Shown: positions 1-64,000 of the stretch, piece by piece
Position numbering within the stretch: the stretch's first letter is position 1
How the letters are laid out: each line of letters begins with the position of its first letter
NCBI GenBank assembly: GCA_026985075.1
Contig: JALSQX010000066.1
Location: 1-64,000, forward strand
Direction of reading: 5' to 3'
Source: Blastocatellia bacterium
GTDB lineage: Bacteria > Acidobacteriota > Blastocatellia > HR10 > J050
Length of the DNA: 64,000 nucleotides
Position numbers and translations under genes: made by a program
The notes under the pieces: model-generated
Told to the model about the DNA's origin: nothing
Seen by the model: only the letters and a program-made list of their open reading frames with translations
Database searches by the model: none

Positions 1-249
1 TTGCCGACGCGTGACGGAAGTACTGTATCGGCGGAGTCACGTCTCCTAATGACCGTGCTTGGCGCGTCTCAGGTTTCATGCAAAAAGAGATGGCCATTGA
101 GTATCCTTTGCGAGTATGCCGGAGAAGCGAATGGCCCTCCATCGCTTGTGGAGAAGGCACGAATCGATAGCCTCATCCCTTCTCCTGGAGCCAGCCATGG
201 TGTACTCTTTTCTTCAGTGACGCATGCGCAGAGGCCAATGGAGGACATC

Positions 250-1842
250 ATGAAGCGTATCGATGAGCGTGTGAATGAACGGCGAACGGTTGTCCAGAGA
301 ACCATCTCCTCGGTGAATCCAGCTACTGGAGAGACGCTGGCCGAAATCCCCATCAATTCTCCCGAGGAGGTGCGTCACGCAGTGGCCCGCGCTCGGGCGG
401 CCTTCGGGCCCTGGGCGGCGCGCTCTTTTCGCGAACGGGGACGAATCGTCCTTCGCGCCCGTCAGTACATTCTCGACCATCTCGATGAGATCGTCTCCAT
501 CATCTATCGAGAGACGGGGAAGCCGAAAACCGAGGCCCTGGCGGCCGATGTCATGCCCGTGCTTGATTTGATGACCTACTACGCCCGCATGACGGAGAAG
601 TGGCTTCGCCCCGAGCGCATTCGCCTGGGGAAATATAATCTCATGGGGCGATCATCCTACGTGGCGTACAAGCCGCTGGGTGTCATCGGCATCATCTCGC
701 CATGGAATTTCCCGTTCACCATTCCCATGGGCGAAATCGTCATGGCGCTCATGGCTGGGAATACAGTGGTGCTGAAACCGAGCGAGTATACGCCGCTGAC
801 CGGATTGGCCATCGGCGAGATTTTCACCCGGGCCGGATTGCCCGAAGGGACATTGAACGTCGTCCCCGGCGATGGAACGACGGGCGCGGCTTTGTGTGAA
901 GCCGGAGTAAACAAGATCCTGTTCACTGGCAGCGTGTCGACCGGTCGCCAGGTCATGATGGCGGCGGCCAAGCATCTGACCCCCGTCGTCCTGGAGTTGG
1001 GCGGGAAAGATCCCATGATCGTTTGCCGGGACGCCGACATCGACGTGGCGGCGAGCGCCGCCGTCTGGGGCGCATTCTCCAATGCCGGGCAAATCTGCGC
1101 TTCCGTGGAACGGTGTTATGTGGACGAGGCGATCGCCGAGGCATTCATCGCCCGGGTGGTCGAAAAGACCAGGCGATTATCTCAAGGGGCCCCCGAACGC
1201 CTGGATACCGATATCGGCGCCCTGACCAATGAGCGCCAGTTGCGCATCGTCGAGGAGCAGGTCCGCGAAGCCGTCGCCCGCGGGGCTACCGTGCTGTGTG
1301 GCGGCCAGCGCCACCGTCGGCTCGATGGCCTCTACTTCCAGCCTACCGTGCTCATCGGCGTAGACCATACCTTCTCCATCATGCGCGAAGAAACGTTCGG
1401 ACCGGTGCTCCCTATCATGACGTTCAAGACCGAGGAGGAAGCCATCCGATTGGCCAACGACACGCCCTATGGATTGACAGCGTCGGTGTGGACCAGGGAT
1501 ATCCGGCGGGGGAAGAAACTGGCGGCGCGACTGGAGGCGGGAACGGTCATGATCAACGAGTGCGCCTATACCCATGCTCTCCCACAAACGCCGTGGGGCG
1601 GCGTCAAGCGGAGTGGCATCGGACGGACCCATTCCAGGTGGGGATTGAACGAGCTGGTGACTATCGAACATATTCACGTGAATCGATGGGCCGGTGTGAA
1701 GGATTTCTGGTGGTTCGGGTACTCGCAACAACTTTATCACCTGCTCGTCGAAATCGCCGGGAAATTGACCTCTCCCTCCTGGCTGGATAAGATGAAGGCC
1801 CTCCCTGCGTTGCTCCGCGGACACCGGTTGAAGAAGTACTGA
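250..1842 (+). CDS. NAD(P)-dependent aldehyde dehydrogenase
   Basis: Predicted cytosolic enzyme oxidising an aldehyde to its acid; the substrate cannot be told. Seen: the cofactor-fold segment SPWNFPF near residue 150, the general-base Glu249 in ELGGK, the catalytic Cys283 in GQICAS and the EETFGPVLP motif, so all core residues are present. About 50 residues follow the usual fold and include an aromatic stretch (KDFWWFGYSQQ) that may touch a membrane. The start is the ATG at 250 because GGAGG lies five bases before it. The frame stays open upstream to base 1, but that stretch does not resemble the family. An ATG at 238 is the alternative. The length of 530 aa is slightly above the usual 480-510. 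No partner gene is adjacent. Confidence 0.93.
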   Translation: MKRIDERVNERRTVVQRTISSVNPATGETLAEIPINSPEEVRHAVARARAAFGPWAARSFRERGRIVLRARQYILDHLDEIVSIIYRETGKPKTEALAADVMPVLDLMTYYARMTEKWLRPERIRLGKYNLMGRSSYVAYKPLGVIGIISPWNFPFTIPMGEIVMALMAGNTVVLKPSEYTPLTGLAIGEIFTRAGLPEGTLNVVPGDGTTGAALCEAGVNKILFTGSVSTGRQVMMAAAKHLTPVVLELGGKDPMIVCRDADIDVAASAAVWGAFSNAGQICASVERCYVDEAIAEAFIARVVEKTRRLSQGAPERLDTDIGALTNERQLRIVEEQVREAVARGATVLCGGQRHRRLDGLYFQPTVLIGVDHTFSIMREETFGPVLPIMTFKTEEEAIRLANDTPYGLTASVWTRDIRRGKKLAARLEAGTVMINECAYTHALPQTPWGGVKRSGIGRTHSRWGLNELVTIEHIHVNRWAGVKDFWWFGYSQQLYHLLVEIAGKLTSPSWLDKMKALPALLRGHRLKKY

Positions 1843-2373
1843 GGTTTCTCGGGAAAGAGACTCGCTGATGCGGAAGCTGGCGGGCGCGCGTGGTGATCGG
1901 GAGAAATCACAGCTTCGACTCCTCACGGCAAAGAGACCGTGCTACAAGAGGGTATCTGCACTGGTTCGCGTTCATCGTCTGCGGCAGATGCGGGTTCACG
2001 AGCAAGTGCTGACATGCTTGGGGCTTTGGTGGGAGGACGTTCAGTAATATTTCAAGACCACTTCAATAACATTGCCAATAGCATTTCTCCCCTCGATATG
2101 GCATGATGGAATCACATCCACCGGGTTGGCTCCGGGAAGGTATCTCATAAAGTGCATGATGCCTCGTAAGGCCATTCTCCCTCCGTCGATGGTGTTGCCT
2201 CAGGTCGCCTTTGAAAAAAACGTCTCAATGAAACTGAAATGCTCATTTCGAAATGGAAAAGGAAACGGCAGCAACGACGATCCGGTCGGGATGGTGGGCC
2301 CGCGTTTCTCCCGTAACTTATTGTTTTATAGCGAGTTGTGAGCCGGGCCTGAATCGGCGGGAGGAGGGGCGAA
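1843..2373. other. Intergenic region without a recognisable gene
   Basis: Between the aldehyde dehydrogenase and the Tad-like cluster I see no convincing coding sequence, RNA gene or clear terminator. It ends at the sigma-54 promoter of the next cluster. Confidence 0.6.
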
Positions 2374-2389
2374 TGGCACAGTTCTTGCA
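2374..2389 (+). promoter_or_regulatory. Sigma-54 (-24/-12) promoter of the Tad-like cluster
   Basis: TGGCAC, five bases, then TTGCA matches the RpoN consensus TGGCAC-N5-TTGCW at every invariant position, including the GG and GC dinucleotides at -24 and -12. It lies about 135 bases upstream of the first TadE-like start, in the right orientation. A sigma-54 promoter would need an enhancer-binding activator; none is encoded in the window. Confidence 0.75.
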
Positions 2390-2524
2390 AAAGCTTACTG
2401 CGGGAACGTGATTCAAGTGAGCGGCTGGTCACCGCTTTTCGTTCCCGTGAACGTATTGGTGGGAGCCTTTCATTCACTCGCTCGATGGCGTGTGGTGGAA
2501 GGGTCTCATATGGGAGGGTCAGAC

Positions 2525-2923
2525 ATGAGAGAGAAACCTCGCCAGAAGGGCCATGCCCTCATCGAACTCGCTCTATTGCTCCCCATGACGCTTACGCTTC
2601 TGCTGGGCGTGGTCGAGATCGGGAACGCCATTGTCGCCTATATGACCGTCGTGGAAGCCAGTCGGGAGGGAGTCCGGCTGGTCGTTCGCGAAGGTCCATC
2701 GGCCGACGTCCAGGGGCTCGTCCAAGGTATTGCGAGCCCGCGACTCCAGCCGTCTCGTCTCACCACTCAGGTCTCTTATGGTCGCGATAGTTTTGGAGAT
2801 GACACTGTCACTGTGGAGGTGGATTATGAATATCGGTTCATTTTTACCAATGCGCCGTTTCTTCGGGATGTGCTCCCGGACCCGTTCATCCTCAGAGCGA
2901 GGACGACCATGCCCATCCCGTGA
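2525..2923 (+). CDS. TadE-like pseudopilin
   Basis: A 132-aa protein with the TadE-like N-terminus: a short basic leader, then KGHALIELALLLPM leading into one hydrophobic helix (about residues 10-35) with Glu in the expected place, followed by a small extracytoplasmic domain. TadE proteins are minor pseudopilins of tight-adherence (Flp) systems, anchored in the inner membrane. The start at ATG 2525 has GGGAGG eight bases upstream; the longer frame back to 2408 has no family similarity. The next gene begins 20 bases after the stop. No TadA ATPase or TadB/C platform gene is in the window, so the machinery must lie elsewhere or this is a stand-alone secreted set. Confidence 0.85.
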   Translation: MREKPRQKGHALIELALLLPMTLTLLLGVVEIGNAIVAYMTVVEASREGVRLVVREGPSADVQGLVQGIASPRLQPSRLTTQVSYGRDSFGDDTVTVEVDYEYRFIFTNAPFLRDVLPDPFILRARTTMPIP

Positions 2924-2942
2924 GCTCCGGCGGCGTGCGCGC

Positions 2943-4127
2943 ATGCGCGGGCAGGCGCTGGTGGCCGTGGCTGTCGCTTTGCCGGTACTGCTCGGCATGG
3001 GTGGATTGGCCGTCGATATGGGGCGCTTGTACGCCGCTCAGGCCCGATTGCAGGCGGCCGTTGATGCCGCAGCGCTGGCCGGATCGCTCCATCTGGTCGA
3101 TGATCCCGATCTGGCCAATGGCATTGTGTCCAACGCCGTGACCGAGTATTTGGTCACCAACTATCCGGAAGCCTTCATCACGGACATCTCTCCCGGTACG
3201 GAAGTTCGCAGTGTGTGCGTCGCTGCTCAGGTGGATGTGCCTATGATGTTCATTGGGGCGTTGGGCATCAGTTCGCGTTCAGTTTCGGCTTCTGCTTGTG
3301 CCGGATTCAATGATCTGGAAGTCGTCCTGGTCATCGATAATACCGGCAGTATGAGGGGCGAACCGATCCGACGGGTGCGGAACGCGGCGAAGAAACTGGT
3401 GGATTTGATGATGCCCAGTGGAGGAGCGCCATCGGTCAAAGTCGGATTGGTGCCCTTCCGAAGCAAGGTGCGGATCGATGATTGGGCCGACGGTCTCCCA
3501 CCCGGGTGCCGCAACGCCGACGGGACCAGGAATCCCTATTGGAAGTCCTGTTTCGACGCCCTGCCGCCCATCTTGGGGCTCTCTTACAACAAGCGACAGA
3601 TCAAACGAGCCATCAATCAGATGTACGCCCAGGGGATGGGTTCGGGGACGATCATCGCCGAAGGAATCAAGTGGGGCCGTCACGTGCTCACGCCCGAGTA
3701 TCCCTACGAACAGGGTGGGCCGTCGAGTCAATTCCGCAAGGTGATGATCCTGCTCACCGATGGCGATAATGAAGACGGTACCTGCGGCGGACCGTACGCT
3801 TGGGATCCCCGAGAAGATCCGCGATCCCCGTACCGGCGCAATGCCTACTGGGGACAGAGCCCACCGGTGACCGATTGTACCTGTGAGGATTTCGGTTGCC
3901 TCGATCAGGAGATGCTCAATCAAGCGACCATCGCCAAGGAGGACTACGGCATCGAGATCTTCGTCATCCGCTACGGGAATTCCGATTACGTGGACATTCA
4001 ACTGTTGCAATCAGTTGCTTCGTCCACGCCGGGAACCGACGATCACTATTTCGATGCCCCCACGCCTCGTGACATCGAGGAGATGTTCGATCTGATCGGG
4101 CGACAGTTGGGCTTCCGACTGCTGTAA
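2943..4127 (+). CDS. TadG-like protein with von Willebrand A domain
   Basis: A 394-aa membrane-anchored protein. The N-terminus (GQALVAVAVALPVLLGMGGLAVDMGRL, in part) is the Tad/TadG_N transmembrane segment, followed by the usual alanine-rich stretch with DAAALAGS. A vWA domain follows, with the metal-binding DNTGSM motif starting at Asp132 and a second conserved LLTDGDNED segment. Two cysteine-rich insertions (around GTCGGP and DCTCEDFGC) suggest disulphides outside the cytoplasm. I chose ATG 2943, just before the Tad segment, because the open frame further upstream overlaps the TadE gene and is unlike the family. It probably acts with the two flanking TadE-like proteins in pilus assembly or adhesion. 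Confidence 0.85.
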   Translation: MRGQALVAVAVALPVLLGMGGLAVDMGRLYAAQARLQAAVDAAALAGSLHLVDDPDLANGIVSNAVTEYLVTNYPEAFITDISPGTEVRSVCVAAQVDVPMMFIGALGISSRSVSASACAGFNDLEVVLVIDNTGSMRGEPIRRVRNAAKKLVDLMMPSGGAPSVKVGLVPFRSKVRIDDWADGLPPGCRNADGTRNPYWKSCFDALPPILGLSYNKRQIKRAINQMYAQGMGSGTIIAEGIKWGRHVLTPEYPYEQGGPSSQFRKVMILLTDGDNEDGTCGGPYAWDPREDPRSPYRRNAYWGQSPPVTDCTCEDFGCLDQEMLNQATIAKEDYGIEIFVIRYGNSDYVDIQLLQSVASSTPGTDDHYFDAPTPRDIEEMFDLIGRQLGFRLL

Positions 4128-4142
4128 TCGGCGGAGGGGACT

Positions 4143-4631
4143 ATGCGATATGGGGAAAAGCGACACGTCGCCGTTTCACCATCAGATGGGCGCACCTGCG
4201 GGCAATCGTTGGTGGAAATGGCGTTGGTGGTTCCTGTCTTGCTCTTGCTGATGTTTGGTGTCGTCGAGATGGGACGGCTCTTCTTCGCCTATGTGACCGT
4301 GCAGCACGCAGCCCGACGCGGCGCTCAGGTCGCCTCCACCGGGCGCGGTGAGCGAGAGGGAACTCGTCCCGATCTCATCGAGGCCGCCGTGCGGGAAGCG
4401 ACCGATCACCTCGTTCACGGCGACGAAGCGATCATCACCGTACGGAGCAGTCGGGACAACGGAAGCAGTTGGCAGGCGGGCCCAGGCGGACCGTGCGATA
4501 TGGTGGAAGTACGCGTCGATTATCCTTATCAACCGGTCATCCCGCTCATCGCTTCGTTGATGCCCAGCCAAATCACCTTGATCGGGCGAGACCGAAAGAT
4601 CAACGAGCCCTGGATTCCTTGCGATCGGTGA
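4143..4631 (+). CDS. TadE-like pseudopilin, second copy
   Basis: A 162-aa TadE-family protein. Residues about 20-50 carry the diagnostic segment GQSLVEMALVVPVLLLLMFG followed by VVEMGRLFFAYVTVQHAARRGAQ, giving one inner-membrane helix and an exported C-terminal domain. It starts 15 bases after the TadG-vWA stop, with GGAGGGG upstream of the ATG, so it is almost certainly cotranscribed with the two preceding genes. It shares only the membrane segment closely with the copy at 2525 and is not a recent duplicate. Confidence 0.87.
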   Translation: MRYGEKRHVAVSPSDGRTCGQSLVEMALVVPVLLLLMFGVVEMGRLFFAYVTVQHAARRGAQVASTGRGEREGTRPDLIEAAVREATDHLVHGDEAIITVRSSRDNGSSWQAGPGGPCDMVEVRVDYPYQPVIPLIASLMPSQITLIGRDRKINEPWIPCDR

Positions 4632-4770
4632 GCCGGGCGCAGGGAGAAGGCGCCGAGTGGCGACGGCGAACACCAACTGAGGCGCAGCGTGGCTTCAGCC
4701 GGCACGCGCCGGTTCCCACCGGCGATCCCTGGTTTGCCATAGAAGGAAAATCTGTTCAGTGGGAGTGGTC

Positions 4771-7134
4771 ATGATGATCAGGCGAAGATCTCTCACATTG
4801 TTCATCCTCCTCCTCGTGGGAGGAGTGAAGATCCAGACTACGGTATGGGGGCAACAATCCGGTCCATTCGTCCTCCGGCCGATCGTCTCTACCGGTCAAC
4901 CAGGACCCGCCGAGGTTCCATTGAGTGGTTACGGCGCCATAGCCATGAATGCTCGGGGCGATCTCGCCTTCATCGCTGGCGATCATTCGGGCCTGTACCT
5001 CTTCTGGGAAGGAGAACTCATGCCCGTCGCCCTGTCGACGATGGCCGTCGCCCAACTCCCTGGGGTATTCTTCGATGAGTTCACCGCCCTGGCCGTGAAC
5101 GGAGGAGGAGATATCGCCTTCGCCGCCTCCATATATGGTGCGCGAGATGGAGTGGGCCTGTTCCTCTATGCTCGAGCTTCCGGCGAGATCACTCCGCTCG
5201 TCTTCTCGGGAGATCGCGTTCCCGGGCCGGTGTTCGCCAATTTCCAGGATTTTCCCGATGTGTTCATCAATGACGATCGGGAGATCGCGTTCACCGGTCG
5301 GTTTCGCAATACCGAGACGGGCGCATTTCTGGTGGTGAATCAGGCGATCGAGCCCATTGCCATTCCTCGTCAGGAAGCGCCGGGAACCGATGGCGGGACG
5401 TTTGCCGCTGCCGCCGTCCGATCGCTGGCCAATAATGGAACGATGCTCATTCAAGGCAGCGTGCGCAATGGGAGCGCTTCGTCGGGCATCTTCCTCTATC
5501 GGAATGGAGCGCTCGAACCGGTCGTGTTGACCGGACAAGTCGCGCCTGGGACGGGCGGGATTCGGTTCAGTCGGCTCAGTAATGCGCGGCTCATCACCGA
5601 AGATGGTGATATCGCCTTCGAAGGGTTCGCTTTGGGTGGTGGAATGGCCGGTGGAGGAATCTTCAGCGTCATCGATGGAGAGCTCGCCGCCGTCGTTCTG
5701 GGTGGACGTCCCATCGCCGCCGCCGGAGGGAAGAGGATTCTGGAATTCTCGTCCATCTCCAGCAATCTGGCCGGCACGTTCGCTTTTCCGGTGACTTTCG
5801 AGGAGCAGGCCCAGGGTCTCTTTGTATTCTCTGAAGGGCGGTTGGATCTGGTCGCGTTCTCCGAGCGCCAGGTGACCGGGGGCTTCGCGCGACGCTTCAT
5901 CCCCCGAGGAGCAACCGCAGTGAATGCTCGAGGCGGCGTGGCCTTCGTCGGCGAGACGAGGAGGCCGACGACCACGGGCATTTATCTGGTCGAGGAGCGT
6001 CGCCTGAGGGCTGTGGTGACTTCTCAGATGCCCGTGCCTCTTCCATCTCGTCTGCGCCTGGGCGGCGATGTCGCGCTCAATGACGACGGCGCGGTGGCCT
6101 TCAGCGGCTTGGTGACCGGTAGCGGGAAGGGGATGTATCTGCTTCAGGGGGCGACGATCACATCGCTGGCCGTTCCCAGTCAATCGGTCCCCGGCGCCAG
6201 CGGGAGCGTGATCGGGAAGCTGGAAAACGTCATCGGCGGCCGGACCTCACTGACTGGTGAGCAGGAGATTGCCGTGGTGGCGACATTATCCGGTGATTCT
6301 GCTGACGTCGGACTGTTCCGGGCGTCGCCTGGGGGACTGGAGGCCGTCATTCTGATCGATGAGGAAGCCCCCGCTTCGATCGTCGATTTCGAGGGCGTTC
6401 GCATGAACGAAAGCGGCACTATTGCATTCACGGGATTCATCGTCGACAGAGGTGACGTCCGAGAGGGCATCGGCCTGATCGTCAATGGCCGAGTGCGCCT
6501 CATCGCCAGCGAAGGGACGCGAGCGCCTGGCGGCGGTCGGTTCCTCTCTTTCCTCGGACACGACCTGTGGATCAACGAGGCCGGACAGGTCGTGTTCGTG
6601 GCCGAACTGGAGGATGGTCGCCAGGGCCTGTATTCCTCTTCCGGCAATCGCCTCCGCGCGCTCGCTGTCAGCGGGCAATCGGCTCCGGGCACGAGTAGCG
6701 CGACATTTGAGACCTTCGAGAGCGTGATGGTGAACGATCGAGGATTGGTCGTCTTCACCAGCCAATTCTCCGAGGGCGGGGGCGGTCTGTTTGCCACGGA
6801 CGGCGAGGTGATCCAGCCGATTCTCTTGTCGGGAGATGTGGCGCCCGGGACGGAGGGGCAACCGTTCCGGGAGTTTGGTCAGGTCGCCGTCAACGAAGCC
6901 GGAGAAGTCATCGTCATCGCCGGTTGGGGAGGATTGGGTCGGGGCATCTTCTTCGTCGGCGACGGCCGGATGGCCGCCGTGGCCCTCAGTGGTCACCCGG
7001 TGCCCGGCCAGGACGACAGTCGCTTCTCCAGGTTCTTCGGGCTGGCCATGAATGATAACGGCGAGATCGTCTTCTCGGCAGCGTTGGACGGTGCCCCAGT
7101 GCCCTCGGCCATTTTCTTGGCCACGGCCAGATGA
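4771..7134 (+). CDS. Secreted tandem-repeat protein (NxxGxxAF repeats)
   Basis: A 787-aa exported protein. The signal peptide is RRRSLTLFILLLVGG and ends near residue 30. The rest is about fourteen repeats of roughly 50 residues, each with a core like VNARGGVAFVGE or MNDNGEIVFSAA and an intervening APG turn. This matches the tandem NxxGxxAF repeat family, known only from sequence; the repeats probably form a beta-propeller-like or extended beta fold. No C-terminal anchor is visible. The start at ATG 4771 (or 4774) has GGGAG upstream; a GTG at 4759 is possible. It follows the Tad-like genes by 140 bases and may be a surface protein made with them; function unknown. Confidence 0.8.
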   Translation: MMIRRRSLTLFILLLVGGVKIQTTVWGQQSGPFVLRPIVSTGQPGPAEVPLSGYGAIAMNARGDLAFIAGDHSGLYLFWEGELMPVALSTMAVAQLPGVFFDEFTALAVNGGGDIAFAASIYGARDGVGLFLYARASGEITPLVFSGDRVPGPVFANFQDFPDVFINDDREIAFTGRFRNTETGAFLVVNQAIEPIAIPRQEAPGTDGGTFAAAAVRSLANNGTMLIQGSVRNGSASSGIFLYRNGALEPVVLTGQVAPGTGGIRFSRLSNARLITEDGDIAFEGFALGGGMAGGGIFSVIDGELAAVVLGGRPIAAAGGKRILEFSSISSNLAGTFAFPVTFEEQAQGLFVFSEGRLDLVAFSERQVTGGFARRFIPRGATAVNARGGVAFVGETRRPTTTGIYLVEERRLRAVVTSQMPVPLPSRLRLGGDVALNDDGAVAFSGLVTGSGKGMYLLQGATITSLAVPSQSVPGASGSVIGKLENVIGGRTSLTGEQEIAVVATLSGDSADVGLFRASPGGLEAVILIDEEAPASIVDFEGVRMNESGTIAFTGFIVDRGDVREGIGLIVNGRVRLIASEGTRAPGGGRFLSFLGHDLWINEAGQVVFVAELEDGRQGLYSSSGNRLRALAVSGQSAPGTSSATFETFESVMVNDRGLVVFTSQFSEGGGGLFATDGEVIQPILLSGDVAPGTEGQPFREFGQVAVNEAGEVIVIAGWGGLGRGIFFVGDGRMAAVALSGHPVPGQDDSRFSRFFGLAMNDNGEIVFSAALDGAPVPSAIFLATAR

Positions 7135-8030
7135 CGCTGACACCATGGTGACCATCCAACCAGACCACTCCCCTCCCCGGCCCAATGCTGGTTGGATCGG
7201 TCACCGAATCACTCGACATTCCGATCGTATCACCCGTCGAGGATCGTGCGCCGGATCGGCCTTTCGCCGAGTCGTTAACTCCTCCGCACAGTGCGTATCG
7301 CGGGGAAGCCCCCATCCGAATAGTCCGACTGGATGGAGCCATGATTCACGCCAGTAGCCACCTCTCCCTGCTGGCTCACGTCGAGCGGACGTCTCCCGGC
7401 TTCTCCATGAACCCCTCGCCCGGGGGACCACTGGTGCTCGTCCTTCCGGCAAGGGCCGGATGTGCGCGGCCCGTTTTTCGATTTCCGTAAAGAAGATAGG
7501 ACGCTGGCCAGCCGCTTGCGCGACGGACATTCATCGTCGCGGATGAGGCGTCAGCCAGCAAGCGGTGCTCGAACTGTTGGAGATGCGAGAGGATCATTGT
7601 TGGTGCATGCCCCCTGAGCCTTCTCCTCGTCACTTCGGAGAGCGTTCATTGTCTCGCTGATCTCCAAGAAAAATTTGGTCCCCGGTGAATTTTTTGGCCT
7701 CTTCGCGTCCCATATAAAAGTGGGGCATCAAGGTACAGGAATGGGGCGTCTCTTCCAGGCGCCGGGCGGGGTGGGCATTTTCGTCAACAGTGATCGCATG
7801 GCCACACCCGGCCTCATCTCGTCGTCAGCGTGAACTCGGAGGAGGAAGATGGGAGCTCGAGATGCGAGTTCTCAGTTCGATCGGTGGATGATGCGCTCGA
7901 CCGGTTGATGGGCAATGGGATCACCGTCGCCGGTCAATCGACCGGTGAAGCCATCCGTGTGGGCGATACGGGGCGCGGATCCGGACTCATGCACCGTGAG
8001 CTTCGCTGGGGGGATCGAAAGGGAGGGTCT
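7135..8030. other. Long non-coding stretch
   Basis: Nearly 900 bases with no supported coding sequence. It holds the terminator-like hairpin at 7453-7478 and an AT-richer patch around 7660-7725. Short open frames here lack Shine-Dalgarno sequences and family similarity. Confidence 0.5.
7453..7478 (+). terminator. Intrinsic terminator with overlapping alternative hairpin
   Basis: GGGCCG (7453-7458) pairs with CGGCCC (7467-7472) and is followed by GTTTTT, a standard Rho-independent terminator shape. A second hairpin, TCCGGC (7445-7450) with GCCGGA (7455-7460), uses part of the same arm, so the two are mutually exclusive. It lies about 320 bases after the repeat protein. Confidence 0.55.
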
Positions 8031-9245
8031 ATGAGAGAATCAGGGCAACGCGAACAGGGTACGGTCCTCGTTCTCATCGCCTCGGGAGTGGTGATGCTCT
8101 TAGGGGCTGTGGGACTCGCGGTCGACCTGGGGTATGTGTTCACATTCAGGAACCAGATACAAAATGCTGTCGACGCTGCCGCCTTGGCTGGCGCCCAGGG
8201 GTTGTTAGCGGATCCGGGCAATTTTTCCGAGAATGGCCGGGCGAAGCAATTGGCCATCGAATATGCTGCCCGGAACATGGTCGGCCACCGTCCGCTCAGA
8301 TTAGATCCCGGCGAGATCAGTTTCCCTACCGGAGACACGATCAAGGTTGAGGTGACGCGTCCGGCCGAGACATTCTTCATGCGAGCACTGGGAATAGCAA
8401 CGGTCGATGTGCACGTGGTGGCAGCAGCCAGGATCATGCCGGCCATCGGTGGAGGTGGCCTGCGTCCGTTCGCCGTGTTGGATCAATTCGGGCATGGACC
8501 TCTTTGTGTGCCGCCCAATGACCAGTCCATCAACAACCCACCGCATGGGGCATTCAAGGATTATCCGCACGAGTGGATGGGAGTTCGGGTTGAGTCGGAT
8601 CATTACACCTCTCCTTACGACCCGGCGTTCGACGGCTGGGATTTGAGCACGATGGGTGACTGTAGCACGGTGACTGGATTGATCGCGCCGCGCGACGTGG
8701 ATGGCCAGTTGATCGGACTCAAAGTCGACCGCTGGTTGACGCCCGGCAATTTTGGACCGGCAGCACTGGGGCAACGCGGTGCCGACGCCTACGAGGAGAA
8801 CATCATTTATGGCTATCCGGGATTCATTCAGGTGGGCGACATCCTGGAGACCGAGCCGGGAAATATGATTGGGCCCACCCAGTCGGGCGTCGAGGCCTTG
8901 ATCGCCCAAGATCCCACAGCTCGGATGGTTCAGAACAGTTCGGGAAATTGGGTGGTGATCAGCGATGACTTTCCCATGAACGAGAGCCCGCGCATCATTC
9001 CCATTCCCATGTACAGCGTTCTCTTTGCCCCCTCCCAGGGGAGGGCGGAGTTCCAGGTGGCGAACATCGCCAGCTTCTTCGTCGAGCGAATGAACGGGAG
9101 AATCCTATACGGGCGGTTCGTACAGAGCCGACTCAAGAGTGCTCGTTCCGGAAATGCGCCGAGAAACTCCAGTGGCCAGACGGTCTCCGGGGGTGGCCGA
9201 TTACTGGGGACCATCCAGTTGATCGATCCGGAATCGATTCCCTAG
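8031..9245 (+). CDS. TadG-like Flp-associated protein
   Basis: A 404-aa protein with a TadG_N/Tad segment: a single N-terminal membrane helix (VLVLIASGVVMLLGAVGLAV) followed by DLGYVFTFRNQIQNAVDAAALAGAQ, the classic pattern of Tad-secreted proteins. The remaining 330 residues form an exported domain with no vWA motif and no recognised fold. ATG 8031 has GGGAGGGTCT immediately upstream, close to the GGGAGGGTCAGAC in front of the TadE gene at 2525, so the translation signals of the two Tad gene sets look alike. The frame upstream of 8031 is open but unlike the family. It is the second TadG-like gene here and has its own large upstream gap. Confidence 0.8.
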   Translation: MRESGQREQGTVLVLIASGVVMLLGAVGLAVDLGYVFTFRNQIQNAVDAAALAGAQGLLADPGNFSENGRAKQLAIEYAARNMVGHRPLRLDPGEISFPTGDTIKVEVTRPAETFFMRALGIATVDVHVVAAARIMPAIGGGGLRPFAVLDQFGHGPLCVPPNDQSINNPPHGAFKDYPHEWMGVRVESDHYTSPYDPAFDGWDLSTMGDCSTVTGLIAPRDVDGQLIGLKVDRWLTPGNFGPAALGQRGADAYEENIIYGYPGFIQVGDILETEPGNMIGPTQSGVEALIAQDPTARMVQNSSGNWVVISDDFPMNESPRIIPIPMYSVLFAPSQGRAEFQVANIASFFVERMNGRILYGRFVQSRLKSARSGNAPRNSSGQTVSGGGRLLGTIQLIDPESIP

Positions 9246-9801
9246 TGGAGCGCTGTACCATGAGCGATCTCAGACTTCGCCTGATGGAGCCCCCACGCGA
9301 CGAGAGTCGCGGTGCCTCCGCAATGGTGTCCTCGGCTGGCGCTGGGGATACCATTGCTCAACCTTTTCGCTGGGGAACGTCGGATCGCCATCAGGCACTG
9401 CATGACATTCCGCAGGGTCCTGCCCAACGTCGGGTTGAGTGGGAACACTTTTTCTCATCTCTGTTGTCTGACCCTCCATGACCAGCCAGTGAGCTTGAGC
9501 TCCTGGCGACCTCGACGAATCGGGTATGCCGAGTCCCGGACATGGGCTGACCACCCGTTGGACCGGCATACCCGGTTTCCTTTTTCAATAGCGAAAAATA
9601 TGTTGCAAATGGGAACACCTCTTTGCGCGCAGGTGGCCGGTATGCTCCTCCACGTCGATCTCCTGATATGAGGTAACCCCATGATTATGAGCCGATTGCG
9701 TTATGTGCGAGATGCTCCGGGGCTTCCTCGCCTCCAGCGGTATGAAACTTGCACCATTCTTTGTTCCAAGCCTCTCGACGCTTGGTGTGAGGAGCAGAAC
9801 T
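9246..9801. other. Long upstream region of the sigma-factor gene
   Basis: About 550 bases without a convincing gene. It contains the strong inverted repeat at 9521-9574 and an AT-rich patch with CGAAAAATA at 9592-9600 that recurs upstream of the broken sigma gene at 43785. A weak open frame from 9260 was not accepted. Confidence 0.5.
9521..9580 (+). terminator. 11-bp perfect inverted repeat with T-rich tail
   Basis: CGGGTATGCCG (9521-9531) and CGGCATACCCG (9564-9574) are exact reverse complements enclosing 32 bases, then GTTTCCTTTTTC. The tail suggests a terminator for the upstream TadG-like gene, but the large loop is unusual and could hold further structure or be a protein-binding site. 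Confidence 0.5.
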
Positions 9802-10542
9802 ATGCGTTCGGCCATCGGCGATAAGCTCACTTGTGCGGCATCGTCCCTCGTTCATCGAGCTGCGCCGGGCGAGCGGCGGCCCATCGCCCTATGGCTTCCC
9901 GTCTCCGGCGTGAGGGCCTCATCAGAGTCGCCTCCGGAGACGCCGAAGGCCCGTCCTCGCTTTGACCAGTCGGCTGGGCCGCTGAGGCGTCTCGATGACG
10001 CCCGGTTGATCGAGCGGTGTCTGCAAGGAGATCGAGAGGCGTGGGCCGCGTTGGTCGATCGCTACAGTGGCCTGGTGTATTCTATCGCCTGGAAGTCCCG
10101 GCTGTCTCCCGAGGATGTCGCCGATGTGTATCAGTCGGTCATGCTCGCGCTTCTGGAGAGTTTGTCCGAGTTGAGGGATTGGACGAAGCTCAGTTCCTGG
10201 CTGACGGCAGTGACTATTCACGAGTGTATGCGCGTCAAGCGGCGGCATCGCCAGTGGCCCATTCGGCTGGACGATGTGGAGGGTGAACTGGCCGATAAGG
10301 TTGATGAATCGCCCCTCCCCGACGATGTGGTGCAGACCCTGGAGAAGCAGCAGTTGATCCATCGGGCCCTCTCCATGATGGATGAACCATGCCGTCGCCT
10401 GTTGACGCGGCTGTTTTTTGAGGAAGAGTGGTCCTACCAGCGCCTCGCCGAGGAGATGGGACTGTCGGTGTCAACCATCGGGCCGAAGCGGAATCGCTGT
10501 CTGAGAAAGCTCCTCAATGTGCTCGCCAAGCTGGGGTGGTGA
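9802..10542 (+). CDS. ECF-type RNA polymerase sigma factor
   Basis: A 246-aa sigma-70-family protein of the extracytoplasmic-function type. After about 55 unconserved residues, region 2 runs from LIERCLQGDREAWAALVDRY through the -10 recognition stretch (DVADVYQSVMLALLESL) to WLTAVTIHECMRVKRR. Region 4 follows a short linker, with an HTH around SYQRLAEEMGLSVSTI. No region 1.1 or 3 is present. The start at ATG 9802 has AGGAG seven bases upstream; longer frames back to 9703 are open but unlike the family. It heads a same-strand run with a zinc-finger protein, a TPR-CHAT protease and a subtilase, so the downstream proteins probably control its activity. Confidence 0.88.
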   Translation: MRSAIGDKLTCAASSLVHRAAPGERRPIALWLPVSGVRASSESPPETPKARPRFDQSAGPLRRLDDARLIERCLQGDREAWAALVDRYSGLVYSIAWKSRLSPEDVADVYQSVMLALLESLSELRDWTKLSSWLTAVTIHECMRVKRRHRQWPIRLDDVEGELADKVDESPLPDDVVQTLEKQQLIHRALSMMDEPCRRLLTRLFFEEEWSYQRLAEEMGLSVSTIGPKRNRCLRKLLNVLAKLGW

Positions 10543-10708
10543 GACGGAATGACAATGAGCGGGTCACCGTGAGACGTCGAGCGTGAACGCCGGGCGACCG
10601 TTCGAGCGATGATGGGACGGACGCCATCGGCGAGTCGCTCGTATGCTCGTTCGAGCGAGACCACCGTTCAGGCTCGGGAATGAACGACTGACGAGGGATG
10701 GGGATCAC

Positions 10709-11335
10709 ATGAGATGTCCTCCAGTCGAACAACTTCTCGCCTTTTCTCGCGGCCTCCTGCCCGATCGAGAGAGGCGCCGCCTCCAGATTCATCTGGATGT
10801 GGAATGTCGGTCCTGTCCGACGCGACTTCGGCAGATCGAAGACGTGCGTCGATGTGCTGACCAATGGGATCTCCGGAGCCCTCCCGAGTGGCTTCGGCAA
10901 CAGGCGCTCGCTCTGTTCGACTGGGGGGAAGCAGAATCGCGTCCCGGTGGGATGAAGCACGTCCTGGGGCTCCTGGTCTTCGATAGCCTGGCTCAATGTG
11001 CTCTGCCAGGCTATCGCCCCGCCCGGCAGACATCTCGGCACATGCTTTATCGCGCTGGTGAGGTTGATATCGACCTCTGCGTGGCGCCCGGTCAATCTCC
11101 CGGATCGGTTCGTCTCACTGGTCAGACCAATCCCATTGATGGCACGCTAGCCAGGGTGGCTGGCGCGCGAATTGATCTCACCAAGCATCATCGCGTGGTG
11201 GCGGTGGCCACGGCCAATCCCTTCGGTTGGTTTCGCCTCGATGAGATCCCGGAGGGCATCTACGAGTTGCGGATCACTCTGTCCGATGAGGCCGTGGATA
11301 TCATCAACCTCGATCTCACGTTGTCCGAGTATTGA
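10709..11335 (+). CDS. Putative anti-sigma factor: zinc-finger N-terminus plus beta-sandwich
   Basis: A 208-aa soluble protein that I infer holds the preceding sigma factor inactive. Residues 1-40 resemble a zf-HC2/anti-sigma zinc finger: a helical start, then HLDVECRSC. The spacing is H-x4-C-x2-C rather than the usual H-x3-C-x2-C, and Cys3 could add a ligand. A linker of about 60 residues follows, then from about residue 105 a beta-rich segment with NPFGWFRLDEIPEGIYELRI, typical of carboxypeptidase-regulatory-like sandwiches. No transmembrane segment is seen, so it would act in the cytoplasm. ATG 10709 follows a GGGG tract. It ends one base before the protease start. The function rests on position and the weak finger match. 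Confidence 0.6.
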   Translation: MRCPPVEQLLAFSRGLLPDRERRRLQIHLDVECRSCPTRLRQIEDVRRCADQWDLRSPPEWLRQQALALFDWGEAESRPGGMKHVLGLLVFDSLAQCALPGYRPARQTSRHMLYRAGEVDIDLCVAPGQSPGSVRLTGQTNPIDGTLARVAGARIDLTKHHRVVAVATANPFGWFRLDEIPEGIYELRITLSDEAVDIINLDLTLSEY

Positions 11336-11336
11336 C

Positions 11337-14240
11337 ATGATGCAGACGATCAGTCCATCAGCATCAATCGCTTGCGCCCCGACGGCTCCCCGAGAGTGGA
11401 ATGAAGAACGGCTGGTCGAGGAGTTGACGCAGCGCTGCCTGGGGAGCGAGTGCAGCGCTTTGTTGATGTCGTGTCGAGGACTGCTCACGGTGAACCTCAT
11501 TCGATTGCTCAAAGAGAAGGTGGCTTATCTCATTCGCGTCGATATTCATCGGGCGGCGAAGCTGGCTGAGATGACGCAAGCCGCAGCGGCCTTAGTCAGT
11601 GATCCCCGAGCGGAAGCGTTGGCCGAGCACGCTCTGGCGCTGGCCTTGCATTTCTCCGGGCGGTATCGCGATGCCCTCACCGCCTACGAGCGCGCAGAGA
11701 CGATATATCGCCGTCTCAATGAAGATATCCAGGCGGCGCGCATTGCCCGAGCGAAGCTCGGCGTCCTCATGTATCTGGGCGATGAGCGGCGCGCTCTGGA
11801 GGAAGCCGCGCGGGCCGCCGCCGTGTTCCAGCAGCATGGTGAACTCGTCCTGCTCGGGCAAACCTGGGAGAACATCGGCAGCCTCTATCATCGTCTGGAT
11901 CGCTATCGCGAGGCTCTGGACTACTACGACCGCGCTCGAGAGATCTATCGCGCCCACCACTTCGAATTCGGCCTCGCCTCGGTCAGCTTCAATGCCGCCA
12001 TTCAATATACTCATCTGAACGACTTCCAGCGGGCGCTTCGCCTTTATCGAGAAGCTCGGCGGATATATCAAAAGCTGGATATGCCTTTGCTGGTCAACGA
12101 AACGGATTACACCGTGGCCTGGCTATACGCTCAATGTGGTCGGTTTCAAGAGAGCCTCGAACTATTCGCCAAGGTCAGCGCGCGCGCGCGCCAGTTGGGC
12201 GACCGCACTCAAGAAGCCTGGTGCGCATTGGATGTGACCGAGGTGTACTTACAGTTGAATGCCTACGAAGATGCCATCGAATCGGCGCAGCTCGCCGCCG
12301 AGGCCTTCGAAGCTCTCCATATGCCCCATGAGATGGCCAAGGCGAGAATGTATCTGGGAATCGCTCATGCCCATGCCGGTGAGTGGAGTGTGGCCCAACG
12401 GGAGCTGGAGCGGGCTCGTCGGCGCTTTCTCGCCGAAGGGAATGCCGTTCTGGTGGCGCTGACCAATGTCTATTTGAGCGACGTGTTCATTCATCGCCGG
12501 GACTGGACTCGGGTCGAGCCGTTGTGCCGGGAAGCCCAACGCCTCTTTGCCCGCCGGGGTCTGGCGACGAAAGCGGCCTGGGCCACGGTGCAACTGGCTC
12601 GATCCAAGCTCTTGTCCGGTGATCCGGTCACCGCCGGGGAACTCTGCCGCGGGGCGCTGAAGAGACTGAAGAACCTGGATGTCCCCTGGCTCCAATACCA
12701 CTGTTGGAGTTTGCTGGGTGAGGCGCTGGAGCGCATGGGGAAGCGCCGCCGGGCCTACCAGAGCTATCTTCGAGCGATCACCTACCTGGAAGAGTTGCAA
12801 CATCATATCCGAGTGGATGAATTCAAGCGCCTGTTTTTGAGGGACAAAGTGGTCGTCTATCAGGATCTGGTGCGACTGTGCCTCGGCGAAGAAACAGCGG
12901 AGAAAGCGGAAGAGGCCTTCCGCTACGTAGAGTCGGCCAAGTCCCGCGCGCTCGTCGATCAATTGATTGCGGTCGAGCGCGATGCCCGACAAGCTGACGC
13001 GCCGGGGCAGCGAGAGTGGGTGAGACTTCGAGAAGAGCTGAACTGGATCTATAGCCGCATCCATGATCACGAGACCCGAGCGGGAGACCGATCCCGTTCG
13101 CTCCTGAAACGGTTACGGGCCGCGGCCCGTCGGCGGGAACGAGAGTTGGCGAAGGTGTCCCGTCACTTCTCCGTTCGCGCGAACCGCTCGCTCCCGCTGG
13201 CTCCCATCCCCGGACCCACAGTGAGCGACGTGCGCCGATGTCTGGCCGAGGACGAAGTGTTGATCGAATACTTTCTCGTCGATGATCGGGTGATGGTGTT
13301 CCTCCTGGACGACGAGCGGATGCACGTTCTCCAGGATCTCGGATCGGCAGCAGCCATTTCGTCCCTCCTGCAACAGTTCACATTTTGTATCGACAAGTTT
13401 GCTCTCGGTCGGAGATTCGTCGTCGCCCACTGGGAGAATATCACCAGATTCACCAATTGGTGTCTCGGAGAGCTCTACGCGGCCTTGATCGAACCTCTCG
13501 CCCATCTCATTGAGGGGAAAAAGATCGTCCTGGTTCCTCATGGCGTGCTGCATTACGTTCCTTTCCACGCGTTGCATGATGGTCAACGGTATCTCATCGA
13601 GAGACATGAGCTCTCCTACGCGCCGAGCGCTCGTATCTACACTTTATGTCTGGAGGACGCCGGAGAACTGAAAGCCGATGGTCCGACCGTGATCATCGGC
13701 GTGCCCGATGAATCGACGCCGTTCATCCAGGAGGAAGTGGCCGCCGTCCGGTCCATGTGGCCCGAGGCCCAAGTGTTCATCGGTGAAGCGGCGCAGTTTG
13801 AGCACGTGAAAACGCCTCTGGGCGGGGCCCGGATAGTGCACATTGCCTCTCACGCCATATTTCGCCGCGATCATCCGATGTTTTCGGCATTGACGTTCGC
13901 CGATGGTCCGGTGAGCGTCTATGATATTGCTCATCTTCGTCTGAAAGCCGGGTTGGTGACTCTCAGCGCGTGCGAGTCGGGATTGAACGAGGTCGCGCCC
14001 GGAGACGAATTACTCGGCCTCATGCGCGGATTTCTCTCGGCGGGAGCCGCTTCGCTGGTGATGAGCCTATGGGTCGTCAATGATCGATCGACGGCGGAGT
14101 TGATGAAACATTTTTATCGCGGATTGCGCCGGGGACTTGACAAGCGGGCGGCGTTGCGACGCGCCCAACTTGAAATCAAACGGCGATACCCCCATCCCTA
14201 TTATTGGGCGCCGTTCATTTTGACGGGGGCTCCAGTATGA
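11337..14240 (+). CDS. TPR-CHAT caspase-like protease
   Basis: A 967-aa protein. Residues about 80-560 are TPR repeats (for example QTWENIGSLYHRLDRYREAL), followed by a charged helical linker and a CHAT (caspase HetF-associated with TPRs) domain from about 620 to the end. The catalytic dyad is intact: His839 in HIASHA and Cys879 in LSACESG, with the conserved GLMRGFLSAGAASLVMSLW after it. CHAT enzymes are clan-CD cysteine proteases; TPRs usually sense or recruit partners. No signal peptide, so cytosolic. The ATG at 11337 comes one base after the previous stop, so translation is probably coupled; the frame upstream of it only shadows that gene. The natural target to test is the adjacent putative anti-sigma factor. 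Confidence 0.9.
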   Translation: MMQTISPSASIACAPTAPREWNEERLVEELTQRCLGSECSALLMSCRGLLTVNLIRLLKEKVAYLIRVDIHRAAKLAEMTQAAAALVSDPRAEALAEHALALALHFSGRYRDALTAYERAETIYRRLNEDIQAARIARAKLGVLMYLGDERRALEEAARAAAVFQQHGELVLLGQTWENIGSLYHRLDRYREALDYYDRAREIYRAHHFEFGLASVSFNAAIQYTHLNDFQRALRLYREARRIYQKLDMPLLVNETDYTVAWLYAQCGRFQESLELFAKVSARARQLGDRTQEAWCALDVTEVYLQLNAYEDAIESAQLAAEAFEALHMPHEMAKARMYLGIAHAHAGEWSVAQRELERARRRFLAEGNAVLVALTNVYLSDVFIHRRDWTRVEPLCREAQRLFARRGLATKAAWATVQLARSKLLSGDPVTAGELCRGALKRLKNLDVPWLQYHCWSLLGEALERMGKRRRAYQSYLRAITYLEELQHHIRVDEFKRLFLRDKVVVYQDLVRLCLGEETAEKAEEAFRYVESAKSRALVDQLIAVERDARQADAPGQREWVRLREELNWIYSRIHDHETRAGDRSRSLLKRLRAAARRRERELAKVSRHFSVRANRSLPLAPIPGPTVSDVRRCLAEDEVLIEYFLVDDRVMVFLLDDERMHVLQDLGSAAAISSLLQQFTFCIDKFALGRRFVVAHWENITRFTNWCLGELYAALIEPLAHLIEGKKIVLVPHGVLHYVPFHALHDGQRYLIERHELSYAPSARIYTLCLEDAGELKADGPTVIIGVPDESTPFIQEEVAAVRSMWPEAQVFIGEAAQFEHVKTPLGGARIVHIASHAIFRRDHPMFSALTFADGPVSVYDIAHLRLKAGLVTLSACESGLNEVAPGDELLGLMRGFLSAGAASLVMSLWVVNDRSTAELMKHFYRGLRRGLDKRAALRRAQLEIKRRYPHPYYWAPFILTGAPV

Positions 14241-14318
14241 GGCGGAGTCGCGTCGACCGTCCGGTTGAGCGAGGGAAGAGATCCTTCATTCGTCCCTCGC
14301 CCGAGGAGGATTGAACCG

Positions 14319-15533
14319 ATGACTGCATCAACGAGACGAACGAGCACGTTCTGGATGCGCTTGATCATTCTGGCGCTCATCGCTGGTCTCACCCCGTTCC
14401 CTTGGGCAGAGCGTTCGACGAACCTCAATGGTCCTGTTCTTGCTCAGGGCGCCGAGGACTACGAGCGAGGGATGGTCATCGTCCAACTGGCTCCCATGGG
14501 TGATCCGGCCCGGATTGCCCAACGACACGGCCTGGAGGTCATCGAAGCTATCGACGAGCATTTCTGGCTGATGGGCATTCCCGATGACCGGACGGTGCCC
14601 GAGGTTATCCGGCAGTTGACGCGAGATCGCGAGGTGCGATCGGCCGAGCCCAATCGCTTTTTCGAGCTTCCGGAAGTGAACCCTCGGACGATCATTCATG
14701 TCGATGGAGATGGAGCAGGGGGACATTTCAGGGAACAAGCAGCGCTGGACATCATGAGGGTGACGGAAGCTCAACTCATCGCCGACGGGAGCGGCATCGT
14801 CGTGGCCGTCATCGATACTGGCGTTGATGCCACGCACCCGGAGCTCGCCAACGTCGGTGAGGGATATGACTTCGTGGACGATGACGACGATCCATCGGAA
14901 GTCGGAGGCGGCGAGGGCTTCGGACATGGAACCATGGTCGCCGGATTGATCACTCTCATTGCTCCCGGCGTCACCATCATGCCCATCAGGGCCTTTGGCC
15001 CCGATGGGAGAGGCACGACAGTCGACATCGCCCGAGCCATCCGTTTCGCCGCCCATCATGGGGCCGACATCGTCAATCTCAGTTTTGGCACCGTCGATCA
15101 ACCGCAGGCCATTCGAGGAGCGATCAACTACGCCCGGAGCCGAGCCATCCTGGTCGCTTCGGCGGGCAATGAAGATGCCGATGTCGCTCAGTACCCGGCC
15201 TCCGACAATCAGGTCGTCGCCGTCGCTTCAACTGATCTCGAGGATCATAAAGCGCTCTTCTCCAACTACGGGTTCCACATCAATGTGAGCGCTCCTGGGG
15301 TTCATATCGTCAGTGCCTATCCCGGCGGCGGGTATGCGACCGGAGATGGAACATCCTTTTCGACGGCTTTCATATCGGGAGCAATTGCCTTGATCATGTC
15401 GGCGGGCAGTCGAGATCCGGTCAAGGCCATAGAGAATGCCGCCGTCGATATCGACGATCTCAATCCGGATTATCGTGGGCTTCTCGGTCGAGGGCGATTA
15501 GATGTCTACGCAGCCGTGTCCGGGGAGGAGTAG
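14319..15533 (+). CDS. Secreted S8 (subtilisin-like) serine protease
   Basis: A 404-aa subtilase. It begins with a signal peptide (MRLIILALIAGLTPFPWA), then an inhibitor-like prodomain of about 80 residues that ends near AEPNRFF, then the S8 catalytic domain. The triad is complete: Asp166 in VIDTGVD, His203 in GHGTMVAG and Ser346 in GTSFSTAF. The acidic run VDDDDDPSE after the Asp is a likely calcium-binding loop. ATG 14319 follows GAGGAGGA by eight bases and lies 78 bases after the CHAT stop, so it is probably in the same transcript. If exported, it acts in the periplasm or outside, not on the cytosolic sigma factor. It may instead be an output of the module. Confidence 0.88.
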   Translation: MTASTRRTSTFWMRLIILALIAGLTPFPWAERSTNLNGPVLAQGAEDYERGMVIVQLAPMGDPARIAQRHGLEVIEAIDEHFWLMGIPDDRTVPEVIRQLTRDREVRSAEPNRFFELPEVNPRTIIHVDGDGAGGHFREQAALDIMRVTEAQLIADGSGIVVAVIDTGVDATHPELANVGEGYDFVDDDDDPSEVGGGEGFGHGTMVAGLITLIAPGVTIMPIRAFGPDGRGTTVDIARAIRFAAHHGADIVNLSFGTVDQPQAIRGAINYARSRAILVASAGNEDADVAQYPASDNQVVAVASTDLEDHKALFSNYGFHINVSAPGVHIVSAYPGGGYATGDGTSFSTAFISGAIALIMSAGSRDPVKAIENAAVDIDDLNPDYRGLLGRGRLDVYAAVSGEE

Positions 15534-15576
15534 CTCTTCGGTCATCGCGCACTTGAGGCGAGAGAGGGATTCCCCT

Positions 15577-16911
15577 TCAGGGGTTGAGGATGAAAAGCTT
15601 GGCTTCCTCGGTGATATTATTGACGCCGCCGAAGACGAGACTGACCGGCGCGCGCTCGGTCAACCTGACCAGGAGAGTCCCCGTCATCCAGTAATCGCCC
15701 AACTCCCAGTGTTTCACGATGGACCCATCCAGCGTCACCGCCGTCACGCCTCCCTGAGTGCCGAGGAGGAGTTCCGGGCGATCATCACCGTTCAAATCCA
15801 GAAGGGTGAGGGCATCGATGGCACTCGGCTCAACGGCTAGCGTCCAACGGAGGAGCCCCCGTTGATCCCAGGCAGTGAGCACGCCATCCAGCGCGAAGGC
15901 GACTACGAGCGTGCGCTCTCCATCGGAAACGACTATGGGAGAGGTGAACACCGGTCCTCCGACCGACTGTGGCCATCCGGGCGCGGGAGCGCCATCCTGG
16001 GCGCTGACGATGTAGACCGAAGGCGTGTAGGTGCCGCCAACGATCTCGATCGCTCCATCGTGATTCACATCGGCGAACACCGGTCGAGCGATCGGATGGG
16101 CGCCGATACGGCGCTGCCACTGGAGTCGCCACCCGCCCTGCTCGAAGGCGAACAGGTAGAGCGAGCCCTCCGGTCTCGTGAATCCGTTCCCTGCGCCTAC
16201 GGCCAACAGGATTCGGTGGCCATGGTGGTACATGGCGGGCGATGAAGCGAAGAATTCCTCCAACTCAATTGGAGATCCCGGATAGGGCGTTCCATTCCAT
16301 CGCCAGAGATAGATCTTGGCCCGTCCCAGGAACTCATCGGCGGGTGCGATGATCTCCATGCGACCATCTCCGTCGAGATCACAGGCCAGGGGTTTGGCCT
16401 GGAAAACGCCATCCACCTGGTGTTGCCACCGGAGTTGTCCGTCGCCGCGAAACACGTAGAGAATCGATCCATGCCCGAAGATCACTTCGGCGCGGGCATC
16501 GCCATCCAGATCGGCGACGGTGGGCGCCGTCGGCGGGAGAGATCCGACCTGACTTTCGGTCACCACTGGCCAATGACCGGAGACGGCTCGATCGACATCG
16601 ATCACCGTAACAATCCCGGTCATGGCGACCTCAAGTCCGGATCGCCCGGCTCCAATGGCTGTGGCTATAACCTCTGGCGTTCCATCCCCATCCAGGTCGC
16701 CCACAGCAGGCCTGTTAATGAAAAAGTGTCCGACAGGAAATTCCAGGACCGAGGCCGGATCAGCGAGGCTGGCGCGACCTCCGCTCATCATGAGCGTGAA
16801 CACCAGGAAGATCCACCAGGCCCTGGCCAAGGACGCCGCTTCTCTTCGGCGTGAAGGGAGATGTCTGGTCCCTCCCATCCACCAACCTGCCCGCCTCCTC
16901 ATTGTTTTCAT
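15577..16911 (-). CDS. Secreted FG-GAP/VCBS beta-propeller protein
   Basis: A 444-aa exported protein with an atypically long basic N-terminus, a hydrophobic segment (ARAWWIFLVFTLMMSGG) and then at least five FG-GAP-like calcium-binding repeats: GDLDGDGTPEV, ADLDGDARAEV, CDLDGDGRMEI, ADVNHDGAIEI and LDLNGDDRPEL. These repeats build seven-bladed propellers like the integrin alpha head, usually for protein or sugar binding at the surface. The ATG at 16911 has AGGAGG five bases upstream. It converges on the subtilase gene with 43 bases between the stops. No enzymatic motif is visible; the function is unknown. Confidence 0.82.
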   Translation of the reverse strand: MKTMRRRAGWWMGGTRHLPSRRREAASLARAWWIFLVFTLMMSGGRASLADPASVLEFPVGHFFINRPAVGDLDGDGTPEVIATAIGAGRSGLEVAMTGIVTVIDVDRAVSGHWPVVTESQVGSLPPTAPTVADLDGDARAEVIFGHGSILYVFRGDGQLRWQHQVDGVFQAKPLACDLDGDGRMEIIAPADEFLGRAKIYLWRWNGTPYPGSPIELEEFFASSPAMYHHGHRILLAVGAGNGFTRPEGSLYLFAFEQGGWRLQWQRRIGAHPIARPVFADVNHDGAIEIVGGTYTPSVYIVSAQDGAPAPGWPQSVGGPVFTSPIVVSDGERTLVVAFALDGVLTAWDQRGLLRWTLAVEPSAIDALTLLDLNGDDRPELLLGTQGGVTAVTLDGSIVKHWELGDYWMTGTLLVRLTERAPVSLVFGGVNNITEEAKLFILNP

Positions 16912-16981
16912 TCATCCCTCCTGATGGCTCTCTGCGTCGTTCTGAACTGACCTCTTCCTCGCCATACACTGAGCGTTCGCT

Positions 16982-17018
16982 AGTATATCAAAAACAGCTC
17001 TTCAAGACTACTCGTAGT
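16982..17018 (-). promoter_or_regulatory. Extended -10 promoter and small palindrome for the FG-GAP gene
   Basis: On the minus strand TGATATACT gives an extended -10 (TATACT at 16987-16982) about 70 bases before the FG-GAP start. No good -35 is visible. Instead the palindrome ACTAC-TC-GTAGT (17007-17018) sits near the expected -35 position and could be an activator site. Confidence 0.45.
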
Positions 17019-17532
17019 TTTACCTAGCCGGCGAGTTGATTTTACTTATGGGGGCAGGGTGTTCTCTGTACGCGGCGCAGGCGCGAGGGTGACGGATGAC
17101 GCTCACCTTCATGTGGCAACGCCTCGGACCCGGAGAATCCCGCCAGGCCACTGGCCAAATGGCGTCGGAGGCGGCGCGTGAGACTCCGTCATGGATTCAC
17201 ACTGGCCACCGGACGGTGCTCTGGATAGCTGGCTGGTGTGCCACACCTGGTGGGTGACGATGACGATCAATAACCTTACGATGAATCTCTTGGGAGAGCC
17301 CGATGGCTGTGAAAATCCAGTCCGTGAAGTGGAACTCTATTGAGGGGTACACCCCACCCCTCGCCTCCGGTCGAGCCATCGAGGCTGGACATCCAGAGTC
17401 GCTCGGGAGGAATTGCTTTTTACCGAAGGGAGCCGAGGCTCGGGTGCGGTCAGTCCTGACTCTTACACCGACGCGCATTCGGTGACAACCTAACCGACGA
17501 GGCTCCCTTGGGTGAACGGTTGTTCTCGTTTC
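17019..17532. other. Intergenic region without a recognisable gene
   Basis: Roughly 500 bases with no supported gene. Two short open frames (17303-17485 plus, 17197-17478 minus) have no recognisable similarity. Confidence 0.5.
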
Positions 17533-17700
17533 TCAGATGGTGTGGATGAGCGTATCTAACACCATCAGGAGGTAAATCAGTTTCTCAAAGGCGGGCATCA
17601 CAATTCGATGACCCGTATGCCCATCGCCGGCCAAGGCAATGGGCGCCCAGGATGACAGCAACAGATAGACTGGCATCAGGAAAACGATCAATTTTTTCAT
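17533..17700 (-). CDS. Small secreted peptide, 55 aa, with signal peptide
   Basis: A short gene with unusually good support. ATG 17700 has GGAGG eight bases upstream and a sigma-70 promoter about 70 bases away. The product starts MKKLIVFLMPVYLLLSSW and continues to APIALA, a textbook signal peptide with a likely cleavage at ALA/GD after residue 24. The mature part is about 31 residues, with a His/Gly-rich start (GDGHTGHR) and a hydrophobic, probably helical end (FEKLIYLLMVLDTLIHTI). It lies 274 bases downstream of the TPR-Fis regulator gene on the same strand. No family is recognised. It could be a signalling peptide precursor or a small membrane-active peptide; a non-functional reading frame is unlikely given the start signals. 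Confidence 0.65.
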   Translation of the reverse strand: MKKLIVFLMPVYLLLSSWAPIALAGDGHTGHRIVMPAFEKLIYLLMVLDTLIHTI

Positions 17701-17766
17701 CGTTGCACCTCCGTGTGTTCGTATATTCTGACATTTTTATTTTGTTTAGCATTTCCTAACACGGCC

Positions 17767-17808
17767 ATTGTATCATAAAAGGGCACGAGAGTAAACGTGT
17801 TCGTTTAC
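17767..17808 (-). promoter_or_regulatory. Sigma-70 promoter and palindromic operator of the small peptide gene
   Basis: On the minus strand TTTACT (17795-17790), 17 bases and TACAAT (17772-17767) form a plausible promoter. The perfect palindrome GTAAACG-TGTT-CGTTTAC (17791-17808) overlaps its -35. The same GTTTAC half-site sits just downstream of the -10 of the TPR-Fis gene. Confidence 0.6.
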
Positions 17809-17974
17809 ATTGAGTTGGAGCGATAGTGGCGGAGTCGTACGGGAGTCGGATCCCTGCCGTCGACGCGTTTCCTAGTGGAAGGCGCGGGGCAAAACACCAT
17901 CATTTGGCCCGGGCGATGGACCGCTATGAGGGATGTGACAGGGAACTGGGCGGTTTTGAGCGGGCAGCGCGCGG

Positions 17975-19399
17975 TTACAGCCCGTACTGTTTCTTCTTAT
18001 CGTGCACGTGCACCTTGGTGATGCCCAGGATCTTCCCCGCCTTGGTCAGATTGCCTTCTGACTGCCGAAGAGCATTCTTCAACAGGAACGTTTCCAAGGC
18101 CTCCTTAGCAGCGTACCAGTTGGGCAGGAAGTGCCCGTCGATGATGAGCTTATTATCGGCGGTGATCTTCAGTCGTTCACCCTTGGCCCGTTGGCGAATG
18201 CGCTCCAGTTCCTGCTGCAATTGGACGTCGTGGTAGGATTCCAGAGCCTCTCTGACCTGGGTGAGGCGCTGTTGCGCCTTGACGGGCGCCGTAGGGAGTT
18301 CGCACTCGGCTAGATAGAGCTGGGCTGCCGTCTGGAGCATCTTGCTGTTGAGTCTCTGGCTGATCTCCAGGGCTTCCTTCAGCACTTTGGCCGCCGCATA
18401 GAAGTCGTTCCGCTTGATCTCGATGCGCCCCAGGGTAATGAGGGCTTCGGCCTTGACGAACTCGTTGTGCGAGAGGTCGGCTTGCTGAATGGCCTGAGAA
18501 GCATATTTCTCCGCCTTATGGAGCGCTCCGCTCTGGAGATAGAGTTCGGCAAACGTCTCCAGGTGAATGGAACTGCCGGCGATATTCCCCACCCGCTGAT
18601 AGAGCTCGCCACTCTCCTGCAGAATGGCTTCGGCGGCCTCATATTGCTCTAACCGGACCAGCGTCAGGGCCAGGTTATTCATGGCGTTGGCCAGTTGCTC
18701 GAACGAGGCGAACTGCTCGAAAATGCTGACCGCCTCCTTGATCATCGAGAAGGCCTCTTCATATTTCCCCATCCGCCGAAGGAGCGTCCCGAAGCTATTC
18801 AAGGCAGCTCCATAGTAGATGCCTCGTTCGAGTTTGTTGAGAACGACCATTGCCGAGGAGTAGAGCTCGGTAGCCGCATCGAGCTGGCCGAGTTGATGGG
18901 CACACACGCCAAGGTTGAACTCGAGCAAGGCCTGGAGAAACTCTTTCTTCTCGCCTCGGTGATCGCTCATCAGGTTCAGGGCGTGATGGAGCAGTTGTTG
19001 AGCTGCCTCGAACTTCGCTTCGCGACGCTTCAGTCGCCCCAGATTGTAGAGCGTCTTGGCCAATCCGAACTCATCATCGATGAACCGGTACATCTGCTCG
19101 GCCATGCGAAAGTGCTGTTCGGCGGGCTCATACTCGAACCGCCAGTAGTACCATTCGCCTCGAGCCAACGCATAGCGAGCGGCTTCATCGATGGCCAGAT
19201 CCCGCGGTTGGATTCGCTCCAATAGCTCGCCCGCCTCGTCCAGGCGACCGAAGTAGGTGTGGACTTCCGCTTGGTAGATGAGCCCCAAGGAGCCCTCGGG
19301 CGGATCAGTCTTGATGAGCTTCTCGGCTCGTTGAAATCGACCGGAGTCGATCAGGTCTGAGAGTGTGAAGAATGTTTCAAGTCGTCGTGCGCCTTCCAT
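17975..19399 (-). CDS. TPR regulator with C-terminal Fis-type HTH
   Basis: A 474-aa soluble protein. Almost the whole length to about residue 390 is helical TPR repeats (for example GLAKTLYNLGRLKRREAKFEAAQQLL and AGSSIHLETFAELYLQSGALHKAEKY, given in part). The last 45 residues, ending in EGNLTKAGKILGITKVHVHDKKKQYGL in part, match the Fis-family helix-turn-helix found at the end of NtrC-type activators, but there is no AAA+ domain. It is therefore probably a DNA-binding regulator whose TPR superhelix senses a protein or peptide. ATG 19399 has GGAGGAGG upstream; the promoter is some 260 bases away, leaving a long leader. The small secreted peptide gene follows on the same strand. Confidence 0.8.
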   Translation of the reverse strand: MEGARRLETFFTLSDLIDSGRFQRAEKLIKTDPPEGSLGLIYQAEVHTYFGRLDEAGELLERIQPRDLAIDEAARYALARGEWYYWRFEYEPAEQHFRMAEQMYRFIDDEFGLAKTLYNLGRLKRREAKFEAAQQLLHHALNLMSDHRGEKKEFLQALLEFNLGVCAHQLGQLDAATELYSSAMVVLNKLERGIYYGAALNSFGTLLRRMGKYEEAFSMIKEAVSIFEQFASFEQLANAMNNLALTLVRLEQYEAAEAILQESGELYQRVGNIAGSSIHLETFAELYLQSGALHKAEKYASQAIQQADLSHNEFVKAEALITLGRIEIKRNDFYAAAKVLKEALEISQRLNSKMLQTAAQLYLAECELPTAPVKAQQRLTQVREALESYHDVQLQQELERIRQRAKGERLKITADNKLIIDGHFLPNWYAAKEALETFLLKNALRQSEGNLTKAGKILGITKVHVHDKKKQYGL

Positions 19400-19666
19400 T
19401 GACTACCTCCTCCTCAACTAAGGTTCCTGACTCCTCACCAACGATTCGGCTCTTGTGGGAGCGGCCAATGGGGCGAGAGAGGAGGAGTGAGAATGCAGAA
19501 CGTGACTCCCTCCGTTCGCCCTGGCTCACCAACCGTCGTGACGCACAAGCCGTCTCCGCATTGGAGCCTAACGCTCTCTGGCGATGAGATTCACACACAC
19601 AGTATCATCACAACTCAGTACCCCCTAGCTTTCATAAATTCCTAAACGCCGCAACTGCTGGTAAAC

Positions 19667-19695
19667 ATTATACCAAGAGGCGAAAAAAATGCCAA
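19667..19695 (-). promoter_or_regulatory. Strong sigma-70 promoter of the TPR-Fis regulator
   Basis: TTGGCA (19695-19690), exactly 17 bases, then TATAAT (19672-19667), the best sigma-70 match in the window. GTTTACC follows the -10 directly and could be an operator half-site for autoregulation. The implied leader to the ATG is about 260 bases with no gene inside. Confidence 0.75.
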
Positions 19696-19824
19696 CAAAA
19701 ACTTCACTCGACCCCTCGTGGCCCGAGAGCGCATGCTGCGTTTGGAGTCCACCTCTCGGCAACCGGAGCCGTTGACAAATGTCGAGCCTCGTGGCAAGGT
19801 TGGATTTCCTGATCAGATGAGCCT

Positions 19825-20835
19825 ATGAACATCCTCGATCGTATCAGGCAACGCGCCCGCGCTCGTCCCCAGCGCATCGTTCTCCCCGAAGGCGAAGACG
19901 AACGGACGTTGCGCGCCGCGGCCGCTTGTGTGGCCGGGAAGATCGCTCGGGTGACGTTGATCGGCCGCGAAGAGGTAATCCGTCAGAAAGCCGGTCAATT
20001 GGGAGTGGACCTCCACCACGTGCCCATCGTCGACCCAGCTCGATCCAGGGATCTCGACGAGTACGCGCGGCTCTATTACGAACTGCGACGGGCTAAGGGC
20101 ATCACGCCCGACGAAGCTCGCCGTCAGATGCTTGATCCACTCTATTTCGGCAACATGATGGTTCGTCAAGGGCAAGCCGATGGATCGGTGGCTGGCGCCA
20201 CGCACACGACGGCGGAGACGGTCCGGGCGGCCATTCAGATCATCGGTGTGCGAGAAGGATTCCGTCTCGTCTCCAGCTTTTTCATCATGGCATTGCCCAC
20301 GCCGACCTATGGCGCTCAGGGCGCTCTCATCTACGCCGATTGTGGGGTGGTCGTTGATCCCTCCCCGTCAGAGTTGGCCGAAATCGCTCTGGCCTCGGCG
20401 CACAGCGCGCGCGTCTTATTAGGCGTGGAACCGCGCGTGGCCATGCTCTCTTTTTCCACCAAGGGGAGTGCCCGGCATCGATTGGTCGATAAGGTGATCG
20501 AAGCGACCAAAACAGCCCGCGCCCGAGCGCCGGATCTGCTCATCGACGGCGAATTGCAGGCTGACGCCGCCTTGGTTCCCGCCGTGGGCGAGAAGAAGGC
20601 TCCCGGCTCGAGCGTCGCCGGTCGCGCCAACGTGCTCATTTTCCCCAATCTGGATGCCGGGAACATCGCCTATAAGCTGACCGAGCGCCTGGCCGGAGCG
20701 ACGGCCATCGGTCCAATTCTTCAAGGCCTGCAAAAGCCGGCTAATGATCTCTCCCGCGGGTGCCGGGCCGAAGACATCGTCGATGCCATCGCTGTGACCG
20801 CCGTTCAGGCGCAGGCTACCGAGAGCATGCGCTGA
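19825..20835 (+). CDS. pta: Phosphate acetyltransferase
   Basis: A 336-aa cytosolic enzyme interconverting acetyl-CoA plus phosphate and acetyl phosphate plus CoA. The length equals the short single-domain PTA form. Seen: the N-terminal [15 protein letters not shown], the substrate-region [26 protein letters not shown], the [10 protein letters not shown] motif, the conserved [12 protein letters not shown] and the C-terminal [16 protein letters not shown]. All are typical of Pta rather than phosphate butyryltransferase. No acetate kinase gene is adjacent. A TTGACA lies 53 bases upstream of the ATG but without a convincing -10. Confidence 0.93.
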
Positions 20836-21031
20836 GCATGAAGGATGACGCGGCTCTGGCCAGGGATATCGATGGCGGCGTTGACGTTCCTCGCCGGCTT
20901 CTGCCGGGGACCTCATCGATGGTCCGAGTCTGTGCCCGGTGGATGTCATCACTTCGAGCGCCCTCTCGGGGAGGGCCGAAGCGGTGTCGACGAGTGTTCC
21001 CCCCAGGCGAACCGAGGATCGGCGGCGATGA

Positions 21032-21607
21032 CTATCTGGACTGCCGCGCTGCCGTCCATGGCGGCACCACGCCGTTCATTCGAGCGTAAGCGATGGATTG
21101 ACCGAGATGTTCGTGCATGTGGGTGATGAGCGCGATGAGGACAGCGCGAACGGTCGTATCCCGACCGAACATCTTCACCGGCTTATCCAGATCGGCGTCC
21201 GGTGTGTTCAGGATGGCCTGACGCACGTGATGAAGCGAGCGCTTCAATGTCTCCACCACTTTGGTCTTCTCGGTGATCTTCTCCAATCCCCGAGTCGCGC
21301 CGGGGGGCGGCTCGACGCCGACCAGGCGGGGGAAGAAGAAGTTAGCGCCAGCTATGTGCATGTAGACTTCGCTCACCGATCGCACTCCTTCGGCTGGCCG
21401 CCAGGTGTACTTCTCTTCGGGCATGGCTTCGGCCAAACCCACCAGCTTCTTCTCCAACGTCTCCAGATCGGTGAGGAGTTCGGCGCGAATTCCGGACCTC
21501 GGAGGTTTCATCCCCGCCGAGGGGCGTTCCTGTTGAGCCCAGGAGGGCAACGCGATTCCCCAGAGCAAGAGCAAGCTGACGATGACATAGAGCCATGATC
21601 GTTTCAT
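21032..21607 (-). CDS. Exported DinB-like four-helix protein
   Basis: A 191-aa protein with a clear signal peptide (SWLYVIVSLLLLWGIALPSWAQ) and a DinB/DfsB-type four-helix bundle. The helix bearing MHIAGANFFFPR and the later THMHEHLGQSIAYAR supply the three histidines that bind a divalent metal in this family. DinB-like proteins include thiol-dependent transferases and many uncharacterised members; DNA repair is not implied by the name. The export signal puts it in the periplasm. ATG 21607 has AAGGAGGAGC upstream. It converges with pta and stands alone. Confidence 0.85.
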   Translation of the reverse strand: MKRSWLYVIVSLLLLWGIALPSWAQQERPSAGMKPPRSGIRAELLTDLETLEKKLVGLAEAMPEEKYTWRPAEGVRSVSEVYMHIAGANFFFPRLVGVEPPPGATRGLEKITEKTKVVETLKRSLHHVRQAILNTPDADLDKPVKMFGRDTTVRAVLIALITHMHEHLGQSIAYARMNGVVPPWTAARQSR

Positions 21608-22077
21608 TGATGCTCCTCCTTGTGATGATCTATGGAGAGATGCCCGCGAAGAGCATCACTCCTCGGTTCATCGATCCATCCGCCCGTTCGGCGGCCACCG
21701 CTCCGAACCGGGCGTGGTGTCATGATCCCAATGCGGGCAGTGCGAGCCGAGATTCTACACCCAGGATGGACCCCCTGACAATGCGTGCCATAGTATTCTC
21801 GGCGCACCGGGCGGAAGCTGGTCGCCCCGAAGGCGTATGATGTGAGAACCCGAAGCCCACGCCTCAGGACGTTGCTCTCATTCCCGTGCGTTCTGGAGGG
21901 AGGGTAGAGTGATCCCCGCGAGCGTGATTCGGTCAGCGCCTGGTTGGCGCACCATGAAGTCCTCTCCTCGACCTCGTCAGCGAGGGCAGCACGGAGAGGG
22001 CGCGCGGTCGAGTCATCATCGAAGATGTTCGCCTTCTCGGCCGCTCCACCCGTGTGTTCCTCGCGCACCCGCTGGTC

Positions 22078-22107
22078 TTTACAGAGCGGAAGAGAGTTCC
22101 CTATTAT
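22078..22107 (+). promoter_or_regulatory. Sigma-70 promoter of the kptA-ABC pair
   Basis: TTTACA (22078-22083), 18 bases, TATTAT (22102-22107); both boxes match five of six consensus bases. It lies about 58 bases before the kptA start and in the right orientation. The rest of the 21608-22164 gap holds no gene I can support. Confidence 0.6.
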
Positions 22108-22164
22108 CTGACATCGATTCCGACGAGACGGAGGAAAGAAATTGAGCATAGTGGGTGAGACATC

Positions 22165-22740
22165 ATGACGCAACGGCCATCTCCGGGGTGGGTTCAACTC
22201 AGTCGATTCATGGCCTTGATCCTTCGGCATCGCGCCGATCAATTCGGCGTGGAACTGGACGATCAAGGATACGCCTCTATCGAGGATCTCATTCGGGCGA
22301 TCCGATCCAGTCCGCGATGGAGACGGGTGACGCGCGAAGACATCCTGGAGGTTGTCCGACAGCAGGAGAAACGGCGATTTGAAATCAATCGCGAGCGCAT
22401 TCGCGCTCTTTATGGGCATAGTCTCCCGCAACGGATCACCTATCCGGAAGTGGACCCCCCCGACTATCTCTATCACGGCACCAGTCCAGCTTCGCTCAAT
22501 CGCATTCGCGTCGAGGGATTGCTTCCCATGGAACGGCAGTACGTGCATCTCTCCGTCACTCCTCAGGATGCCTATGAGGTCGGGCGACGGCGGAGTCGCC
22601 ATCCGGTGATTCTCAGGATTCGCGCTCGAGAAGCGCAGCAGGCGGGGACCCGCTTCTATCGGCCAGAGGGGCACATTTACTTGGCCAAAAAGGTTCCTCG
22701 TCAGTTCATCGAAGAACTGAGTCGATCGCGACCCTCATAA
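22165..22740 (+). CDS. kptA: RNA 2'-phosphotransferase (Tpt1/KptA family)
   Basis: A 191-aa enzyme that removes an internal or terminal RNA 2'-phosphate using NAD+, giving ADP-ribose 1''-2''-cyclic phosphate. In yeast this finishes tRNA splicing; in bacteria the natural substrate is unclear. Seen: the N-terminal winged-helix part with LSRFMALILRH, then the ADP-ribosyl-transferase-like part with LYHGTS, VHLSVTPQDAYEVG, VILRIRA and FYRPEGHIYLAKKVP, the family's conserved blocks including the catalytic Arg/His residues. The length is normal. The ABC ATPase gene starts six bases after the stop, so the two are cotranscribed. Confidence 0.92.
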   Translation: MTQRPSPGWVQLSRFMALILRHRADQFGVELDDQGYASIEDLIRAIRSSPRWRRVTREDILEVVRQQEKRRFEINRERIRALYGHSLPQRITYPEVDPPDYLYHGTSPASLNRIRVEGLLPMERQYVHLSVTPQDAYEVGRRRSRHPVILRIRAREAQQAGTRFYRPEGHIYLAKKVPRQFIEELSRSRPS

Positions 22741-22746
22741 TCCGAT

Positions 22747-23574
22747 ATGACCATCGATGCACATCACAGGGCCTCGCTCACCCCGGCCATTGAGTTTCGT
22801 CATGTCTCCATTCGCTTCGAGGATGCGCCGGTTCTGGATGATGTGAGTTTCGTCGTTCCTCCCGGGGAAATGCGCATCATTCTGGGCTTGGTCGGTTCGG
22901 GCAAATCGACGATCCTTCGTCTCGCCGTTGGCTTGCTCAAACCCGATGAGGGGCAGATTTTCATTGAGGGACAAGAGATCACGGCCATGCCGGAGTCCGA
23001 GCTGTTTCAATTGCGCAAACAGATTGGCGTCGTGTTCCAGGAGGATGCCTTGTTCACCTCGCTGCCGGTGTGGGAGAATGTGGGATATCGGTTGCTGGAG
23101 CAAGGAGAAGATCCAGAAGTGGTCAGGGAGAAGGTCCGGCGCGTGCTCCGGTTGATCGATATGGAACACGCCATCGATATGATGCCCGCCGAGCTCTCCG
23201 GAGGGATGAGTCGACGGACGGCGGTCGCGCGGGCTCTGGTGGGGAACCCCCGTATCGCCCTCTATGACTCGCCGTGTGCCGGTCTCGATCCAGTGACCGA
23301 ACGGAAGATCTTGCGGTTGATTATGCAACTGCGCGATCTGAACGGAACCACCTCGCTCTATGTGACGCAGAAAATGGATGAAGTTCGTTATCTCTGCTCG
23401 GGGATGTACGAGCGAACGCCCGATGGGAAAGTACGATTCCGGAAGGAGAGCGAGGGGTTCTGCCTCTACAACACCAAAATCCTCCTCCTCTCTCGAGGGC
23501 GCATTGTGATCGAAGCGCCCGATGAGCTGTTCTGGAAGTCATCGCTTCCCGTAGTGCGCGAATTCCTGGTTTGA
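22747..23574 (+). CDS. MlaF-like ABC ATPase lacking the catalytic Glu and H-loop His
   Basis: A 275-aa ABC transporter ATPase close to the MlaF/Ttg2A (phospholipid transport) type. Walker A is GLVGSGKST, the Q-loop IGVVFQEDAL, the signature LSGGMSRR and the D-loop AGLDP; all look intact. But Walker B reads IALYDSP, with Ser where the catalytic Glu belongs, and the H-loop reads YVTQKMDEV, with Gln for the switch His. About 25 extra residues (MYERTPDGKVRFRK region) lie after the H-loop. Nucleotide binding is likely kept; hydrolysis is doubtful. No MlaE permease or MlaD gene is adjacent; the partner is unknown. Cotranscribed with kptA. Confidence 0.85.
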   Translation: MTIDAHHRASLTPAIEFRHVSIRFEDAPVLDDVSFVVPPGEMRIILGLVGSGKSTILRLAVGLLKPDEGQIFIEGQEITAMPESELFQLRKQIGVVFQEDALFTSLPVWENVGYRLLEQGEDPEVVREKVRRVLRLIDMEHAIDMMPAELSGGMSRRTAVARALVGNPRIALYDSPCAGLDPVTERKILRLIMQLRDLNGTTSLYVTQKMDEVRYLCSGMYERTPDGKVRFRKESEGFCLYNTKILLLSRGRIVIEAPDELFWKSSLPVVREFLV

Positions 23575-23610
23575 GTCGAGGCGTCTCACGTCCGTGATCC
23601 TCTCTCGAGG

Positions 23611-24309
23611 TTACTCTTGGATGGCGTCTTCAGGAGAGGGTTTGCGAGCCACGACCAGATAGTTGATCGTATCTCGTGGATCGGTACACCGTCGATCGAA
23701 GAAACCGAACAGGAGATTGACAAGTGGGATCAATCGATGCCATCCACGGCGGTTCTGCAAGACATGGCACAGGGCCTGTCCGATCAACGTCCACGCCGTC
23801 CCTTCCCTCTTGATGGAGAGGAGAGTGAGCCCACTGGTGTGAATGAGATGGCGCAGGCCGAATTGCGTGAATCGGTAGTAATCGTGAGGGATTTCATGAA
23901 GCGGCCAGTATTGAGGAGCAGTGAGGATGAGATGGCCACCGGGTTTCAGCACGCGACTCACCTCCTTCAGCATGTGATCGGGTTGGGGAACGTGTTCGAG
24001 GACCTGAGTGGCCAGAACGGTATCGAACGTAGCGGGAGCGAACGGCAGATGGAGAACGTCGGCGGCCACATCCGGTCGACTGTGGTCGGGATCCGGGTCC
24101 ACGCCGATGTAACTCTGGACATATGGACCGAAGAGATGCGCGTAGGGTTTATTGCCGCATCCGACATCGAGCAATCGACCGCGCGCGAACTGCCGAGAGG
24201 CCCGCAGATCGGCGAGCAAGACCCGTCTGGCCAGATAATCGGCTTCGCGCCAATGGGTGTCGGCTTGACGCGCTCGTTCAATGGGCTGATCATAGGTGAG
24301 ACGATTCAT
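23611..24309 (-). CDS. Class I SAM-dependent methyltransferase
   Basis: A 232-aa methyltransferase of the Methyltransf_11 type. Seen: motif I LLDVGCGNKPY, the acidic end of strand 2 (IGVDPDPDH), LPFAPATFDTVLATQVLEHV and LKPGGHLILTAP. The C-terminal half has a hydrophobic segment near LIPLVNLLFGFF. The start at 24309 (MNRLTYDQP) has a close GGAG; a GTG at 24342 is an alternative adding 11 residues. It follows the flippase gene on the same strand, which points to modification of a cell-surface glycan or its lipid carrier; the true acceptor is unknown. Confidence 0.85.
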   Translation of the reverse strand: MNRLTYDQPIERARQADTHWREADYLARRVLLADLRASRQFARGRLLDVGCGNKPYAHLFGPYVQSYIGVDPDPDHSRPDVAADVLHLPFAPATFDTVLATQVLEHVPQPDHMLKEVSRVLKPGGHLILTAPQYWPLHEIPHDYYRFTQFGLRHLIHTSGLTLLSIKREGTAWTLIGQALCHVLQNRRGWHRLIPLVNLLFGFFDRRCTDPRDTINYLVVARKPSPEDAIQE

Positions 24310-24354
24310 GATCTCCAGCTCATCGTTTTGATGTGCCTGCACCGGGTGGCGCGC

Positions 24355-25863
24355 TCATGGCCCTTCCCACTCGGTGGATTTGGACGAGATGGCGCGTTTG
24401 ACCAGTTGCGCCTCCCGTCGCAGTTCGCCGAGGAAGCGGTGACCTTCGATCATCGCCATAACCAGAGGATAGAGGAAAAGGCCGAGCAGGGCCACCACGA
24501 TCAGAGAGAGAAGATCGGTGATCCCGCGCCCCACCATCCGGGCTGCCGCGCCAACGATGAGGCCCGCCAGAAGAGGGCGGCCAACCGTATACCTCAAATC
24601 CAACCGGGCGATGGCACGAATCTGGCCGAGCAACCAGACGACGGGGACAACGACGCCGATGGCGTAGGCCACGGCCACACCGTTGAACCCGAGCAGAGGT
24701 GTGAGGGCCAGTGCCAGTATCCAATCGATGCCCGTCCACACCATCAGGATGCGCAAGCTCGCCGTCACGCGACCGAGCGCGTTGAGCACGCCGATGAACG
24801 GCGTGGTGATGTTCCCTCCCATCATGCGCAGCGTGAGCCAATAGTAGGCGATGATGGCTGGCTGCCACTTGTCGGTGAATACGAAATGGATGATCCATGG
24901 GATGAGAGCGGCGGCCACCGCGAGCGCGGGAGTGGTGGTCAGCATGAGATAGCGGAGCATCTTCTCCACAGCCCGTCCCATCTCTTCTCGATGGTCTTGC
25001 AGTCGGGAGAGGGAGGGGAAGCTCACCCGCGTCGCAATCTGAGTGAATACTTGACTCGTCAAGTACGTCGTGCGCTCGGCCCACTTCAGGTACCCGACGG
25101 CCGTCGGACCGAACAACGGTCCGGCCAGAAGAGGCGCAATGTTGTCACGCAGCAATGAGGTCAATCCACCGAGCTGGTAGAGGCTGCCGAATCTCAGTGC
25201 CGATTTGAGGAAGACGCCTTTCCAGGCGAAGCCGGGTCGCCACCCGGATCTCCGAAAGAGGAGGAGGGCGCGGAGGGTCTCACTGGCGATGGCCGCGTCG
25301 ATGAAGCTCCACACGCCGAATCCCAACAACGCCAGACCGACGGCTGAGAGATGGAAAGTGAGCATCGCCGCCACTTCAATGCGGGCAATCGTCTCATAGG
25401 CCAATCGGCGCTCCAGCATGACGTTGGGCACCGATCCGAGTAAGCCGATGAGCAGGATGAGCGAGAGCCCGCGGATGACCCAGACCATGCGCGGGTCCAG
25501 TCGATAGGAGTGAGCGAGGGAGGGAGCGAGAACATAGAGTCCGACGACGGTGATGAATACCACGGCGCATTGGAAGGTGAACATGGTGTTCCACTCCTCC
25601 CGCGCGGGTTCGGCCCTCTGTTGAATGAGCGCGGCGCCGAAACCCAGATCGCGAAATCCAATGATGAGGTAAATCCAGAAATTGGCGATGGCATAGATGC
25701 CGAAATCGTCCGGATGGAGGAGGCGCGCCAGCACGATGGTGGCCAGCAGGCCGACCGGCATGACCACGAACTGACGGAGAAACATGGCCACCACTCCTTT
25801 GACCGTGCGGTCTCGAACCGAAATGAAGATGTGGAGTGGACGTTCGACGTTTGGATCGGCCAT
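24355..25863 (-). CDS. Polysaccharide/O-antigen flippase (MOP superfamily)
   Basis: A 502-aa inner-membrane protein with about 12-14 hydrophobic helices and the features of Wzx-type oligosaccharide translocases: the N-terminal KGVVAMFLRQFVVMPVGLLATIVLARLL, the LHPDDFGIYAIANF turn and a basic C-terminus. Such proteins flip undecaprenyl-linked glycan repeat units to the periplasmic face. The methyltransferase gene lies directly downstream on the same strand. No glycosyltransferases or polymerase are adjacent, so it is either an orphan or part of a dispersed pathway. No good ribosome site precedes the ATG at 25863. Confidence 0.88.
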   Translation of the reverse strand: MADPNVERPLHIFISVRDRTVKGVVAMFLRQFVVMPVGLLATIVLARLLHPDDFGIYAIANFWIYLIIGFRDLGFGAALIQQRAEPAREEWNTMFTFQCAVVFITVVGLYVLAPSLAHSYRLDPRMVWVIRGLSLILLIGLLGSVPNVMLERRLAYETIARIEVAAMLTFHLSAVGLALLGFGVWSFIDAAIASETLRALLLFRRSGWRPGFAWKGVFLKSALRFGSLYQLGGLTSLLRDNIAPLLAGPLFGPTAVGYLKWAERTTYLTSQVFTQIATRVSFPSLSRLQDHREEMGRAVEKMLRYLMLTTTPALAVAAALIPWIIHFVFTDKWQPAIIAYYWLTLRMMGGNITTPFIGVLNALGRVTASLRILMVWTGIDWILALALTPLLGFNGVAVAYAIGVVVPVVWLLGQIRAIARLDLRYTVGRPLLAGLIVGAAARMVGRGITDLLSLIVVALLGLFLYPLVMAMIEGHRFLGELRREAQLVKRAISSKSTEWEGP

Positions 25864-26178
25864 GATTCGGGCCTAGAGTGTAGCTCAAAAATGGCACCCT
25901 CGTCACCACCCTCGGTCGGGCGCGCCGGGCGCTGGTTCCTCCCCACGGTGAGGAGCGCAACGATCTCTGGTGGCGAACTCCAGAGTCCGACCGGTGATGC
26001 TTCGTTCCCCCAACGGCAGGAAGAGTCGCGCCCATTCATCGCGGTGGACCATTCGGACGATAGGACCTTCGAATGCCCGTGACCTGGGAGCCGGTTTCCC
26101 CGGGTCGGCGAGGAAACGATGGCGGCGAGCGAGGTCTTCGTCCACGCCTGATGGGCCCATCGGATGGCCCGGATAATG

Positions 26179-26207
26179 TGGACATCGGACGGTCATCGAG
26201 CTATAAT
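26179..26207 (+). promoter_or_regulatory. Sigma-70 promoter of the M23 peptidase gene
   Basis: TGGACA (26179-26184), 17 bases, TATAAT (26202-26207). It implies a leader of about 130 bases before the ATG at 26343. The remainder of the 25864-26342 gap holds no gene I can support. Confidence 0.7.
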
Positions 26208-26342
26208 CCCCTTTGAATTTCGAGAAGGTATTCGAGAAAAGGAGCGAGCAACCATTTTCGTACAGGAGTCGTCTACGGGATTTATTCCGTTCGATATCAA
26301 GACGGTCATTAACGATTTCTTTTTGTGTGAGGAGATAGTCAT

Positions 26343-27227
26343 ATGGACGGCGATAAACGGTGCTATACGCTGATCATTGCATCGGCTGCCGATGCGCGGT
26401 TTCAGAAAGTGATCATTCGGCGTTGGCACCTCTATCTGAGCGTTATCGTAGGAGCACTGTACACCTTTTTGCAGGTCGGGTTTTTCATCGACTATTACCG
26501 AGTGCGGGGGGAGAACCAGAATTTGAGGCAAGAGCACGCCGCGGTCCTTCAGACGTTACAGTCGCGGTTGACGTCCATCGAGGCGGAATCGGCCCGATTG
26601 CGCCAGTTGGCCGGAGAGATGGGATTGAATCTGGATGTCGCCATGGACTCGGAGGCGGAGAAGCGAGAGGCCGGGATGGGTGGTCCGAGCGAGCTGGAGT
26701 CGTTCGCCAGCGAGTTGGATCGCGTGGCGGCTCACCTCAAACTGTTGCGAGAAAACCTCTGGGCGGAGAGAGCGCGAACGACGCCCATCGGATGGCCCGC
26801 CCATGGCCACGTGACCTCTGGCTTCGGTCTCCGACGCAACCCCTTTGGCTCTGGATACGAATTTCATGCGGGCATTGATATTGCCTCGCTCCCCGGCCGC
26901 CCGGTGAGGGCGACGGCCGATGGTGTGGTCATTTATGCCGGATATCGCGGAGGATACGGGAAGCTGGTGGTGGTGGATCATGGGCGCGGATTGCGGACCT
27001 TCTATGGGCATCTGTCTCGCATTCGGGTGAAAGTGGGCGAGGCCGTGCGCCGCGGACAGTTGCTCGGACGCGTCGGCCGTACCGGACGTTCGACCGGCGC
27101 CCATGTACATTACGAAGTCCGCATTCACGATCGCCCCGTGGACCCGGAGGAGTTCGTGCGTTCCTCTTCACAGAAGGAGTTGGCGAGCGGAGCAGAGCCG
27201 CCACAGATGAAGCATTCGGGGGAGTGA
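26343..27227 (+). CDS. Membrane-anchored M23 (LytM-like) peptidase
   Basis: A 294-aa envelope protein: a short cytoplasmic start, one transmembrane helix (LYLSVIVGALYTFLQVGFFI), a coiled coil at about residues 50-90 and 110-140, then an M23 domain. Zinc ligands are in place: His and Asp in FHAGIDIAS and the HxH of HVHYEV; GYGKLVVVDHGRGLRTFYGHLS is typical of active members. It probably cuts peptidoglycan cross-links or stems during growth. GAGGAG lies upstream of the ATG at 26343 and a strong promoter is further upstream. It stands alone between divergent and convergent neighbours. Confidence 0.92.
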   Translation: MDGDKRCYTLIIASAADARFQKVIIRRWHLYLSVIVGALYTFLQVGFFIDYYRVRGENQNLRQEHAAVLQTLQSRLTSIEAESARLRQLAGEMGLNLDVAMDSEAEKREAGMGGPSELESFASELDRVAAHLKLLRENLWAERARTTPIGWPAHGHVTSGFGLRRNPFGSGYEFHAGIDIASLPGRPVRATADGVVIYAGYRGGYGKLVVVDHGRGLRTFYGHLSRIRVKVGEAVRRGQLLGRVGRTGRSTGAHVHYEVRIHDRPVDPEEFVRSSSQKELASGAEPPQMKHSGE

Positions 27228-27390
27228 ATCGGAGCGTCACTCAAGGCGCAAGACATGCTGCTGCTCCCAGCCGGCTTCCCGCGCTCGGCGTGTCTGAAGG
27301 GAGAGGAGCGACATACCGTGTTCGCCCATCTTTAGCGGACGCGTCGGGCGGTAAACCGTCGCAAGGTGACAGTCATTCTCCGCCGCGCCG

Positions 27391-30300
27391 TCAGTGGATG
27401 CCGCGACGCTTTTTCTTGGCCAGACGCCGGTAATATTCCTCCACGAGTTTCCGATAGGCTTGGGGAACGCTCGTCTCGTCAGCGAGCATCGGCCCGCGCC
27501 CGGATGCCAGCTCCAGTCGGCGCATCAACTCGTGCTCCAATCGTCGGAGCGGATCGATCAATTGTTGCTTGAGCCGGGCGATCTCTTCCGGATCGTTCAG
27601 CAGTCGTCGATCATCGAGTTGCCGCAATCGTCTCATGAGCGCGTCTATCTCATCGGCGAACTCATCGCCGAGATCTCGCCGGAGGGCTTCGGCGTCGCGC
27701 CATCGTTGGCGCAACTCGTGTCGGAGCTGCCGACGATCTCCCCCGATCGGCGGGCGCCCCTCTGACGTGGGGAAAATCTCACTCTCCCGATCGCTGAATG
27801 GCCTGGAGCGGAGGCGTTCATCTCCGCGGGGCGGGCGGTTCGACTGGGTGGAGGCCTCGTCTGGACGGTCTGCCCTCGCTTGAGCTTGGCGTTGTTGCGT
27901 GGACGATGGTGGCCCTTGCTCTCCGTGGCGACGATCCGGTGGACGCTCCGCCGCTTGTTGTGCCTGCTCTCGCAATCGGCGGTGAAGCGATTCCAGATCA
28001 TCGATGAATCGACGCGTACGACGGAGCGCTTCCTGGAGCCGCTCGATCTCGCTGCGGGCGAGCGTATCTCCGCGGGCGGTTTGTAAGGCTCGCGCGACCT
28101 CGCTCAAATCCTCTTCGATGTCCCGCTCTCGTTGACGAGCCTGATCATACCATTCGTTCTCTAACAGTCGATTCCCCTGACGGATCTTATCGGGGAGGCG
28201 ATTTCGCCGAATAGCTTGGATGGCCTCTCTCAACCGCTCCTTCACCGATTGGCGCTCTCGCCCGAGACGGCGTGCGGTCGCTTCCAGGTCTTGCTCCAGG
28301 CCTTCTACCTGTTCAGCCAATGATTCTTTGCGTCGTTCCACCTGATGTTTTCTCGCGAGTTGGCGCTGTTGGTCAGCAGACCTTCTCGAATGCCAGAGCG
28401 CATCCACTTCTTTGACGATCTCCTGCTGTCGCTCGATCAACATCGATGCCCGCTGGCGGAGTTGTTCGATGGCTTGTTGATCGAACGCTCGCTGATTGGC
28501 CTCCAGCTGGCGACGGGCCGCTTCCAGTTGTTCTGCAGCCTGTAAACGGCGAGCCGCTGCCTCGGCGGGATTCCCCGATTGTTGGGCGCGTCGCATCTGT
28601 TCGGCCGCTTGTTGCAATTGACGGCTGATATCGGCGAGGCGTTCATCGCGTCGCTGACGAGAGAGGCGTTCGAGTTGGCGCGCCAGCTTCTCGGCTTCTT
28701 CCATGAGCTGCCGTTGCTGCTCGGCGCCGCCCTGCTGGCGAGGTGGCCCTCCGGTGAGCGACTGTCGCATCTGTTGCTCAGCGAGCTGCTGCTGTCGCTC
28801 GGCCAGTTGCTTCAGTTTGCGCAGCGCCTCGTCCAGCGCTCGACTCTGCCGCTCGCCCCGATCGCGTTGGAGCGTCTCGTATTGATTCTTCATGCGATCC
28901 AGTTCCAACTCGAAGAGGTCGGCGAGATCTTCGGCCTCGGCGCGGTCGCCGCTCCCCTGGGCGTTGGCGGCAAAAGCGACCTGAATCTCCCGGAAGACGG
29001 TATCGGCGCGCATGAGCTGCTGGAGAGCTCGTTGTTCGGGTCGAAGAGCCGATTTCGGTTGGCGCGCCTTCAATTCGGTCAAGGCCGCTTTCATGTATTC
29101 GGCGGCTTGCTCCAGATAATCGGCCAGTCGTTTGAATTCGGTCATCTCATCCAGCGACATGCCTAACCGGCGGCGAATGCGCCCGACCAGCGCTTCGGTG
29201 TCCTCTCGCAATCGATCTTGGCCGAGCGCGATCGTGTCCATATTTTCGGCGAATTCTTCCGGCGTGGAGGTCGGGCGTTCGCGAATGACGCGCCAGGTGG
29301 CGGCGATGATCTCCTTCTGTCGCTGCGTCAACGCGCTGTTGCTCCCCTCACCGCCCTGAGGCCCCACGTTCTGTTGCGCCTGTCGATACGTGCGTTCGAA
29401 AGGACGAATCTGAAGGAAATATATATCGCTCATCCCCACGCCGGGCCCCGAAACCTTGTTGTTATCCCGGGCCATAGCGTAATAGCTGATCACATCGCCG
29501 GGTTGAAGATGGAATTCCTCCAGGAAGAACGTATGCGTCCCGGTGATGCGCTGGGGAGCGGCGCGGCGAGCGCGATAGAGTGTCACCGTCTGTTCATCTC
29601 CGCCATTGATGGAGAAGTGGAGTTCCAACGTCGCGATCCCATTATCGTCTTCAGCTCGCGCTTGGGTGAACACTTCCTGGATGCTCGTCGCCTTCACGTC
29701 GCGTCCCGGCTTCTCTATGGTGACCGTCGGCGCTCGATCATCCACGGCAGTGATGTCGTACACGTTCGAGCCGGCGTACGTTTCGCCAGCCGACGTCAAA
29801 TCGATTCGATACGTCGTCGTGCTCCGAACGATGATCTCTCCAACGAACTGAGTTGGTCCGACCGGCTTCATCTCCCGGCGCTGGCCATCGTGGAGAACCA
29901 GCGTCGCCGCCTCCGCCGGTCGCGTGAGGGTGGCGAGGACTGTGACGCGCGTCCCTTTGATGGCCACGATATCGCCGCCGTTTTCGACAGTTCTGGCCGG
30001 TCGATGAGTATAGGGCGGGAATTGATAGGTGAGGTCGATCTGATCAACCCAGGCGAGTTCGGCGACGGTGATGGTGAAAGCGGGCGAACGGATGTGATCG
30101 GCTTGCACATAGTAAGTGACATCTTGCTGAAGATTGAACAACATGAAACGATAGGCCTGCGCCTCCTCGTCGAGGTCCATGGGTTGACGAATCCAGGTGG
30201 GGTGGTCTGGCCGTTTGAGATAGAGATCAACGCGTTCAGCGTGAAACCCGTGCAACCGGGCTCCGATCACTTGATCAGCGCCCTGAGGCACGCGCGCGTC

Positions 30301-30915
30301 GCCTGGGGTGACCGTGATGGTGTATGGAGAGATGCCCGCCGCCTCGCTCCAGGGCGCGTAGAGTTTAGCGAGGCCGGTGAGCAGCGGCCGGGGGCCGGCC
30401 ATAAATAGCCATCCGAAAAGGCCGAGGAGCACGAGCAACGCGCCGCCATAGAGCCGGAGGCGTCGCCGGGAGGTCACCGCATCGAGGTTCACCGATGCGA
30501 TGCGCTCAGCGGCATCGCGGACGAGGCGATGGACGAGCGGCGTGTGAAGGCGCTCGTCGCGCTCGGCGAATTCCGCAGCCGTCACCAATCGATCGTGCAG
30601 CCCGCGGTGCCTCTCTTCGATGAATCGCGCCATGCGCACGTCGGGGATTCGTTTCGACAAGGGTTTGAAGAGAAAGAATCCCAGCGCCAGCGCGAAGATG
30701 GCCAGCGAGGCGATGCGCAGGCCGAGAATCCATGGTTCGGTATAGCGAAAATGATCGGCCAGGGCCGCCGAACCAAAGAAGGCGAGGCCACCAATTGTCA
30801 GGCTCATCGCCAATCCCTTGAGGATGACGGCGACGCGCCATCGCCAGCGGGCGGCTCGCAGGAATGCTCTCAGGGTGATTCGCTCACTGCTCGCGTTCAT
30901 CAGTCTCTCACTCAT
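27391..30915 (-). CDS. DUF4175-family membrane protein with long coiled coil
   Basis: A 1174-aa protein, last gene of the MoxR/vWA operon. The N-terminus has paired transmembrane helices (about residues 28-85) and another near 155-175; a beta-rich periplasmic part follows to about 510, then a very long Gln/Arg/Glu-rich coiled coil (about 580-960, with runs like RQQQLAEQQMRQ), a disordered segment rich in Pro and Arg, and a basic tail KKKRRG. DUF4175 proteins accompany MoxR/BatA gene sets but have no known activity; a scaffold role is plausible. The start ATG lies eight bases after the BatA stop, so translation is coupled or reinitiated. Confidence 0.82.
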   Translation of the reverse strand: MSERLMNASSERITLRAFLRAARWRWRVAVILKGLAMSLTIGGLAFFGSAALADHFRYTEPWILGLRIASLAIFALALGFFLFKPLSKRIPDVRMARFIEERHRGLHDRLVTAAEFAERDERLHTPLVHRLVRDAAERIASVNLDAVTSRRRLRLYGGALLVLLGLFGWLFMAGPRPLLTGLAKLYAPWSEAAGISPYTITVTPGDARVPQGADQVIGARLHGFHAERVDLYLKRPDHPTWIRQPMDLDEEAQAYRFMLFNLQQDVTYYVQADHIRSPAFTITVAELAWVDQIDLTYQFPPYTHRPARTVENGGDIVAIKGTRVTVLATLTRPAEAATLVLHDGQRREMKPVGPTQFVGEIIVRSTTTYRIDLTSAGETYAGSNVYDITAVDDRAPTVTIEKPGRDVKATSIQEVFTQARAEDDNGIATLELHFSINGGDEQTVTLYRARRAAPQRITGTHTFFLEEFHLQPGDVISYYAMARDNNKVSGPGVGMSDIYFLQIRPFERTYRQAQQNVGPQGGEGSNSALTQRQKEIIAATWRVIRERPTSTPEEFAENMDTIALGQDRLREDTEALVGRIRRRLGMSLDEMTEFKRLADYLEQAAEYMKAALTELKARQPKSALRPEQRALQQLMRADTVFREIQVAFAANAQGSGDRAEAEDLADLFELELDRMKNQYETLQRDRGERQSRALDEALRKLKQLAERQQQLAEQQMRQSLTGGPPRQQGGAEQQRQLMEEAEKLARQLERLSRQRRDERLADISRQLQQAAEQMRRAQQSGNPAEAAARRLQAAEQLEAARRQLEANQRAFDQQAIEQLRQRASMLIERQQEIVKEVDALWHSRRSADQQRQLARKHQVERRKESLAEQVEGLEQDLEATARRLGRERQSVKERLREAIQAIRRNRLPDKIRQGNRLLENEWYDQARQRERDIEEDLSEVARALQTARGDTLARSEIERLQEALRRTRRFIDDLESLHRRLREQAQQAAERPPDRRHGEQGPPSSTQQRQAQARADRPDEASTQSNRPPRGDERLRSRPFSDRESEIFPTSEGRPPIGGDRRQLRHELRQRWRDAEALRRDLGDEFADEIDALMRRLRQLDDRRLLNDPEEIARLKQQLIDPLRRLEHELMRRLELASGRGPMLADETSVPQAYRKLVEEYYRRLAKKKRRGIH

Positions 30916-30922
30916 TTCAACC

Positions 30923-33010
30923 TCACAGTGCGCGGCTCGATATCGCCGCGCCGGGTTTCGCTTCCAGGATCGAAGAGTCGGAAGCCGTCGTCCGCTCTCT
31001 CAACCACTTCGCTCCCATCCCCTCAGCGATGAAGAGGACGATTGCCGCGACCAACAGCGGCCACTCGAATGTTCGTCCCCTCGGTCGCTCTTCGGTGAGC
31101 GAAGAGGACGATATCGCCTCGCGTCTTTCCGTGGGGGCTTCCGATGGCCCACCGAATGCGGTCACCAGTTCCTCCACATTCAACTTCTGCAAATTCGACT
31201 CTCGAACATCAACGTTGACGGCGATATACCGCTCTCCCTCATCCGTGCGGAGGCGATAGAATCCCTGCTCGCCAGCGACGAATACCGTTCCATCGGGAGA
31301 TAGACCGTCGCCAGGTTGCAATCGTCGCTCGCTCGGAGTATCCACCGGAACCGGCATCTGGGAGGTCGCCTGTGGAATGCGAATCGCTTCCCCGAGCACA
31401 TACCATCCCCGCATGTCCACCGGATGAAGCGAGCCGAGCAATTGATGAATGAGCGGCACGTACATCGGCGAGAGCGGTAAATCGTTCCAGCTCGTGTCCA
31501 GACTCGACGTGAAGAGCACCACGCGACCCCTGCCGAGCGATTGCTCGACGAGAAGGGGATCACCGCTGCTCAGGTGCGCCAGCACCGTCGATGCCTCTTT
31601 CGCCGCGGCTCGGATATGTCCGTAGAATCTCACCTGGGAGAAATTCCCGCTGCGAGGGCCGGCGAAGGGCGCGAAAATCGGATGTCGGGCATCAAATTGA
31701 GCCAGGAGTTCGAACGCGCGATTCGGACCCACGCGTCCTTCCAGGCGCGCTGGCGACAGGCGGGCGAATGCCCGGTTGAACGTCTTCGCCGTCACCCGGC
31801 GACCGAGGGCGACGAGGAGGCCGCCTCCCCGCTCCACCCATCGGGTGAGCCGCGAGATCATCGCTTCGCTCATTTGCGGGACATCGTTCAGAATGACGAT
31901 GTTCGCCCGTTCCAGATCGGCGGGAGAAGCGCGCCCCGCCGGTTTCACCAGGAGCGCGTAGGGATGATTCCGGCTCACGGCCAACGCTTGCTCCAGATAG
32001 AAGCTCTCACCACGCATCGACTCCAGACCGAGCACGGCCAGAGGATCGGCTTTCTCGATGACGAAGAAGAAACGATTATCCACCGACAGAGCATCGTCAT
32101 CGATCTCGATGATGCCGCGATTGCTGCCCTCCAGAAGCGCGAATCCGGTGAATTCGACGACGCGACTCGCTCGGGCATCGAGTTCGAGGCGATGTTCACC
32201 TATCGGATGACCATTGAGCCACAAGCGGACGCGCGTCGATTGCCGTTGATCGCTGAAGTTGGTGATTTTGACCAGCAAAGACTCTTCGTACTTCGGCGCG
32301 TACACGACGGGACTCAGCCCAATATCCGTGCAGGCGAGATTCGTGCTCTCATCGCGGGCCACATCAATGGGTATCAATCGACCGTTCAGCGGAAATGGAT
32401 CGCGCGTCCGATCCCACCCGGAGGCCTGGAAATCGGAGATGAGAACGATCACATTCTCTCGTCCTTCGGCTTCGGCGAGCACGCTTTCGGCGCCGCGTAA
32501 CGCCTGTCCATAGTCTGTGGCGCGCAGGGTCGGGCGAATCTCGTTGAGATCGGAGAGCAATGGCTCGTGATGCTCGCTGAGTGGTCGCACGAGCTCATAT
32601 CCCTCGGAGAATGTCATCAGGGCAATGCGATCCTCGGGATGAGCCGAGGCGATCACCGATCGGGCTTCTCGCCGAGCGCGATCGAAACGATCACCATATT
32701 GCATGCTGTAGGACGTATCGAGCACAATGACCAGATTTCGTCCGCGCTCTGCGGTGCCGGTTTCAGCGAGCTCAGGGGTGAATGGTCGGGCGAAGGCCAG
32801 AACGAGCAGCAACAGGGCCAGACAGCGCATGACCAGCAGCAACAGGTGCCGCAATCGTCGTCGCCGCACGGATTTCTGAGGGATCTGGCGAAGGAAGAGC
32901 AGCGAGGGGAAGGGGGTGCGCCTGGCCCGTTCACGCCGCACCAGATGGACGATCACGGGAATGACCAACGAAAGAGCACCAATGAGGAACCAGGGATTCA
33001 GAAATGACAT
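30923..33010 (-). CDS. BatA/vWA domain membrane protein
   Basis: A 695-aa protein. It starts with the BatA N-terminal segment MSFLNPWFLIGALSLVIPVIVHL and the RRRRLRHLLLLVMRCLALLLLVLAFARP helix hairpin, followed by a vWA domain with an intact metal site (VLDTSYSM) in the extracytoplasmic part, a GATase-like Rossmann segment (IVILNDVPQM, GGGLLVALG) and a final transmembrane helix near residues 650-670. This layout is typical of the aerotolerance-type BatA relatives found with MoxR and DUF58 proteins. The 228-base gap before it contains no gene I trust. Confidence 0.87.
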   Translation of the reverse strand: MSFLNPWFLIGALSLVIPVIVHLVRRERARRTPFPSLLFLRQIPQKSVRRRRLRHLLLLVMRCLALLLLVLAFARPFTPELAETGTAERGRNLVIVLDTSYSMQYGDRFDRARREARSVIASAHPEDRIALMTFSEGYELVRPLSEHHEPLLSDLNEIRPTLRATDYGQALRGAESVLAEAEGRENVIVLISDFQASGWDRTRDPFPLNGRLIPIDVARDESTNLACTDIGLSPVVYAPKYEESLLVKITNFSDQRQSTRVRLWLNGHPIGEHRLELDARASRVVEFTGFALLEGSNRGIIEIDDDALSVDNRFFFVIEKADPLAVLGLESMRGESFYLEQALAVSRNHPYALLVKPAGRASPADLERANIVILNDVPQMSEAMISRLTRWVERGGGLLVALGRRVTAKTFNRAFARLSPARLEGRVGPNRAFELLAQFDARHPIFAPFAGPRSGNFSQVRFYGHIRAAAKEASTVLAHLSSGDPLLVEQSLGRGRVVLFTSSLDTSWNDLPLSPMYVPLIHQLLGSLHPVDMRGWYVLGEAIRIPQATSQMPVPVDTPSERRLQPGDGLSPDGTVFVAGEQGFYRLRTDEGERYIAVNVDVRESNLQKLNVEELVTAFGGPSEAPTERREAISSSSLTEERPRGRTFEWPLLVAAIVLFIAEGMGAKWLRERTTASDSSILEAKPGAAISSRAL

Positions 33011-33238
33011 GGCTATCCTTCACCGACCGTTCTCGCGCCCGAATGGAGAAGAGGTTCTCCTCCATATCGACATTCCCCGGCGATGTTCCTCAGCGAGAGT
33101 CCCCCGTTCAACATGTCGCGGCACCCTCCACAGTGGCCAGGGTCGTTGATCAATGGATTGAAATTCAGCATGTCGATCACCACTCCTCGTCTTCCAATCA
33201 CATTGAGCGCGTCGAGATCCCGAGCATGAACGGTCGTC

Positions 33239-34153
33239 TCAATGAATCTTGGCTCGTCGCGAGAGATAGGCGAAAAGAGCCCAATCGAGCGGTTGCGAGG
33301 TGTGAACGAGCGTGTAGTCGATCTCCGCTCGACCACATTCGTTCTTGAGCGTGCGAATGTGCGCTCGGATGAGCTTCAGGTATTCCTCTCGCAGATACTC
33401 GGGCACGACGTGCAGGCGTTCACCCGTCTCCAGATCTTCCATGTCCACGGGGTCGGCAAAAGGGAAGGTGAGTTCGGCTTCATCCAGCACGTGAAAGACG
33501 ATGACATCGTGCCCGCGAAAGCGCAGATGTTTCAGTCCCGTCATCAGTTCGTCCGGCGGGCCATAGAGATCGGAGATGACGACGATGATGCCTCTTTTCT
33601 TGATCACTTCGGCCACCGCGTGAAGCGTCTGACTCACATCGGTTCCCATCTTCGGCGTCATTCTGTCGATGGCCGTCAACACGGCCTGGAGGTGTCCCGG
33701 ACGTTGCCGGGCGGGAATGTGTTCCAGGAGACCATCGGCGAAGGTGATGAGTCCAACGCCATCCTGCTGACGGTGAGCCAGGTAAGCGAGCGAGGCCGCC
33801 AGATAGCAGGCGTACTCATGCTTGGTCAATGTCCCCGAACCGTACGCCATCGATGCGCTGGCGTCGACGACCAGCGTGCAGTGCGTGTTGGTCTCCCCTT
33901 CGAACTTTTTGACGTAATAGCGATCCGTGCGCCCGAGGAGTTTCCAGTCCAGGGCCCTCAGATCATCGCCGGGCATGTAAGGACGATATTCGGCGAAATC
34001 CGTGCTGAAGCCCAGGTAGGGAGAGCGATGCAACCCGGCGATGAATCCCTCGACGACCGTGCGCGCCAGAAGATCGAGCGAGCGAATTCTGGCCAACACA
34101 TCGGGCAACAGAAAGCGCGTCTTCGATGAAGCGCGTGTGTTCATGTCATTCAC
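33239..34153 (-). CDS. DUF58 family protein with vWA-like fold
   Basis: A 304-aa cytosolic protein. The DUF58 core is clear: FSTDFAEYRPYMPGDDLRALDWKLLGRTDRYYVKKF, in part, then a vWA-like metal motif VVDASASM and IVVISDLYG. DUF58 proteins sit between MoxR ATPases and vWA membrane proteins in most bacterial genomes and are thought to pass the ATPase's action to the membrane partners. ATG 34153 (or 34144) has only a weak ribosome site. A 167-base spacer with a strong GC hairpin separates it from moxR upstream. Confidence 0.9.
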   Translation of the reverse strand: MNDMNTRASSKTRFLLPDVLARIRSLDLLARTVVEGFIAGLHRSPYLGFSTDFAEYRPYMPGDDLRALDWKLLGRTDRYYVKKFEGETNTHCTLVVDASASMAYGSGTLTKHEYACYLAASLAYLAHRQQDGVGLITFADGLLEHIPARQRPGHLQAVLTAIDRMTPKMGTDVSQTLHAVAEVIKKRGIIVVISDLYGPPDELMTGLKHLRFRGHDVIVFHVLDEAELTFPFADPVDMEDLETGERLHVVPEYLREEYLKLIRAHIRTLKNECGRAEIDYTLVHTSQPLDWALFAYLSRRAKIH

Positions 34154-34181
34154 TGCTCAAGCCAGCGAGGCGATTCGTGTC

Positions 34182-34203
34182 CGCCCGGCGACGACGCCGG
34201 GCG
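34182..34203 (-). repeat. GC-rich hairpin between moxR and the DUF58 gene
   Basis: CGCCCGGCG (34182-34190), loop of four, CGCCGGGCG (34195-34203): nine perfect GC-rich pairs without a T tract. It could pause polymerase, protect the upstream mRNA or lower expression of the downstream genes. Confidence 0.5.
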
Positions 34204-34320
34204 ATCATCGCCATCATCAGCCACGAATAGCGGGCCGACGGGCCATCGAGGAGTGTTGGGCTCGCGACGCATCACCATTCTCCTGATGGCGTGGTCCGGG
34301 CGGTGCAACAGATGCGCTCA

Positions 34321-35325
34321 TCACAATCCCGATGTCGGCGGTGGAACCGCTTCCAATAATCGACTGATGACATCGTCCACGTTCACCTGTTCGGATTCGG
34401 CGTGAAAGTTGAGCAGGATGCGGTGCCGAAGGACCGGATGGGCCAGCGCGCGGACATCTTCGCAGGAGACGTTATATCGTCCATTCATGATGGCGCGGGC
34501 CTTGCCGCCCAGAATCAGGAATTGTGAGGCACGCAGGCTCGCTCCCCAATTCACCCATCGACGAATGAATTCCGGCGCGCCATCCATGTGGGGACGAGAA
34601 GCGCTCACCAGTTTGACGGCGTAGCGCGTCACCGATTCGGCCACGGGGACCTGACGCACGAGGCGCTGAAATCCGAGAATGTCCTCGCCCGAGGCCACCG
34701 GCTCGAATGCCACATCTTGAGGGGCGGTGGTCGCATTCACGACCTGAATCTCCTGCTCCTCGGGCAAGTAATCGATCTTGATGTTGAACATGAAGCGATC
34801 CAGTTGCGCCTCGGGTAGCGGATAGGTGCCTTCCAGTTCGATGGGGTTTTGCGTAGCCAGCACGAAGAACGGTTGCGGCAACTGATACGTCTCGCCCTGC
34901 ACGGTGACGTGACCCTCTTGCATCGCTTCCAGCAACGCCGCCTGGGTTTTCGGTGGCGTGCGATTGATCTCATCGGCCAGAATGATGTTGGCGAAGATCG
35001 GCCCTTTGATGAATCGCAATGTGCGGCGGCCGGTGGCCAGATCTTCTTCCAGAACCTCCGTGCCGGTGATGTCGCTGGGCATGAGATCGGGTGTGAATTG
35101 AATGCGTTTGAACGTCAAATCCAACACGTTGGCCAGCGTTTTAATGAGCAACGTCTTGGCCAAACCAGGAACGCCGGTGATCAAGGCGTTGCCGCCGACA
35201 AACAGGGCGATGAGCACCTGTTCGATCACCTCATCCTGACCCACGATGACTTTCCGGATCTCGCGCAGAATCCGCTCCCGCGCTCCGGTGAGTTTATCCA
35301 ACAGTTCGTCTTCTCTGACAGCCAT
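34321..35325 (-). CDS. MoxR family AAA+ ATPase
   Basis: A 334-aa AAA+ ATPase of the MoxR group, chaperone-like enzymes that act with vWA proteins. Walker A is GVPGLAKTLL, Walker B IILADEINR, sensor-1 LATQNPIE with the family signature EGTYPLPEAQLDRFMF, and the lid region ends with ALAHPVLRHRI. All ATP-binding and hydrolysis residues are present. It starts 12 bases after the DUF4159 stop. Its operon context predicts that it remodels or loads metal into the vWA proteins encoded around it. Confidence 0.94.
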   Translation of the reverse strand: MAVREDELLDKLTGARERILREIRKVIVGQDEVIEQVLIALFVGGNALITGVPGLAKTLLIKTLANVLDLTFKRIQFTPDLMPSDITGTEVLEEDLATGRRTLRFIKGPIFANIILADEINRTPPKTQAALLEAMQEGHVTVQGETYQLPQPFFVLATQNPIELEGTYPLPEAQLDRFMFNIKIDYLPEEQEIQVVNATTAPQDVAFEPVASGEDILGFQRLVRQVPVAESVTRYAVKLVSASRPHMDGAPEFIRRWVNWGASLRASQFLILGGKARAIMNGRYNVSCEDVRALAHPVLRHRILLNFHAESEQVNVDDVISRLLEAVPPPTSGL

Positions 35326-35337
35326 GCGCTCTCCTCG

Positions 35338-36078
35338 TTAATGCGTGAGTGCGTAGATGATGTAGTTCACGCCGAATTTGTACGCCTGGTTCGTCTCTTC
35401 GATGGGGAGGAAGGGATCATCGGACCACTCCCAGTACTCGCTGATATCGTTGTTGTAATTGACCACCATCATGAGCCGTCCGTGCGCGTCCGAGAGTCCG
35501 TAGAATTTCGGAATCCCACCCCCATATGGCGGTACAACATCGAGCGTCTCGATGTTGAAGAAACAGTTGAATATCGGGTGAGAGATGTCCAGTTCTTCCA
35601 GCTCATATTCGGGGAACGCTCGATGCAAATGTTCGCGCAAATTGTCGAGCGCCCAGCGACCACGAAAATCGTCCACGATGAGAAAACCGCCGCGCAGCAG
35701 GTATTCTCGTAAGCCCTTGATCTCGGCATCGCTGAGTTGCATGAAGCCGACTTCGCAGAGGTAAGCGAAGGGATAATCGAATAGTCGCGGATCATCGAAC
35801 GTGAGGATGACTTCATCGGGATCGGCTTCGATGCTGGTCAGTTCGGTCACGATTTTCATCAGATGGCGGCCACCGCGCGGATAATCGTGCGCCCAGGGTG
35901 GAAGCCCCTGCCCGAACAAGGTCGCCCGGCCGACCAATGGTCCGCTGTACTTGATGCGCGCAAACGTGAACCGAGTCGTGTCATCTACGCGATCACTCTG
36001 ACCGCGCGCCGTGCCCATGATGAAGAGCAACACCATCGCTCCCATGCTGGTGATGATTGTCCTCTCTCGCCCCATCAT
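35338..36078 (-). CDS. DUF4159 domain protein, exported
   Basis: A 246-aa protein with a signal peptide (ITSMGAMVLLFIMGTARGQ) and a DUF4159 domain: FTFARIKYSG at the start, then YPRGGRHLMKIVTELTSI, LREYLLRGGFLIVDDF and the PIFNCFF/GVNYIIYALTH end, a GATase-1-like Rossmann fold without obvious catalytic residues. The start at 36078 is chosen because its ATG overlaps the previous stop (ATGA) and GAGGAG lies just upstream; the open frame continues upstream but only shadows the neighbour. It is periplasmic and probably part of the MoxR-dependent complex. Confidence 0.87.
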   Translation of the reverse strand: MMGRERTIITSMGAMVLLFIMGTARGQSDRVDDTTRFTFARIKYSGPLVGRATLFGQGLPPWAHDYPRGGRHLMKIVTELTSIEADPDEVILTFDDPRLFDYPFAYLCEVGFMQLSDAEIKGLREYLLRGGFLIVDDFRGRWALDNLREHLHRAFPEYELEELDISHPIFNCFFNIETLDVVPPYGGGIPKFYGLSDAHGRLMMVVNYNNDISEYWEWSDDPFLPIEETNQAYKFGVNYIIYALTH

Positions 36079-38765
36079 TGATCTCCTCTCTGCCCGGTCA
36101 ACTCCAGTAAGAGATTTTGCGCTTTTTCGAACCAGGGCGCAATCTCTAATGAGCGGAGGACGGCTCGCTTGGCTTCCGCCCGCCGGCCTTGAGCCAGAAG
36201 AGCTCTGGCCAGATAGTAATACGGCGCGGCGCGATCCACCGGCCGAAGCGCCAGCAGGACGCGAAACTCGCGTTCCGCTCGGACGGGCTGGTCGTGTTCC
36301 AAATAGAATTGACCGGCACGAAGATGCCATTCCGCATCGAAGGGATCGATGAAGACGCACCGTTGCAGCATCGCCGCAGTGCGCTCGACATCACCTTCCT
36401 CGGCGAGGAGCCAGGCCAGTCGATTATGCGCCGGGACATTCGTCTCATCGATATCGACCAGTCGCTGAAGAACGGCGATGGCCTGCCGGCGCTCCCCGCG
36501 CTGCTCATGGAGCTCGGCCAATACCCAATAAGGGTTCTCCTCGCCGGTGTAGTAAGGGAATAGCTCGATCGCTCGTTGAAGATGTTCGATGGCTCTGGCG
36601 ATGTCGCCTCGACGCCGATACAGCAGCCCCAGTCGCCAATGAGCGAAGAAACTCTCCGGGTTCTTCACCAACATGCGGCGCAAAGCGCCTTCGGTCACTG
36701 TCCGATGTGACGGACCCAGAACATCGAAGTCCAGCGCGCGCCGATAGCTGGCCGTTATTTCATCGACATAAGCGCGAAAGGCGCGATCGAATTCTTCGGC
36801 ATTCATCCCCAGCACGCGCGCGAGCGCCTCCTCCGTCGTGGCATTCTGTTTATATGCCTCTAGCAGTTTCAGGATTGCCGGGAAGCCGAATCGTTCATCG
36901 ATGAATGCGCATATGAGCGAGGCCTGGAAATAGGCCAGCGCCAGCGCCTCCGGCGATGACGGTCGGAGAAAGGCGCCATCCAATTCGGCGATGGGAACGA
37001 ATCGCCCATCCACGAATGCTTTCAGTGAGCCGATCGTCCAATCGTCGCCCCACCCGGGTCGCGCTCGCCGCTCTTCGTAAACGGAGAGGCCTTCGGAGAA
37101 CCAGCGAGGAATCTTGTAATCGGTCATCTGAAGCGTGATCACGTGAACGAATTCGTGCCAGGCCGTGCTCCCCCAATTGAAGTGACCGGCGGGACGGGCG
37201 GCCGGAGAATCCATGGCGATGACCGGGCCGAAACAGACGCCCAGCGCTCCCAGCCCCGGCAAGCCCACGGTGCGAACGGCGAAGTCGGCGTGATGGGGGA
37301 AGACTTCGCAAATGATCGGACTGCGCGGCGTGAATCGATATCTGACCGTCAACGTCCGATAGGCTTCTTCCAGCAACGAGACGAGATACGGTCCGAGCAC
37401 ATCGCTCTCCTCGGGCGCCATCTTGATGAGGAAGTGTTGACTGATCGTCTCCCGATACTGGCGCATGCGGTCCAGGAGATCGAGCGTATTCTTGGTCCAC
37501 AGGTTGAACGGATCGCCTTGGAACGCTCGTTCCAGTATCCGGCGGCCTTCGCGCTCTTGGCCAATACGCAACAAATTGATCCCCAGCGTGGCATATGCGT
37601 TCCACAAGCGAGGTGAAAGCTCAATGGCCCGCCGCGCGAATTCAACGGCGCGGTGATAGCGGCGATGAATGACGGCGAATTCGGCCAGCGTGTGATAGAG
37701 TTGGCCATAGCGTGGATTGATGCGCAGAACCGTTGCGATGTCCTGCTGCAAGGCGTCCGGGCGATTTTGTAAATAATCGGCCACCGCCCGCAAGGCATGG
37801 GCTTCCAGTGATCGCGGATTGATGCTGAGGGCGCGCTGGAGGGCATCTCGGGCTTCCCGGAATTGATCGGCTTCCAGGTGAAGCGCGGCTTTCAGCGTGT
37901 ACGCGTCCACCAGATGCGGATTGATGTTCAGCGCGCGTTCCAGAGCCTGCCAGACCATCGGGCCTCCATCGATGCGGCGACTCCGGGCCAATCCCAGATG
38001 GGCTCGCGCACTGTGAGGATTGATCTTCAAGGCATCGCGGAAAAAGCTCGCCGCTTCGGCATAGTTATATTTCTCGATGTACAATTCGCCGGCACAAAGA
38101 TAGGCATCAATATACGTGGGATCACGTTCGATGGCGTCCAGGTAAAGCTCATTGGCCTCATGATAGCGCTCCACGTGAGCCAGCGCCTGAGCGATCAACG
38201 TGAGCTCGTCGGCGCGGATGACGCGTCGACTGTTGTAAGAGGCGACGAGTTTCTGAAACTGCGTTTGGGCTTCTTCCATCCGACCCAACGTCGTGAGCGC
38301 GAGGCCGGCATTGAGCGTGGCTCGCAACGCGTCCGCGCCGCTTCCTTCTCTCGCCGCTCGTTGAAACTCCACGAGAGCATCTTCGTAGCGACCGAGGATG
38401 AGATAGAGTTCGCCGCGCTGATTCCTGAGCGCCGCGCGATCGGGATGACGAGCGAGAAATTGCGCCACGGCCCTTTCGGCCTTCTCGTATTGACCGGTCT
38501 CCAGGTAAACGCGAAGCAGGCCTTGCTGTGCCTGCTGGTGATCCGGGTCCGCTTGGAGGATGGCGGTGAACACGCGGATCGCTTCCCGATATTGACCGCG
38601 GTTCACATATTCCCAACCGCGAGCAGTGGATTGACCCTCAACGCGCCCACTGGACGAGCAGATGATGGAGAGACTCACCACGAGCAGCATGCCGATGAGT
38701 CTCGCGGGAGGCGAGAGCCAGCTTAATGTTGGCCATCCTCGGCGATGATGAAATCGGCTGGTCAT
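36075..38765 (-). CDS. Exported TPR protein with peptidase-MA metalloprotease domain
   Basis: An 896-aa protein: signal peptide (about residues 20-42), many TPR repeats on both sides, and in the middle a gluzincin-type peptidase-MA domain with H537-E-F-V-H541 and a downstream WFSEGLSVYEE that supplies the Glu ligand. The metal site looks complete, so an active zinc protease is likely; substrates unknown. C-terminal TPRs resume after about residue 680. The gene overlaps both neighbours by four bases, a sign of tight coupling to the C13-like and DUF4159 genes. Confidence 0.88.
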   Translation of the reverse strand: MTSRFHHRRGWPTLSWLSPPARLIGMLLVVSLSIICSSSGRVEGQSTARGWEYVNRGQYREAIRVFTAILQADPDHQQAQQGLLRVYLETGQYEKAERAVAQFLARHPDRAALRNQRGELYLILGRYEDALVEFQRAAREGSGADALRATLNAGLALTTLGRMEEAQTQFQKLVASYNSRRVIRADELTLIAQALAHVERYHEANELYLDAIERDPTYIDAYLCAGELYIEKYNYAEAASFFRDALKINPHSARAHLGLARSRRIDGGPMVWQALERALNINPHLVDAYTLKAALHLEADQFREARDALQRALSINPRSLEAHALRAVADYLQNRPDALQQDIATVLRINPRYGQLYHTLAEFAVIHRRYHRAVEFARRAIELSPRLWNAYATLGINLLRIGQEREGRRILERAFQGDPFNLWTKNTLDLLDRMRQYRETISQHFLIKMAPEESDVLGPYLVSLLEEAYRTLTVRYRFTPRSPIICEVFPHHADFAVRTVGLPGLGALGVCFGPVIAMDSPAARPAGHFNWGSTAWHEFVHVITLQMTDYKIPRWFSEGLSVYEERRARPGWGDDWTIGSLKAFVDGRFVPIAELDGAFLRPSSPEALALAYFQASLICAFIDERFGFPAILKLLEAYKQNATTEEALARVLGMNAEEFDRAFRAYVDEITASYRRALDFDVLGPSHRTVTEGALRRMLVKNPESFFAHWRLGLLYRRRGDIARAIEHLQRAIELFPYYTGEENPYWVLAELHEQRGERRQAIAVLQRLVDIDETNVPAHNRLAWLLAEEGDVERTAAMLQRCVFIDPFDAEWHLRAGQFYLEHDQPVRAEREFRVLLALRPVDRAAPYYYLARALLAQGRRAEAKRAVLRSLEIAPWFEKAQNLLLELTGQRGDQ

Positions 38766-39787
38766 CGTTTCTGTCGCGCCTTGATCGACTGGTTCACGCG
38801 GGCCAGTCGAACGAGGAGTTTTTCCAATTGGGCGTCGTAAGCGGTCGGTGACATTTCCGCCTTCCGCGCCTTCAGGGCTTCAATGGCGCGCTCCAGTTGT
38901 TCTTTCTCATCCAGCAACTGCTGGAGAATGGGATCATCAACGGCCTCTGCTGATGGGCGAGCGTCAAGATACATCGTTCGAGCCAACCGGCCATCGCCTT
39001 CTGTGGCGTCCTGGTGGCCGACCTGATCACCATTATCGTCGAGCATAGCGTGTTCGGTGGCGAGAATGCCTCGTCGCTTATACCATTCGGCCGTCATCCT
39101 GGTGGCATAAATGAAGGCTTCCAACAGGGAAATGCGTTGGTTTTTGTCCGTATCGGCCTGATCCGCCTTGAAGGCCTCGATGAAGAATTCGGCAAATCGC
39201 GTGGCGTTGCGCTCATAGCCACTTCGCGTCGCCGTGATCACAATACGTCCCGGTTGGCTCAGCGGTTTGATGAACGCGCCGCTGGCGCTGGCCGCATTCA
39301 CCAGGATGACGGTGTCGGTGGGCAGCGCGTCCAATAAACGGTCGAAATCCTCGGCGGTCAAATCGGGTCCCGAGAGATTGAACTTGGCCTGTTGACCATC
39401 GAAGCTCCCGTGGCCGACGAGAAAGACGAAGACGAGATCGCCCGGCTTCACCATAGTCTTGAGTCGCTCGAACGTCGATCGGACCTCGATCGCCGTCGCG
39501 CGGGCGGTGTTCGCTCTCGTCGTGTCAGATGGCGAGCTCGTGAGATAGAAGAGGTGATCTTCGGCAAACTCCAATTGGCCGCGGAGCAGATCGACCATGG
39601 CGTCGGTCCAATTTCGGAAGCGTTGAGCATAGAGGGGGTCGCCGCCCACGCCCTCGATGATGACGGCGAATCGGTCGGGTGTCCCTGGTCCTCGATCCGC
39701 CGTTCGTTGAGAGGGGGCGGTGATCACGAATGAGAGACACATCGTGACGAACAACGAACAACGGATGATGCCGGATAATCCCATCAT
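38762..39787 (-). CDS. C13/caspase-like protein with missing catalytic Cys
   Basis: A 341-aa exported protein of the C13 (legumain-like) clan-CD fold. A signal peptide is followed by RFAVIIEGVGGDPLYAQRF, the His-containing VFLVGHGSFDG (His126), and VILVNAASASGAF where the catalytic Cys should stand: Ser167 is at that place. Later conserved parts (ITATRSGYERNATRFAEFF) remain. A C-terminal coiled coil (ILQQLLDEKEQLERAIEAL) ends the protein. It therefore looks like a pseudo-protease. ATG 39787 overlaps the upstream stop as ATGA; an upstream start at 39868 is unlikely. Its stop overlaps the start of the next gene. Confidence 0.78.
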   Translation of the reverse strand: MMGLSGIIRCSLFVTMCLSFVITAPSQRTADRGPGTPDRFAVIIEGVGGDPLYAQRFRNWTDAMVDLLRGQLEFAEDHLFYLTSSPSDTTRANTARATAIEVRSTFERLKTMVKPGDLVFVFLVGHGSFDGQQAKFNLSGPDLTAEDFDRLLDALPTDTVILVNAASASGAFIKPLSQPGRIVITATRSGYERNATRFAEFFIEAFKADQADTDKNQRISLLEAFIYATRMTAEWYKRRGILATEHAMLDDNGDQVGHQDATEGDGRLARTMYLDARPSAEAVDDPILQQLLDEKEQLERAIEALKARKAEMSPTAYDAQLEKLLVRLARVNQSIKARQKR

Positions 39788-42045
39788 GGTAATCGATGTC
39801 GTTTCCTCAACAGCCATTCCAGGCTGGCCAGCCCGATGAGCACCAAGAAATTGATCGGCATGTCCCACAACTCTTTGGTGATGCGCATGGACGCAGCATT
39901 CTCCTGATAGACGATCTCCTCGGGCAGCCGATGCGCCGTCTCCGACGTGTAATACCGTCCACCGGTTTCCTCGGCTAATCGGCGGAGGAAGTCAACATGC
40001 TGCTCGGCGTCACGGAATTCGCGATGGACATCGCCGACGATGAACCCGGCGTGGGCGCGACCGATGATGTCTCCCTGGCGTTGGGCCGTGACCTCTAAGC
40101 GGTGAATGCCGCGTTCCCGCGACGTCCACTCGCCGACGTAACCTCCGCCTTCGGGCGTCCATTCGAGTTGGACGATATCTCGCCTTCCGTTCGGTGCGCT
40201 GATGCGGGCCGTGACCGTGGCATCGCGAAGCGGATGGAACGCGCGACTGTAAACGTCGGCGCGTATGCGCACGACGTCGCCGAGATCATAAGCATCGCGA
40301 TCGGTGGTGACCATCACCGGATCGGGCGCTTCATTGACCAGGTAGCGCAGCAGTTGCTTCCAGAAACGCTCGTGCGACTGATCTTCGAACGGTCGTTGCA
40401 TTTGCCAACGCCAGGAATCTTCGGCCATGAACGCCAGACTGCGCCCGCGACCATAACGCTGATAGACGAGCAGAGGGACGGGCGGCCCGTGATCCGAGCG
40501 CCCTTCGAGGAGAATGATGGCTCCCGGCTTCACGCCGGAGGGAACCTCGCGTACGGTCACCGCTGGCAAGGCGTTCCATATCTCGGCATTCATGACCGCA
40601 TCGTCGCTGAGTCGCGTGATGGCGTGAAGCGTTCCATTGAACGTCAGCCGAGGATGTACGCGCCGTAGCGCGGCAGCGGGCGCTTGGTCGTTCAGATAGA
40701 TGGGCAGCAGGTCGGCAATAGGCGTGGTCGCATAGCCACCGGCGGAAAACGCCCGTCGCCCGCCGAGCATGAGGAACCCGCCGCCTCGTTCGGCGACGAA
40801 CGCTTCGATATTCTTCAATTGCTCGAAGGAGAAGAAGGTCGCTTCCACGCTCCCCAGGATGAGGCCCTTGAAGCGGAAGAGATCCTCTTTGGTTTGTGGG
40901 AATCCATCGGCCAGTTCATCAGGCGTCTCGACGCCCTGTCGATAATACTTGTTCTTGGCCGTGCGCAGGAGTGAGGTGAGCGTCACGTTCTTCTCCTCGT
41001 TGAGAGCTGCTCGCAGTTTTCCATATTCCCAGCGCGGTTCCCCTTCCACGTAGAGAATTCGGGGATGGGCGTCGCGGACCATCACCATCGCCTCGCGTCG
41101 ATTATTCTCATCGATGAGTTCGTCAGGCAGCGGTTCGACGACGAACGTATAGCGCTTCAATCCCGCACCAGCGGGAGTGAAATCGATGGTGATCGGTTGC
41201 ACCTGGTGCCCATGAGGGAGTTCGACCATCCGCGACCGGATGGTACGCTCTCCTTCCTGGACGAGTACGCGTGCGCGTCGAACTCGATCACTCTTGATGG
41301 TGAGACTCGCCCTGATAGTGGAACCCTGGAGGATGGATCGCGGGAGGTCGACTTTAGCGAGTTCGATATCGCGATCGAAATGCGCCCGACCGAGACCCAC
41401 GATATAAAGCGGGACGCGACGCGCCTTGAGCGTGTTGATGAGCGGGAGGAAATCGGCGTTCACTGTGTTCGCTCCATCGCTCATGAGCACAATGGCCGAC
41501 AGGGGAAGACCGCGAAAATCATCGAGCGCTGTTTCGATGGCGGCAGCCAGGTCGGTCCCCTCGCCCGACGCCGTAAGAGAGAGGGTCGGATCTCGACGAG
41601 CTTTCCGGGAGAAGGCATAGAGGCGGAGTTTGAACTTCTCATTGAGTCGTTGATGAAACGCACTTGATGCGCTCAATAGCCGTTGCACCACATCGATGCG
41701 TCGCCCATCAGCTTCATCGGCAATACTCATGCTCTGTGAATCGTCGGCCAGCAGAGCGACGAAGCTGCGCTGAGGGATGACGACCGAGAGGCGAATCACC
41801 GGCTGAAGCAGGCAAACGAAGAGCATCCAGAGCAATCCCGTCCGAAGCGCGATCAGGCCGAATTTCGTTCTGGTGGGGAGGGGCGTCCCTGTCCGGGAGT
41901 AGCTGAGAAACGCGAGGATCAACAATCCCACCAGCAAGAGCACTATCCATTCGGTGGAGAGCCCGGAGGCGAAAGCGATCTCACCACGGCGAAAGACGAT
42001 GGGTTGGTATTTGAATAGAAACTCGAACCATCTATCCATCATCAA
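39784..42045 (-). CDS. vWA membrane protein with GATase-like domain
   Basis: A 753-aa protein and probably the first gene of the operon. Two N-terminal transmembrane helices (about residues 32-50 and 65-85) precede a vWA domain with metal motif LADDSQSM, then a beta-rich part, a GATase-1-like segment (HPRILYVEGEPRWEYGKL, FKGLILGSVEA, FVAERGGGFLMLGG), a second beta domain and a final helix near 728-745 (MPINFLVLIGLASLEWLL). This architecture is common in MoxR-linked operons of Acidobacteriota and Planctomycetes, biochemically undefined. Confidence 0.85.
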   Translation of the reverse strand: MMMDRWFEFLFKYQPIVFRRGEIAFASGLSTEWIVLLLVGLLILAFLSYSRTGTPLPTRTKFGLIALRTGLLWMLFVCLLQPVIRLSVVIPQRSFVALLADDSQSMSIADEADGRRIDVVQRLLSASSAFHQRLNEKFKLRLYAFSRKARRDPTLSLTASGEGTDLAAAIETALDDFRGLPLSAIVLMSDGANTVNADFLPLINTLKARRVPLYIVGLGRAHFDRDIELAKVDLPRSILQGSTIRASLTIKSDRVRRARVLVQEGERTIRSRMVELPHGHQVQPITIDFTPAGAGLKRYTFVVEPLPDELIDENNRREAMVMVRDAHPRILYVEGEPRWEYGKLRAALNEEKNVTLTSLLRTAKNKYYRQGVETPDELADGFPQTKEDLFRFKGLILGSVEATFFSFEQLKNIEAFVAERGGGFLMLGGRRAFSAGGYATTPIADLLPIYLNDQAPAAALRRVHPRLTFNGTLHAITRLSDDAVMNAEIWNALPAVTVREVPSGVKPGAIILLEGRSDHGPPVPLLVYQRYGRGRSLAFMAEDSWRWQMQRPFEDQSHERFWKQLLRYLVNEAPDPVMVTTDRDAYDLGDVVRIRADVYSRAFHPLRDATVTARISAPNGRRDIVQLEWTPEGGGYVGEWTSRERGIHRLEVTAQRQGDIIGRAHAGFIVGDVHREFRDAEQHVDFLRRLAEETGGRYYTSETAHRLPEEIVYQENAASMRITKELWDMPINFLVLIGLASLEWLLRKRHRLP

Positions 42046-42396
42046 CCACTGCCCTCATCCCTCTCCCCCATCCCGTATGGTTCCCGGCTTGAGGTCCTCC
42101 TTCATTGTAGACGATGCTCGAAACGAGGTAAACCGGAGCGGGGTAAAAACTTGTAATGGCGTTCTCGGTCGCCCTCATGATGAGGACGCCACGGATGGGG
42201 AGAGAAAGGTCTCCTGACGCCGAACGGCGAAGCGCGCGTTTCGAGGCTCGCATTTCATGCGGCCATTCTCGATGTTCATCGGCTCCGATTGAGCGACGGT
42301 TCCATGAGGACCGGGGACTCTTCTCCGACGCATGAAACCGCGTTGTTGCTAGTCGCCTTGCTTGCTGTCCGACCGGGTTCCTGATACCATGTAGTC
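42046..42396. other. Divergent intergenic region
   Basis: Lies between the minus-strand MoxR operon and the plus-strand VWFA gene, so it should hold both promoters. I see no convincing -10/-35 pair and no gene. Confidence 0.45.
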
Positions 42397-43566
42397 ATGA
42401 TGGCGAAACACAGGATGCGCACACGACTTGGGTATCTTTTGTTCGGGGCCATTGTGTTCATCGGGTTGGTCATTCCACCTCCTCGAGTGACGGGGGCCTG
42501 GGAGAATCTCGCGCTCGTGCCGCAGGCCGGCCGTCGTCCGGAGCGACGCCCACGACCGAAGGCGGCCGAGCAAAGTGGAGAGAAGAAACCGGCCACTCAA
42601 CGGAAAAAGAAGCCGCCGGTGGTCGAGGCGCCATCCGAACAGGCTATCCAACTGGAGGCCAAATTGGTGACCGTACCCGTGGTCGTCTTCGATAAGAAGG
42701 GCAATCTGTTCACCAAGCTGAAGAAGGAGAACTTCGCCGTTTACGAGGACAACGTCCGGCAAGAGATCGTCACCTTCGCCGGCGAAGAAGCTCCATTGAC
42801 CATGGTCATGCTCATCGAGTACAGCCGCATCATCCAGTGGATTCGCTATGAGGTTATCAATCCGGCGGGCATCTTCGTCACGCGGTTCGTGAAGCCGGGC
42901 GATTATATCGCCATCGTGGCTTTCGATATTCGTCCCAAAGTGCTGGTCGATTTCACCAGCAATCCCGGCGAGTTGCTCAACGCGGTCAATATTCTCATTC
43001 GCAATCTGCCGGCGTTCAGCGAGGCCAATCTCTACGATGCGTTGAAGTTCGTCCTGGAAGGGGGGACGGTCGATGGAGAGGAATACGGCGGCCTGGCTCA
43101 GGTGAAAGGGCGCACCTCGGTCTTGTTGATCGCTACCGGCATCGATACGTTCAGCCGGATCAACTATGACCAGGCGCGCAAAATCGTGGCCAATGCCGGC
43201 GTGCCCATCTACATCATCGGCGTGGGCGAGCTGGCTTATATTCTGGCCGAACCCTATCTCTCCGGGCCTCAGCGATTGACCTTCCTTCAGGCCCAGAATG
43301 CGCTACGCACTTTCGCCGAATCCTCTGGCGGCCGATTTTACAGCGTGCGATTTCAAGGAGCCTTGCCCTCGGTGCTGGATTCCATCTCCACGATGATGCG
43401 CCATCAATATGTGCTCGGTTACAGCCCGTCGACGCCGCGAAAGAAAGGAAAGAAACACAAGATCACCGTGCTCGTCGATGTCAATGGCGACGGGAAACCG
43501 GATAATAAGCAATTAGAAGTGCAATACCGCCGGTTCTACATCGAACCCAAAGACGATGCCAAGTAG
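42397..43566 (+). CDS. VWFA-related acidobacterial-type protein, degenerate metal site
   Basis: A 389-aa exported protein: signal peptide (RLGYLLFGAIVFIGLVIPPP), a basic Pro/Lys-rich linker, then the Acidobacteriota VWFA-related domain with its usual lead-in (VTVPVVVFDKKGNLFTKLKKENFAVYEDN, in part). The position of the metal motif reads MLIEYSRI instead of D-x-S-x-S, so metal binding is doubtful. The domain ends with QYVLGYSP, normal for the family, and a Lys-rich beta segment. Function unknown; related proteins are often encoded near outer-membrane receptors. Confidence 0.83.
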   Translation: MMAKHRMRTRLGYLLFGAIVFIGLVIPPPRVTGAWENLALVPQAGRRPERRPRPKAAEQSGEKKPATQRKKKPPVVEAPSEQAIQLEAKLVTVPVVVFDKKGNLFTKLKKENFAVYEDNVRQEIVTFAGEEAPLTMVMLIEYSRIIQWIRYEVINPAGIFVTRFVKPGDYIAIVAFDIRPKVLVDFTSNPGELLNAVNILIRNLPAFSEANLYDALKFVLEGGTVDGEEYGGLAQVKGRTSVLLIATGIDTFSRINYDQARKIVANAGVPIYIIGVGELAYILAEPYLSGPQRLTFLQAQNALRTFAESSGGRFYSVRFQGALPSVLDSISTMMRHQYVLGYSPSTPRKKGKKHKITVLVDVNGDGKPDNKQLEVQYRRFYIEPKDDAK

Positions 43567-43784
43567 AGATGGGGAATGCAGTGGCGAGTCATAAGATGAG
43601 CTGATCGAGCAATCGCCGATGTTTCTTCGTGAGTGAAGGCGTTGTCCGCCGACTCCACCATCGCACGATCCCCTATCCTCTGTTCTCAACCAATTGAAGA
43701 AATTTTCGAGGGGTGAATCGTTTTTTATCGAAAAATACGTCTATTTCTAATGGAGACCTGTCCGTGAAGGGAGGAGTCGAACCC

Positions 43785-44141
43785 ATGTCAGTTCCAACGG
43801 CTATGTTGAGCATACCGAGAGGCGATGAGGGGCGCGAGCCGGTTGGGGCTGGTGACTCGCTCTCATCTCATCGGAGGTTCGCGCCCGTCGCCGACCGATC
43901 GATCGGGGCAGTGGAACAACCGTCCGACGTCGAGAGGATGGCTCATCCACCGGAATCGCTGGAGCAGGCCTGGGCACAATTCCTCCAGAAGCATGCTGGG
44001 AGAATGCTGGCTTTTCTCCGCTCATGGAGCTTCGATCATGATCAGGTGATGGATCGATTCGTATACATCTGTGAGAAGTTCACCGAAGACGGTTTTCGCA
44101 GATTCAGGTTGCATTCCACAGATCGCCCACCGAAATGGTAA
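43785..44141 (+). pseudogene. Truncated sigma-70 family sigma factor
   Basis: The reading frame has good start signals (GGGAGGAG before ATG 43785), an unconserved lead, and then a sigma region-2-like segment: AWAQFLQKHAGRMLAFLRSW, DQVMDRFVYICEKF and GFRRFR. Similarity stops at about base 44108, before the rest of region 2 and all of region 4, and the frame closes 33 bases later within sequence belonging to a PIN-toxin gene on the other strand. It is the front half of a sigma gene cut by a deletion or rearrangement. The product cannot be a working sigma factor. Confidence 0.65.
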
Positions 44142-44194
44142 ACAAAGATGTTGGCGTCGATAAAAACGCGGTCACCGTCCGAAAGCTCAGTCAA
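44042..44194 (-). pseudogene. Truncated PIN-domain toxin (VapC-like)
   Basis: From the TTG at 44194 the minus strand encodes LTELSDGDRVFIDANIFVYH and then FGGRSVEC, the start of a PIN ribonuclease with its first catalytic Asp (Asp13 in IDAN). Similarity ends at about base 44111; 22 unrelated codons follow to a stop at 44042, antisense to the sigma fragment. About 100 residues, including the remaining acidic residues, are missing, so no nuclease activity is expected. The start overlaps the antitoxin stop, as in intact toxin-antitoxin pairs. Confidence 0.7.
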
Positions 44195-44417
44195 CGTCAT
44201 ATTCGAGTTCTTTATCTTCCGCTATCCAACGAAGTGTCTCCTCATCCAGGGAGATACTCGCCCACGTCGTTTCGACCACGGCCATCGCCTGTTTCTCATC
44301 CACGGGTTCCGAGGCAGTCAGGTGTTCGATCCACTGATCGATCTGGCGGAGGAGTTGCTCGCGATCACGCTCGGATAAGCGCTGCAGCTTGGCGAGAATC
44401 TTTTGCTCTCCCGTCAT
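44187..44417 (-). CDS. Antitoxin of a broken PIN toxin-antitoxin pair
   Basis: A 76-aa protein from ATG 44417, which has GAGGAA six bases upstream. The N-terminal half is helical and charged (ILAKLQRLSERDREQLLRQI), the C-terminal half acidic (SISLDEETLRWIAEDKELEYD). It resembles small antitoxins paired with PIN toxins, though no DNA-binding motif is obvious. The overlap with the PIN start and the promoter upstream support the assignment. The toxin partner is truncated, so the antitoxin is an orphan. Confidence 0.65.
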   Translation of the reverse strand: MTGEQKILAKLQRLSERDREQLLRQIDQWIEHLTASEPVDEKQAMAVVETTWASISLDEETLRWIAEDKELEYDVD

Positions 44418-44454
44418 CGAATCTTCCTCACACCTTTTGATATTCACAAGTGCG

Positions 44455-44484
44455 AATGTACATCCGAAAATCTCTCACTGTCAA
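44455..44484 (-). promoter_or_regulatory. Sigma-70 promoter of the antitoxin gene
   Basis: TTGACA (44484-44479), 18 bases, TACATT (44460-44455), about 40 bases before the start codon. A TGTACA palindrome overlaps the -10 and could be the autoregulatory site. Confidence 0.6.
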
Positions 44485-45133
44485 GGACTTTCTTCTCCGT
44501 CGGTGCGATTGGAGCGCCTGTTCTCAGCCGAGCGGTCTGGAGATCGCGGGGAGCCACAGAGAAATCTAGTCATTGGGTTCAGGTCATAACTATCCTCTCG
44601 CCAGGCGCGGGCTATCCCCTCGTTCTAGGGGAAGGCCTTGCATTGGCACTCCATAGAGAGACCGGCCATATGCACAAGCAATCAGAGGAACGCCTGTTAG
44701 GGCGCCCGTCTTGAGACGATCGACCTTTTGATCCACTAAAAGAGCTGGAGGAGCAGTGCGAGAGGGCGCCTGTCTGCATGCGGGCACGCACAGGGAGGCG
44801 GAGAGCCTTCTTTACAGGATCACAGTGATCCCCAAAGCTGACGAGCGCCAGGGACTCCGGAGGTGAGCTCCAGGGCTTTGGGGAAATCGCGCGGCAGGTC
44901 AGTGAGGAGGGCTCGCCTCGGCCACTACTCCAGAGGGCCATCCCTCACCTCACAACTCGCCCGCGGAGAAACATCGCGCTTGGGGCTCATCGTGGGCGAG
45001 CGTCACTGATCCGAAGATGAACCCCGAGACCTGTTCGTAGATGCTCCCGCCGCTCGACATGGGGTGGACTCCACTCAGGGGATCAGGTCAGCTCGGCAAA
45101 CAGTCTCGACGTCGCTCCTGGTGGTGCGATTGC
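44485..45133. other. Intergenic region without a recognisable gene
   Basis: About 650 bases between the antitoxin promoter and the end of the VWFA gene. No coding sequence, RNA gene or clear hairpin was found. Confidence 0.5.
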
Positions 45134-47347
45134 TCACTGGACGATGGTGAACGAGGTGTGTTCTGACGCCCGATGGGTGCCATCAGTCACCGTGACGCGC
45201 ACATCGTAATGGCCCGCCGGGAATGGCGTCACCGGGAACGTGGCCAGGAATGGAATCCGCCCTCGCTCATCGGGTGCCGGGAGCGTTCCTGGCGCTTGGG
45301 CGAGGACTTGTCCCTGCTGGAGGAATTCCACTTTGGCTTGGACCGTGGCTCCGGGTCGCGCTTGCACGACGAAGTAAAACATCATCTGCTCGTCCGACTT
45401 GCTGAACGTTCGCGTCAAATTGGGCATGATCACCGTTTGACCGAAGTGGAACGGATTGTTCGCGTCGCGTTCTTGCGGTCGGAGTGGCTCTCCACCCCGG
45501 GTGGGAATGATGCTGCTCAGGCGCAGTGCCGATGACGAGGGAGCGGGTACATGAAGCGTCGTGCGGGTCACGCTGGCTCGCCCGGAGCGGGCATCGCGGG
45601 CGGCGATCTCGACCTGATAGGCGCCTGGCCGGAGATCCAACGAGCGATAGAAGATGATGTTCGATTTCTTCATCTCTTCCAATCGCTCGCTCGCTGCGCG
45701 CAGTTGATAGCGTTGGCCGAGCTTGCCGACCACGACGCCGCGCGCATCTTTGACCAGCGCCAGAACGTCGAGTTCGCCGACATAGACGTTTCCCCGAGGC
45801 GCGGCTTTTTTCTTCTTTTTCTTCTTGGCCTTTGGGGTCTCGGCCGCGGCCAGTGCGAAATCGACGATGTCAGCGGGAATTTGTGCGATGACCGACGCCT
45901 TCGTCCCCTGGCCTGGGGCAGGGAAGTGGAGCGCTCCCATTTGGAGTGCGAAGTCGCGAGGGGGCGAAGCCGTGAAGAGGAGTTCCAGGAGCGGTCGTTC
46001 GAAGGCGAACACCGGCGTCGCCTCGGCAGTGCGCAGAGCGAAATAACCGGCGCGTGCTCGTACCCGGGCGCCCGGCCGGTTCACTTTGACCTGAATCGTG
46101 CGGAATCGCCCATCGAACGTTTGATTGGTCGGCGCATAGGTCAGAAGATAGTAGCTTCGCATGTCTTCATCGATGCGGCGTAGACCGGATCGCAGATCGT
46201 TGGTATGACGGATGGACAATCCGCCGGTGGCTTCGGCCAGCTCGATGAGCACGCTTTCAGTGTTCATGCGTCCCAGGCTCTCAGCGCGACCGAGCATGGA
46301 CTCGCCTCCCTCGACGTGAGTGGGATCGGCTCCTCGCGCTCGGGCTTCGGCCAACGCCGACAGTTCACGGCTCACCCGTTCTTCCTGGCTCTCGATGCGC
46401 AGGCCGGCAGCATCGATCGTATAGATGGCCACGTTGGCCTGATTCGCCGCGCCGACCACCGACTGAAATTGCGGCCAGAGATTGCTGGGCAGCGAGAATC
46501 CTTCGGAGAAGAAGATGAGCGTCTTCCGCCCGGGGAGCCGCTGCTGACCGCGAATGATGGAGAGCAGCGCCAGGACGGTGGCACGGGCTTGTGCTTCGCG
46601 CTCGAAGGCTTCGAAGCTGCGAAACGTGCTCAGGAGGACCGCCTCGATGGCCGCGCCGAGGTTCTCGTCGGGGCTCGGCGTGTAAGCCTCGGCAGCGGCC
46701 AGACGCACCGAAGGCGGCGCGCCTTCTCCCGACCCCGATTGCAGAAGGCGGGCGACGGCATCGGCGCTGGACGCAAATTGACGCGACGTCCCGCTGGTCG
46801 CTTGATTCACCGCTCGTTTCAACGCCTTCTTGTCGCCGGTGAACGGTTGAACGAGAAACAACCGCCGGTCGATACCGAAGATGGCCACTTGATCATTCTC
46901 GGCCATGCGATCGACATAATCGAGAGCGGCGCGGCGCGCGAAGGTGCGACTCTGCAGGCTCATGGAGAGGTTGTCGAAGACGAGCGCGATGAGATGAACG
47001 GGTCGGCGGGCAACGACGGGCGGGGGCGCAGGTTGAGCCGCGCCGGGTTTCGCTGCGCCTTCTGTTTCCGCTCTCGCCGTCGGGCCTTCGGCGGCGGTCA
47101 CCAATCGAATGGACTTGATGGATTGTTTGACGCCGTCTTCATAGACCTCGAAATCTTCCGGCTTGAGATCGGTGATGGGGCGATTCTTCTTATCGGTGAC
47201 GATGACGTCGACGACAACCTCGGCGGCGCCGAGCGTGACCGGGGCCTGTTGTTTCTCGTTCGGCTCCTGCCCCCCGGCTCCAATGGCCAGTGGCCAGAGG
47301 GCGAGAATCGAGCAGATGACGACCGGGATTGAGTGGCGACGATGCAT
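45134..47347 (-). CDS. VWFA-related acidobacterial-type protein
   Basis: A 737-aa exported protein: signal peptide (IPVVICSILALWPLAIGAGG), the typical lead-in (VVVDVIVTDKKNRPITDLKPEDFEVYEDG, in part), then the VWFA-related domain with LVFDNLSMS at the metal-motif position and a family-typical YYLLTYAP end, followed by beta-sandwich domains rich in Arg and Pro. A Lys run (KAKKKKKKKAAP) interrupts the second half. ATG 47347 follows GAGGAGGGA; the longer frame to 47401 runs into a hairpin and is not preferred. It follows the Oar-like receptor gene on the same strand and may be its surface partner. Confidence 0.86.
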   Translation of the reverse strand: MHRRHSIPVVICSILALWPLAIGAGGQEPNEKQQAPVTLGAAEVVVDVIVTDKKNRPITDLKPEDFEVYEDGVKQSIKSIRLVTAAEGPTARAETEGAAKPGAAQPAPPPVVARRPVHLIALVFDNLSMSLQSRTFARRAALDYVDRMAENDQVAIFGIDRRLFLVQPFTGDKKALKRAVNQATSGTSRQFASSADAVARLLQSGSGEGAPPSVRLAAAEAYTPSPDENLGAAIEAVLLSTFRSFEAFEREAQARATVLALLSIIRGQQRLPGRKTLIFFSEGFSLPSNLWPQFQSVVGAANQANVAIYTIDAAGLRIESQEERVSRELSALAEARARGADPTHVEGGESMLGRAESLGRMNTESVLIELAEATGGLSIRHTNDLRSGLRRIDEDMRSYYLLTYAPTNQTFDGRFRTIQVKVNRPGARVRARAGYFALRTAEATPVFAFERPLLELLFTASPPRDFALQMGALHFPAPGQGTKASVIAQIPADIVDFALAAAETPKAKKKKKKKAAPRGNVYVGELDVLALVKDARGVVVGKLGQRYQLRAASERLEEMKKSNIIFYRSLDLRPGAYQVEIAARDARSGRASVTRTTLHVPAPSSSALRLSSIIPTRGGEPLRPQERDANNPFHFGQTVIMPNLTRTFSKSDEQMMFYFVVQARPGATVQAKVEFLQQGQVLAQAPGTLPAPDERGRIPFLATFPVTPFPAGHYDVRVTVTDGTHRASEHTSFTIVQ

Positions 47348-47379
47348 GAGCGTTCCCTCCTCACATTGTTGAAACATCA

Positions 47380-47413
47380 GGAGCGAGGAGCGTAGGGCCA
47401 AACTCCTCGCTCC
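47380..47413 (-). repeat. Intercistronic hairpin between receptor and VWFA genes
   Basis: GGAGCGAGGAG (47380-47390) and CTCCTCGCTCC (47403-47413) pair perfectly around 12 bases, directly after the receptor stop codon and before the VWFA start. No T tract follows, so partial termination or mRNA stabilisation is more likely than full termination. Confidence 0.6.
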
Positions 47414-47423
47414 CGGTTCCTCA

Positions 47424-50400
47424 TCAGAAGTTCACCCGGAAGGCAAACTGGATGATCCGAGGATCATATGTCGCGACGATGCGCCCGAAGTTCGGACTGG
47501 AGATATTCTCCGACACGTTACCGAAGGCGTCTCGGAAGAATCCCACGGCCCAATTGGTGTGGTTGAAGATATTGAAGAACTCGGCGCGGAACTCCAGATT
47601 CACCGACTCGCGCAGCGTGGTTCGCTTCAGCAGGCTGAAGTCCATGTTGAAGAAGCCGGGTCCGCTGACCGCCGTCAATCCCAACGTGCCGACCTCGGCC
47701 AGTCCGGGATGCTGGAAGAATTCCGGATTCGCTCCGCGGATGACGACGCGACCGTTCTCATCGACGGTGAAATCGATCAAGCGGGGATCGAACAGGACCG
47801 GCGTTCCATCGGGGAGGCGGAAGTCTCCGGTCATCTCGTCCAGTTGCTGAATGGTCAGTCCTTTCAGAATCGCCGTGTTGGTGTCGGAGCGCCCTCGGCG
47901 ATTGAACGTCCCGCGACCGGATATGATGGAGATGGGCGCGCCACTGCGCCAGTTCAGGAGACCGTTGATCTGCCACCCTTCCAGCATCCGCCCCAGAAAT
48001 CCCTTGGTGCCGCTCCAGAATCGGCGCCCGGGCCCGAAGGGAAGCTCGTAGATGAAATTGGCATTGAACGTATGGGTCACATCGTAGCTCGGTCGGCGCT
48101 TCTCCAACTGCGGTCGGAAAATGTCCAGAAAGGCATCGAAATTATGTTGCGTATTCCCACCGACGTTGGTCAACGCTTTGCCGAAGGTGTAATTGGCTTG
48201 GAAGTAAAGGCCCTGGCTCAATCGTCGGCGGATTTCCGCCTGCAGCGCGTGATAGGTCGACCAGGAGAAGTTGCCCAATACGTCGCCGAACAGGATATTG
48301 GGGTTGGGATAGAAGAAATCCGGACCGATAGTGGCCGGGATGCGAACGCCCTCGGTGGCGAAGACGCTGTTCCGATTGAGCATCATGAAGAAGACCAATT
48401 CGCCGGCTTCTCCGTTGGCGATCAATGTCTGGACAGTGGAGTTGGCCAGCAATGTGCGTCCCAGGTTGGCCAGTTGCGAGAAGACCTGGAGCGATTGGAG
48501 GAAAGATCGACTCAACGGGATGCGATTATCCGGCTGTCCATCGCCATCGCGATCCTTCATCAGTTCGGCCTGGAGCAAGCGGATGTCGCTCAGGTACTCG
48601 GGCGGGAGCCTCATCTGATTGAGATCGATGGCGCGGAATAACTGGGTGCCGCGATTGCCCACATAGCGGATCTCGAAGCTCGTGTCGCGGAAGATCTCTC
48701 GTTCGATGGACAGCGTCCATTGCTGGACATAAGGGACCTGGAGATTGGGATTGATGGTGTAAAGGCCGCTGGTGGGATCCAACTTGATCTGTTCGGCGGC
48801 GAACAGGGGCATGCGAAATTCGGGAGTGGGAATGGACGGCAATCCTTCGCTCACCCGACCGGAGACCGTGATGGTGATATCCTGAGAGAGCCCTCCATTG
48901 GCCAGCAGAGCATTACGCACTGAGGTGAAATCGCTGTCCACCACGTAACTGATGGCATAGCCGGCGCGAATCGACGTTCGACCGTCTCCGAACGGATCCC
49001 ACGCCAGACTGATGTTGGGAGCAAAATTGTCCAGATCATTGTTGAAGAAGGAGCGCCCCGTCCCTTCGCCGGCGAAGTCGATGAATCCGTTGGGATCGAG
49101 AACGCCTTCCACGCCGCCGACGGGGAGGACGCCCAGTCCATCAGCCACCGTGGGCACGGTGTGCCATTCCCAGCGCAGACCGAAGTTGAGGGTGAAGTTG
49201 GGACGCAGCCGCCAGGTGTCGCCACCATAGAAGCTCAAAAACCGTTGCTTGAAGACGCGCTGTTCGCGCGCTCCAGGAACGAAACCGGAGGTTCGCGTGG
49301 TCACGTTGAACGTCTGGCTCGCCGTCTCCAGGAATCCGCCGAGCAACGCCATGATGTCCGAGGCGCGCTCGAAATCGGTCGACGAGATGCGACCGGGGAA
49401 TTGGCTCTGGGAGATGGGATTCTGGCTGCCGCCACCGAACCCGAGTGCGTAGGTGGGGATGATGCCGAATTCGTTGAACAGGTCGGAGCTCACCCATCGC
49501 ACGTGACCGCCGAAGCGGATGTTGTGATTCCCGACCAGCCAGGTGGCATTGTCGATGAGTTCGTAGACGGGCGTCGTTCGGCCCTGCGGCGAGAAGTTCT
49601 GAATGGGATTGGTGGTGATGGGGAAAGCCAGCTTGTAGCCGTTCTCGAACTTCTCGGCGTTGAAGAACTCCACCGGGGCGCGCTGGAAGCCGAAACGCAG
49701 TTCGTTGGTCATGGTCGGCGTCCACGTCGCTCGCCAGGCGAACGAGCCCAATTGCCGAAGCGATCGCTGCCCGCCGCCGGGAAGACCGGGGAATTTCTCG
49801 CCGATGTCATTGAACACGTCGTTGGGGAAGTTGGAGTGAAACTGCCGGAAGATGGCCTCGAAATGATGATCCTGCCTCATCTCGTAATCCACCCGGAATC
49901 CCCACAGATTGTCATCCGAACTGGCGCCGCTGTTGAATCGGAACCCGGCGGTATTCAATCCGTCGCCGATGCCGAAATCATTGGGTAGGGGAGTGAGCGC
50001 GATGAGTTCGCTGATGACCGGATCGGCATTGACGCCGGCCAGCTCGAAGAGGTTCACCTGCTGAATTTCACCAGTCGATTCATCGCGATAGCGGAAAATG
50101 CCCCGGCGCGCCTGATCGGTGAGCACCGTGCGGATGCGCGAAGCGGTGGCGGCCTCCCGCGTTCCTTCGTACCAGGTGAAGAAGAACAGTTTGTCCTTGA
50201 AGATGGGTCCGCCGATGCGGCCGCCAAACTGATTGCGAATGAGCACTTCCCGTGGCTCGCCGGCCGCATTGTTGAAGAAGCTGTTGGCGTTGAGCGCCGT
50301 ATTGCGATGGAACCAGAACACGCTCCCATGATATTCGTTCCCCCCCGAAGGAGTGACCAGCCGCACCTGGACGGCGCCGATGCCCGAGTTCTCTCCGGCA

Positions 50401-51059
50401 TTGGCCGTGGTGATGCTGAACTCCGCCGTGTCATCGACGCTGGGGGCGGTGATGCCAAAGAGACTGTCGGTGCGCACCAGATTGTCCTGAATGTTGATCC
50501 CATCCTGGGTCACATTAGTGTAACTGCCGCGCAACCCGTTGATGGAGGCCTCCCGAACTGTGGTGTTCGTCGTCACGCCAGCCTGTAATCCGGCCAGTTG
50601 GAGCGGATTGCGGCCATTGAGCGGGAGATCGAGAATTTGTCGCCGAGTCACAATGGTGTTCAACTCCGCGTTGACGGTGTTGATCAGAGCCTGACCTTCG
50701 CTGGCCGTCACTTCCACCACTTCGGTCAATTCACCCACCTCGAGGGTGAAATTCACCGTCGTCGGGATGCCCACATCGACCTTGACGTTATCCACGACCA
50801 TCTTCTTGAACCCCGGGGCTTGGGCCGTCACTCGGTAATATCCTGCAGGCACTTGGGGGAAGACGTACACGCCCAACTCGCTCGTCGTCGTGGTACTCGT
50901 GGCCCCCGTTTCAATGTTGGTGAGCGTGACGGTCGCGCCCGGAATGGCGGCGCCGGTGGGGTCTTTGACCGTACCGTCCAGGCGCGAGGTCGTCGCTTGG
51001 CCGAGCGCCGTCACGGTCACCGCGAACAGAACGATAACCACTGATGCCAAGTATCTCAT
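47424..51059 (-). CDS. Oar-like TonB-dependent outer-membrane receptor
   Basis: A 1211-aa outer-membrane protein: signal peptide (about residues 1-21), a carboxypeptidase-regulatory-like sandwich (LDGTVKDPTGAAIPGATVTL onwards), a plug domain (RRQILDLPLNGRNPLQLAGLQ) and a beta-barrel to the C-terminus, which ends in the expected aromatic residue (AFRVNF). This is the expanded Oar-type family of Acidobacteriota, thought to import large carbohydrates or peptides. GAGGAGGC lies upstream of the ATG. The promoter and a 22-bp palindrome upstream suggest specific regulation. The next gene downstream is a VWFA protein. Ligand unknown. Confidence 0.93.
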   Translation of the reverse strand: MRYLASVVIVLFAVTVTALGQATTSRLDGTVKDPTGAAIPGATVTLTNIETGATSTTTTSELGVYVFPQVPAGYYRVTAQAPGFKKMVVDNVKVDVGIPTTVNFTLEVGELTEVVEVTASEGQALINTVNAELNTIVTRRQILDLPLNGRNPLQLAGLQAGVTTNTTVREASINGLRGSYTNVTQDGINIQDNLVRTDSLFGITAPSVDDTAEFSITTANAGENSGIGAVQVRLVTPSGGNEYHGSVFWFHRNTALNANSFFNNAAGEPREVLIRNQFGGRIGGPIFKDKLFFFTWYEGTREAATASRIRTVLTDQARRGIFRYRDESTGEIQQVNLFELAGVNADPVISELIALTPLPNDFGIGDGLNTAGFRFNSGASSDDNLWGFRVDYEMRQDHHFEAIFRQFHSNFPNDVFNDIGEKFPGLPGGGQRSLRQLGSFAWRATWTPTMTNELRFGFQRAPVEFFNAEKFENGYKLAFPITTNPIQNFSPQGRTTPVYELIDNATWLVGNHNIRFGGHVRWVSSDLFNEFGIIPTYALGFGGGSQNPISQSQFPGRISSTDFERASDIMALLGGFLETASQTFNVTTRTSGFVPGAREQRVFKQRFLSFYGGDTWRLRPNFTLNFGLRWEWHTVPTVADGLGVLPVGGVEGVLDPNGFIDFAGEGTGRSFFNNDLDNFAPNISLAWDPFGDGRTSIRAGYAISYVVDSDFTSVRNALLANGGLSQDITITVSGRVSEGLPSIPTPEFRMPLFAAEQIKLDPTSGLYTINPNLQVPYVQQWTLSIEREIFRDTSFEIRYVGNRGTQLFRAIDLNQMRLPPEYLSDIRLLQAELMKDRDGDGQPDNRIPLSRSFLQSLQVFSQLANLGRTLLANSTVQTLIANGEAGELVFFMMLNRNSVFATEGVRIPATIGPDFFYPNPNILFGDVLGNFSWSTYHALQAEIRRRLSQGLYFQANYTFGKALTNVGGNTQHNFDAFLDIFRPQLEKRRPSYDVTHTFNANFIYELPFGPGRRFWSGTKGFLGRMLEGWQINGLLNWRSGAPISIISGRGTFNRRGRSDTNTAILKGLTIQQLDEMTGDFRLPDGTPVLFDPRLIDFTVDENGRVVIRGANPEFFQHPGLAEVGTLGLTAVSGPGFFNMDFSLLKRTTLRESVNLEFRAEFFNIFNHTNWAVGFFRDAFGNVSENISSPNFGRIVATYDPRIIQFAFRVNF

Positions 51060-51160
51060 AGTGTGTCGCCTCCTCTACGATATTGCGATGGCACCTTAGG
51101 CCACACCATTCGGTATTGCAAATAGCGTACCATATCTGGCTCGGAAAACTAACTTCCATT

Positions 51161-51189
51161 ATCATAAGGCGTTGCCTTCCCAAAAGCAA
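51161..51189 (-). promoter_or_regulatory. Sigma-70 promoter of the receptor gene
   Basis: TTGCTT (51189-51184), 17 bases, TATGAT (51166-51161), about 100 bases before the receptor start. The spacer contains a small inverted repeat (AAGGC-AAC-GCCTT on the minus strand). Confidence 0.5.
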
Positions 51190-51215
51190 GACCGTCGCTC
51201 GAGGGATCATCCAAG

Positions 51216-51237
51216 TTTTCGGACATTTGTCCGAAAA
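51216..51237. promoter_or_regulatory. 22-bp perfect palindrome, likely regulator site
   Basis: TTTTCGGACA, two bases, TGTCCGAAAA. It lies 27 bp upstream of the receptor -35 and has the size and symmetry of a dimer-binding operator. The rest of the 51060-51705 region holds no gene I can support. Confidence 0.6.
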
Positions 51238-51705
51238 TCTGGAAACGCCGCTTCCCCGGTCGGTCCTCGGAGGACGCCGAGCATACCCCCACCTTGCGTG
51301 GGCACTTTGGGTCTTATGCCAAGTGGCGAAGAACGCTTCCGCCCGGCGACCTGGAGGGGAGCCCCTCTGTGCGCTCCCCCCGTTCGAGCGCATCAGGGCC
51401 GCTGGCGGCCAGCGCCGGTTCCCATCCGCGGACCGCTGGAGCCATGCGCTGGCCCGACGGGCGACTTCGCCGATCTCGTCCCACCGGTTGGTGACGGTAC
51501 GTCGGTGGAGATCCTGAGCTTCCGCCCGATCGCGTGATCTCCTGGTTCCTGATTGGGAGATCTTCTGGCCAGTCCACCCATGCGAGTAGGTCCTCAGTCG
51601 GCACTCGCTCGATGCGAGCGCCCAAAACCCGGAACCTCTCGCCAGATTCAGCGTTCATAAAAAGCGAGAAGCGAACATGCAGATGATATGAAAGGGAGGC
51701 CAGTT

Positions 51706-52734
51706 ATGAGGAAAAACCTGTGGGCATACCTCACCATTCCGGCGTTGATCATCACCCTGGTTGGCATGGTCGGTGATGGCCGAGCTGAGGATCAGGACCA
51801 GGAGGGCCAGGAGCGTGGAGGATGCTTCGTCCACGTCTGGGCTTGGGGTGGACAGAGTTTTCTGGGCATCTCTCCCGAGGAGGTCACGGCAGAAACGGTC
51901 CGGCGGCTTGGGTTGCCCGAAGAGCGAGGGGCACTGGTCGTCCATGTCGTCCCCGACAGCCCGGCCGAGCGAGCGGGTCTGAAAAAAGACGACGTCATCC
52001 TCACGTGGAATGGAACGCCCGTTGAAAGCGCCGTCCAACTTCGACGCCTCATCAGAGAAACGCCGCCCGGTCGGACGGTGCGATTGGGCATATTCCGCGA
52101 TGGCCGCCACATGGAGCTCACCGCCACGCTGGATAAGCGATCCGCGTGGAGGGAGAAGTGGCGTGCAGACATCGAAGGGCTCATCGGTGAAAGCCTGGAG
52201 CACGCCGGGCGGGCATTGAGGAGCCTCGATTGGGATACGCTCATGATGGTCAGCCACCGGGGGCGATTGGGCGTCACCTTGCAGAGCCTGACGCCGCAGT
52301 TGGCTGAATATTTCGGCCTGAAGGACCGCTCCGGGGCCCTGATCACTTCGGTGCGGAAGGATTCTCCTGCCGACCGCGCTGGTCTCAAAGCCGGTGACGT
52401 GATCATCGCCATCGACGGCCAGACGGTGGAAGATCCCAGCGACGCGGCCCGGATCATCCGGCGCAAGGAGGAGGGTCCGGTAGAGATTCGCATCGTCCGC
52501 GAGGGACATGAGATGACGGTCACTGCTACATTGGAGAGGCGCGCGCGCCGGCATCACAGGTTCTCTTCTCCTATCGAGGTGTATGGTGCGCCGTGGGCCC
52601 CAAGGCCGTGGATGTTCATCTCACCCCCAGAAGTACCGCCCACCCACATTCGCCCTGGCCGGCCAGCGTTCAGACGGATGAAACCGCTGGCCGAGCGGCA
52701 ACTCATCACGCGGACATCGCCTCGCATCGCGTGA
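51706..52734 (+). CDS. Exported protein with two PDZ domains
   Basis: A 342-aa periplasmic protein: signal peptide (LWAYLTIPALIITLVGMVGDGRA), then PDZ domain 1 (about residues 45-145, with SFLGISPEEV and SPAERAGLKKDDVILTWNG) and PDZ domain 2 (about 185-280, with GRLGVTLQSLTP and SPADRAGLKAGDVIIAIDG), then a basic tail. There is no protease domain, so it resembles the PDZ half of HtrA proteins on its own, probably binding exposed C-termini. Chosen start ATG 51706 has GGGAGG upstream. A strong hairpin follows the stop. Confidence 0.88.
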   Translation: MRKNLWAYLTIPALIITLVGMVGDGRAEDQDQEGQERGGCFVHVWAWGGQSFLGISPEEVTAETVRRLGLPEERGALVVHVVPDSPAERAGLKKDDVILTWNGTPVESAVQLRRLIRETPPGRTVRLGIFRDGRHMELTATLDKRSAWREKWRADIEGLIGESLEHAGRALRSLDWDTLMMVSHRGRLGVTLQSLTPQLAEYFGLKDRSGALITSVRKDSPADRAGLKAGDVIIAIDGQTVEDPSDAARIIRRKEEGPVEIRIVREGHEMTVTATLERRARRHHRFSSPIEVYGAPWAPRPWMFISPPEVPPTHIRPGRPAFRRMKPLAERQLITRTSPRIA

Positions 52735-52742
52735 TCCCTCCG

Positions 52743-52773
52743 GAGGAGAGGCGAGCCCGCCTCGCCTCTCCTC
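52743..52773 (+). terminator. Strong hairpin after the PDZ gene
   Basis: GAGGAGAGGCGAG (52743-52755), five-base loop, CTCGCCTCTCCTC (52761-52773): 13 perfect pairs, eight bases after the stop codon. There is no U tract, so it is either a Rho-aided terminator or an mRNA end-protecting stem. Confidence 0.6.
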
Positions 52774-53445
52774 GTCGTCGCCGGCAACCGGCGGGCGATG
52801 CTGATTCACGCTGAGGCTGAGACGAGCATCGGGGGGCACGCCCCTATCCCGATCCACACTGCGTTCTCGTCAGCCGGGGAAAAACTGTGGTTCACGGCTC
52901 TTGGGTCGGGAGTGACTCTTTCAATCCACCTCGGCAACGTCCAAAAGCCGGGTGAACCCATCCTCTCCGAGCGGTCACCGGCTGAAGATCGGTGAGGATG
53001 GAGAATCGGCCTCTTGCCGGTCTCCAGAGCATCCCACATCCCCTCGATGCCCATCGCGGCGAACTCGTGGCCATCCGCGCGATGAAGCCCTCACTCCTGT
53101 GACCCGGAGCGCGCCACCGGCGTAACGCTCCCGAACGCTCATTGGACGCCCGGCTGATTGCCGAACGCCCGGGCGTATTGCTGCCAGAGGGCATCGCATT
53201 CTCCTCGGTGAAGGAGAACGCGGGAGAACCTCAAGGACCAGACCGTGATCCGCAGGCATCGCATTCTCCTCGGTGAAGGAGAACCGATTTCATCGGACGG
53301 TGGCTCCAGGCGATGATGGCACGCGACATCGACGCTCCCGCGTTCATTGGCCGCTCCCGCGGTTCTGTCAGATATTGTCGCTTCGATCGTTATCCCCTAT
53401 ACTATCCCCCGGCTCACATGCAATTCATTTTGAGGAGGCCACGCC
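52774..53445. other. Intergenic region with a repeat pair
   Basis: About 670 bases without a supported gene. Its main feature is the duplicated 30-bp hairpin sequence at 53190-53284. Confidence 0.5.
53190..53284. repeat. Two 30-bp direct repeats separated by 35 bp
   Basis: Identical 30-bp copies at 53190-53219 and 53255-53284, each beginning GGCATCGCATTCTCCTCGG and ending AAGGAGAAC. Each folds as TTCTCCT-CGGTGA-AGGAGAA. The 35-bp insert is unique sequence. Repeat and insert lengths are CRISPR-like, but only two copies exist and no cas gene is in the window. Other explanations are a small dispersed palindromic repeat or a duplicated protein-binding hairpin. Confidence 0.7.
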
Positions 53446-55164
53446 ATGAAACGAAAACTGTTGACCTGGGGTTGGTTCTTCATGACGGTGGCGTTCATCT
53501 CTTGTGCCAGGGTGGAATCGCCCACCATCAAGCAGCCGAGCCCGCCCGAGGCCGGCCTGAAGAGCCTCTCGGCAGAAAATCTCGCCAGGCATATTCAGAC
53601 GCTCGCCTCCGATGAGTTCGAAGGTCGGCTGCCGGGCTCGCGAGGCGAAGAGCTGACCATCACCTATCTCGCCGATCAATTCAAGAAGTTCGGATTGCAA
53701 CCGGGAAATCCTGACGGGAGTTATTTCCAGAACGTCCCCCTCGTCGGCATCACCGCCGACCCCCATATGCAACTCACATTCAACAAGGGATCGCAGCGGA
53801 TCGCCTTCCATTACGGCGATGAGTTCATGGCCTGGACCAAGCGCGTGGTTGAGGAGACGGGTATTGACCATTCGGAGGTCGTCTTCGTCGGGTATGGTGT
53901 CGTCGCGCCCGAATTCGATTGGGATGACTACAAGGGATTGGACGTGAAAGGCAAGACGCTCATCATGCTGGTCAATGATCCTCCAATTCCCGATCCTCAC
54001 GATCCGTCCAAACTCGACGAGAAAATGTTCGGTGGAAAAGCCATGACGTATTACGGGCGGTGGACCTATAAGTATGAGATCGCTGCCCAGAAGGGAGCGG
54101 CGGCCTGTTTCATCATCCATGAGACCGGACCGGCTGGTTATCCGTGGGAGGTGGTCAGTGGCAGTTGGAGTGGCGAGCAGTTCGACCTCGTCGCGCCCGA
54201 TAAGAATATGTCACGATGTGCCGTTGAAGGGTGGCTGACCATCGAGAGTGCGAGGAAATTATTCCGATGGGCGGGCCAGGATCTGGACGCACTCAAGAAA
54301 AAGGCCATCAGTCGCCAGTTTCGCCCTGTCCCTTTGGGCATCCAAGCAACCATCTCGATCACCAATCAGCTCCGCACGGTGGACTCTCATAATGTCATCG
54401 CCAAGCTGGAAGGGAGCGATGCCCGATTGAAGGATGAGATCGTCGTCTATATGGCTCATTGGGATCATCTGGGGAGAGATCCTTCGCTCAAGGGCGATCA
54501 GATTTATAACGGCGCCGTGGATAATGCCAGTGGCGTGGCCGGATTATTGGAGCTGGCCGAGGCGTTCGCCCAACTGGAGACGCCACCCCGGCGCTCGATC
54601 CTCTTTCTGGCCGTGACGGCAGAGGAACAAGGTCTACTGGGTTCTCGCTATTACGCTGAGCATCCGGTCTATCCGCTGGTCAAGACGGTGGCGGCCATTA
54701 ATATGGATGGACTGAACGTGCTTGGTCGAACGCGGGACATCACCATCATCGGTTACGGTAATTCTACGCTCGACGATCTCGTTCAGGCCGTCGCTCGGGA
54801 GCAGGGTCGCGTGGTGCGGCCCGATCCAGAACCGGAGAAAGGGTTCTTCTATCGCTCGGATCATTTCAATTTCGCCAAACAAGGCGTGCCTGCACTGTAT
54901 ACGGATCCCGGCGTCGACTACATCGGCCGGCCCGCCGGATGGGGATTGCGCATGCGAGAGAAGTACACGGCCGAGAACTACCATAAACCCTCGGACGAAT
55001 ACGATCCTCACTGGGATTTGAGCGGAGCGATCGAGGATCTTCACCTCCTCTTTGAGGTCGGCTATCGCGTGGCCAACGAGGACGCGTATCCCCAGTGGAA
55101 GCCGGGGACGGAGTTCAAGGCCAAGCGCGAGCGGATGCTCAAAGAAGCGGGGATTCGCCAGTGA
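53446..55164 (+). CDS. M28 family metallopeptidase, probable lipoprotein
   Basis: A 572-aa exported zinc peptidase. The N-terminus has a signal with FISC ending in Cys20, a possible lipoprotein box. A PA-type insert lies at about residues 130-250, and the M28 catalytic domain follows with [41 protein letters not shown] and NYHKPSDEY: the expected His, Asp, Glu-Glu, Asp and His metal and catalytic residues. Such enzymes are aminopeptidases or dipeptidases that degrade peptides in the periplasm or at the surface. GAGGAGGC lies upstream of the ATG. The proline dehydrogenase gene follows 75 bases later, consistent with use of peptide-derived amino acids. Confidence 0.92.
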
Positions 55165-55239
55165 TGTCTGGAATGCGCAGTCTGAGCGAGGTGGCGGCGC
55201 GCTCCGGGGCGCCGTCACCTCATCGCCACGGGAGGGCGT

Positions 55240-56181
55240 ATGGGCGTCGCACGAGATTTCATCTTTTTTCTCTCCACCAAACCGACGATCACCAATTTCA
55301 TCGCCCGAAAGGGCATGTCCCTGGGATTCGCTCAGCGGTTCATCCCCGGTGAAACGATGGATGAAGTGCTGGCCGTCGCCGCGCGATTGAACGCGCAGAA
55401 TCGCCTGGTGAGTCTCAACCACCTCGGCGAGCACGTCCGCAGCGAGAGCGAGGCGAATGCCGCCGCCGAGAATTACAAGCTCATGTTGGAGACCATCCAT
55501 GCACATCGCCTCCGTGGAAATATCTCCGTTAAACTCACGCAACTGGGGTTAGCCTTCGATCGGGATTTGTGTCGGCAACTGCTGGAGGCCATCGTGGAGC
55601 GGGCCACTGCGTTCAATAACGTCGTGGAAGTGGATATGGAGGAGTCCGCGTATACGGAGGATACAGTGAACATCGTCGCTTCGCTCGGCCAACACCGATC
55701 GAACATCGGCGTCGCACTTCAAGCCTATCTCTACCGAACTGAGCGGGATTTGGAGCGATTGAAGGCGGTGCGCGTCAAGATTCGACTCGTCAAGGGCGCC
55801 TACCGCGAACCCCGATCGGTCGCCTATCAACGCAAGGCCGACGTCGACGAGAACTATCGGCGGCTCTTGGATCGCCTGTTACAACCGCCTTGCCGGGCGG
55901 CCATCGCGACGCACGATGAGACGCTGTTGGCCGAGGCCAAGCGGTTGATCGGCGAGCGCCAGTTGACGCCCGAGGAGTACGAGTTCCAGATGGTGTATGG
56001 CATTCGGCGCGATCTGCAAGGTCAGCTCGTGGAGGAAGGATATCCTCTCCGCATTTATCTTCCGTTCGGTCGCGATTGGTGTCCGTATTTCATGCGGCGG
56101 CTCGCCGAACGCCCAGCCAATACCTGGTTCGTGATCAAAAGCCTGATCCGGGAGCGCGCGGCGAGTCCCGACGGTCGATAG
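55240..56181 (+). CDS. Proline dehydrogenase
   Basis: A 313-aa flavoenzyme oxidising proline to 1-pyrroline-5-carboxylate. This is the short monofunctional PRODH type, not a PutA fusion. Seen: NISVKLTQLG, VVEVDMEESAYTEDT, ALQAYLYRTERDL, VRIRLVKGAYREP-like block (KIRLVKGAYREP), AIATHDETL, FQMVYGIRRDLQ and YLPFGRDWCPYFMRRLAERPAN, which together make the FAD barrel and the Arg pair that binds the proline carboxylate. ATG 55240 has GGGAGGG upstream. It uses a membrane quinone as electron acceptor in known relatives. No 1-pyrroline-5-carboxylate dehydrogenase is adjacent. Confidence 0.94.
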   Translation: MGVARDFIFFLSTKPTITNFIARKGMSLGFAQRFIPGETMDEVLAVAARLNAQNRLVSLNHLGEHVRSESEANAAAENYKLMLETIHAHRLRGNISVKLTQLGLAFDRDLCRQLLEAIVERATAFNNVVEVDMEESAYTEDTVNIVASLGQHRSNIGVALQAYLYRTERDLERLKAVRVKIRLVKGAYREPRSVAYQRKADVDENYRRLLDRLLQPPCRAAIATHDETLLAEAKRLIGERQLTPEEYEFQMVYGIRRDLQGQLVEEGYPLRIYLPFGRDWCPYFMRRLAERPANTWFVIKSLIRERAASPDGR

Positions 56182-56234
56182 TCAACGGTTGCGCCACTCT
56201 TCTATCGAGTCCAATCGACGCAGTGCGGTCGTGG

Positions 56235-56258
56235 GGGTTCTCCGCACACGGAGAATCC
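56235..56258. terminator. Hairpin between convergent genes
   Basis: GGGTTCTCCG and CGGAGAATCC form a ten-pair stem (one G-U) with a CACA loop, between the ends of the proline dehydrogenase gene and the opposing peptidoglycan-binding gene. It could stop transcription from both sides; no clear T tract. Confidence 0.5.
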
Positions 56259-56278
56259 GTAGGGGAGGCGAAGCCATT

Positions 56279-57868
56279 TCAGCGCCTTCGCTGAGCGAGT
56301 TCCAGCCCGTGAGTCAAGGCGATCTGGCGAAAGTCATCCTCGAGCGCTCGCCACTCCTTGATGAGTTCATCGCGCTTCGGGATGCGAGCCCGGTCGAATC
56401 GCTGGTCGACGCGCTCGACCTGATCGAGTAAAAGCTGGGCGGCGCGACGCTGGACCGCGTCATCAGTGATGGCCGACACGACGTGAAGATACCCGTGCGC
56501 CAACTGGTTCAGCGTGTGGAGCGAGAGGAGGAGATCGATCTCATCGGCCGTATAATCCCGGTCCGCATCGAAGATCAATCGATCACCGATGAGGCGAACG
56601 TCGATGGCCCGCAGGTACCGCGTCATCAAGGCATCCATTTTGTTTCCTACTGAAGCGGCGCGACTGATCCGCGCGCCGCTCGCCTCGGCGACGGTGATGG
56701 TGAGATCGCGATCGGCTCCATGAACCACGACGGTACGGACGGCGGCCGGAGCGTAGGGTACGGTCACTTCCACTTTGCTCCGGGTGATCACTTGGGTGGC
56801 CGGGCCGGTGGGAGGAATCCCTCGCACCCACACGTGAATGGTATCGTTGACCAGGGAATGCTCACCGTAAGTTTGCCACCCTCCAGTCGGGGCTTCCGTA
56901 TCCACGACGACGCGAACGCTCTGATCCGACAGGCGCTCAGCATAGGCGCTCAGCACCCGTATCGTGCGGCTCTTCGCCGGTGGGCTCGTCGCCGACGTCG
57001 AGAGGAGACCCAACCGACGAGCCGTCGGCTCGTCGAGCCTTCCGGTCACCGGGAGATCATGATCGAGCTGATAGTCGCGCAACGCGCGATGCGTCCGTGG
57101 ACCATAGAGGCCATCAATGGGACCGTCATAGTATCCGAGTTCTCGAAACAGGCGCTGCGCCCGCCGGAGCATCCCCGGCGAGGAGAGAGCGTTGGACGAC
57201 GATCCTCTCGATGGGGAGAGATCCAGTCGTTGGAGCAATTCCAGGCCGAACTCCGTCCCCGGCTCGATGACCGCTTCGCGCCCTTTGGTGAGGATAGCGC
57301 CCGCGGCACCAATGGCCGCCCCCACGCCCGCGCCGGCGGCGGCTCCCTTGCCTCCTCCGGCAATCGCTCCAATGACGGCGCCCACACCGGCGCCACCACC
57401 AATGAAGACAATGGTTCGTTTCCTGGCTGAACCACCCTTGATGCGACTCTCTTCTTCGATCTTCTTCCGCTGTTTGGGATCGAGCGGCGTCAATTCGCCG
57501 TAGAGGCGATAAATGCGTCCATCGGGAAGAACGAGTCGATCGAAATCAACGGCGATCGTGCCCGGTCGACTCAGTCGCCGGGCCCGCTGAACCGAGGTGA
57601 CATGTCCTTCCACTCGACTGCCCACTGGGATGACCACGCGGCTATTGACGGTGACGTCTCGAATGACCGTCGCCGTGAATCGATCGCCGACGCTGGCCGT
57701 CTTGGAACTGAGGTAGGTCTCCATTCTCAATGCCAGGACCGTCCCTTCGGGAACGATCGATCGTTGCGAAGAGGCGGCTCCCCGAGGAGAGAAAAACAGC
57801 GCTGCGCTCGCGGCAACCAACAAGGGAAGAGCGACGAACCGGATGTCATATCTACCCGATCTGATCAT
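56279..57868 (-). CDS. Exported peptidoglycan-binding-domain protein with glycine zipper
   Basis: A 529-aa protein: signal peptide (FVALPLLVAASAALFF), a beta-rich domain to about residue 130, a glycine-zipper segment (GGGAGVGAVIGAIAGGGKGAAAG at about 150-180, given in part) that may insert in the outer membrane, a PG_binding_1 domain (LFRELGYYDGPIDGLYGPRT, about 240-295), then a beta segment and a helical C-terminus. It likely links the outer membrane or an envelope complex to the cell wall. GGAGG lies before ATG 57868. It stands alone, convergent with proline dehydrogenase. Confidence 0.82.
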   Translation of the reverse strand: MIRSGRYDIRFVALPLLVAASAALFFSPRGAASSQRSIVPEGTVLALRMETYLSSKTASVGDRFTATVIRDVTVNSRVVIPVGSRVEGHVTSVQRARRLSRPGTIAVDFDRLVLPDGRIYRLYGELTPLDPKQRKKIEEESRIKGGSARKRTIVFIGGGAGVGAVIGAIAGGGKGAAAGAGVGAAIGAAGAILTKGREAVIEPGTEFGLELLQRLDLSPSRGSSSNALSSPGMLRRAQRLFRELGYYDGPIDGLYGPRTHRALRDYQLDHDLPVTGRLDEPTARRLGLLSTSATSPPAKSRTIRVLSAYAERLSDQSVRVVVDTEAPTGGWQTYGEHSLVNDTIHVWVRGIPPTGPATQVITRSKVEVTVPYAPAAVRTVVVHGADRDLTITVAEASGARISRAASVGNKMDALMTRYLRAIDVRLIGDRLIFDADRDYTADEIDLLLSLHTLNQLAHGYLHVVSAITDDAVQRRAAQLLLDQVERVDQRFDRARIPKRDELIKEWRALEDDFRQIALTHGLELAQRRR

Positions 57869-58106
57869 GGCGAACCTCCTTCACGATAGGTTTATCGATC
57901 CTCATCCCACGCTGCCCCTCGCCTCGTTAGATGCGCGTTCTCATCGGTCGTTTGTCCTCAACGCGCCGCGGGATATGGGATACTGTTTGGCGCCTTTGAC
58001 CATTCCCGTGTAAGTATCCATCATCGGCGATGGATTGTAAACTCCCGTCCGAAGATTCTCGCTCCCATATCCGAGAGCGCGCCGTGGCGCGCGGTCGCCG
58101 GATTTC

Positions 58107-58136
58107 TTGACAGTCTCCTCGGCTCTCTGATAAATT
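58107..58136 (+). promoter_or_regulatory. Sigma-70 promoter of the cytochrome gene
   Basis: Perfect TTGACA (58107-58112), 18 bases, TAAATT (58131-58136), 30 bases before the start codon. A palindrome GCGCGCC-GT-GGCGCGC (58077-58092) sits just upstream of the -35 and may bind a regulator. Confidence 0.6.
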
Positions 58137-58166
58137 GCCTAACCCGTGCGGAATGGAGCAAAGCCG

Positions 58167-58433
58167 ATGGTGATGAAGCGAGCCGATTGGATCTTTGTCA
58201 TAGGCGTGATCGTCGTCATTTTGTTTTTCATCGCGCTCTCCAAATATGGACGCCGGACGCCGCCGCCCATGCCGGCGAACCCCGAACATCAAGCGGCCGA
58301 GACGCGGATGGAGTGTTTGCAGTGTCATGATCCGAGACAGGCCGAGGTGGTGAAGCCGATCTCGGCGCGCCATCCCCAGGCCTGGATGGATGAGCGATTC
58401 AGTTGCACGGTGTGCCATCAACAGGCAAAATGA
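58167..58433 (+). CDS. Small membrane-anchored diheme c-type cytochrome
   Basis: An 88-aa protein with an N-terminal transmembrane anchor (WIFVIGVIVVILFFIALSKYG) and two heme c sites, CLQCH and CTVCH, separated by about 30 residues, in the periplasmic part. Distal His candidates (RHP, and HQAAE before the first site) are present. It probably passes electrons near the membrane, like small NapC/NrfH-type or doubled-CXXCH proteins, but it is too short to assign a partner. ATG 58167 has GGAG eight bases upstream. Heme attachment would need the cytochrome c maturation system; a DsbD-type protein lies 4 kb downstream. Confidence 0.82.
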   Translation: MVMKRADWIFVIGVIVVILFFIALSKYGRRTPPPMPANPEHQAAETRMECLQCHDPRQAEVVKPISARHPQAWMDERFSCTVCHQQAK

Positions 58434-58542
58434 GCGATGAGGCGTCTTCGTCACATGATCAGTTCTCGATGGGCGGCGGGTCGAAGTGACGATGAGGATG
58501 GAATGTTCAATGCCGAACCCCGACTCAACGACTCGGTTGGGA

Positions 58543-58674
58543 GGCTCTCACCGGAGAAGTGTGTGGGCGCGCGCGCCCGCGCCGAGCGGTGAGGGGGACA
58601 TCGAACCACGAGAGCCGTCGAGCGAGGGGTCGAACCATTCCGATTCCACCGAACGTCTCGGTGGCTCGTTTTCA
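58543..58674 (+). promoter_or_regulatory. Structured leader before the second aldehyde dehydrogenase gene
   Basis: Several pairings compete here: GGCTCTC (58543-58549) with GAGAGCC (58610-58616); CTCACC (58547-58552) with GGTGAG (58588-58593); a self-complementary GGGCGCGCGCGCCC (58565-58578); and a terminator-like CCACCGA-ACGTC-TCGGTGG (58646-58664) followed by CTCGTTTT just before the ribosome site. I do not recognise a known riboswitch class. Confidence 0.4.
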
Positions 58675-58688
58675 GTGGAGGAGGAGCT

Positions 58689-60215
58689 ATGGCCAAAGCG
58701 AAAGCTAAAGTGAAAGCAACGAAATACTACAATTACATCGGCGGGCAGTGGGTCTCGTCAGTCACAGGAGAATTTTTCGAGAATCGGAATCCCGCCGATA
58801 CCCGTGAACTGATCGGCCTCTTCCCGCAGTCCACGGCCGAAGATGTCGATCGTGCCGTCGCCGCCGCCGAAGAGGCCTACGAGAAATGGCGATTAGTGCC
58901 CGCCCCCAAACGCGGTGAACTGTTATACGCCCTGGGACAGTTGCTCATCGAACGAAAGGAAGCCTACGCCCGGGAGATGACTCGGGAGATGGGAAAGATT
59001 CTCAAAGAGACTCGTGGGGATGTTCAAGAGGCGATCGACATCACCTTCTTCACTGCCGGTGAAGGCCGCCGCCTGTATGGACAGACGACGCCATCGGAGC
59101 TGCCCAATAAATTCGCCATGTCAGTGCGCGTTCCGTTGGGCGTCTGTGCCATCATCACGCCATGGAATTTCCCGATGGCTATTCCCGCCTGGAAGCTCAT
59201 GCCCGCCCTCCTTTGCGGAAATACGGTGGTGATGAAACCGGCAACCTATACGCCGCTCTCCATGATTAACCTGGCCCGGGCATGTGAAGCAGTGGGGATT
59301 CCGCCCGGCGTCGTCAACGTGGTCACCGGTTCCGGCTCGGAAGTGGGGACGCCGTTGATCGAGCATCCGGGAGTGAAACTCGTCTCGTTCACCGGCTCCA
59401 CGGAAGTGGGACGAAAGGTCTCCGAAGCGTGCGCGCCAACGTTCAAGCGATGTAGCCTGGAAATGGGAGGCAAGAATCCGATCATCATCATGGATGATGC
59501 CAACCTGGAATTGGCCCTGGATGGGGCCATTTGGGGCGGATTCGGCACCACCGGTCAACGGTGTACGGCGGCCAGTCGGATGATCGTCCACAAAAAAGTG
59601 TACCGGAAATTCCTCACAGCGTTCGCCGAACGAGCCCGGGCGCTCCGCATCGGCAATGGTCTGGACGAGCGCACGGAGATGGGACCCGTGGTCAGCGAAC
59701 AGCAACTCGAGACGGTCATGCATTATATCGAGATCGGTCGAAAGCGCGATGGGGCCAAATTGGTGTGTGGAGGCCAGCGCCTGACCCGGGGCAAATATGC
59801 TCATGGATACTTCCTGGAGCCCACCATCTTCGCCGACGTGCATCCGGAGATGGTCATCGCCCGCGAGGAGATATTCGGTCCCGTCGTCTCCGTCATCCCG
59901 TGTCAGTCGCTAGACGAAGCCATCCACATCGCCAATCACGTTCGCTATGGGCTCTCGGCCTCGATCTACACGCAGGACGTGAACAAAGCGTTCCGGGCCA
60001 TGCGAGATGTTGAGACGGGCATCTTCTACGTCAACGCGCCGACCATCGGTGCCGAGACGCATCTTCCGTTCGGCGGAATGAAGGAAACGGGCAATGGACA
60101 TCGGGAAGCGGGCGTCCAGGCACTGGACATTTTCTCCGAATGGAAAGCCGTATACATCGATTATAGTGGGACGCTGCAGCGAGCCCAGATTGATACTGTG
60201 GAGGTTTCTCAGTGA
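58689..60215 (+). CDS. NAD(P)-dependent aldehyde dehydrogenase
   Basis: A 508-aa cytosolic enzyme of the ALDH superfamily, close to the groups that include aminoadipate-semialdehyde (ALDH7) and 2-oxoglutarate-semialdehyde dehydrogenases. Seen: [26 protein letters not shown], the base Glu in SLEMGGKNP, catalytic Cys292 in [18 protein letters not shown] and [15 protein letters not shown]. The N-terminus has a Lys/Ala run (KAKAKVKAT). GGAGGAGG precedes the ATG. The alanine dehydrogenase gene follows, so an amino-acid-derived aldehyde is a fair guess; the 1-pyrroline-5-carboxylate dehydrogenase role is not supported by its active-site motifs. Confidence 0.92.
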
Positions 60216-60317
60216 CCGCAAGGCGTGGGGGCGTCGAGGGAAGCCGGCGGGCGTGAAGGGGCGTCCTCCGTTTCCTTCCGCCTCCTCGCGTCTGGTGACG
60301 AGGAGGAGGCCATCTCT

Positions 60318-61430
60318 ATGATCATTGGTGTCGTCAAAGAGATCAAAGATAGCGAATATCGCGTCGGTCTCGTGCCGGCTGGCGTGAAGGCCTTGAGAGA
60401 TGAGGGGCATACCGTTTTGGTCGAACGCGGAGCGGGCGAGGGCAGTGGCATTATGGATGAGGAGTACGTGAGCGCCGGCGCCATCATCGTCGACGATCCC
60501 GACGAAGTCTGGGCGCGGTCGGAGATGATGATCAAGGTCAAAGAACCCATTGAACCGGAATACGAGCGGTTGCGCGAGGGGCACATCCTGTTCACCTATT
60601 TGCATCTGGCTCCCGCCCCTACGCTGACGCGGACGTTATTGGAGAAAAAAGTGACCGGCATCGCTTACGAAACGATCACCGACGAGCACGGACACCTTCC
60701 CCTGCTGGTGCCCATGAGCGAAGTGGCCGGGCGGATGTCCGTCCAGGTGGGGGCCGCCTATCTGGAGAAGCCCAACGGGGGGCGCGGCGTACTGCTCGGA
60801 GGCATTCCTGGGGTCTTGCCGGCGAAAGTGGTCATCATCGGCGGGGGCGTCGTCGGATCGAATGCCGCCAAGGTCGCCATTGGTATGGGCGCTCAGGTGA
60901 CGGTCATCGATCGGAATATGGAGCGACTCCGATATCTGGATGATATTTTCGGCAATCACATTCGCACGCTGGTGTCTAACACCTATAACATCTGGAATGC
61001 CATCGAGAATGCCGACCTGGTGATCGGGGCCGTCCTCATCCCGGGAGCGGCGGCCCCCAAGCTGATCACCCGTCAGATGCTCACCTCCATGCATAAAGGG
61101 GCGGTGATCGTCGATGTGGCCGTCGATCAGGGAGGATGTGTCGAGACCTCGCGTCCGACCACGCATACCCATCCCACCTTCATCGTAGATGATGTCGTTC
61201 ATTATTGCGTGGCCAACATGCCCGGGGCCGTGCCCCGCACGTCCACTTTTGCGTTGACCAACGTCACGTTGCCCTATGCCCTCAAGCTGGCAACGCTCGG
61301 GCTGAAAGAGGCAATCCAAACAGATCCGGGACTGAAAGCGGGAGTGAATACGTTCGGTGGACATGTGACGCATCCGGCTGTGGCCGAATCACAAGGCCTG
61401 GAGTATGTGCCCATTGATGAGCTGATATGA
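60318..61430 (+). CDS. ald: Alanine dehydrogenase
   Basis: A 370-aa cytosolic enzyme for reversible NAD+-linked oxidative deamination of L-alanine to pyruvate. Seen: [16 protein letters not shown] with the substrate-binding Arg, the [12 protein letters not shown] block with the catalytic Lys, HLAPAP with the catalytic His further on, the Rossmann [15 protein letters not shown], and the end [18 protein letters not shown] with [11 protein letters not shown]. The length is the norm. The start is ATG 60318 after GAGGAGGAGG; an upstream in-frame start at 60225 is unlikely. Probably cotranscribed with the aldehyde dehydrogenase about 100 bases upstream. Confidence 0.96.
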
Positions 61431-61516
61431 CGTGGGGAAGCGCGTCGCGCAGTGAGTTCGTCGCCCGGGAGCAGCGTCCCGGCGCTCGGGATCGGGAGTG
61501 AACGCGGATTTCGGTT

Positions 61517-62617
61517 ATGGATCAGTTAGTACTGGCTAATCTCAAGCATCGACCCACGCGGACGATCATCAGCATCATCGGCGTCGCCTTGGGCGTTTGC
61601 CTGACGTTACTGACCATCGGGATGGTGCAGGGAATGATCAAAAGGCGCGCCGAGCGAGAGGCCAATGTGGGCGCGGAGATCATGGTGCGCGAGTCCGGAT
61701 CGCTCGGCTTACGGACCTGGACCTCTCTCCTGTTGCCCATCGAAGACGCGGCCGCCCTGGCCGAAGTCGAAGGCGTCAAGGCGGTCGTTCCTGTGGGGCA
61801 ATACTCCGTCTCGTCGCAGACCGGCTTCGGTCTGCGGATCATCGAGGGCATTCCTGAGATGGGCTATCAGGAGATCAGCGGGATCGTTTTCGTTCGGGGG
61901 CGGATGTTTCACAAAGAGGCCGATGAAGCGATCGTCGACATCGTTTACGCCCAGTCACATCATATCGAGGTCAACGATCATATCGAGGTGTTCGGTCGTC
62001 CGTTTCGGGTTGTGGGCATCTATACGCCGGAGAGCGGTCCGCGGATAAAAGTCTCGCTGGAGAAGCTCCAGGAGTATACCGGTCTGTCCAATAAATGTTC
62101 GGCCTTCCTGGTCAAGTGCGAGCGTCCAGAAGAAGAAGAGGCTGTGGCCCGGCGCATTCACGAGCAATTCCCCGATCGGCAAGTGCTCTTGACGCGCGAT
62201 CTGCCCGTCATCTACTCGAGAGGGACGACGGCGATCAATGCCTTTCTGGACGTCGTCGTCGGACTGGAAGCCGTCATTGGCGTGCTGGTCATTCTGTTGA
62301 CCATGTACACGGCGGTCAAAGAGCGCACCCGGGAGATCGGTATCTTGAAGAGTTTGGGCGCCTCTCGCGCGTTCATCATCAGCGTCATCGAGAAGGAAGC
62401 GTTTCTTCTCAGCTTGCTGGGAGTGGGCGTGGGGGTTGTTATTTCACTGGTGACGAAACTCGTCTTGCAAAGAACAATGGACATGACCGTCGCCATCGAG
62501 CCCAGAGAGTTGGTCCTCGCTATGGTCATTGGTCTCTCCAGCGGACTGCTGGGAGCGCTCTATCCAGCTTTCGCGGCAGCCAATCAAGATGCGGTCCGGG
62601 CATTGAGTTACGAGTAG
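61517..62617 (+). CDS. FtsX/MacB-type ABC transporter permease
   Basis: A 366-aa inner-membrane protein. The N-terminal helix (RTIISIIGVALGVCLTLLTIGMVQG) is followed by a periplasmic MacB_PCD-like domain (about residues 45-235) and three C-terminal helices of the FtsX domain, with TREIGILKSLGASRAFI between them. It belongs to ABC systems such as LolCDE or MacB that work on the periplasmic side. No ATPase gene is next to it; the only ABC ATPase in the window is 38 kb away and of another type. No signal of degradation. Confidence 0.9.
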   Translation: MDQLVLANLKHRPTRTIISIIGVALGVCLTLLTIGMVQGMIKRRAEREANVGAEIMVRESGSLGLRTWTSLLLPIEDAAALAEVEGVKAVVPVGQYSVSSQTGFGLRIIEGIPEMGYQEISGIVFVRGRMFHKEADEAIVDIVYAQSHHIEVNDHIEVFGRPFRVVGIYTPESGPRIKVSLEKLQEYTGLSNKCSAFLVKCERPEEEEAVARRIHEQFPDRQVLLTRDLPVIYSRGTTAINAFLDVVVGLEAVIGVLVILLTMYTAVKERTREIGILKSLGASRAFIISVIEKEAFLLSLLGVGVGVVISLVTKLVLQRTMDMTVAIEPRELVLAMVIGLSSGLLGALYPAFAAANQDAVRALSYE

Positions 62618-62856
62618 AGCATCAGCGCCTTTGATCAAGTGCGTGGGGGCATCGAGCGATGATCACCAATGGCAACCGCCTCTTCCGCTCATTTCATGAC
62701 GCCCCCGGTGCGGGCCTGGGGGCGACATGTGCGTGTGAGGTCTCTCGCTTTACAGTTTTTTACCTCCTCTTCTCCACGTGTTACGCTTTTCCATCCTACA
62801 CTTATCGAATGTGGCGTTTTATACTTAACGCCGTGTCGATGCGAGGGAGGAAGAAG

Positions 62857-64000
62857 ATGATGAAGATGGGAATAATGGGCGCCGCTCTTGTCGGGTATCT
62901 GATACTCGTGGGGGGCGTCGACGCTCAATTGACGGCGGGAAAGGATCTGGTGAAGACGCGGGTGGTGCTCTCGGTGGATAACGTGCACCCTGGCAGCGCC
63001 TTTCAAGCCGCGGTGATCGCCGAATTGAAGGAGGGTTGGCATATCAATGCCCATCGACCGACGCTGGAGTACCTGATTCCCACCGAACTGACGCTCGAGC
63101 CGGTCCAGGGGCTCACCTTCGGCGAGATTCAGTATCCCAAACCTGCTCGACTGAGGTTTGCGTTCGCCGATCAGGAATTGGATGTCTATCAGGGGCGCAT
63201 CATCATGCGCTTTCCCGTGACCGTCTCCCGCGACGTGTCGCCGGGAGAGATAGTCATCAAGGGGATGCTTCAATATCAGGCGTGCAATGATCAGATGTGC
63301 CTGGCGCCGGTTCGGCTCCCGGTGACCATTCCCATACGCATTGTCGGGTTGGATCAGCCCAGTCGACCGATTCATACGGATATTTTTGGTGCCGGTGGTC
63401 TGACGATACCGCCCGGTGAGACGTCGGCTGGGGAAGCGGAGAGCAGCCCGAGCCGCATCGCTCAGTTGATGGAAGAGCAGGGATTATTGTTGACGCTGCT
63501 CTCCATCTTCGTGCTCGGGTTGGGATTGAATCTGACGCCGTGCGTCTATCCGATGATTCCCATCACTCTGGGCTATTTCAGTCATCAGAGCGAAGGCCGG
63601 ACGTCGCGCGTATTCGTGCTGGCGCTCATGTATCTGCTCGGCATCGCCATCACCTATTCGACGTTGGGCGTCGTGGCCGCTCTCACCGGGCAGATGTTCG
63701 GCGCCTTCCTTCAGAATCCGTGGGTCCTCATGGGCATTGCCGGGATCATGATTCTGCTGGCGTTGAGCCTATTCGGCGTCTATCACATTCGGCCGCCGCA
63801 ATTCCTCATGGCGAAAGTGTCGGGGCAGTCTGGTGGCGGTCTGGTGGGGGCGTTGAGTATGGGACTGGTGGTCGGGATTGTGGCTGCTCCCTGTGTGGGA
63901 CCGATCACCATTGGGCTGCTCACCTATGTGGGAGCGACCGGGAACCCCTGGTTGGGATTCTGGATGTTCTTCTTCCTCTCGTTGGGATTGGGAGCACCCT
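62857..64000 (+). CDS. dsbD: Thiol:disulfide interchange protein DsbD (cut by window end)
   Basis: The gene runs off the window after about 381 codons. Product: signal peptide (GIMGAALVGYLILVGG), an N-terminal periplasmic domain with the reactive CNDQMC (Cys143 and Cys148), then the DsbD membrane domain with the paired Cys229 in NLTPCVYPMIP and Cys346 in AAPCVGP. DsbD moves reducing power from cytoplasmic thioredoxin to the periplasm, for disulfide isomerisation and cytochrome c maturation. The C-terminal thioredoxin domain would lie beyond the end. AGGGAGG lies six bases before ATG 62857. The diheme cytochrome gene 4 kb upstream is a possible client. Confidence 0.92.
   Translation, partial: MMKMGIMGAALVGYLILVGGVDAQLTAGKDLVKTRVVLSVDNVHPGSAFQAAVIAELKEGWHINAHRPTLEYLIPTELTLEPVQGLTFGEIQYPKPARLRFAFADQELDVYQGRIIMRFPVTVSRDVSPGEIVIKGMLQYQACNDQMCLAPVRLPVTIPIRIVGLDQPSRPIHTDIFGAGGLTIPPGETSAGEAESSPSRIAQLMEEQGLLLTLLSIFVLGLGLNLTPCVYPMIPITLGYFSHQSEGRTSRVFVLALMYLLGIAITYSTLGVVAALTGQMFGAFLQNPWVLMGIAGIMILLALSLFGVYHIRPPQFLMAKVSGQSGGGLVGALSMGLVVGIVAAPCVGPITIGLLTYVGATGNPWLGFWMFFFLSLGLGAP

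Follow-up and report, generated by a model that had tools for sequence, protein, structure and literature searches.

The question raised by this locus is whether a caspase-like protease can control an ECF sigma factor where no CRISPR system is present. In the analysed window (64,000 nucleotides of contig JALSQX010000066.1, Blastocatellia bacterium, assembly GCA_026985075.1), genes for an ECF-type sigma factor, a 208-aa protein, a TPR-CHAT protein and an S8 protease follow each other in one run (Table 1). An initial annotation had proposed that the CHAT protease could cut the 208-aa protein, a putative anti-sigma factor, and thus free the sigma factor. All four open reading frames were recovered on the forward strand as claimed there, with a single base between the second and third (stop 11335, start 11337). 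Pfam and NCBIfam agreed on the families of the sigma factor, the CHAT protein and the S8 protease. The ECF-type call was borne out, the His/Cys dyad of the CHAT protein was found where it had been placed, and the intact triad of the S8 protease consists of Asp166, His203 and Ser346. The sigma gene has an AGGAG 8 nt upstream of its ATG at 9802, and the N-terminal ~60 aa of its product extend beyond most homologues. A repeat search of window positions 1-30000 returned no CRISPR-like array, in agreement with the earlier description of the locus as CRISPR-free.

Table 1. Features of the four-gene locus (positions in the window).
Feature	Position	Strand	Basis
ECF-type sigma factor, 246 aa (sigma2 + sigma4)	9802..10542	+	Sigma70_r2 1.6e-10; sigma70-ECF 4e-25; PDB sigma-E/SigW/SigH matches
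Putative soluble zinc anti-sigma factor, 208 aa, zf-HC2-type domain + CarboxypepD_reg-like beta-sandwich	10709..11335	+	PDB profile matches; Pfam; AF2
Anti-sigma domain, residues 1-76 of 208-aa protein	10709..10936	+	zinc ligands Cys3, His28, Cys33, Cys36
Flexible joint after helix 4, residues ~73-82, candidate cleavage region	10925..10954	+	low pLDDT in two models
Beta-sandwich (carboxypeptidase regulatory-like), residues 83-205	10955..11323	+	Pfam, AF2 model, Foldseek
TPR-CHAT caspase-like cysteine protease (P0003), 967 aa	11337..14240	+	Pfam CHAT 2.9e-70, TPR_12 2.5e-23
Catalytic His839 of TPR-CHAT protein	13851..13853	+	homologue alignment
Catalytic Cys879 of TPR-CHAT protein	13971..13973	+	homologue alignment
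Exported S8 protease (P0004), 404 aa, signal peptide + N-terminal prodomain	14319..15533	+	Peptidase_S8 1.1e-42, Fervidolysin_NPro 2.9e-8

For the analysis of conservation, loci were picked via searches with the CHAT protein and the 208-aa protein, and genes in their contexts were labelled by profile HMMs; sigma and subtilase genes were no selection criterion. Strong CHAT homologues were obtained from 23 genomes in a search of 58 relatives. Across the phylum, 396 genomes were searched with the 208-aa-protein profile, and 34 of them gave strong matches (E ~1e-20 or better). Conservation of the layout in relatives had been named beforehand as one point on which the proposal could fail, and the proposal survives it. 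Close homologues of the P0003 CHAT gene defined 53 acidobacterial loci; 38 contained the complete set, 46 an ECF sigma gene and 43 a subtilase gene. Some near-complete genomes of family f16 are among the carriers of the set. Sigma, anti-sigma, CHAT, S8 is the commonest arrangement, but some families have reshuffled the genes (sigma-CHAT-anti-sigma-S8; CHAT-S8-sigma-anti-sigma; CHAT-anti-sigma-S8-sigma) with the four-gene set retained. Retention of the set despite changed order is strong evidence for a joint function.

The four proteins have correlated pairwise distances (r 0.61-0.80), most tightly so for S8 and CHAT (r 0.80), and none of 500 permutations reached this level. Permutation leaves the common history of the species in the data, and within-genome paralogues correct for it in part; paralogous cassettes within one genome were found to have diverged in step. 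The genome under study itself carries two further close CHAT genes of the P0003 family (contigs C105 and C16), each adjoining a homologue of the 208-aa protein gene, and distantly related CHAT genes in the same genome also adjoin ECF sigma and zf-HC2 genes. CHAT and S8 genes are also present in the sister species (MAG J050), with 82% identity of the CHAT proteins and dN/dS values of 0.16 (P0003) and 0.18 (P0004), indicating purifying selection. Within P0003, this comparison shows the highest rate of change midway through the TPR region (dN 0.14 vs 0.08-0.09 elsewhere). A neighbourhood by chance could account for the loci that are devoid of one or two of the four genes, but is refuted by phylum-wide conservation, rearranged orders and co-divergence, and its probability is practically nil. 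The four genes almost certainly form one functional module. The pairing of sigma factor, anti-sigma factor and CHAT protease is not absolute, given that the zinc finger has been lost in one genus (g11, family f5) and that some loci (L045, L048) have the anti-sigma and CHAT genes with no adjoining sigma gene.

Several peculiarities of single loci were noted on the way through these contexts. Inserted genes in family f4 (DUF5666-like repeats) and a hybrid kinase in L045 and L049 were judged to be local additions. An apparent anti-sigma-CHAT fusion in L128 (genome G367) was discarded, its open frame crossing an N stretch of the scaffold, and long frames in L138 and L137 were dismissed as antisense or overlapping-frame artefacts.

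The family profile of the 208-aa protein was compared with all PDB chains. Residues 1-76 matched RsiW (E 5.2e-7) and, more weakly, the anti-sigma domains of DdvA (1.1e-4) and ChrR (0.03); the C-terminal part matched beta-sandwich domains. In the family alignment, Cys3, His28, Cys33 and Cys36 are followed by a P-x-W helix, an LxxDS...RS...RQLLY...DIDL stretch and the beta-sandwich, with His28, Cys33 and Cys36 invariant in 38 aligned members. When 23 members were searched singly with Pfam, 11 had a zf-HC2 and 20 a CarboxypepD_reg match. The AF2 model (mean pLDDT 89) has helices at residues 6-13, 19-32, 35-52 and 60-73, ahead of the beta-sandwich. Foldseek with the whole model listed beta-sandwich proteins and no anti-sigma factor, an absence that is uninformative on the small N-terminal domain, the query being the whole protein. 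Judged from sequence, the N-terminal four-helix zinc domain is homologous to the ZAS-type domains of RsiW and ChrR, and no export signal was seen in the 208-aa protein or in the TPR-CHAT protein. The label 'putative anti-sigma' is very likely correct, and the protein is soluble; that it serves as the anti-sigma factor of the adjoining sigma factor is highly likely.

An N-terminal zinc anti-sigma domain is thus what the 208-aa protein shares with RsiW (of RsiW-SigW), ChrR (of ChrR-sigmaE) and DdvA. RsiW has a membrane anchor, from which membrane proteases release it, whereas the 208-aa protein ends in a soluble beta-sandwich and its putative protease is cytoplasmic. A further match (residues 2-48, E 0.003) was a zf-HC2-like N-terminal stretch of PDB entries 8rot/8rw5, 'CHAT domain-containing protein'. 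There too zf-HC2-type and CHAT domains are associated, but they are fused in one chain; no publication on these entries was found in the literature collection searched.

One locus (L072) has its sigma gene in frame with its anti-sigma gene, and the read-through product was modelled by AF2. Stops were read as Ser, which yields a non-natural linker of ~24 residues, and the alignment comprised 11 paired and 49 unpaired rows. The model reached a pTM of 0.70, with the interface unreadable (no coordinates or PAE). For its sigma part, Foldseek ranks 1-8 were all anti-sigma-bound sigma factors (AlgU-MucA, SigW-RsiW, sigmaE-RseA). The rmsd over both sigma domains was 12-13 Å to anti-sigma-bound and 22-30 Å to RNAP-bound structures, where even 12 Å is no match. 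The sigma domains as modelled are packed more like anti-sigma-bound than RNAP-bound ones, which is consistent with a complex, though weakly so, and no proof of it.

The two models also bear on the flexible linker that had been placed at about residues 45-105. In the 208-aa protein modelled alone, residues 51-80 have pLDDT 61-73, with 61 at residues 71-80. Helix 4 rises from this range without the sigma factor to a pLDDT of ~90 in the read-through model, in which the weak point within the anti-sigma part is residues 301-310 (pLDDT 55), corresponding to the joint before the beta-sandwich. Flexible parts do lie inside the proposed linker (~53-59 and ~73-82), but its range was drawn too wide, because residues 60-73 form helix 4 and residues 83-205 a well-predicted beta-sandwich.

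Whether the layout had been described before was left open in the initial annotation; as a gene list it is not new. A 2022 review (PMC8999054) lists it, briefly and unexplained, as the genetic context of group ECF54 (Huang 2015 and Casas-Pastor 2021, as cited there; type SFT86700.1, Geodermatophilus), with 'carboxypeptidase', subtilase and CHAT neighbours, and its section 3.3 proposes proteolytic control 'without an anti-sigma'. The acidobacterial cassette likewise combines an ECF sigma factor with CHAT, subtilase and carboxypeptidase(-regulatory) neighbours. It differs in that its carboxypeptidase-regulatory-type protein carries an RsiW-like domain, whereas ECF54 is described in that section as having no anti-sigma factor. 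A counterpart was found in the actinomycete Nonomuraea (Actinomycetota; NZ_LT559118, ~7.905-7.910 Mb), where TPR-CHAT, S8 and sigma genes accompany a gene for a distant homologue of the 208-aa protein; the TPR-CHAT gene is divergently oriented and, in this record, split over two frames. Of the 208-aa homologue, no more than the C-terminal two thirds can be recognised (profile positions 85-196). The actinobacterial S8 proteases seen look cytoplasmic, in contrast to the exported acidobacterial ones. Plasmid-borne Streptomyces CHAT genes had no sigma, zinc-finger or S8 neighbours in the two regions read.

Following the ECF54 proposal, the CHAT protease would keep the sigma factor inactive by destroying it, with the 208-aa protein in the role of adaptor or sensor. 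The loss of the zinc finger in some members of the 208-aa family, and the Nonomuraea homologue, in which no finger was found, fit such a scheme. Most members have, however, kept the full RsiW/ChrR-like anti-sigma domain, so that inhibition of the sigma factor by a route of its own is likely and direct destruction of the sigma factor improbable. The absence of an anti-sigma factor stated in the review for ECF54 may rest on members without the finger. ECF54 and the acidobacterial cassettes are probable branches of one module, although this is not proven. New here are the resemblance of the 'carboxypeptidase' partner to an anti-sigma factor and the phylum-wide conservation of the cassette, with shuffled orders and universal active sites.

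Both proteases appear to be active. P0003 combines a TPR array with a CHAT domain and its dyad, as in TPR-CHAT proteases, and neither His839 nor Cys879 varies among the 54 CHAT homologues in which both positions are covered. The Asp/His/Ser triad is kept in 48 of 48 subtilase homologues, 47 of which have an N-terminal hydrophobic export segment (the exception is a mis-framed entry). With triad, prodomain and export signal, P0004 is predicted to be a secreted subtilase. Since the subtilases are exported, cleavage of the intracellular anti-sigma factor by them is unlikely, and the CHAT protease is in the right compartment. The joint of the anti-sigma factor contains no conserved cleavage motif; this was not counted against cleavage, because Craspases cut non-conserved sites (PMC11106740).

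The place of the subtilase in the pathway was considered separately. It could act upstream, with the exported protease making an extracellular or periplasmic signal (a peptide) that reaches the TPRs and activates CHAT. Its frequency in the loci, its tight co-divergence with CHAT, and its export and prodomain would suit this role, but neither an importer gene nor a signal-peptide gene recurs across the cassette contexts and the actinobacterial S8 proteases found show no obvious signal peptide, so that an upstream role is regarded as quite unlikely. An output of the pathway is the probable role of the subtilase. Motif searches upstream of sigma and subtilase genes found neither a shared nor an autoregulatory promoter motif, which leaves the regulon link between sigma factor and subtilase unsupported: the hexamer TGGGAA, apparently enriched upstream of sigma genes, in fact lies in the reading frame and encodes Ala-Trp-Glu of sigma region 2, and the motif GGAAC-N14-19-GTC occurred at chance frequency.

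Taken together, a cytoplasmic, protease-controlled sigma switch is the reading that is somewhat favoured. The soluble zinc anti-sigma factor would hold the ECF sigma factor via its N-terminal four-helix zinc domain, a step for which homology argues well. The TPR region of the active caspase-like CHAT protease would receive an intracellular signal. Activated CHAT would then cut the anti-sigma factor, most likely at the joint between helix 4 and the beta-sandwich, the latter possibly being the docking site. By analogy to Csx29/Csx30 and CalpL/CalpT, loss of the anti-sigma fragment would free the sigma factor to drive its regulon, with the co-encoded exported subtilase a probable member and output. 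For the central step, proteolysis of the anti-sigma factor by CHAT, which draws on the same analogy, the chances are judged to be even. The interpretation given in the initial annotation has held in part, with respect to anti-sigma homology, conservation of the gene set and active sites, and needs correction in the extent of the linker.

ChrR is a cytoplasmic zinc anti-sigma factor with an additional domain. The 208-aa protein, whose profile matches it and which is built likewise, could be regulated in the manner of RsrA and ChrR by loss of zinc or redox state, or by a ligand of the beta-sandwich, with CHAT and subtilase as sigma-controlled effectors, e.g. in suicide or defence. Conserved zinc ligands, the position of the CHAT and S8 genes, which most loci have further down the same operon, and the preserved active sites of both proteases speak for this. 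Against it, CHAT stays near sigma and anti-sigma genes in every order, even in loci without S8, and the zinc site is lost in some members; regulation independent of CHAT is therefore considered rather unlikely.

Protease-to-sigma control by cleavage of a soluble inhibitor has precedents in two CRISPR-associated systems. In type III-E CASP, Csx29 cleaves Csx30, the inhibitor of CASP-sigma (PMC10028731). Common to this system and the acidobacterial cassette are a TPR-CHAT protease with a His/Cys dyad, an ECF sigma factor and a soluble two-domain inhibitor, putative in the cassette, with a flexible joint. The acidobacterial locus differs in that no Cas7-11, crRNA or CRISPR array was seen, and its inhibitor is a zf-HC2 protein with no known kinship to Csx30. 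P0003 scored 56 bits against the Csx29 model, below the cut-off of 300 for that family, and aligns with Csx29 structures in the CHAT domain only. In the type III CRISPR Lon-SAVED system CalpL-CalpT-CalpS, CalpL cleaves the anti-sigma factor CalpT (PMC11417357). An intracellular protease, a soluble anti-sigma factor and an ECF sigma factor recur in the acidobacterial cassette, where cleavage is inferred; CalpL differs in belonging to another protease family and in its cyclic-oligoadenylate trigger, and the cassette has no SAVED domain.

It is probable that this locus encodes a gene switch under protease control, comparable to that of some CRISPR systems but CRISPR-free. More tentatively, the cassette may represent a widespread CRISPR-independent caspase-like pathway, in which a TPR-CHAT protease senses a cue and cuts a soluble zinc anti-sigma factor, freeing an ECF sigma factor with a subtilase as output, and possibly the source of the protease-to-sigma logic of type III-E CASP. 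ECF54, described in the review's section on that group as being without an anti-sigma factor, would be read differently. Bacterial CHAT proteases are common, yet apart from CRISPR and gasdermin systems few of their substrates are known; dozens of genomes with the cassette now offer a specific candidate substrate, the soluble anti-sigma factor and its defined joint. If this is true, control of sigma factors by caspase-like proteases would be a general principle of bacterial signalling and no speciality of CRISPR.

Genes for a TPR protein with a helix-turn-helix and for an FG-GAP repeat protein adjoin the cassette of the window, and both also adjoined it in MAG J050, the sister species (locus L044). 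Coordinates are listed in the table.

Features adjoining or related to the cassette
Feature	Location	Gene content
TPR protein with C-terminal Fis-type helix-turn-helix	window, 17975-19399 (-)	
FG-GAP repeat protein	window, 15577-16911 (-)	
L045 cassette	G000 (genome of the window) contig C105, 2688-9295	two anti-sigma homologues, CHAT, GAF-PAS-histidine-kinase-receiver protein
Locus L144	Miltoncostaea oceani plasmid NZ_CP064357.1, 8010-9430	ECF sigma, then directly S8 peptidase

At loci L045 and L048, CHAT was flanked by the two anti-sigma homologues, the histidine kinase protein was present in this type of cassette, and no sigma gene adjoined the cassette at either locus. In family f4 of the phylum (L065, L067, L068, L069, L070 and L081), sigma and anti-sigma were separated by an inserted gene, whose product is a secreted repeat protein of DUF5666-like type, and a second, different sigma gene was often located immediately upstream. 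The zinc finger of the anti-sigma homologue was entirely gone at L076, L077, L079 and L080, where the other cassette parts were retained.

The actinobacterial ECF sigma factor of L144 was close to the sigma family of the acidobacterial cassette. Its neighboring S8 peptidase was without obvious signal peptide, a GAF protein adjoined the pair, and no CHAT gene was found within the plasmid stretch read.

PDB 8rot_B, a solved CHAT protein of 991 aa, starts with a zf-HC2-like stretch resembling the anti-sigma family and could be a natural fusion of anti-sigma-type and CHAT functions.

Within G000, ECF sigma and zf-HC2 genes also adjoined CHAT genes on contigs C102, C103, C42, C83 and C1 (L082, L083, L084, L085 and L087), which were only distant relatives of the cassette CHAT. 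Gene order was sigma - zf - CHAT on, for example, C102 and C83, and some of the zf-HC2 proteins additionally carried TPRs. The combination of sigma, zf-HC2 and CHAT is a broader theme within this genome.
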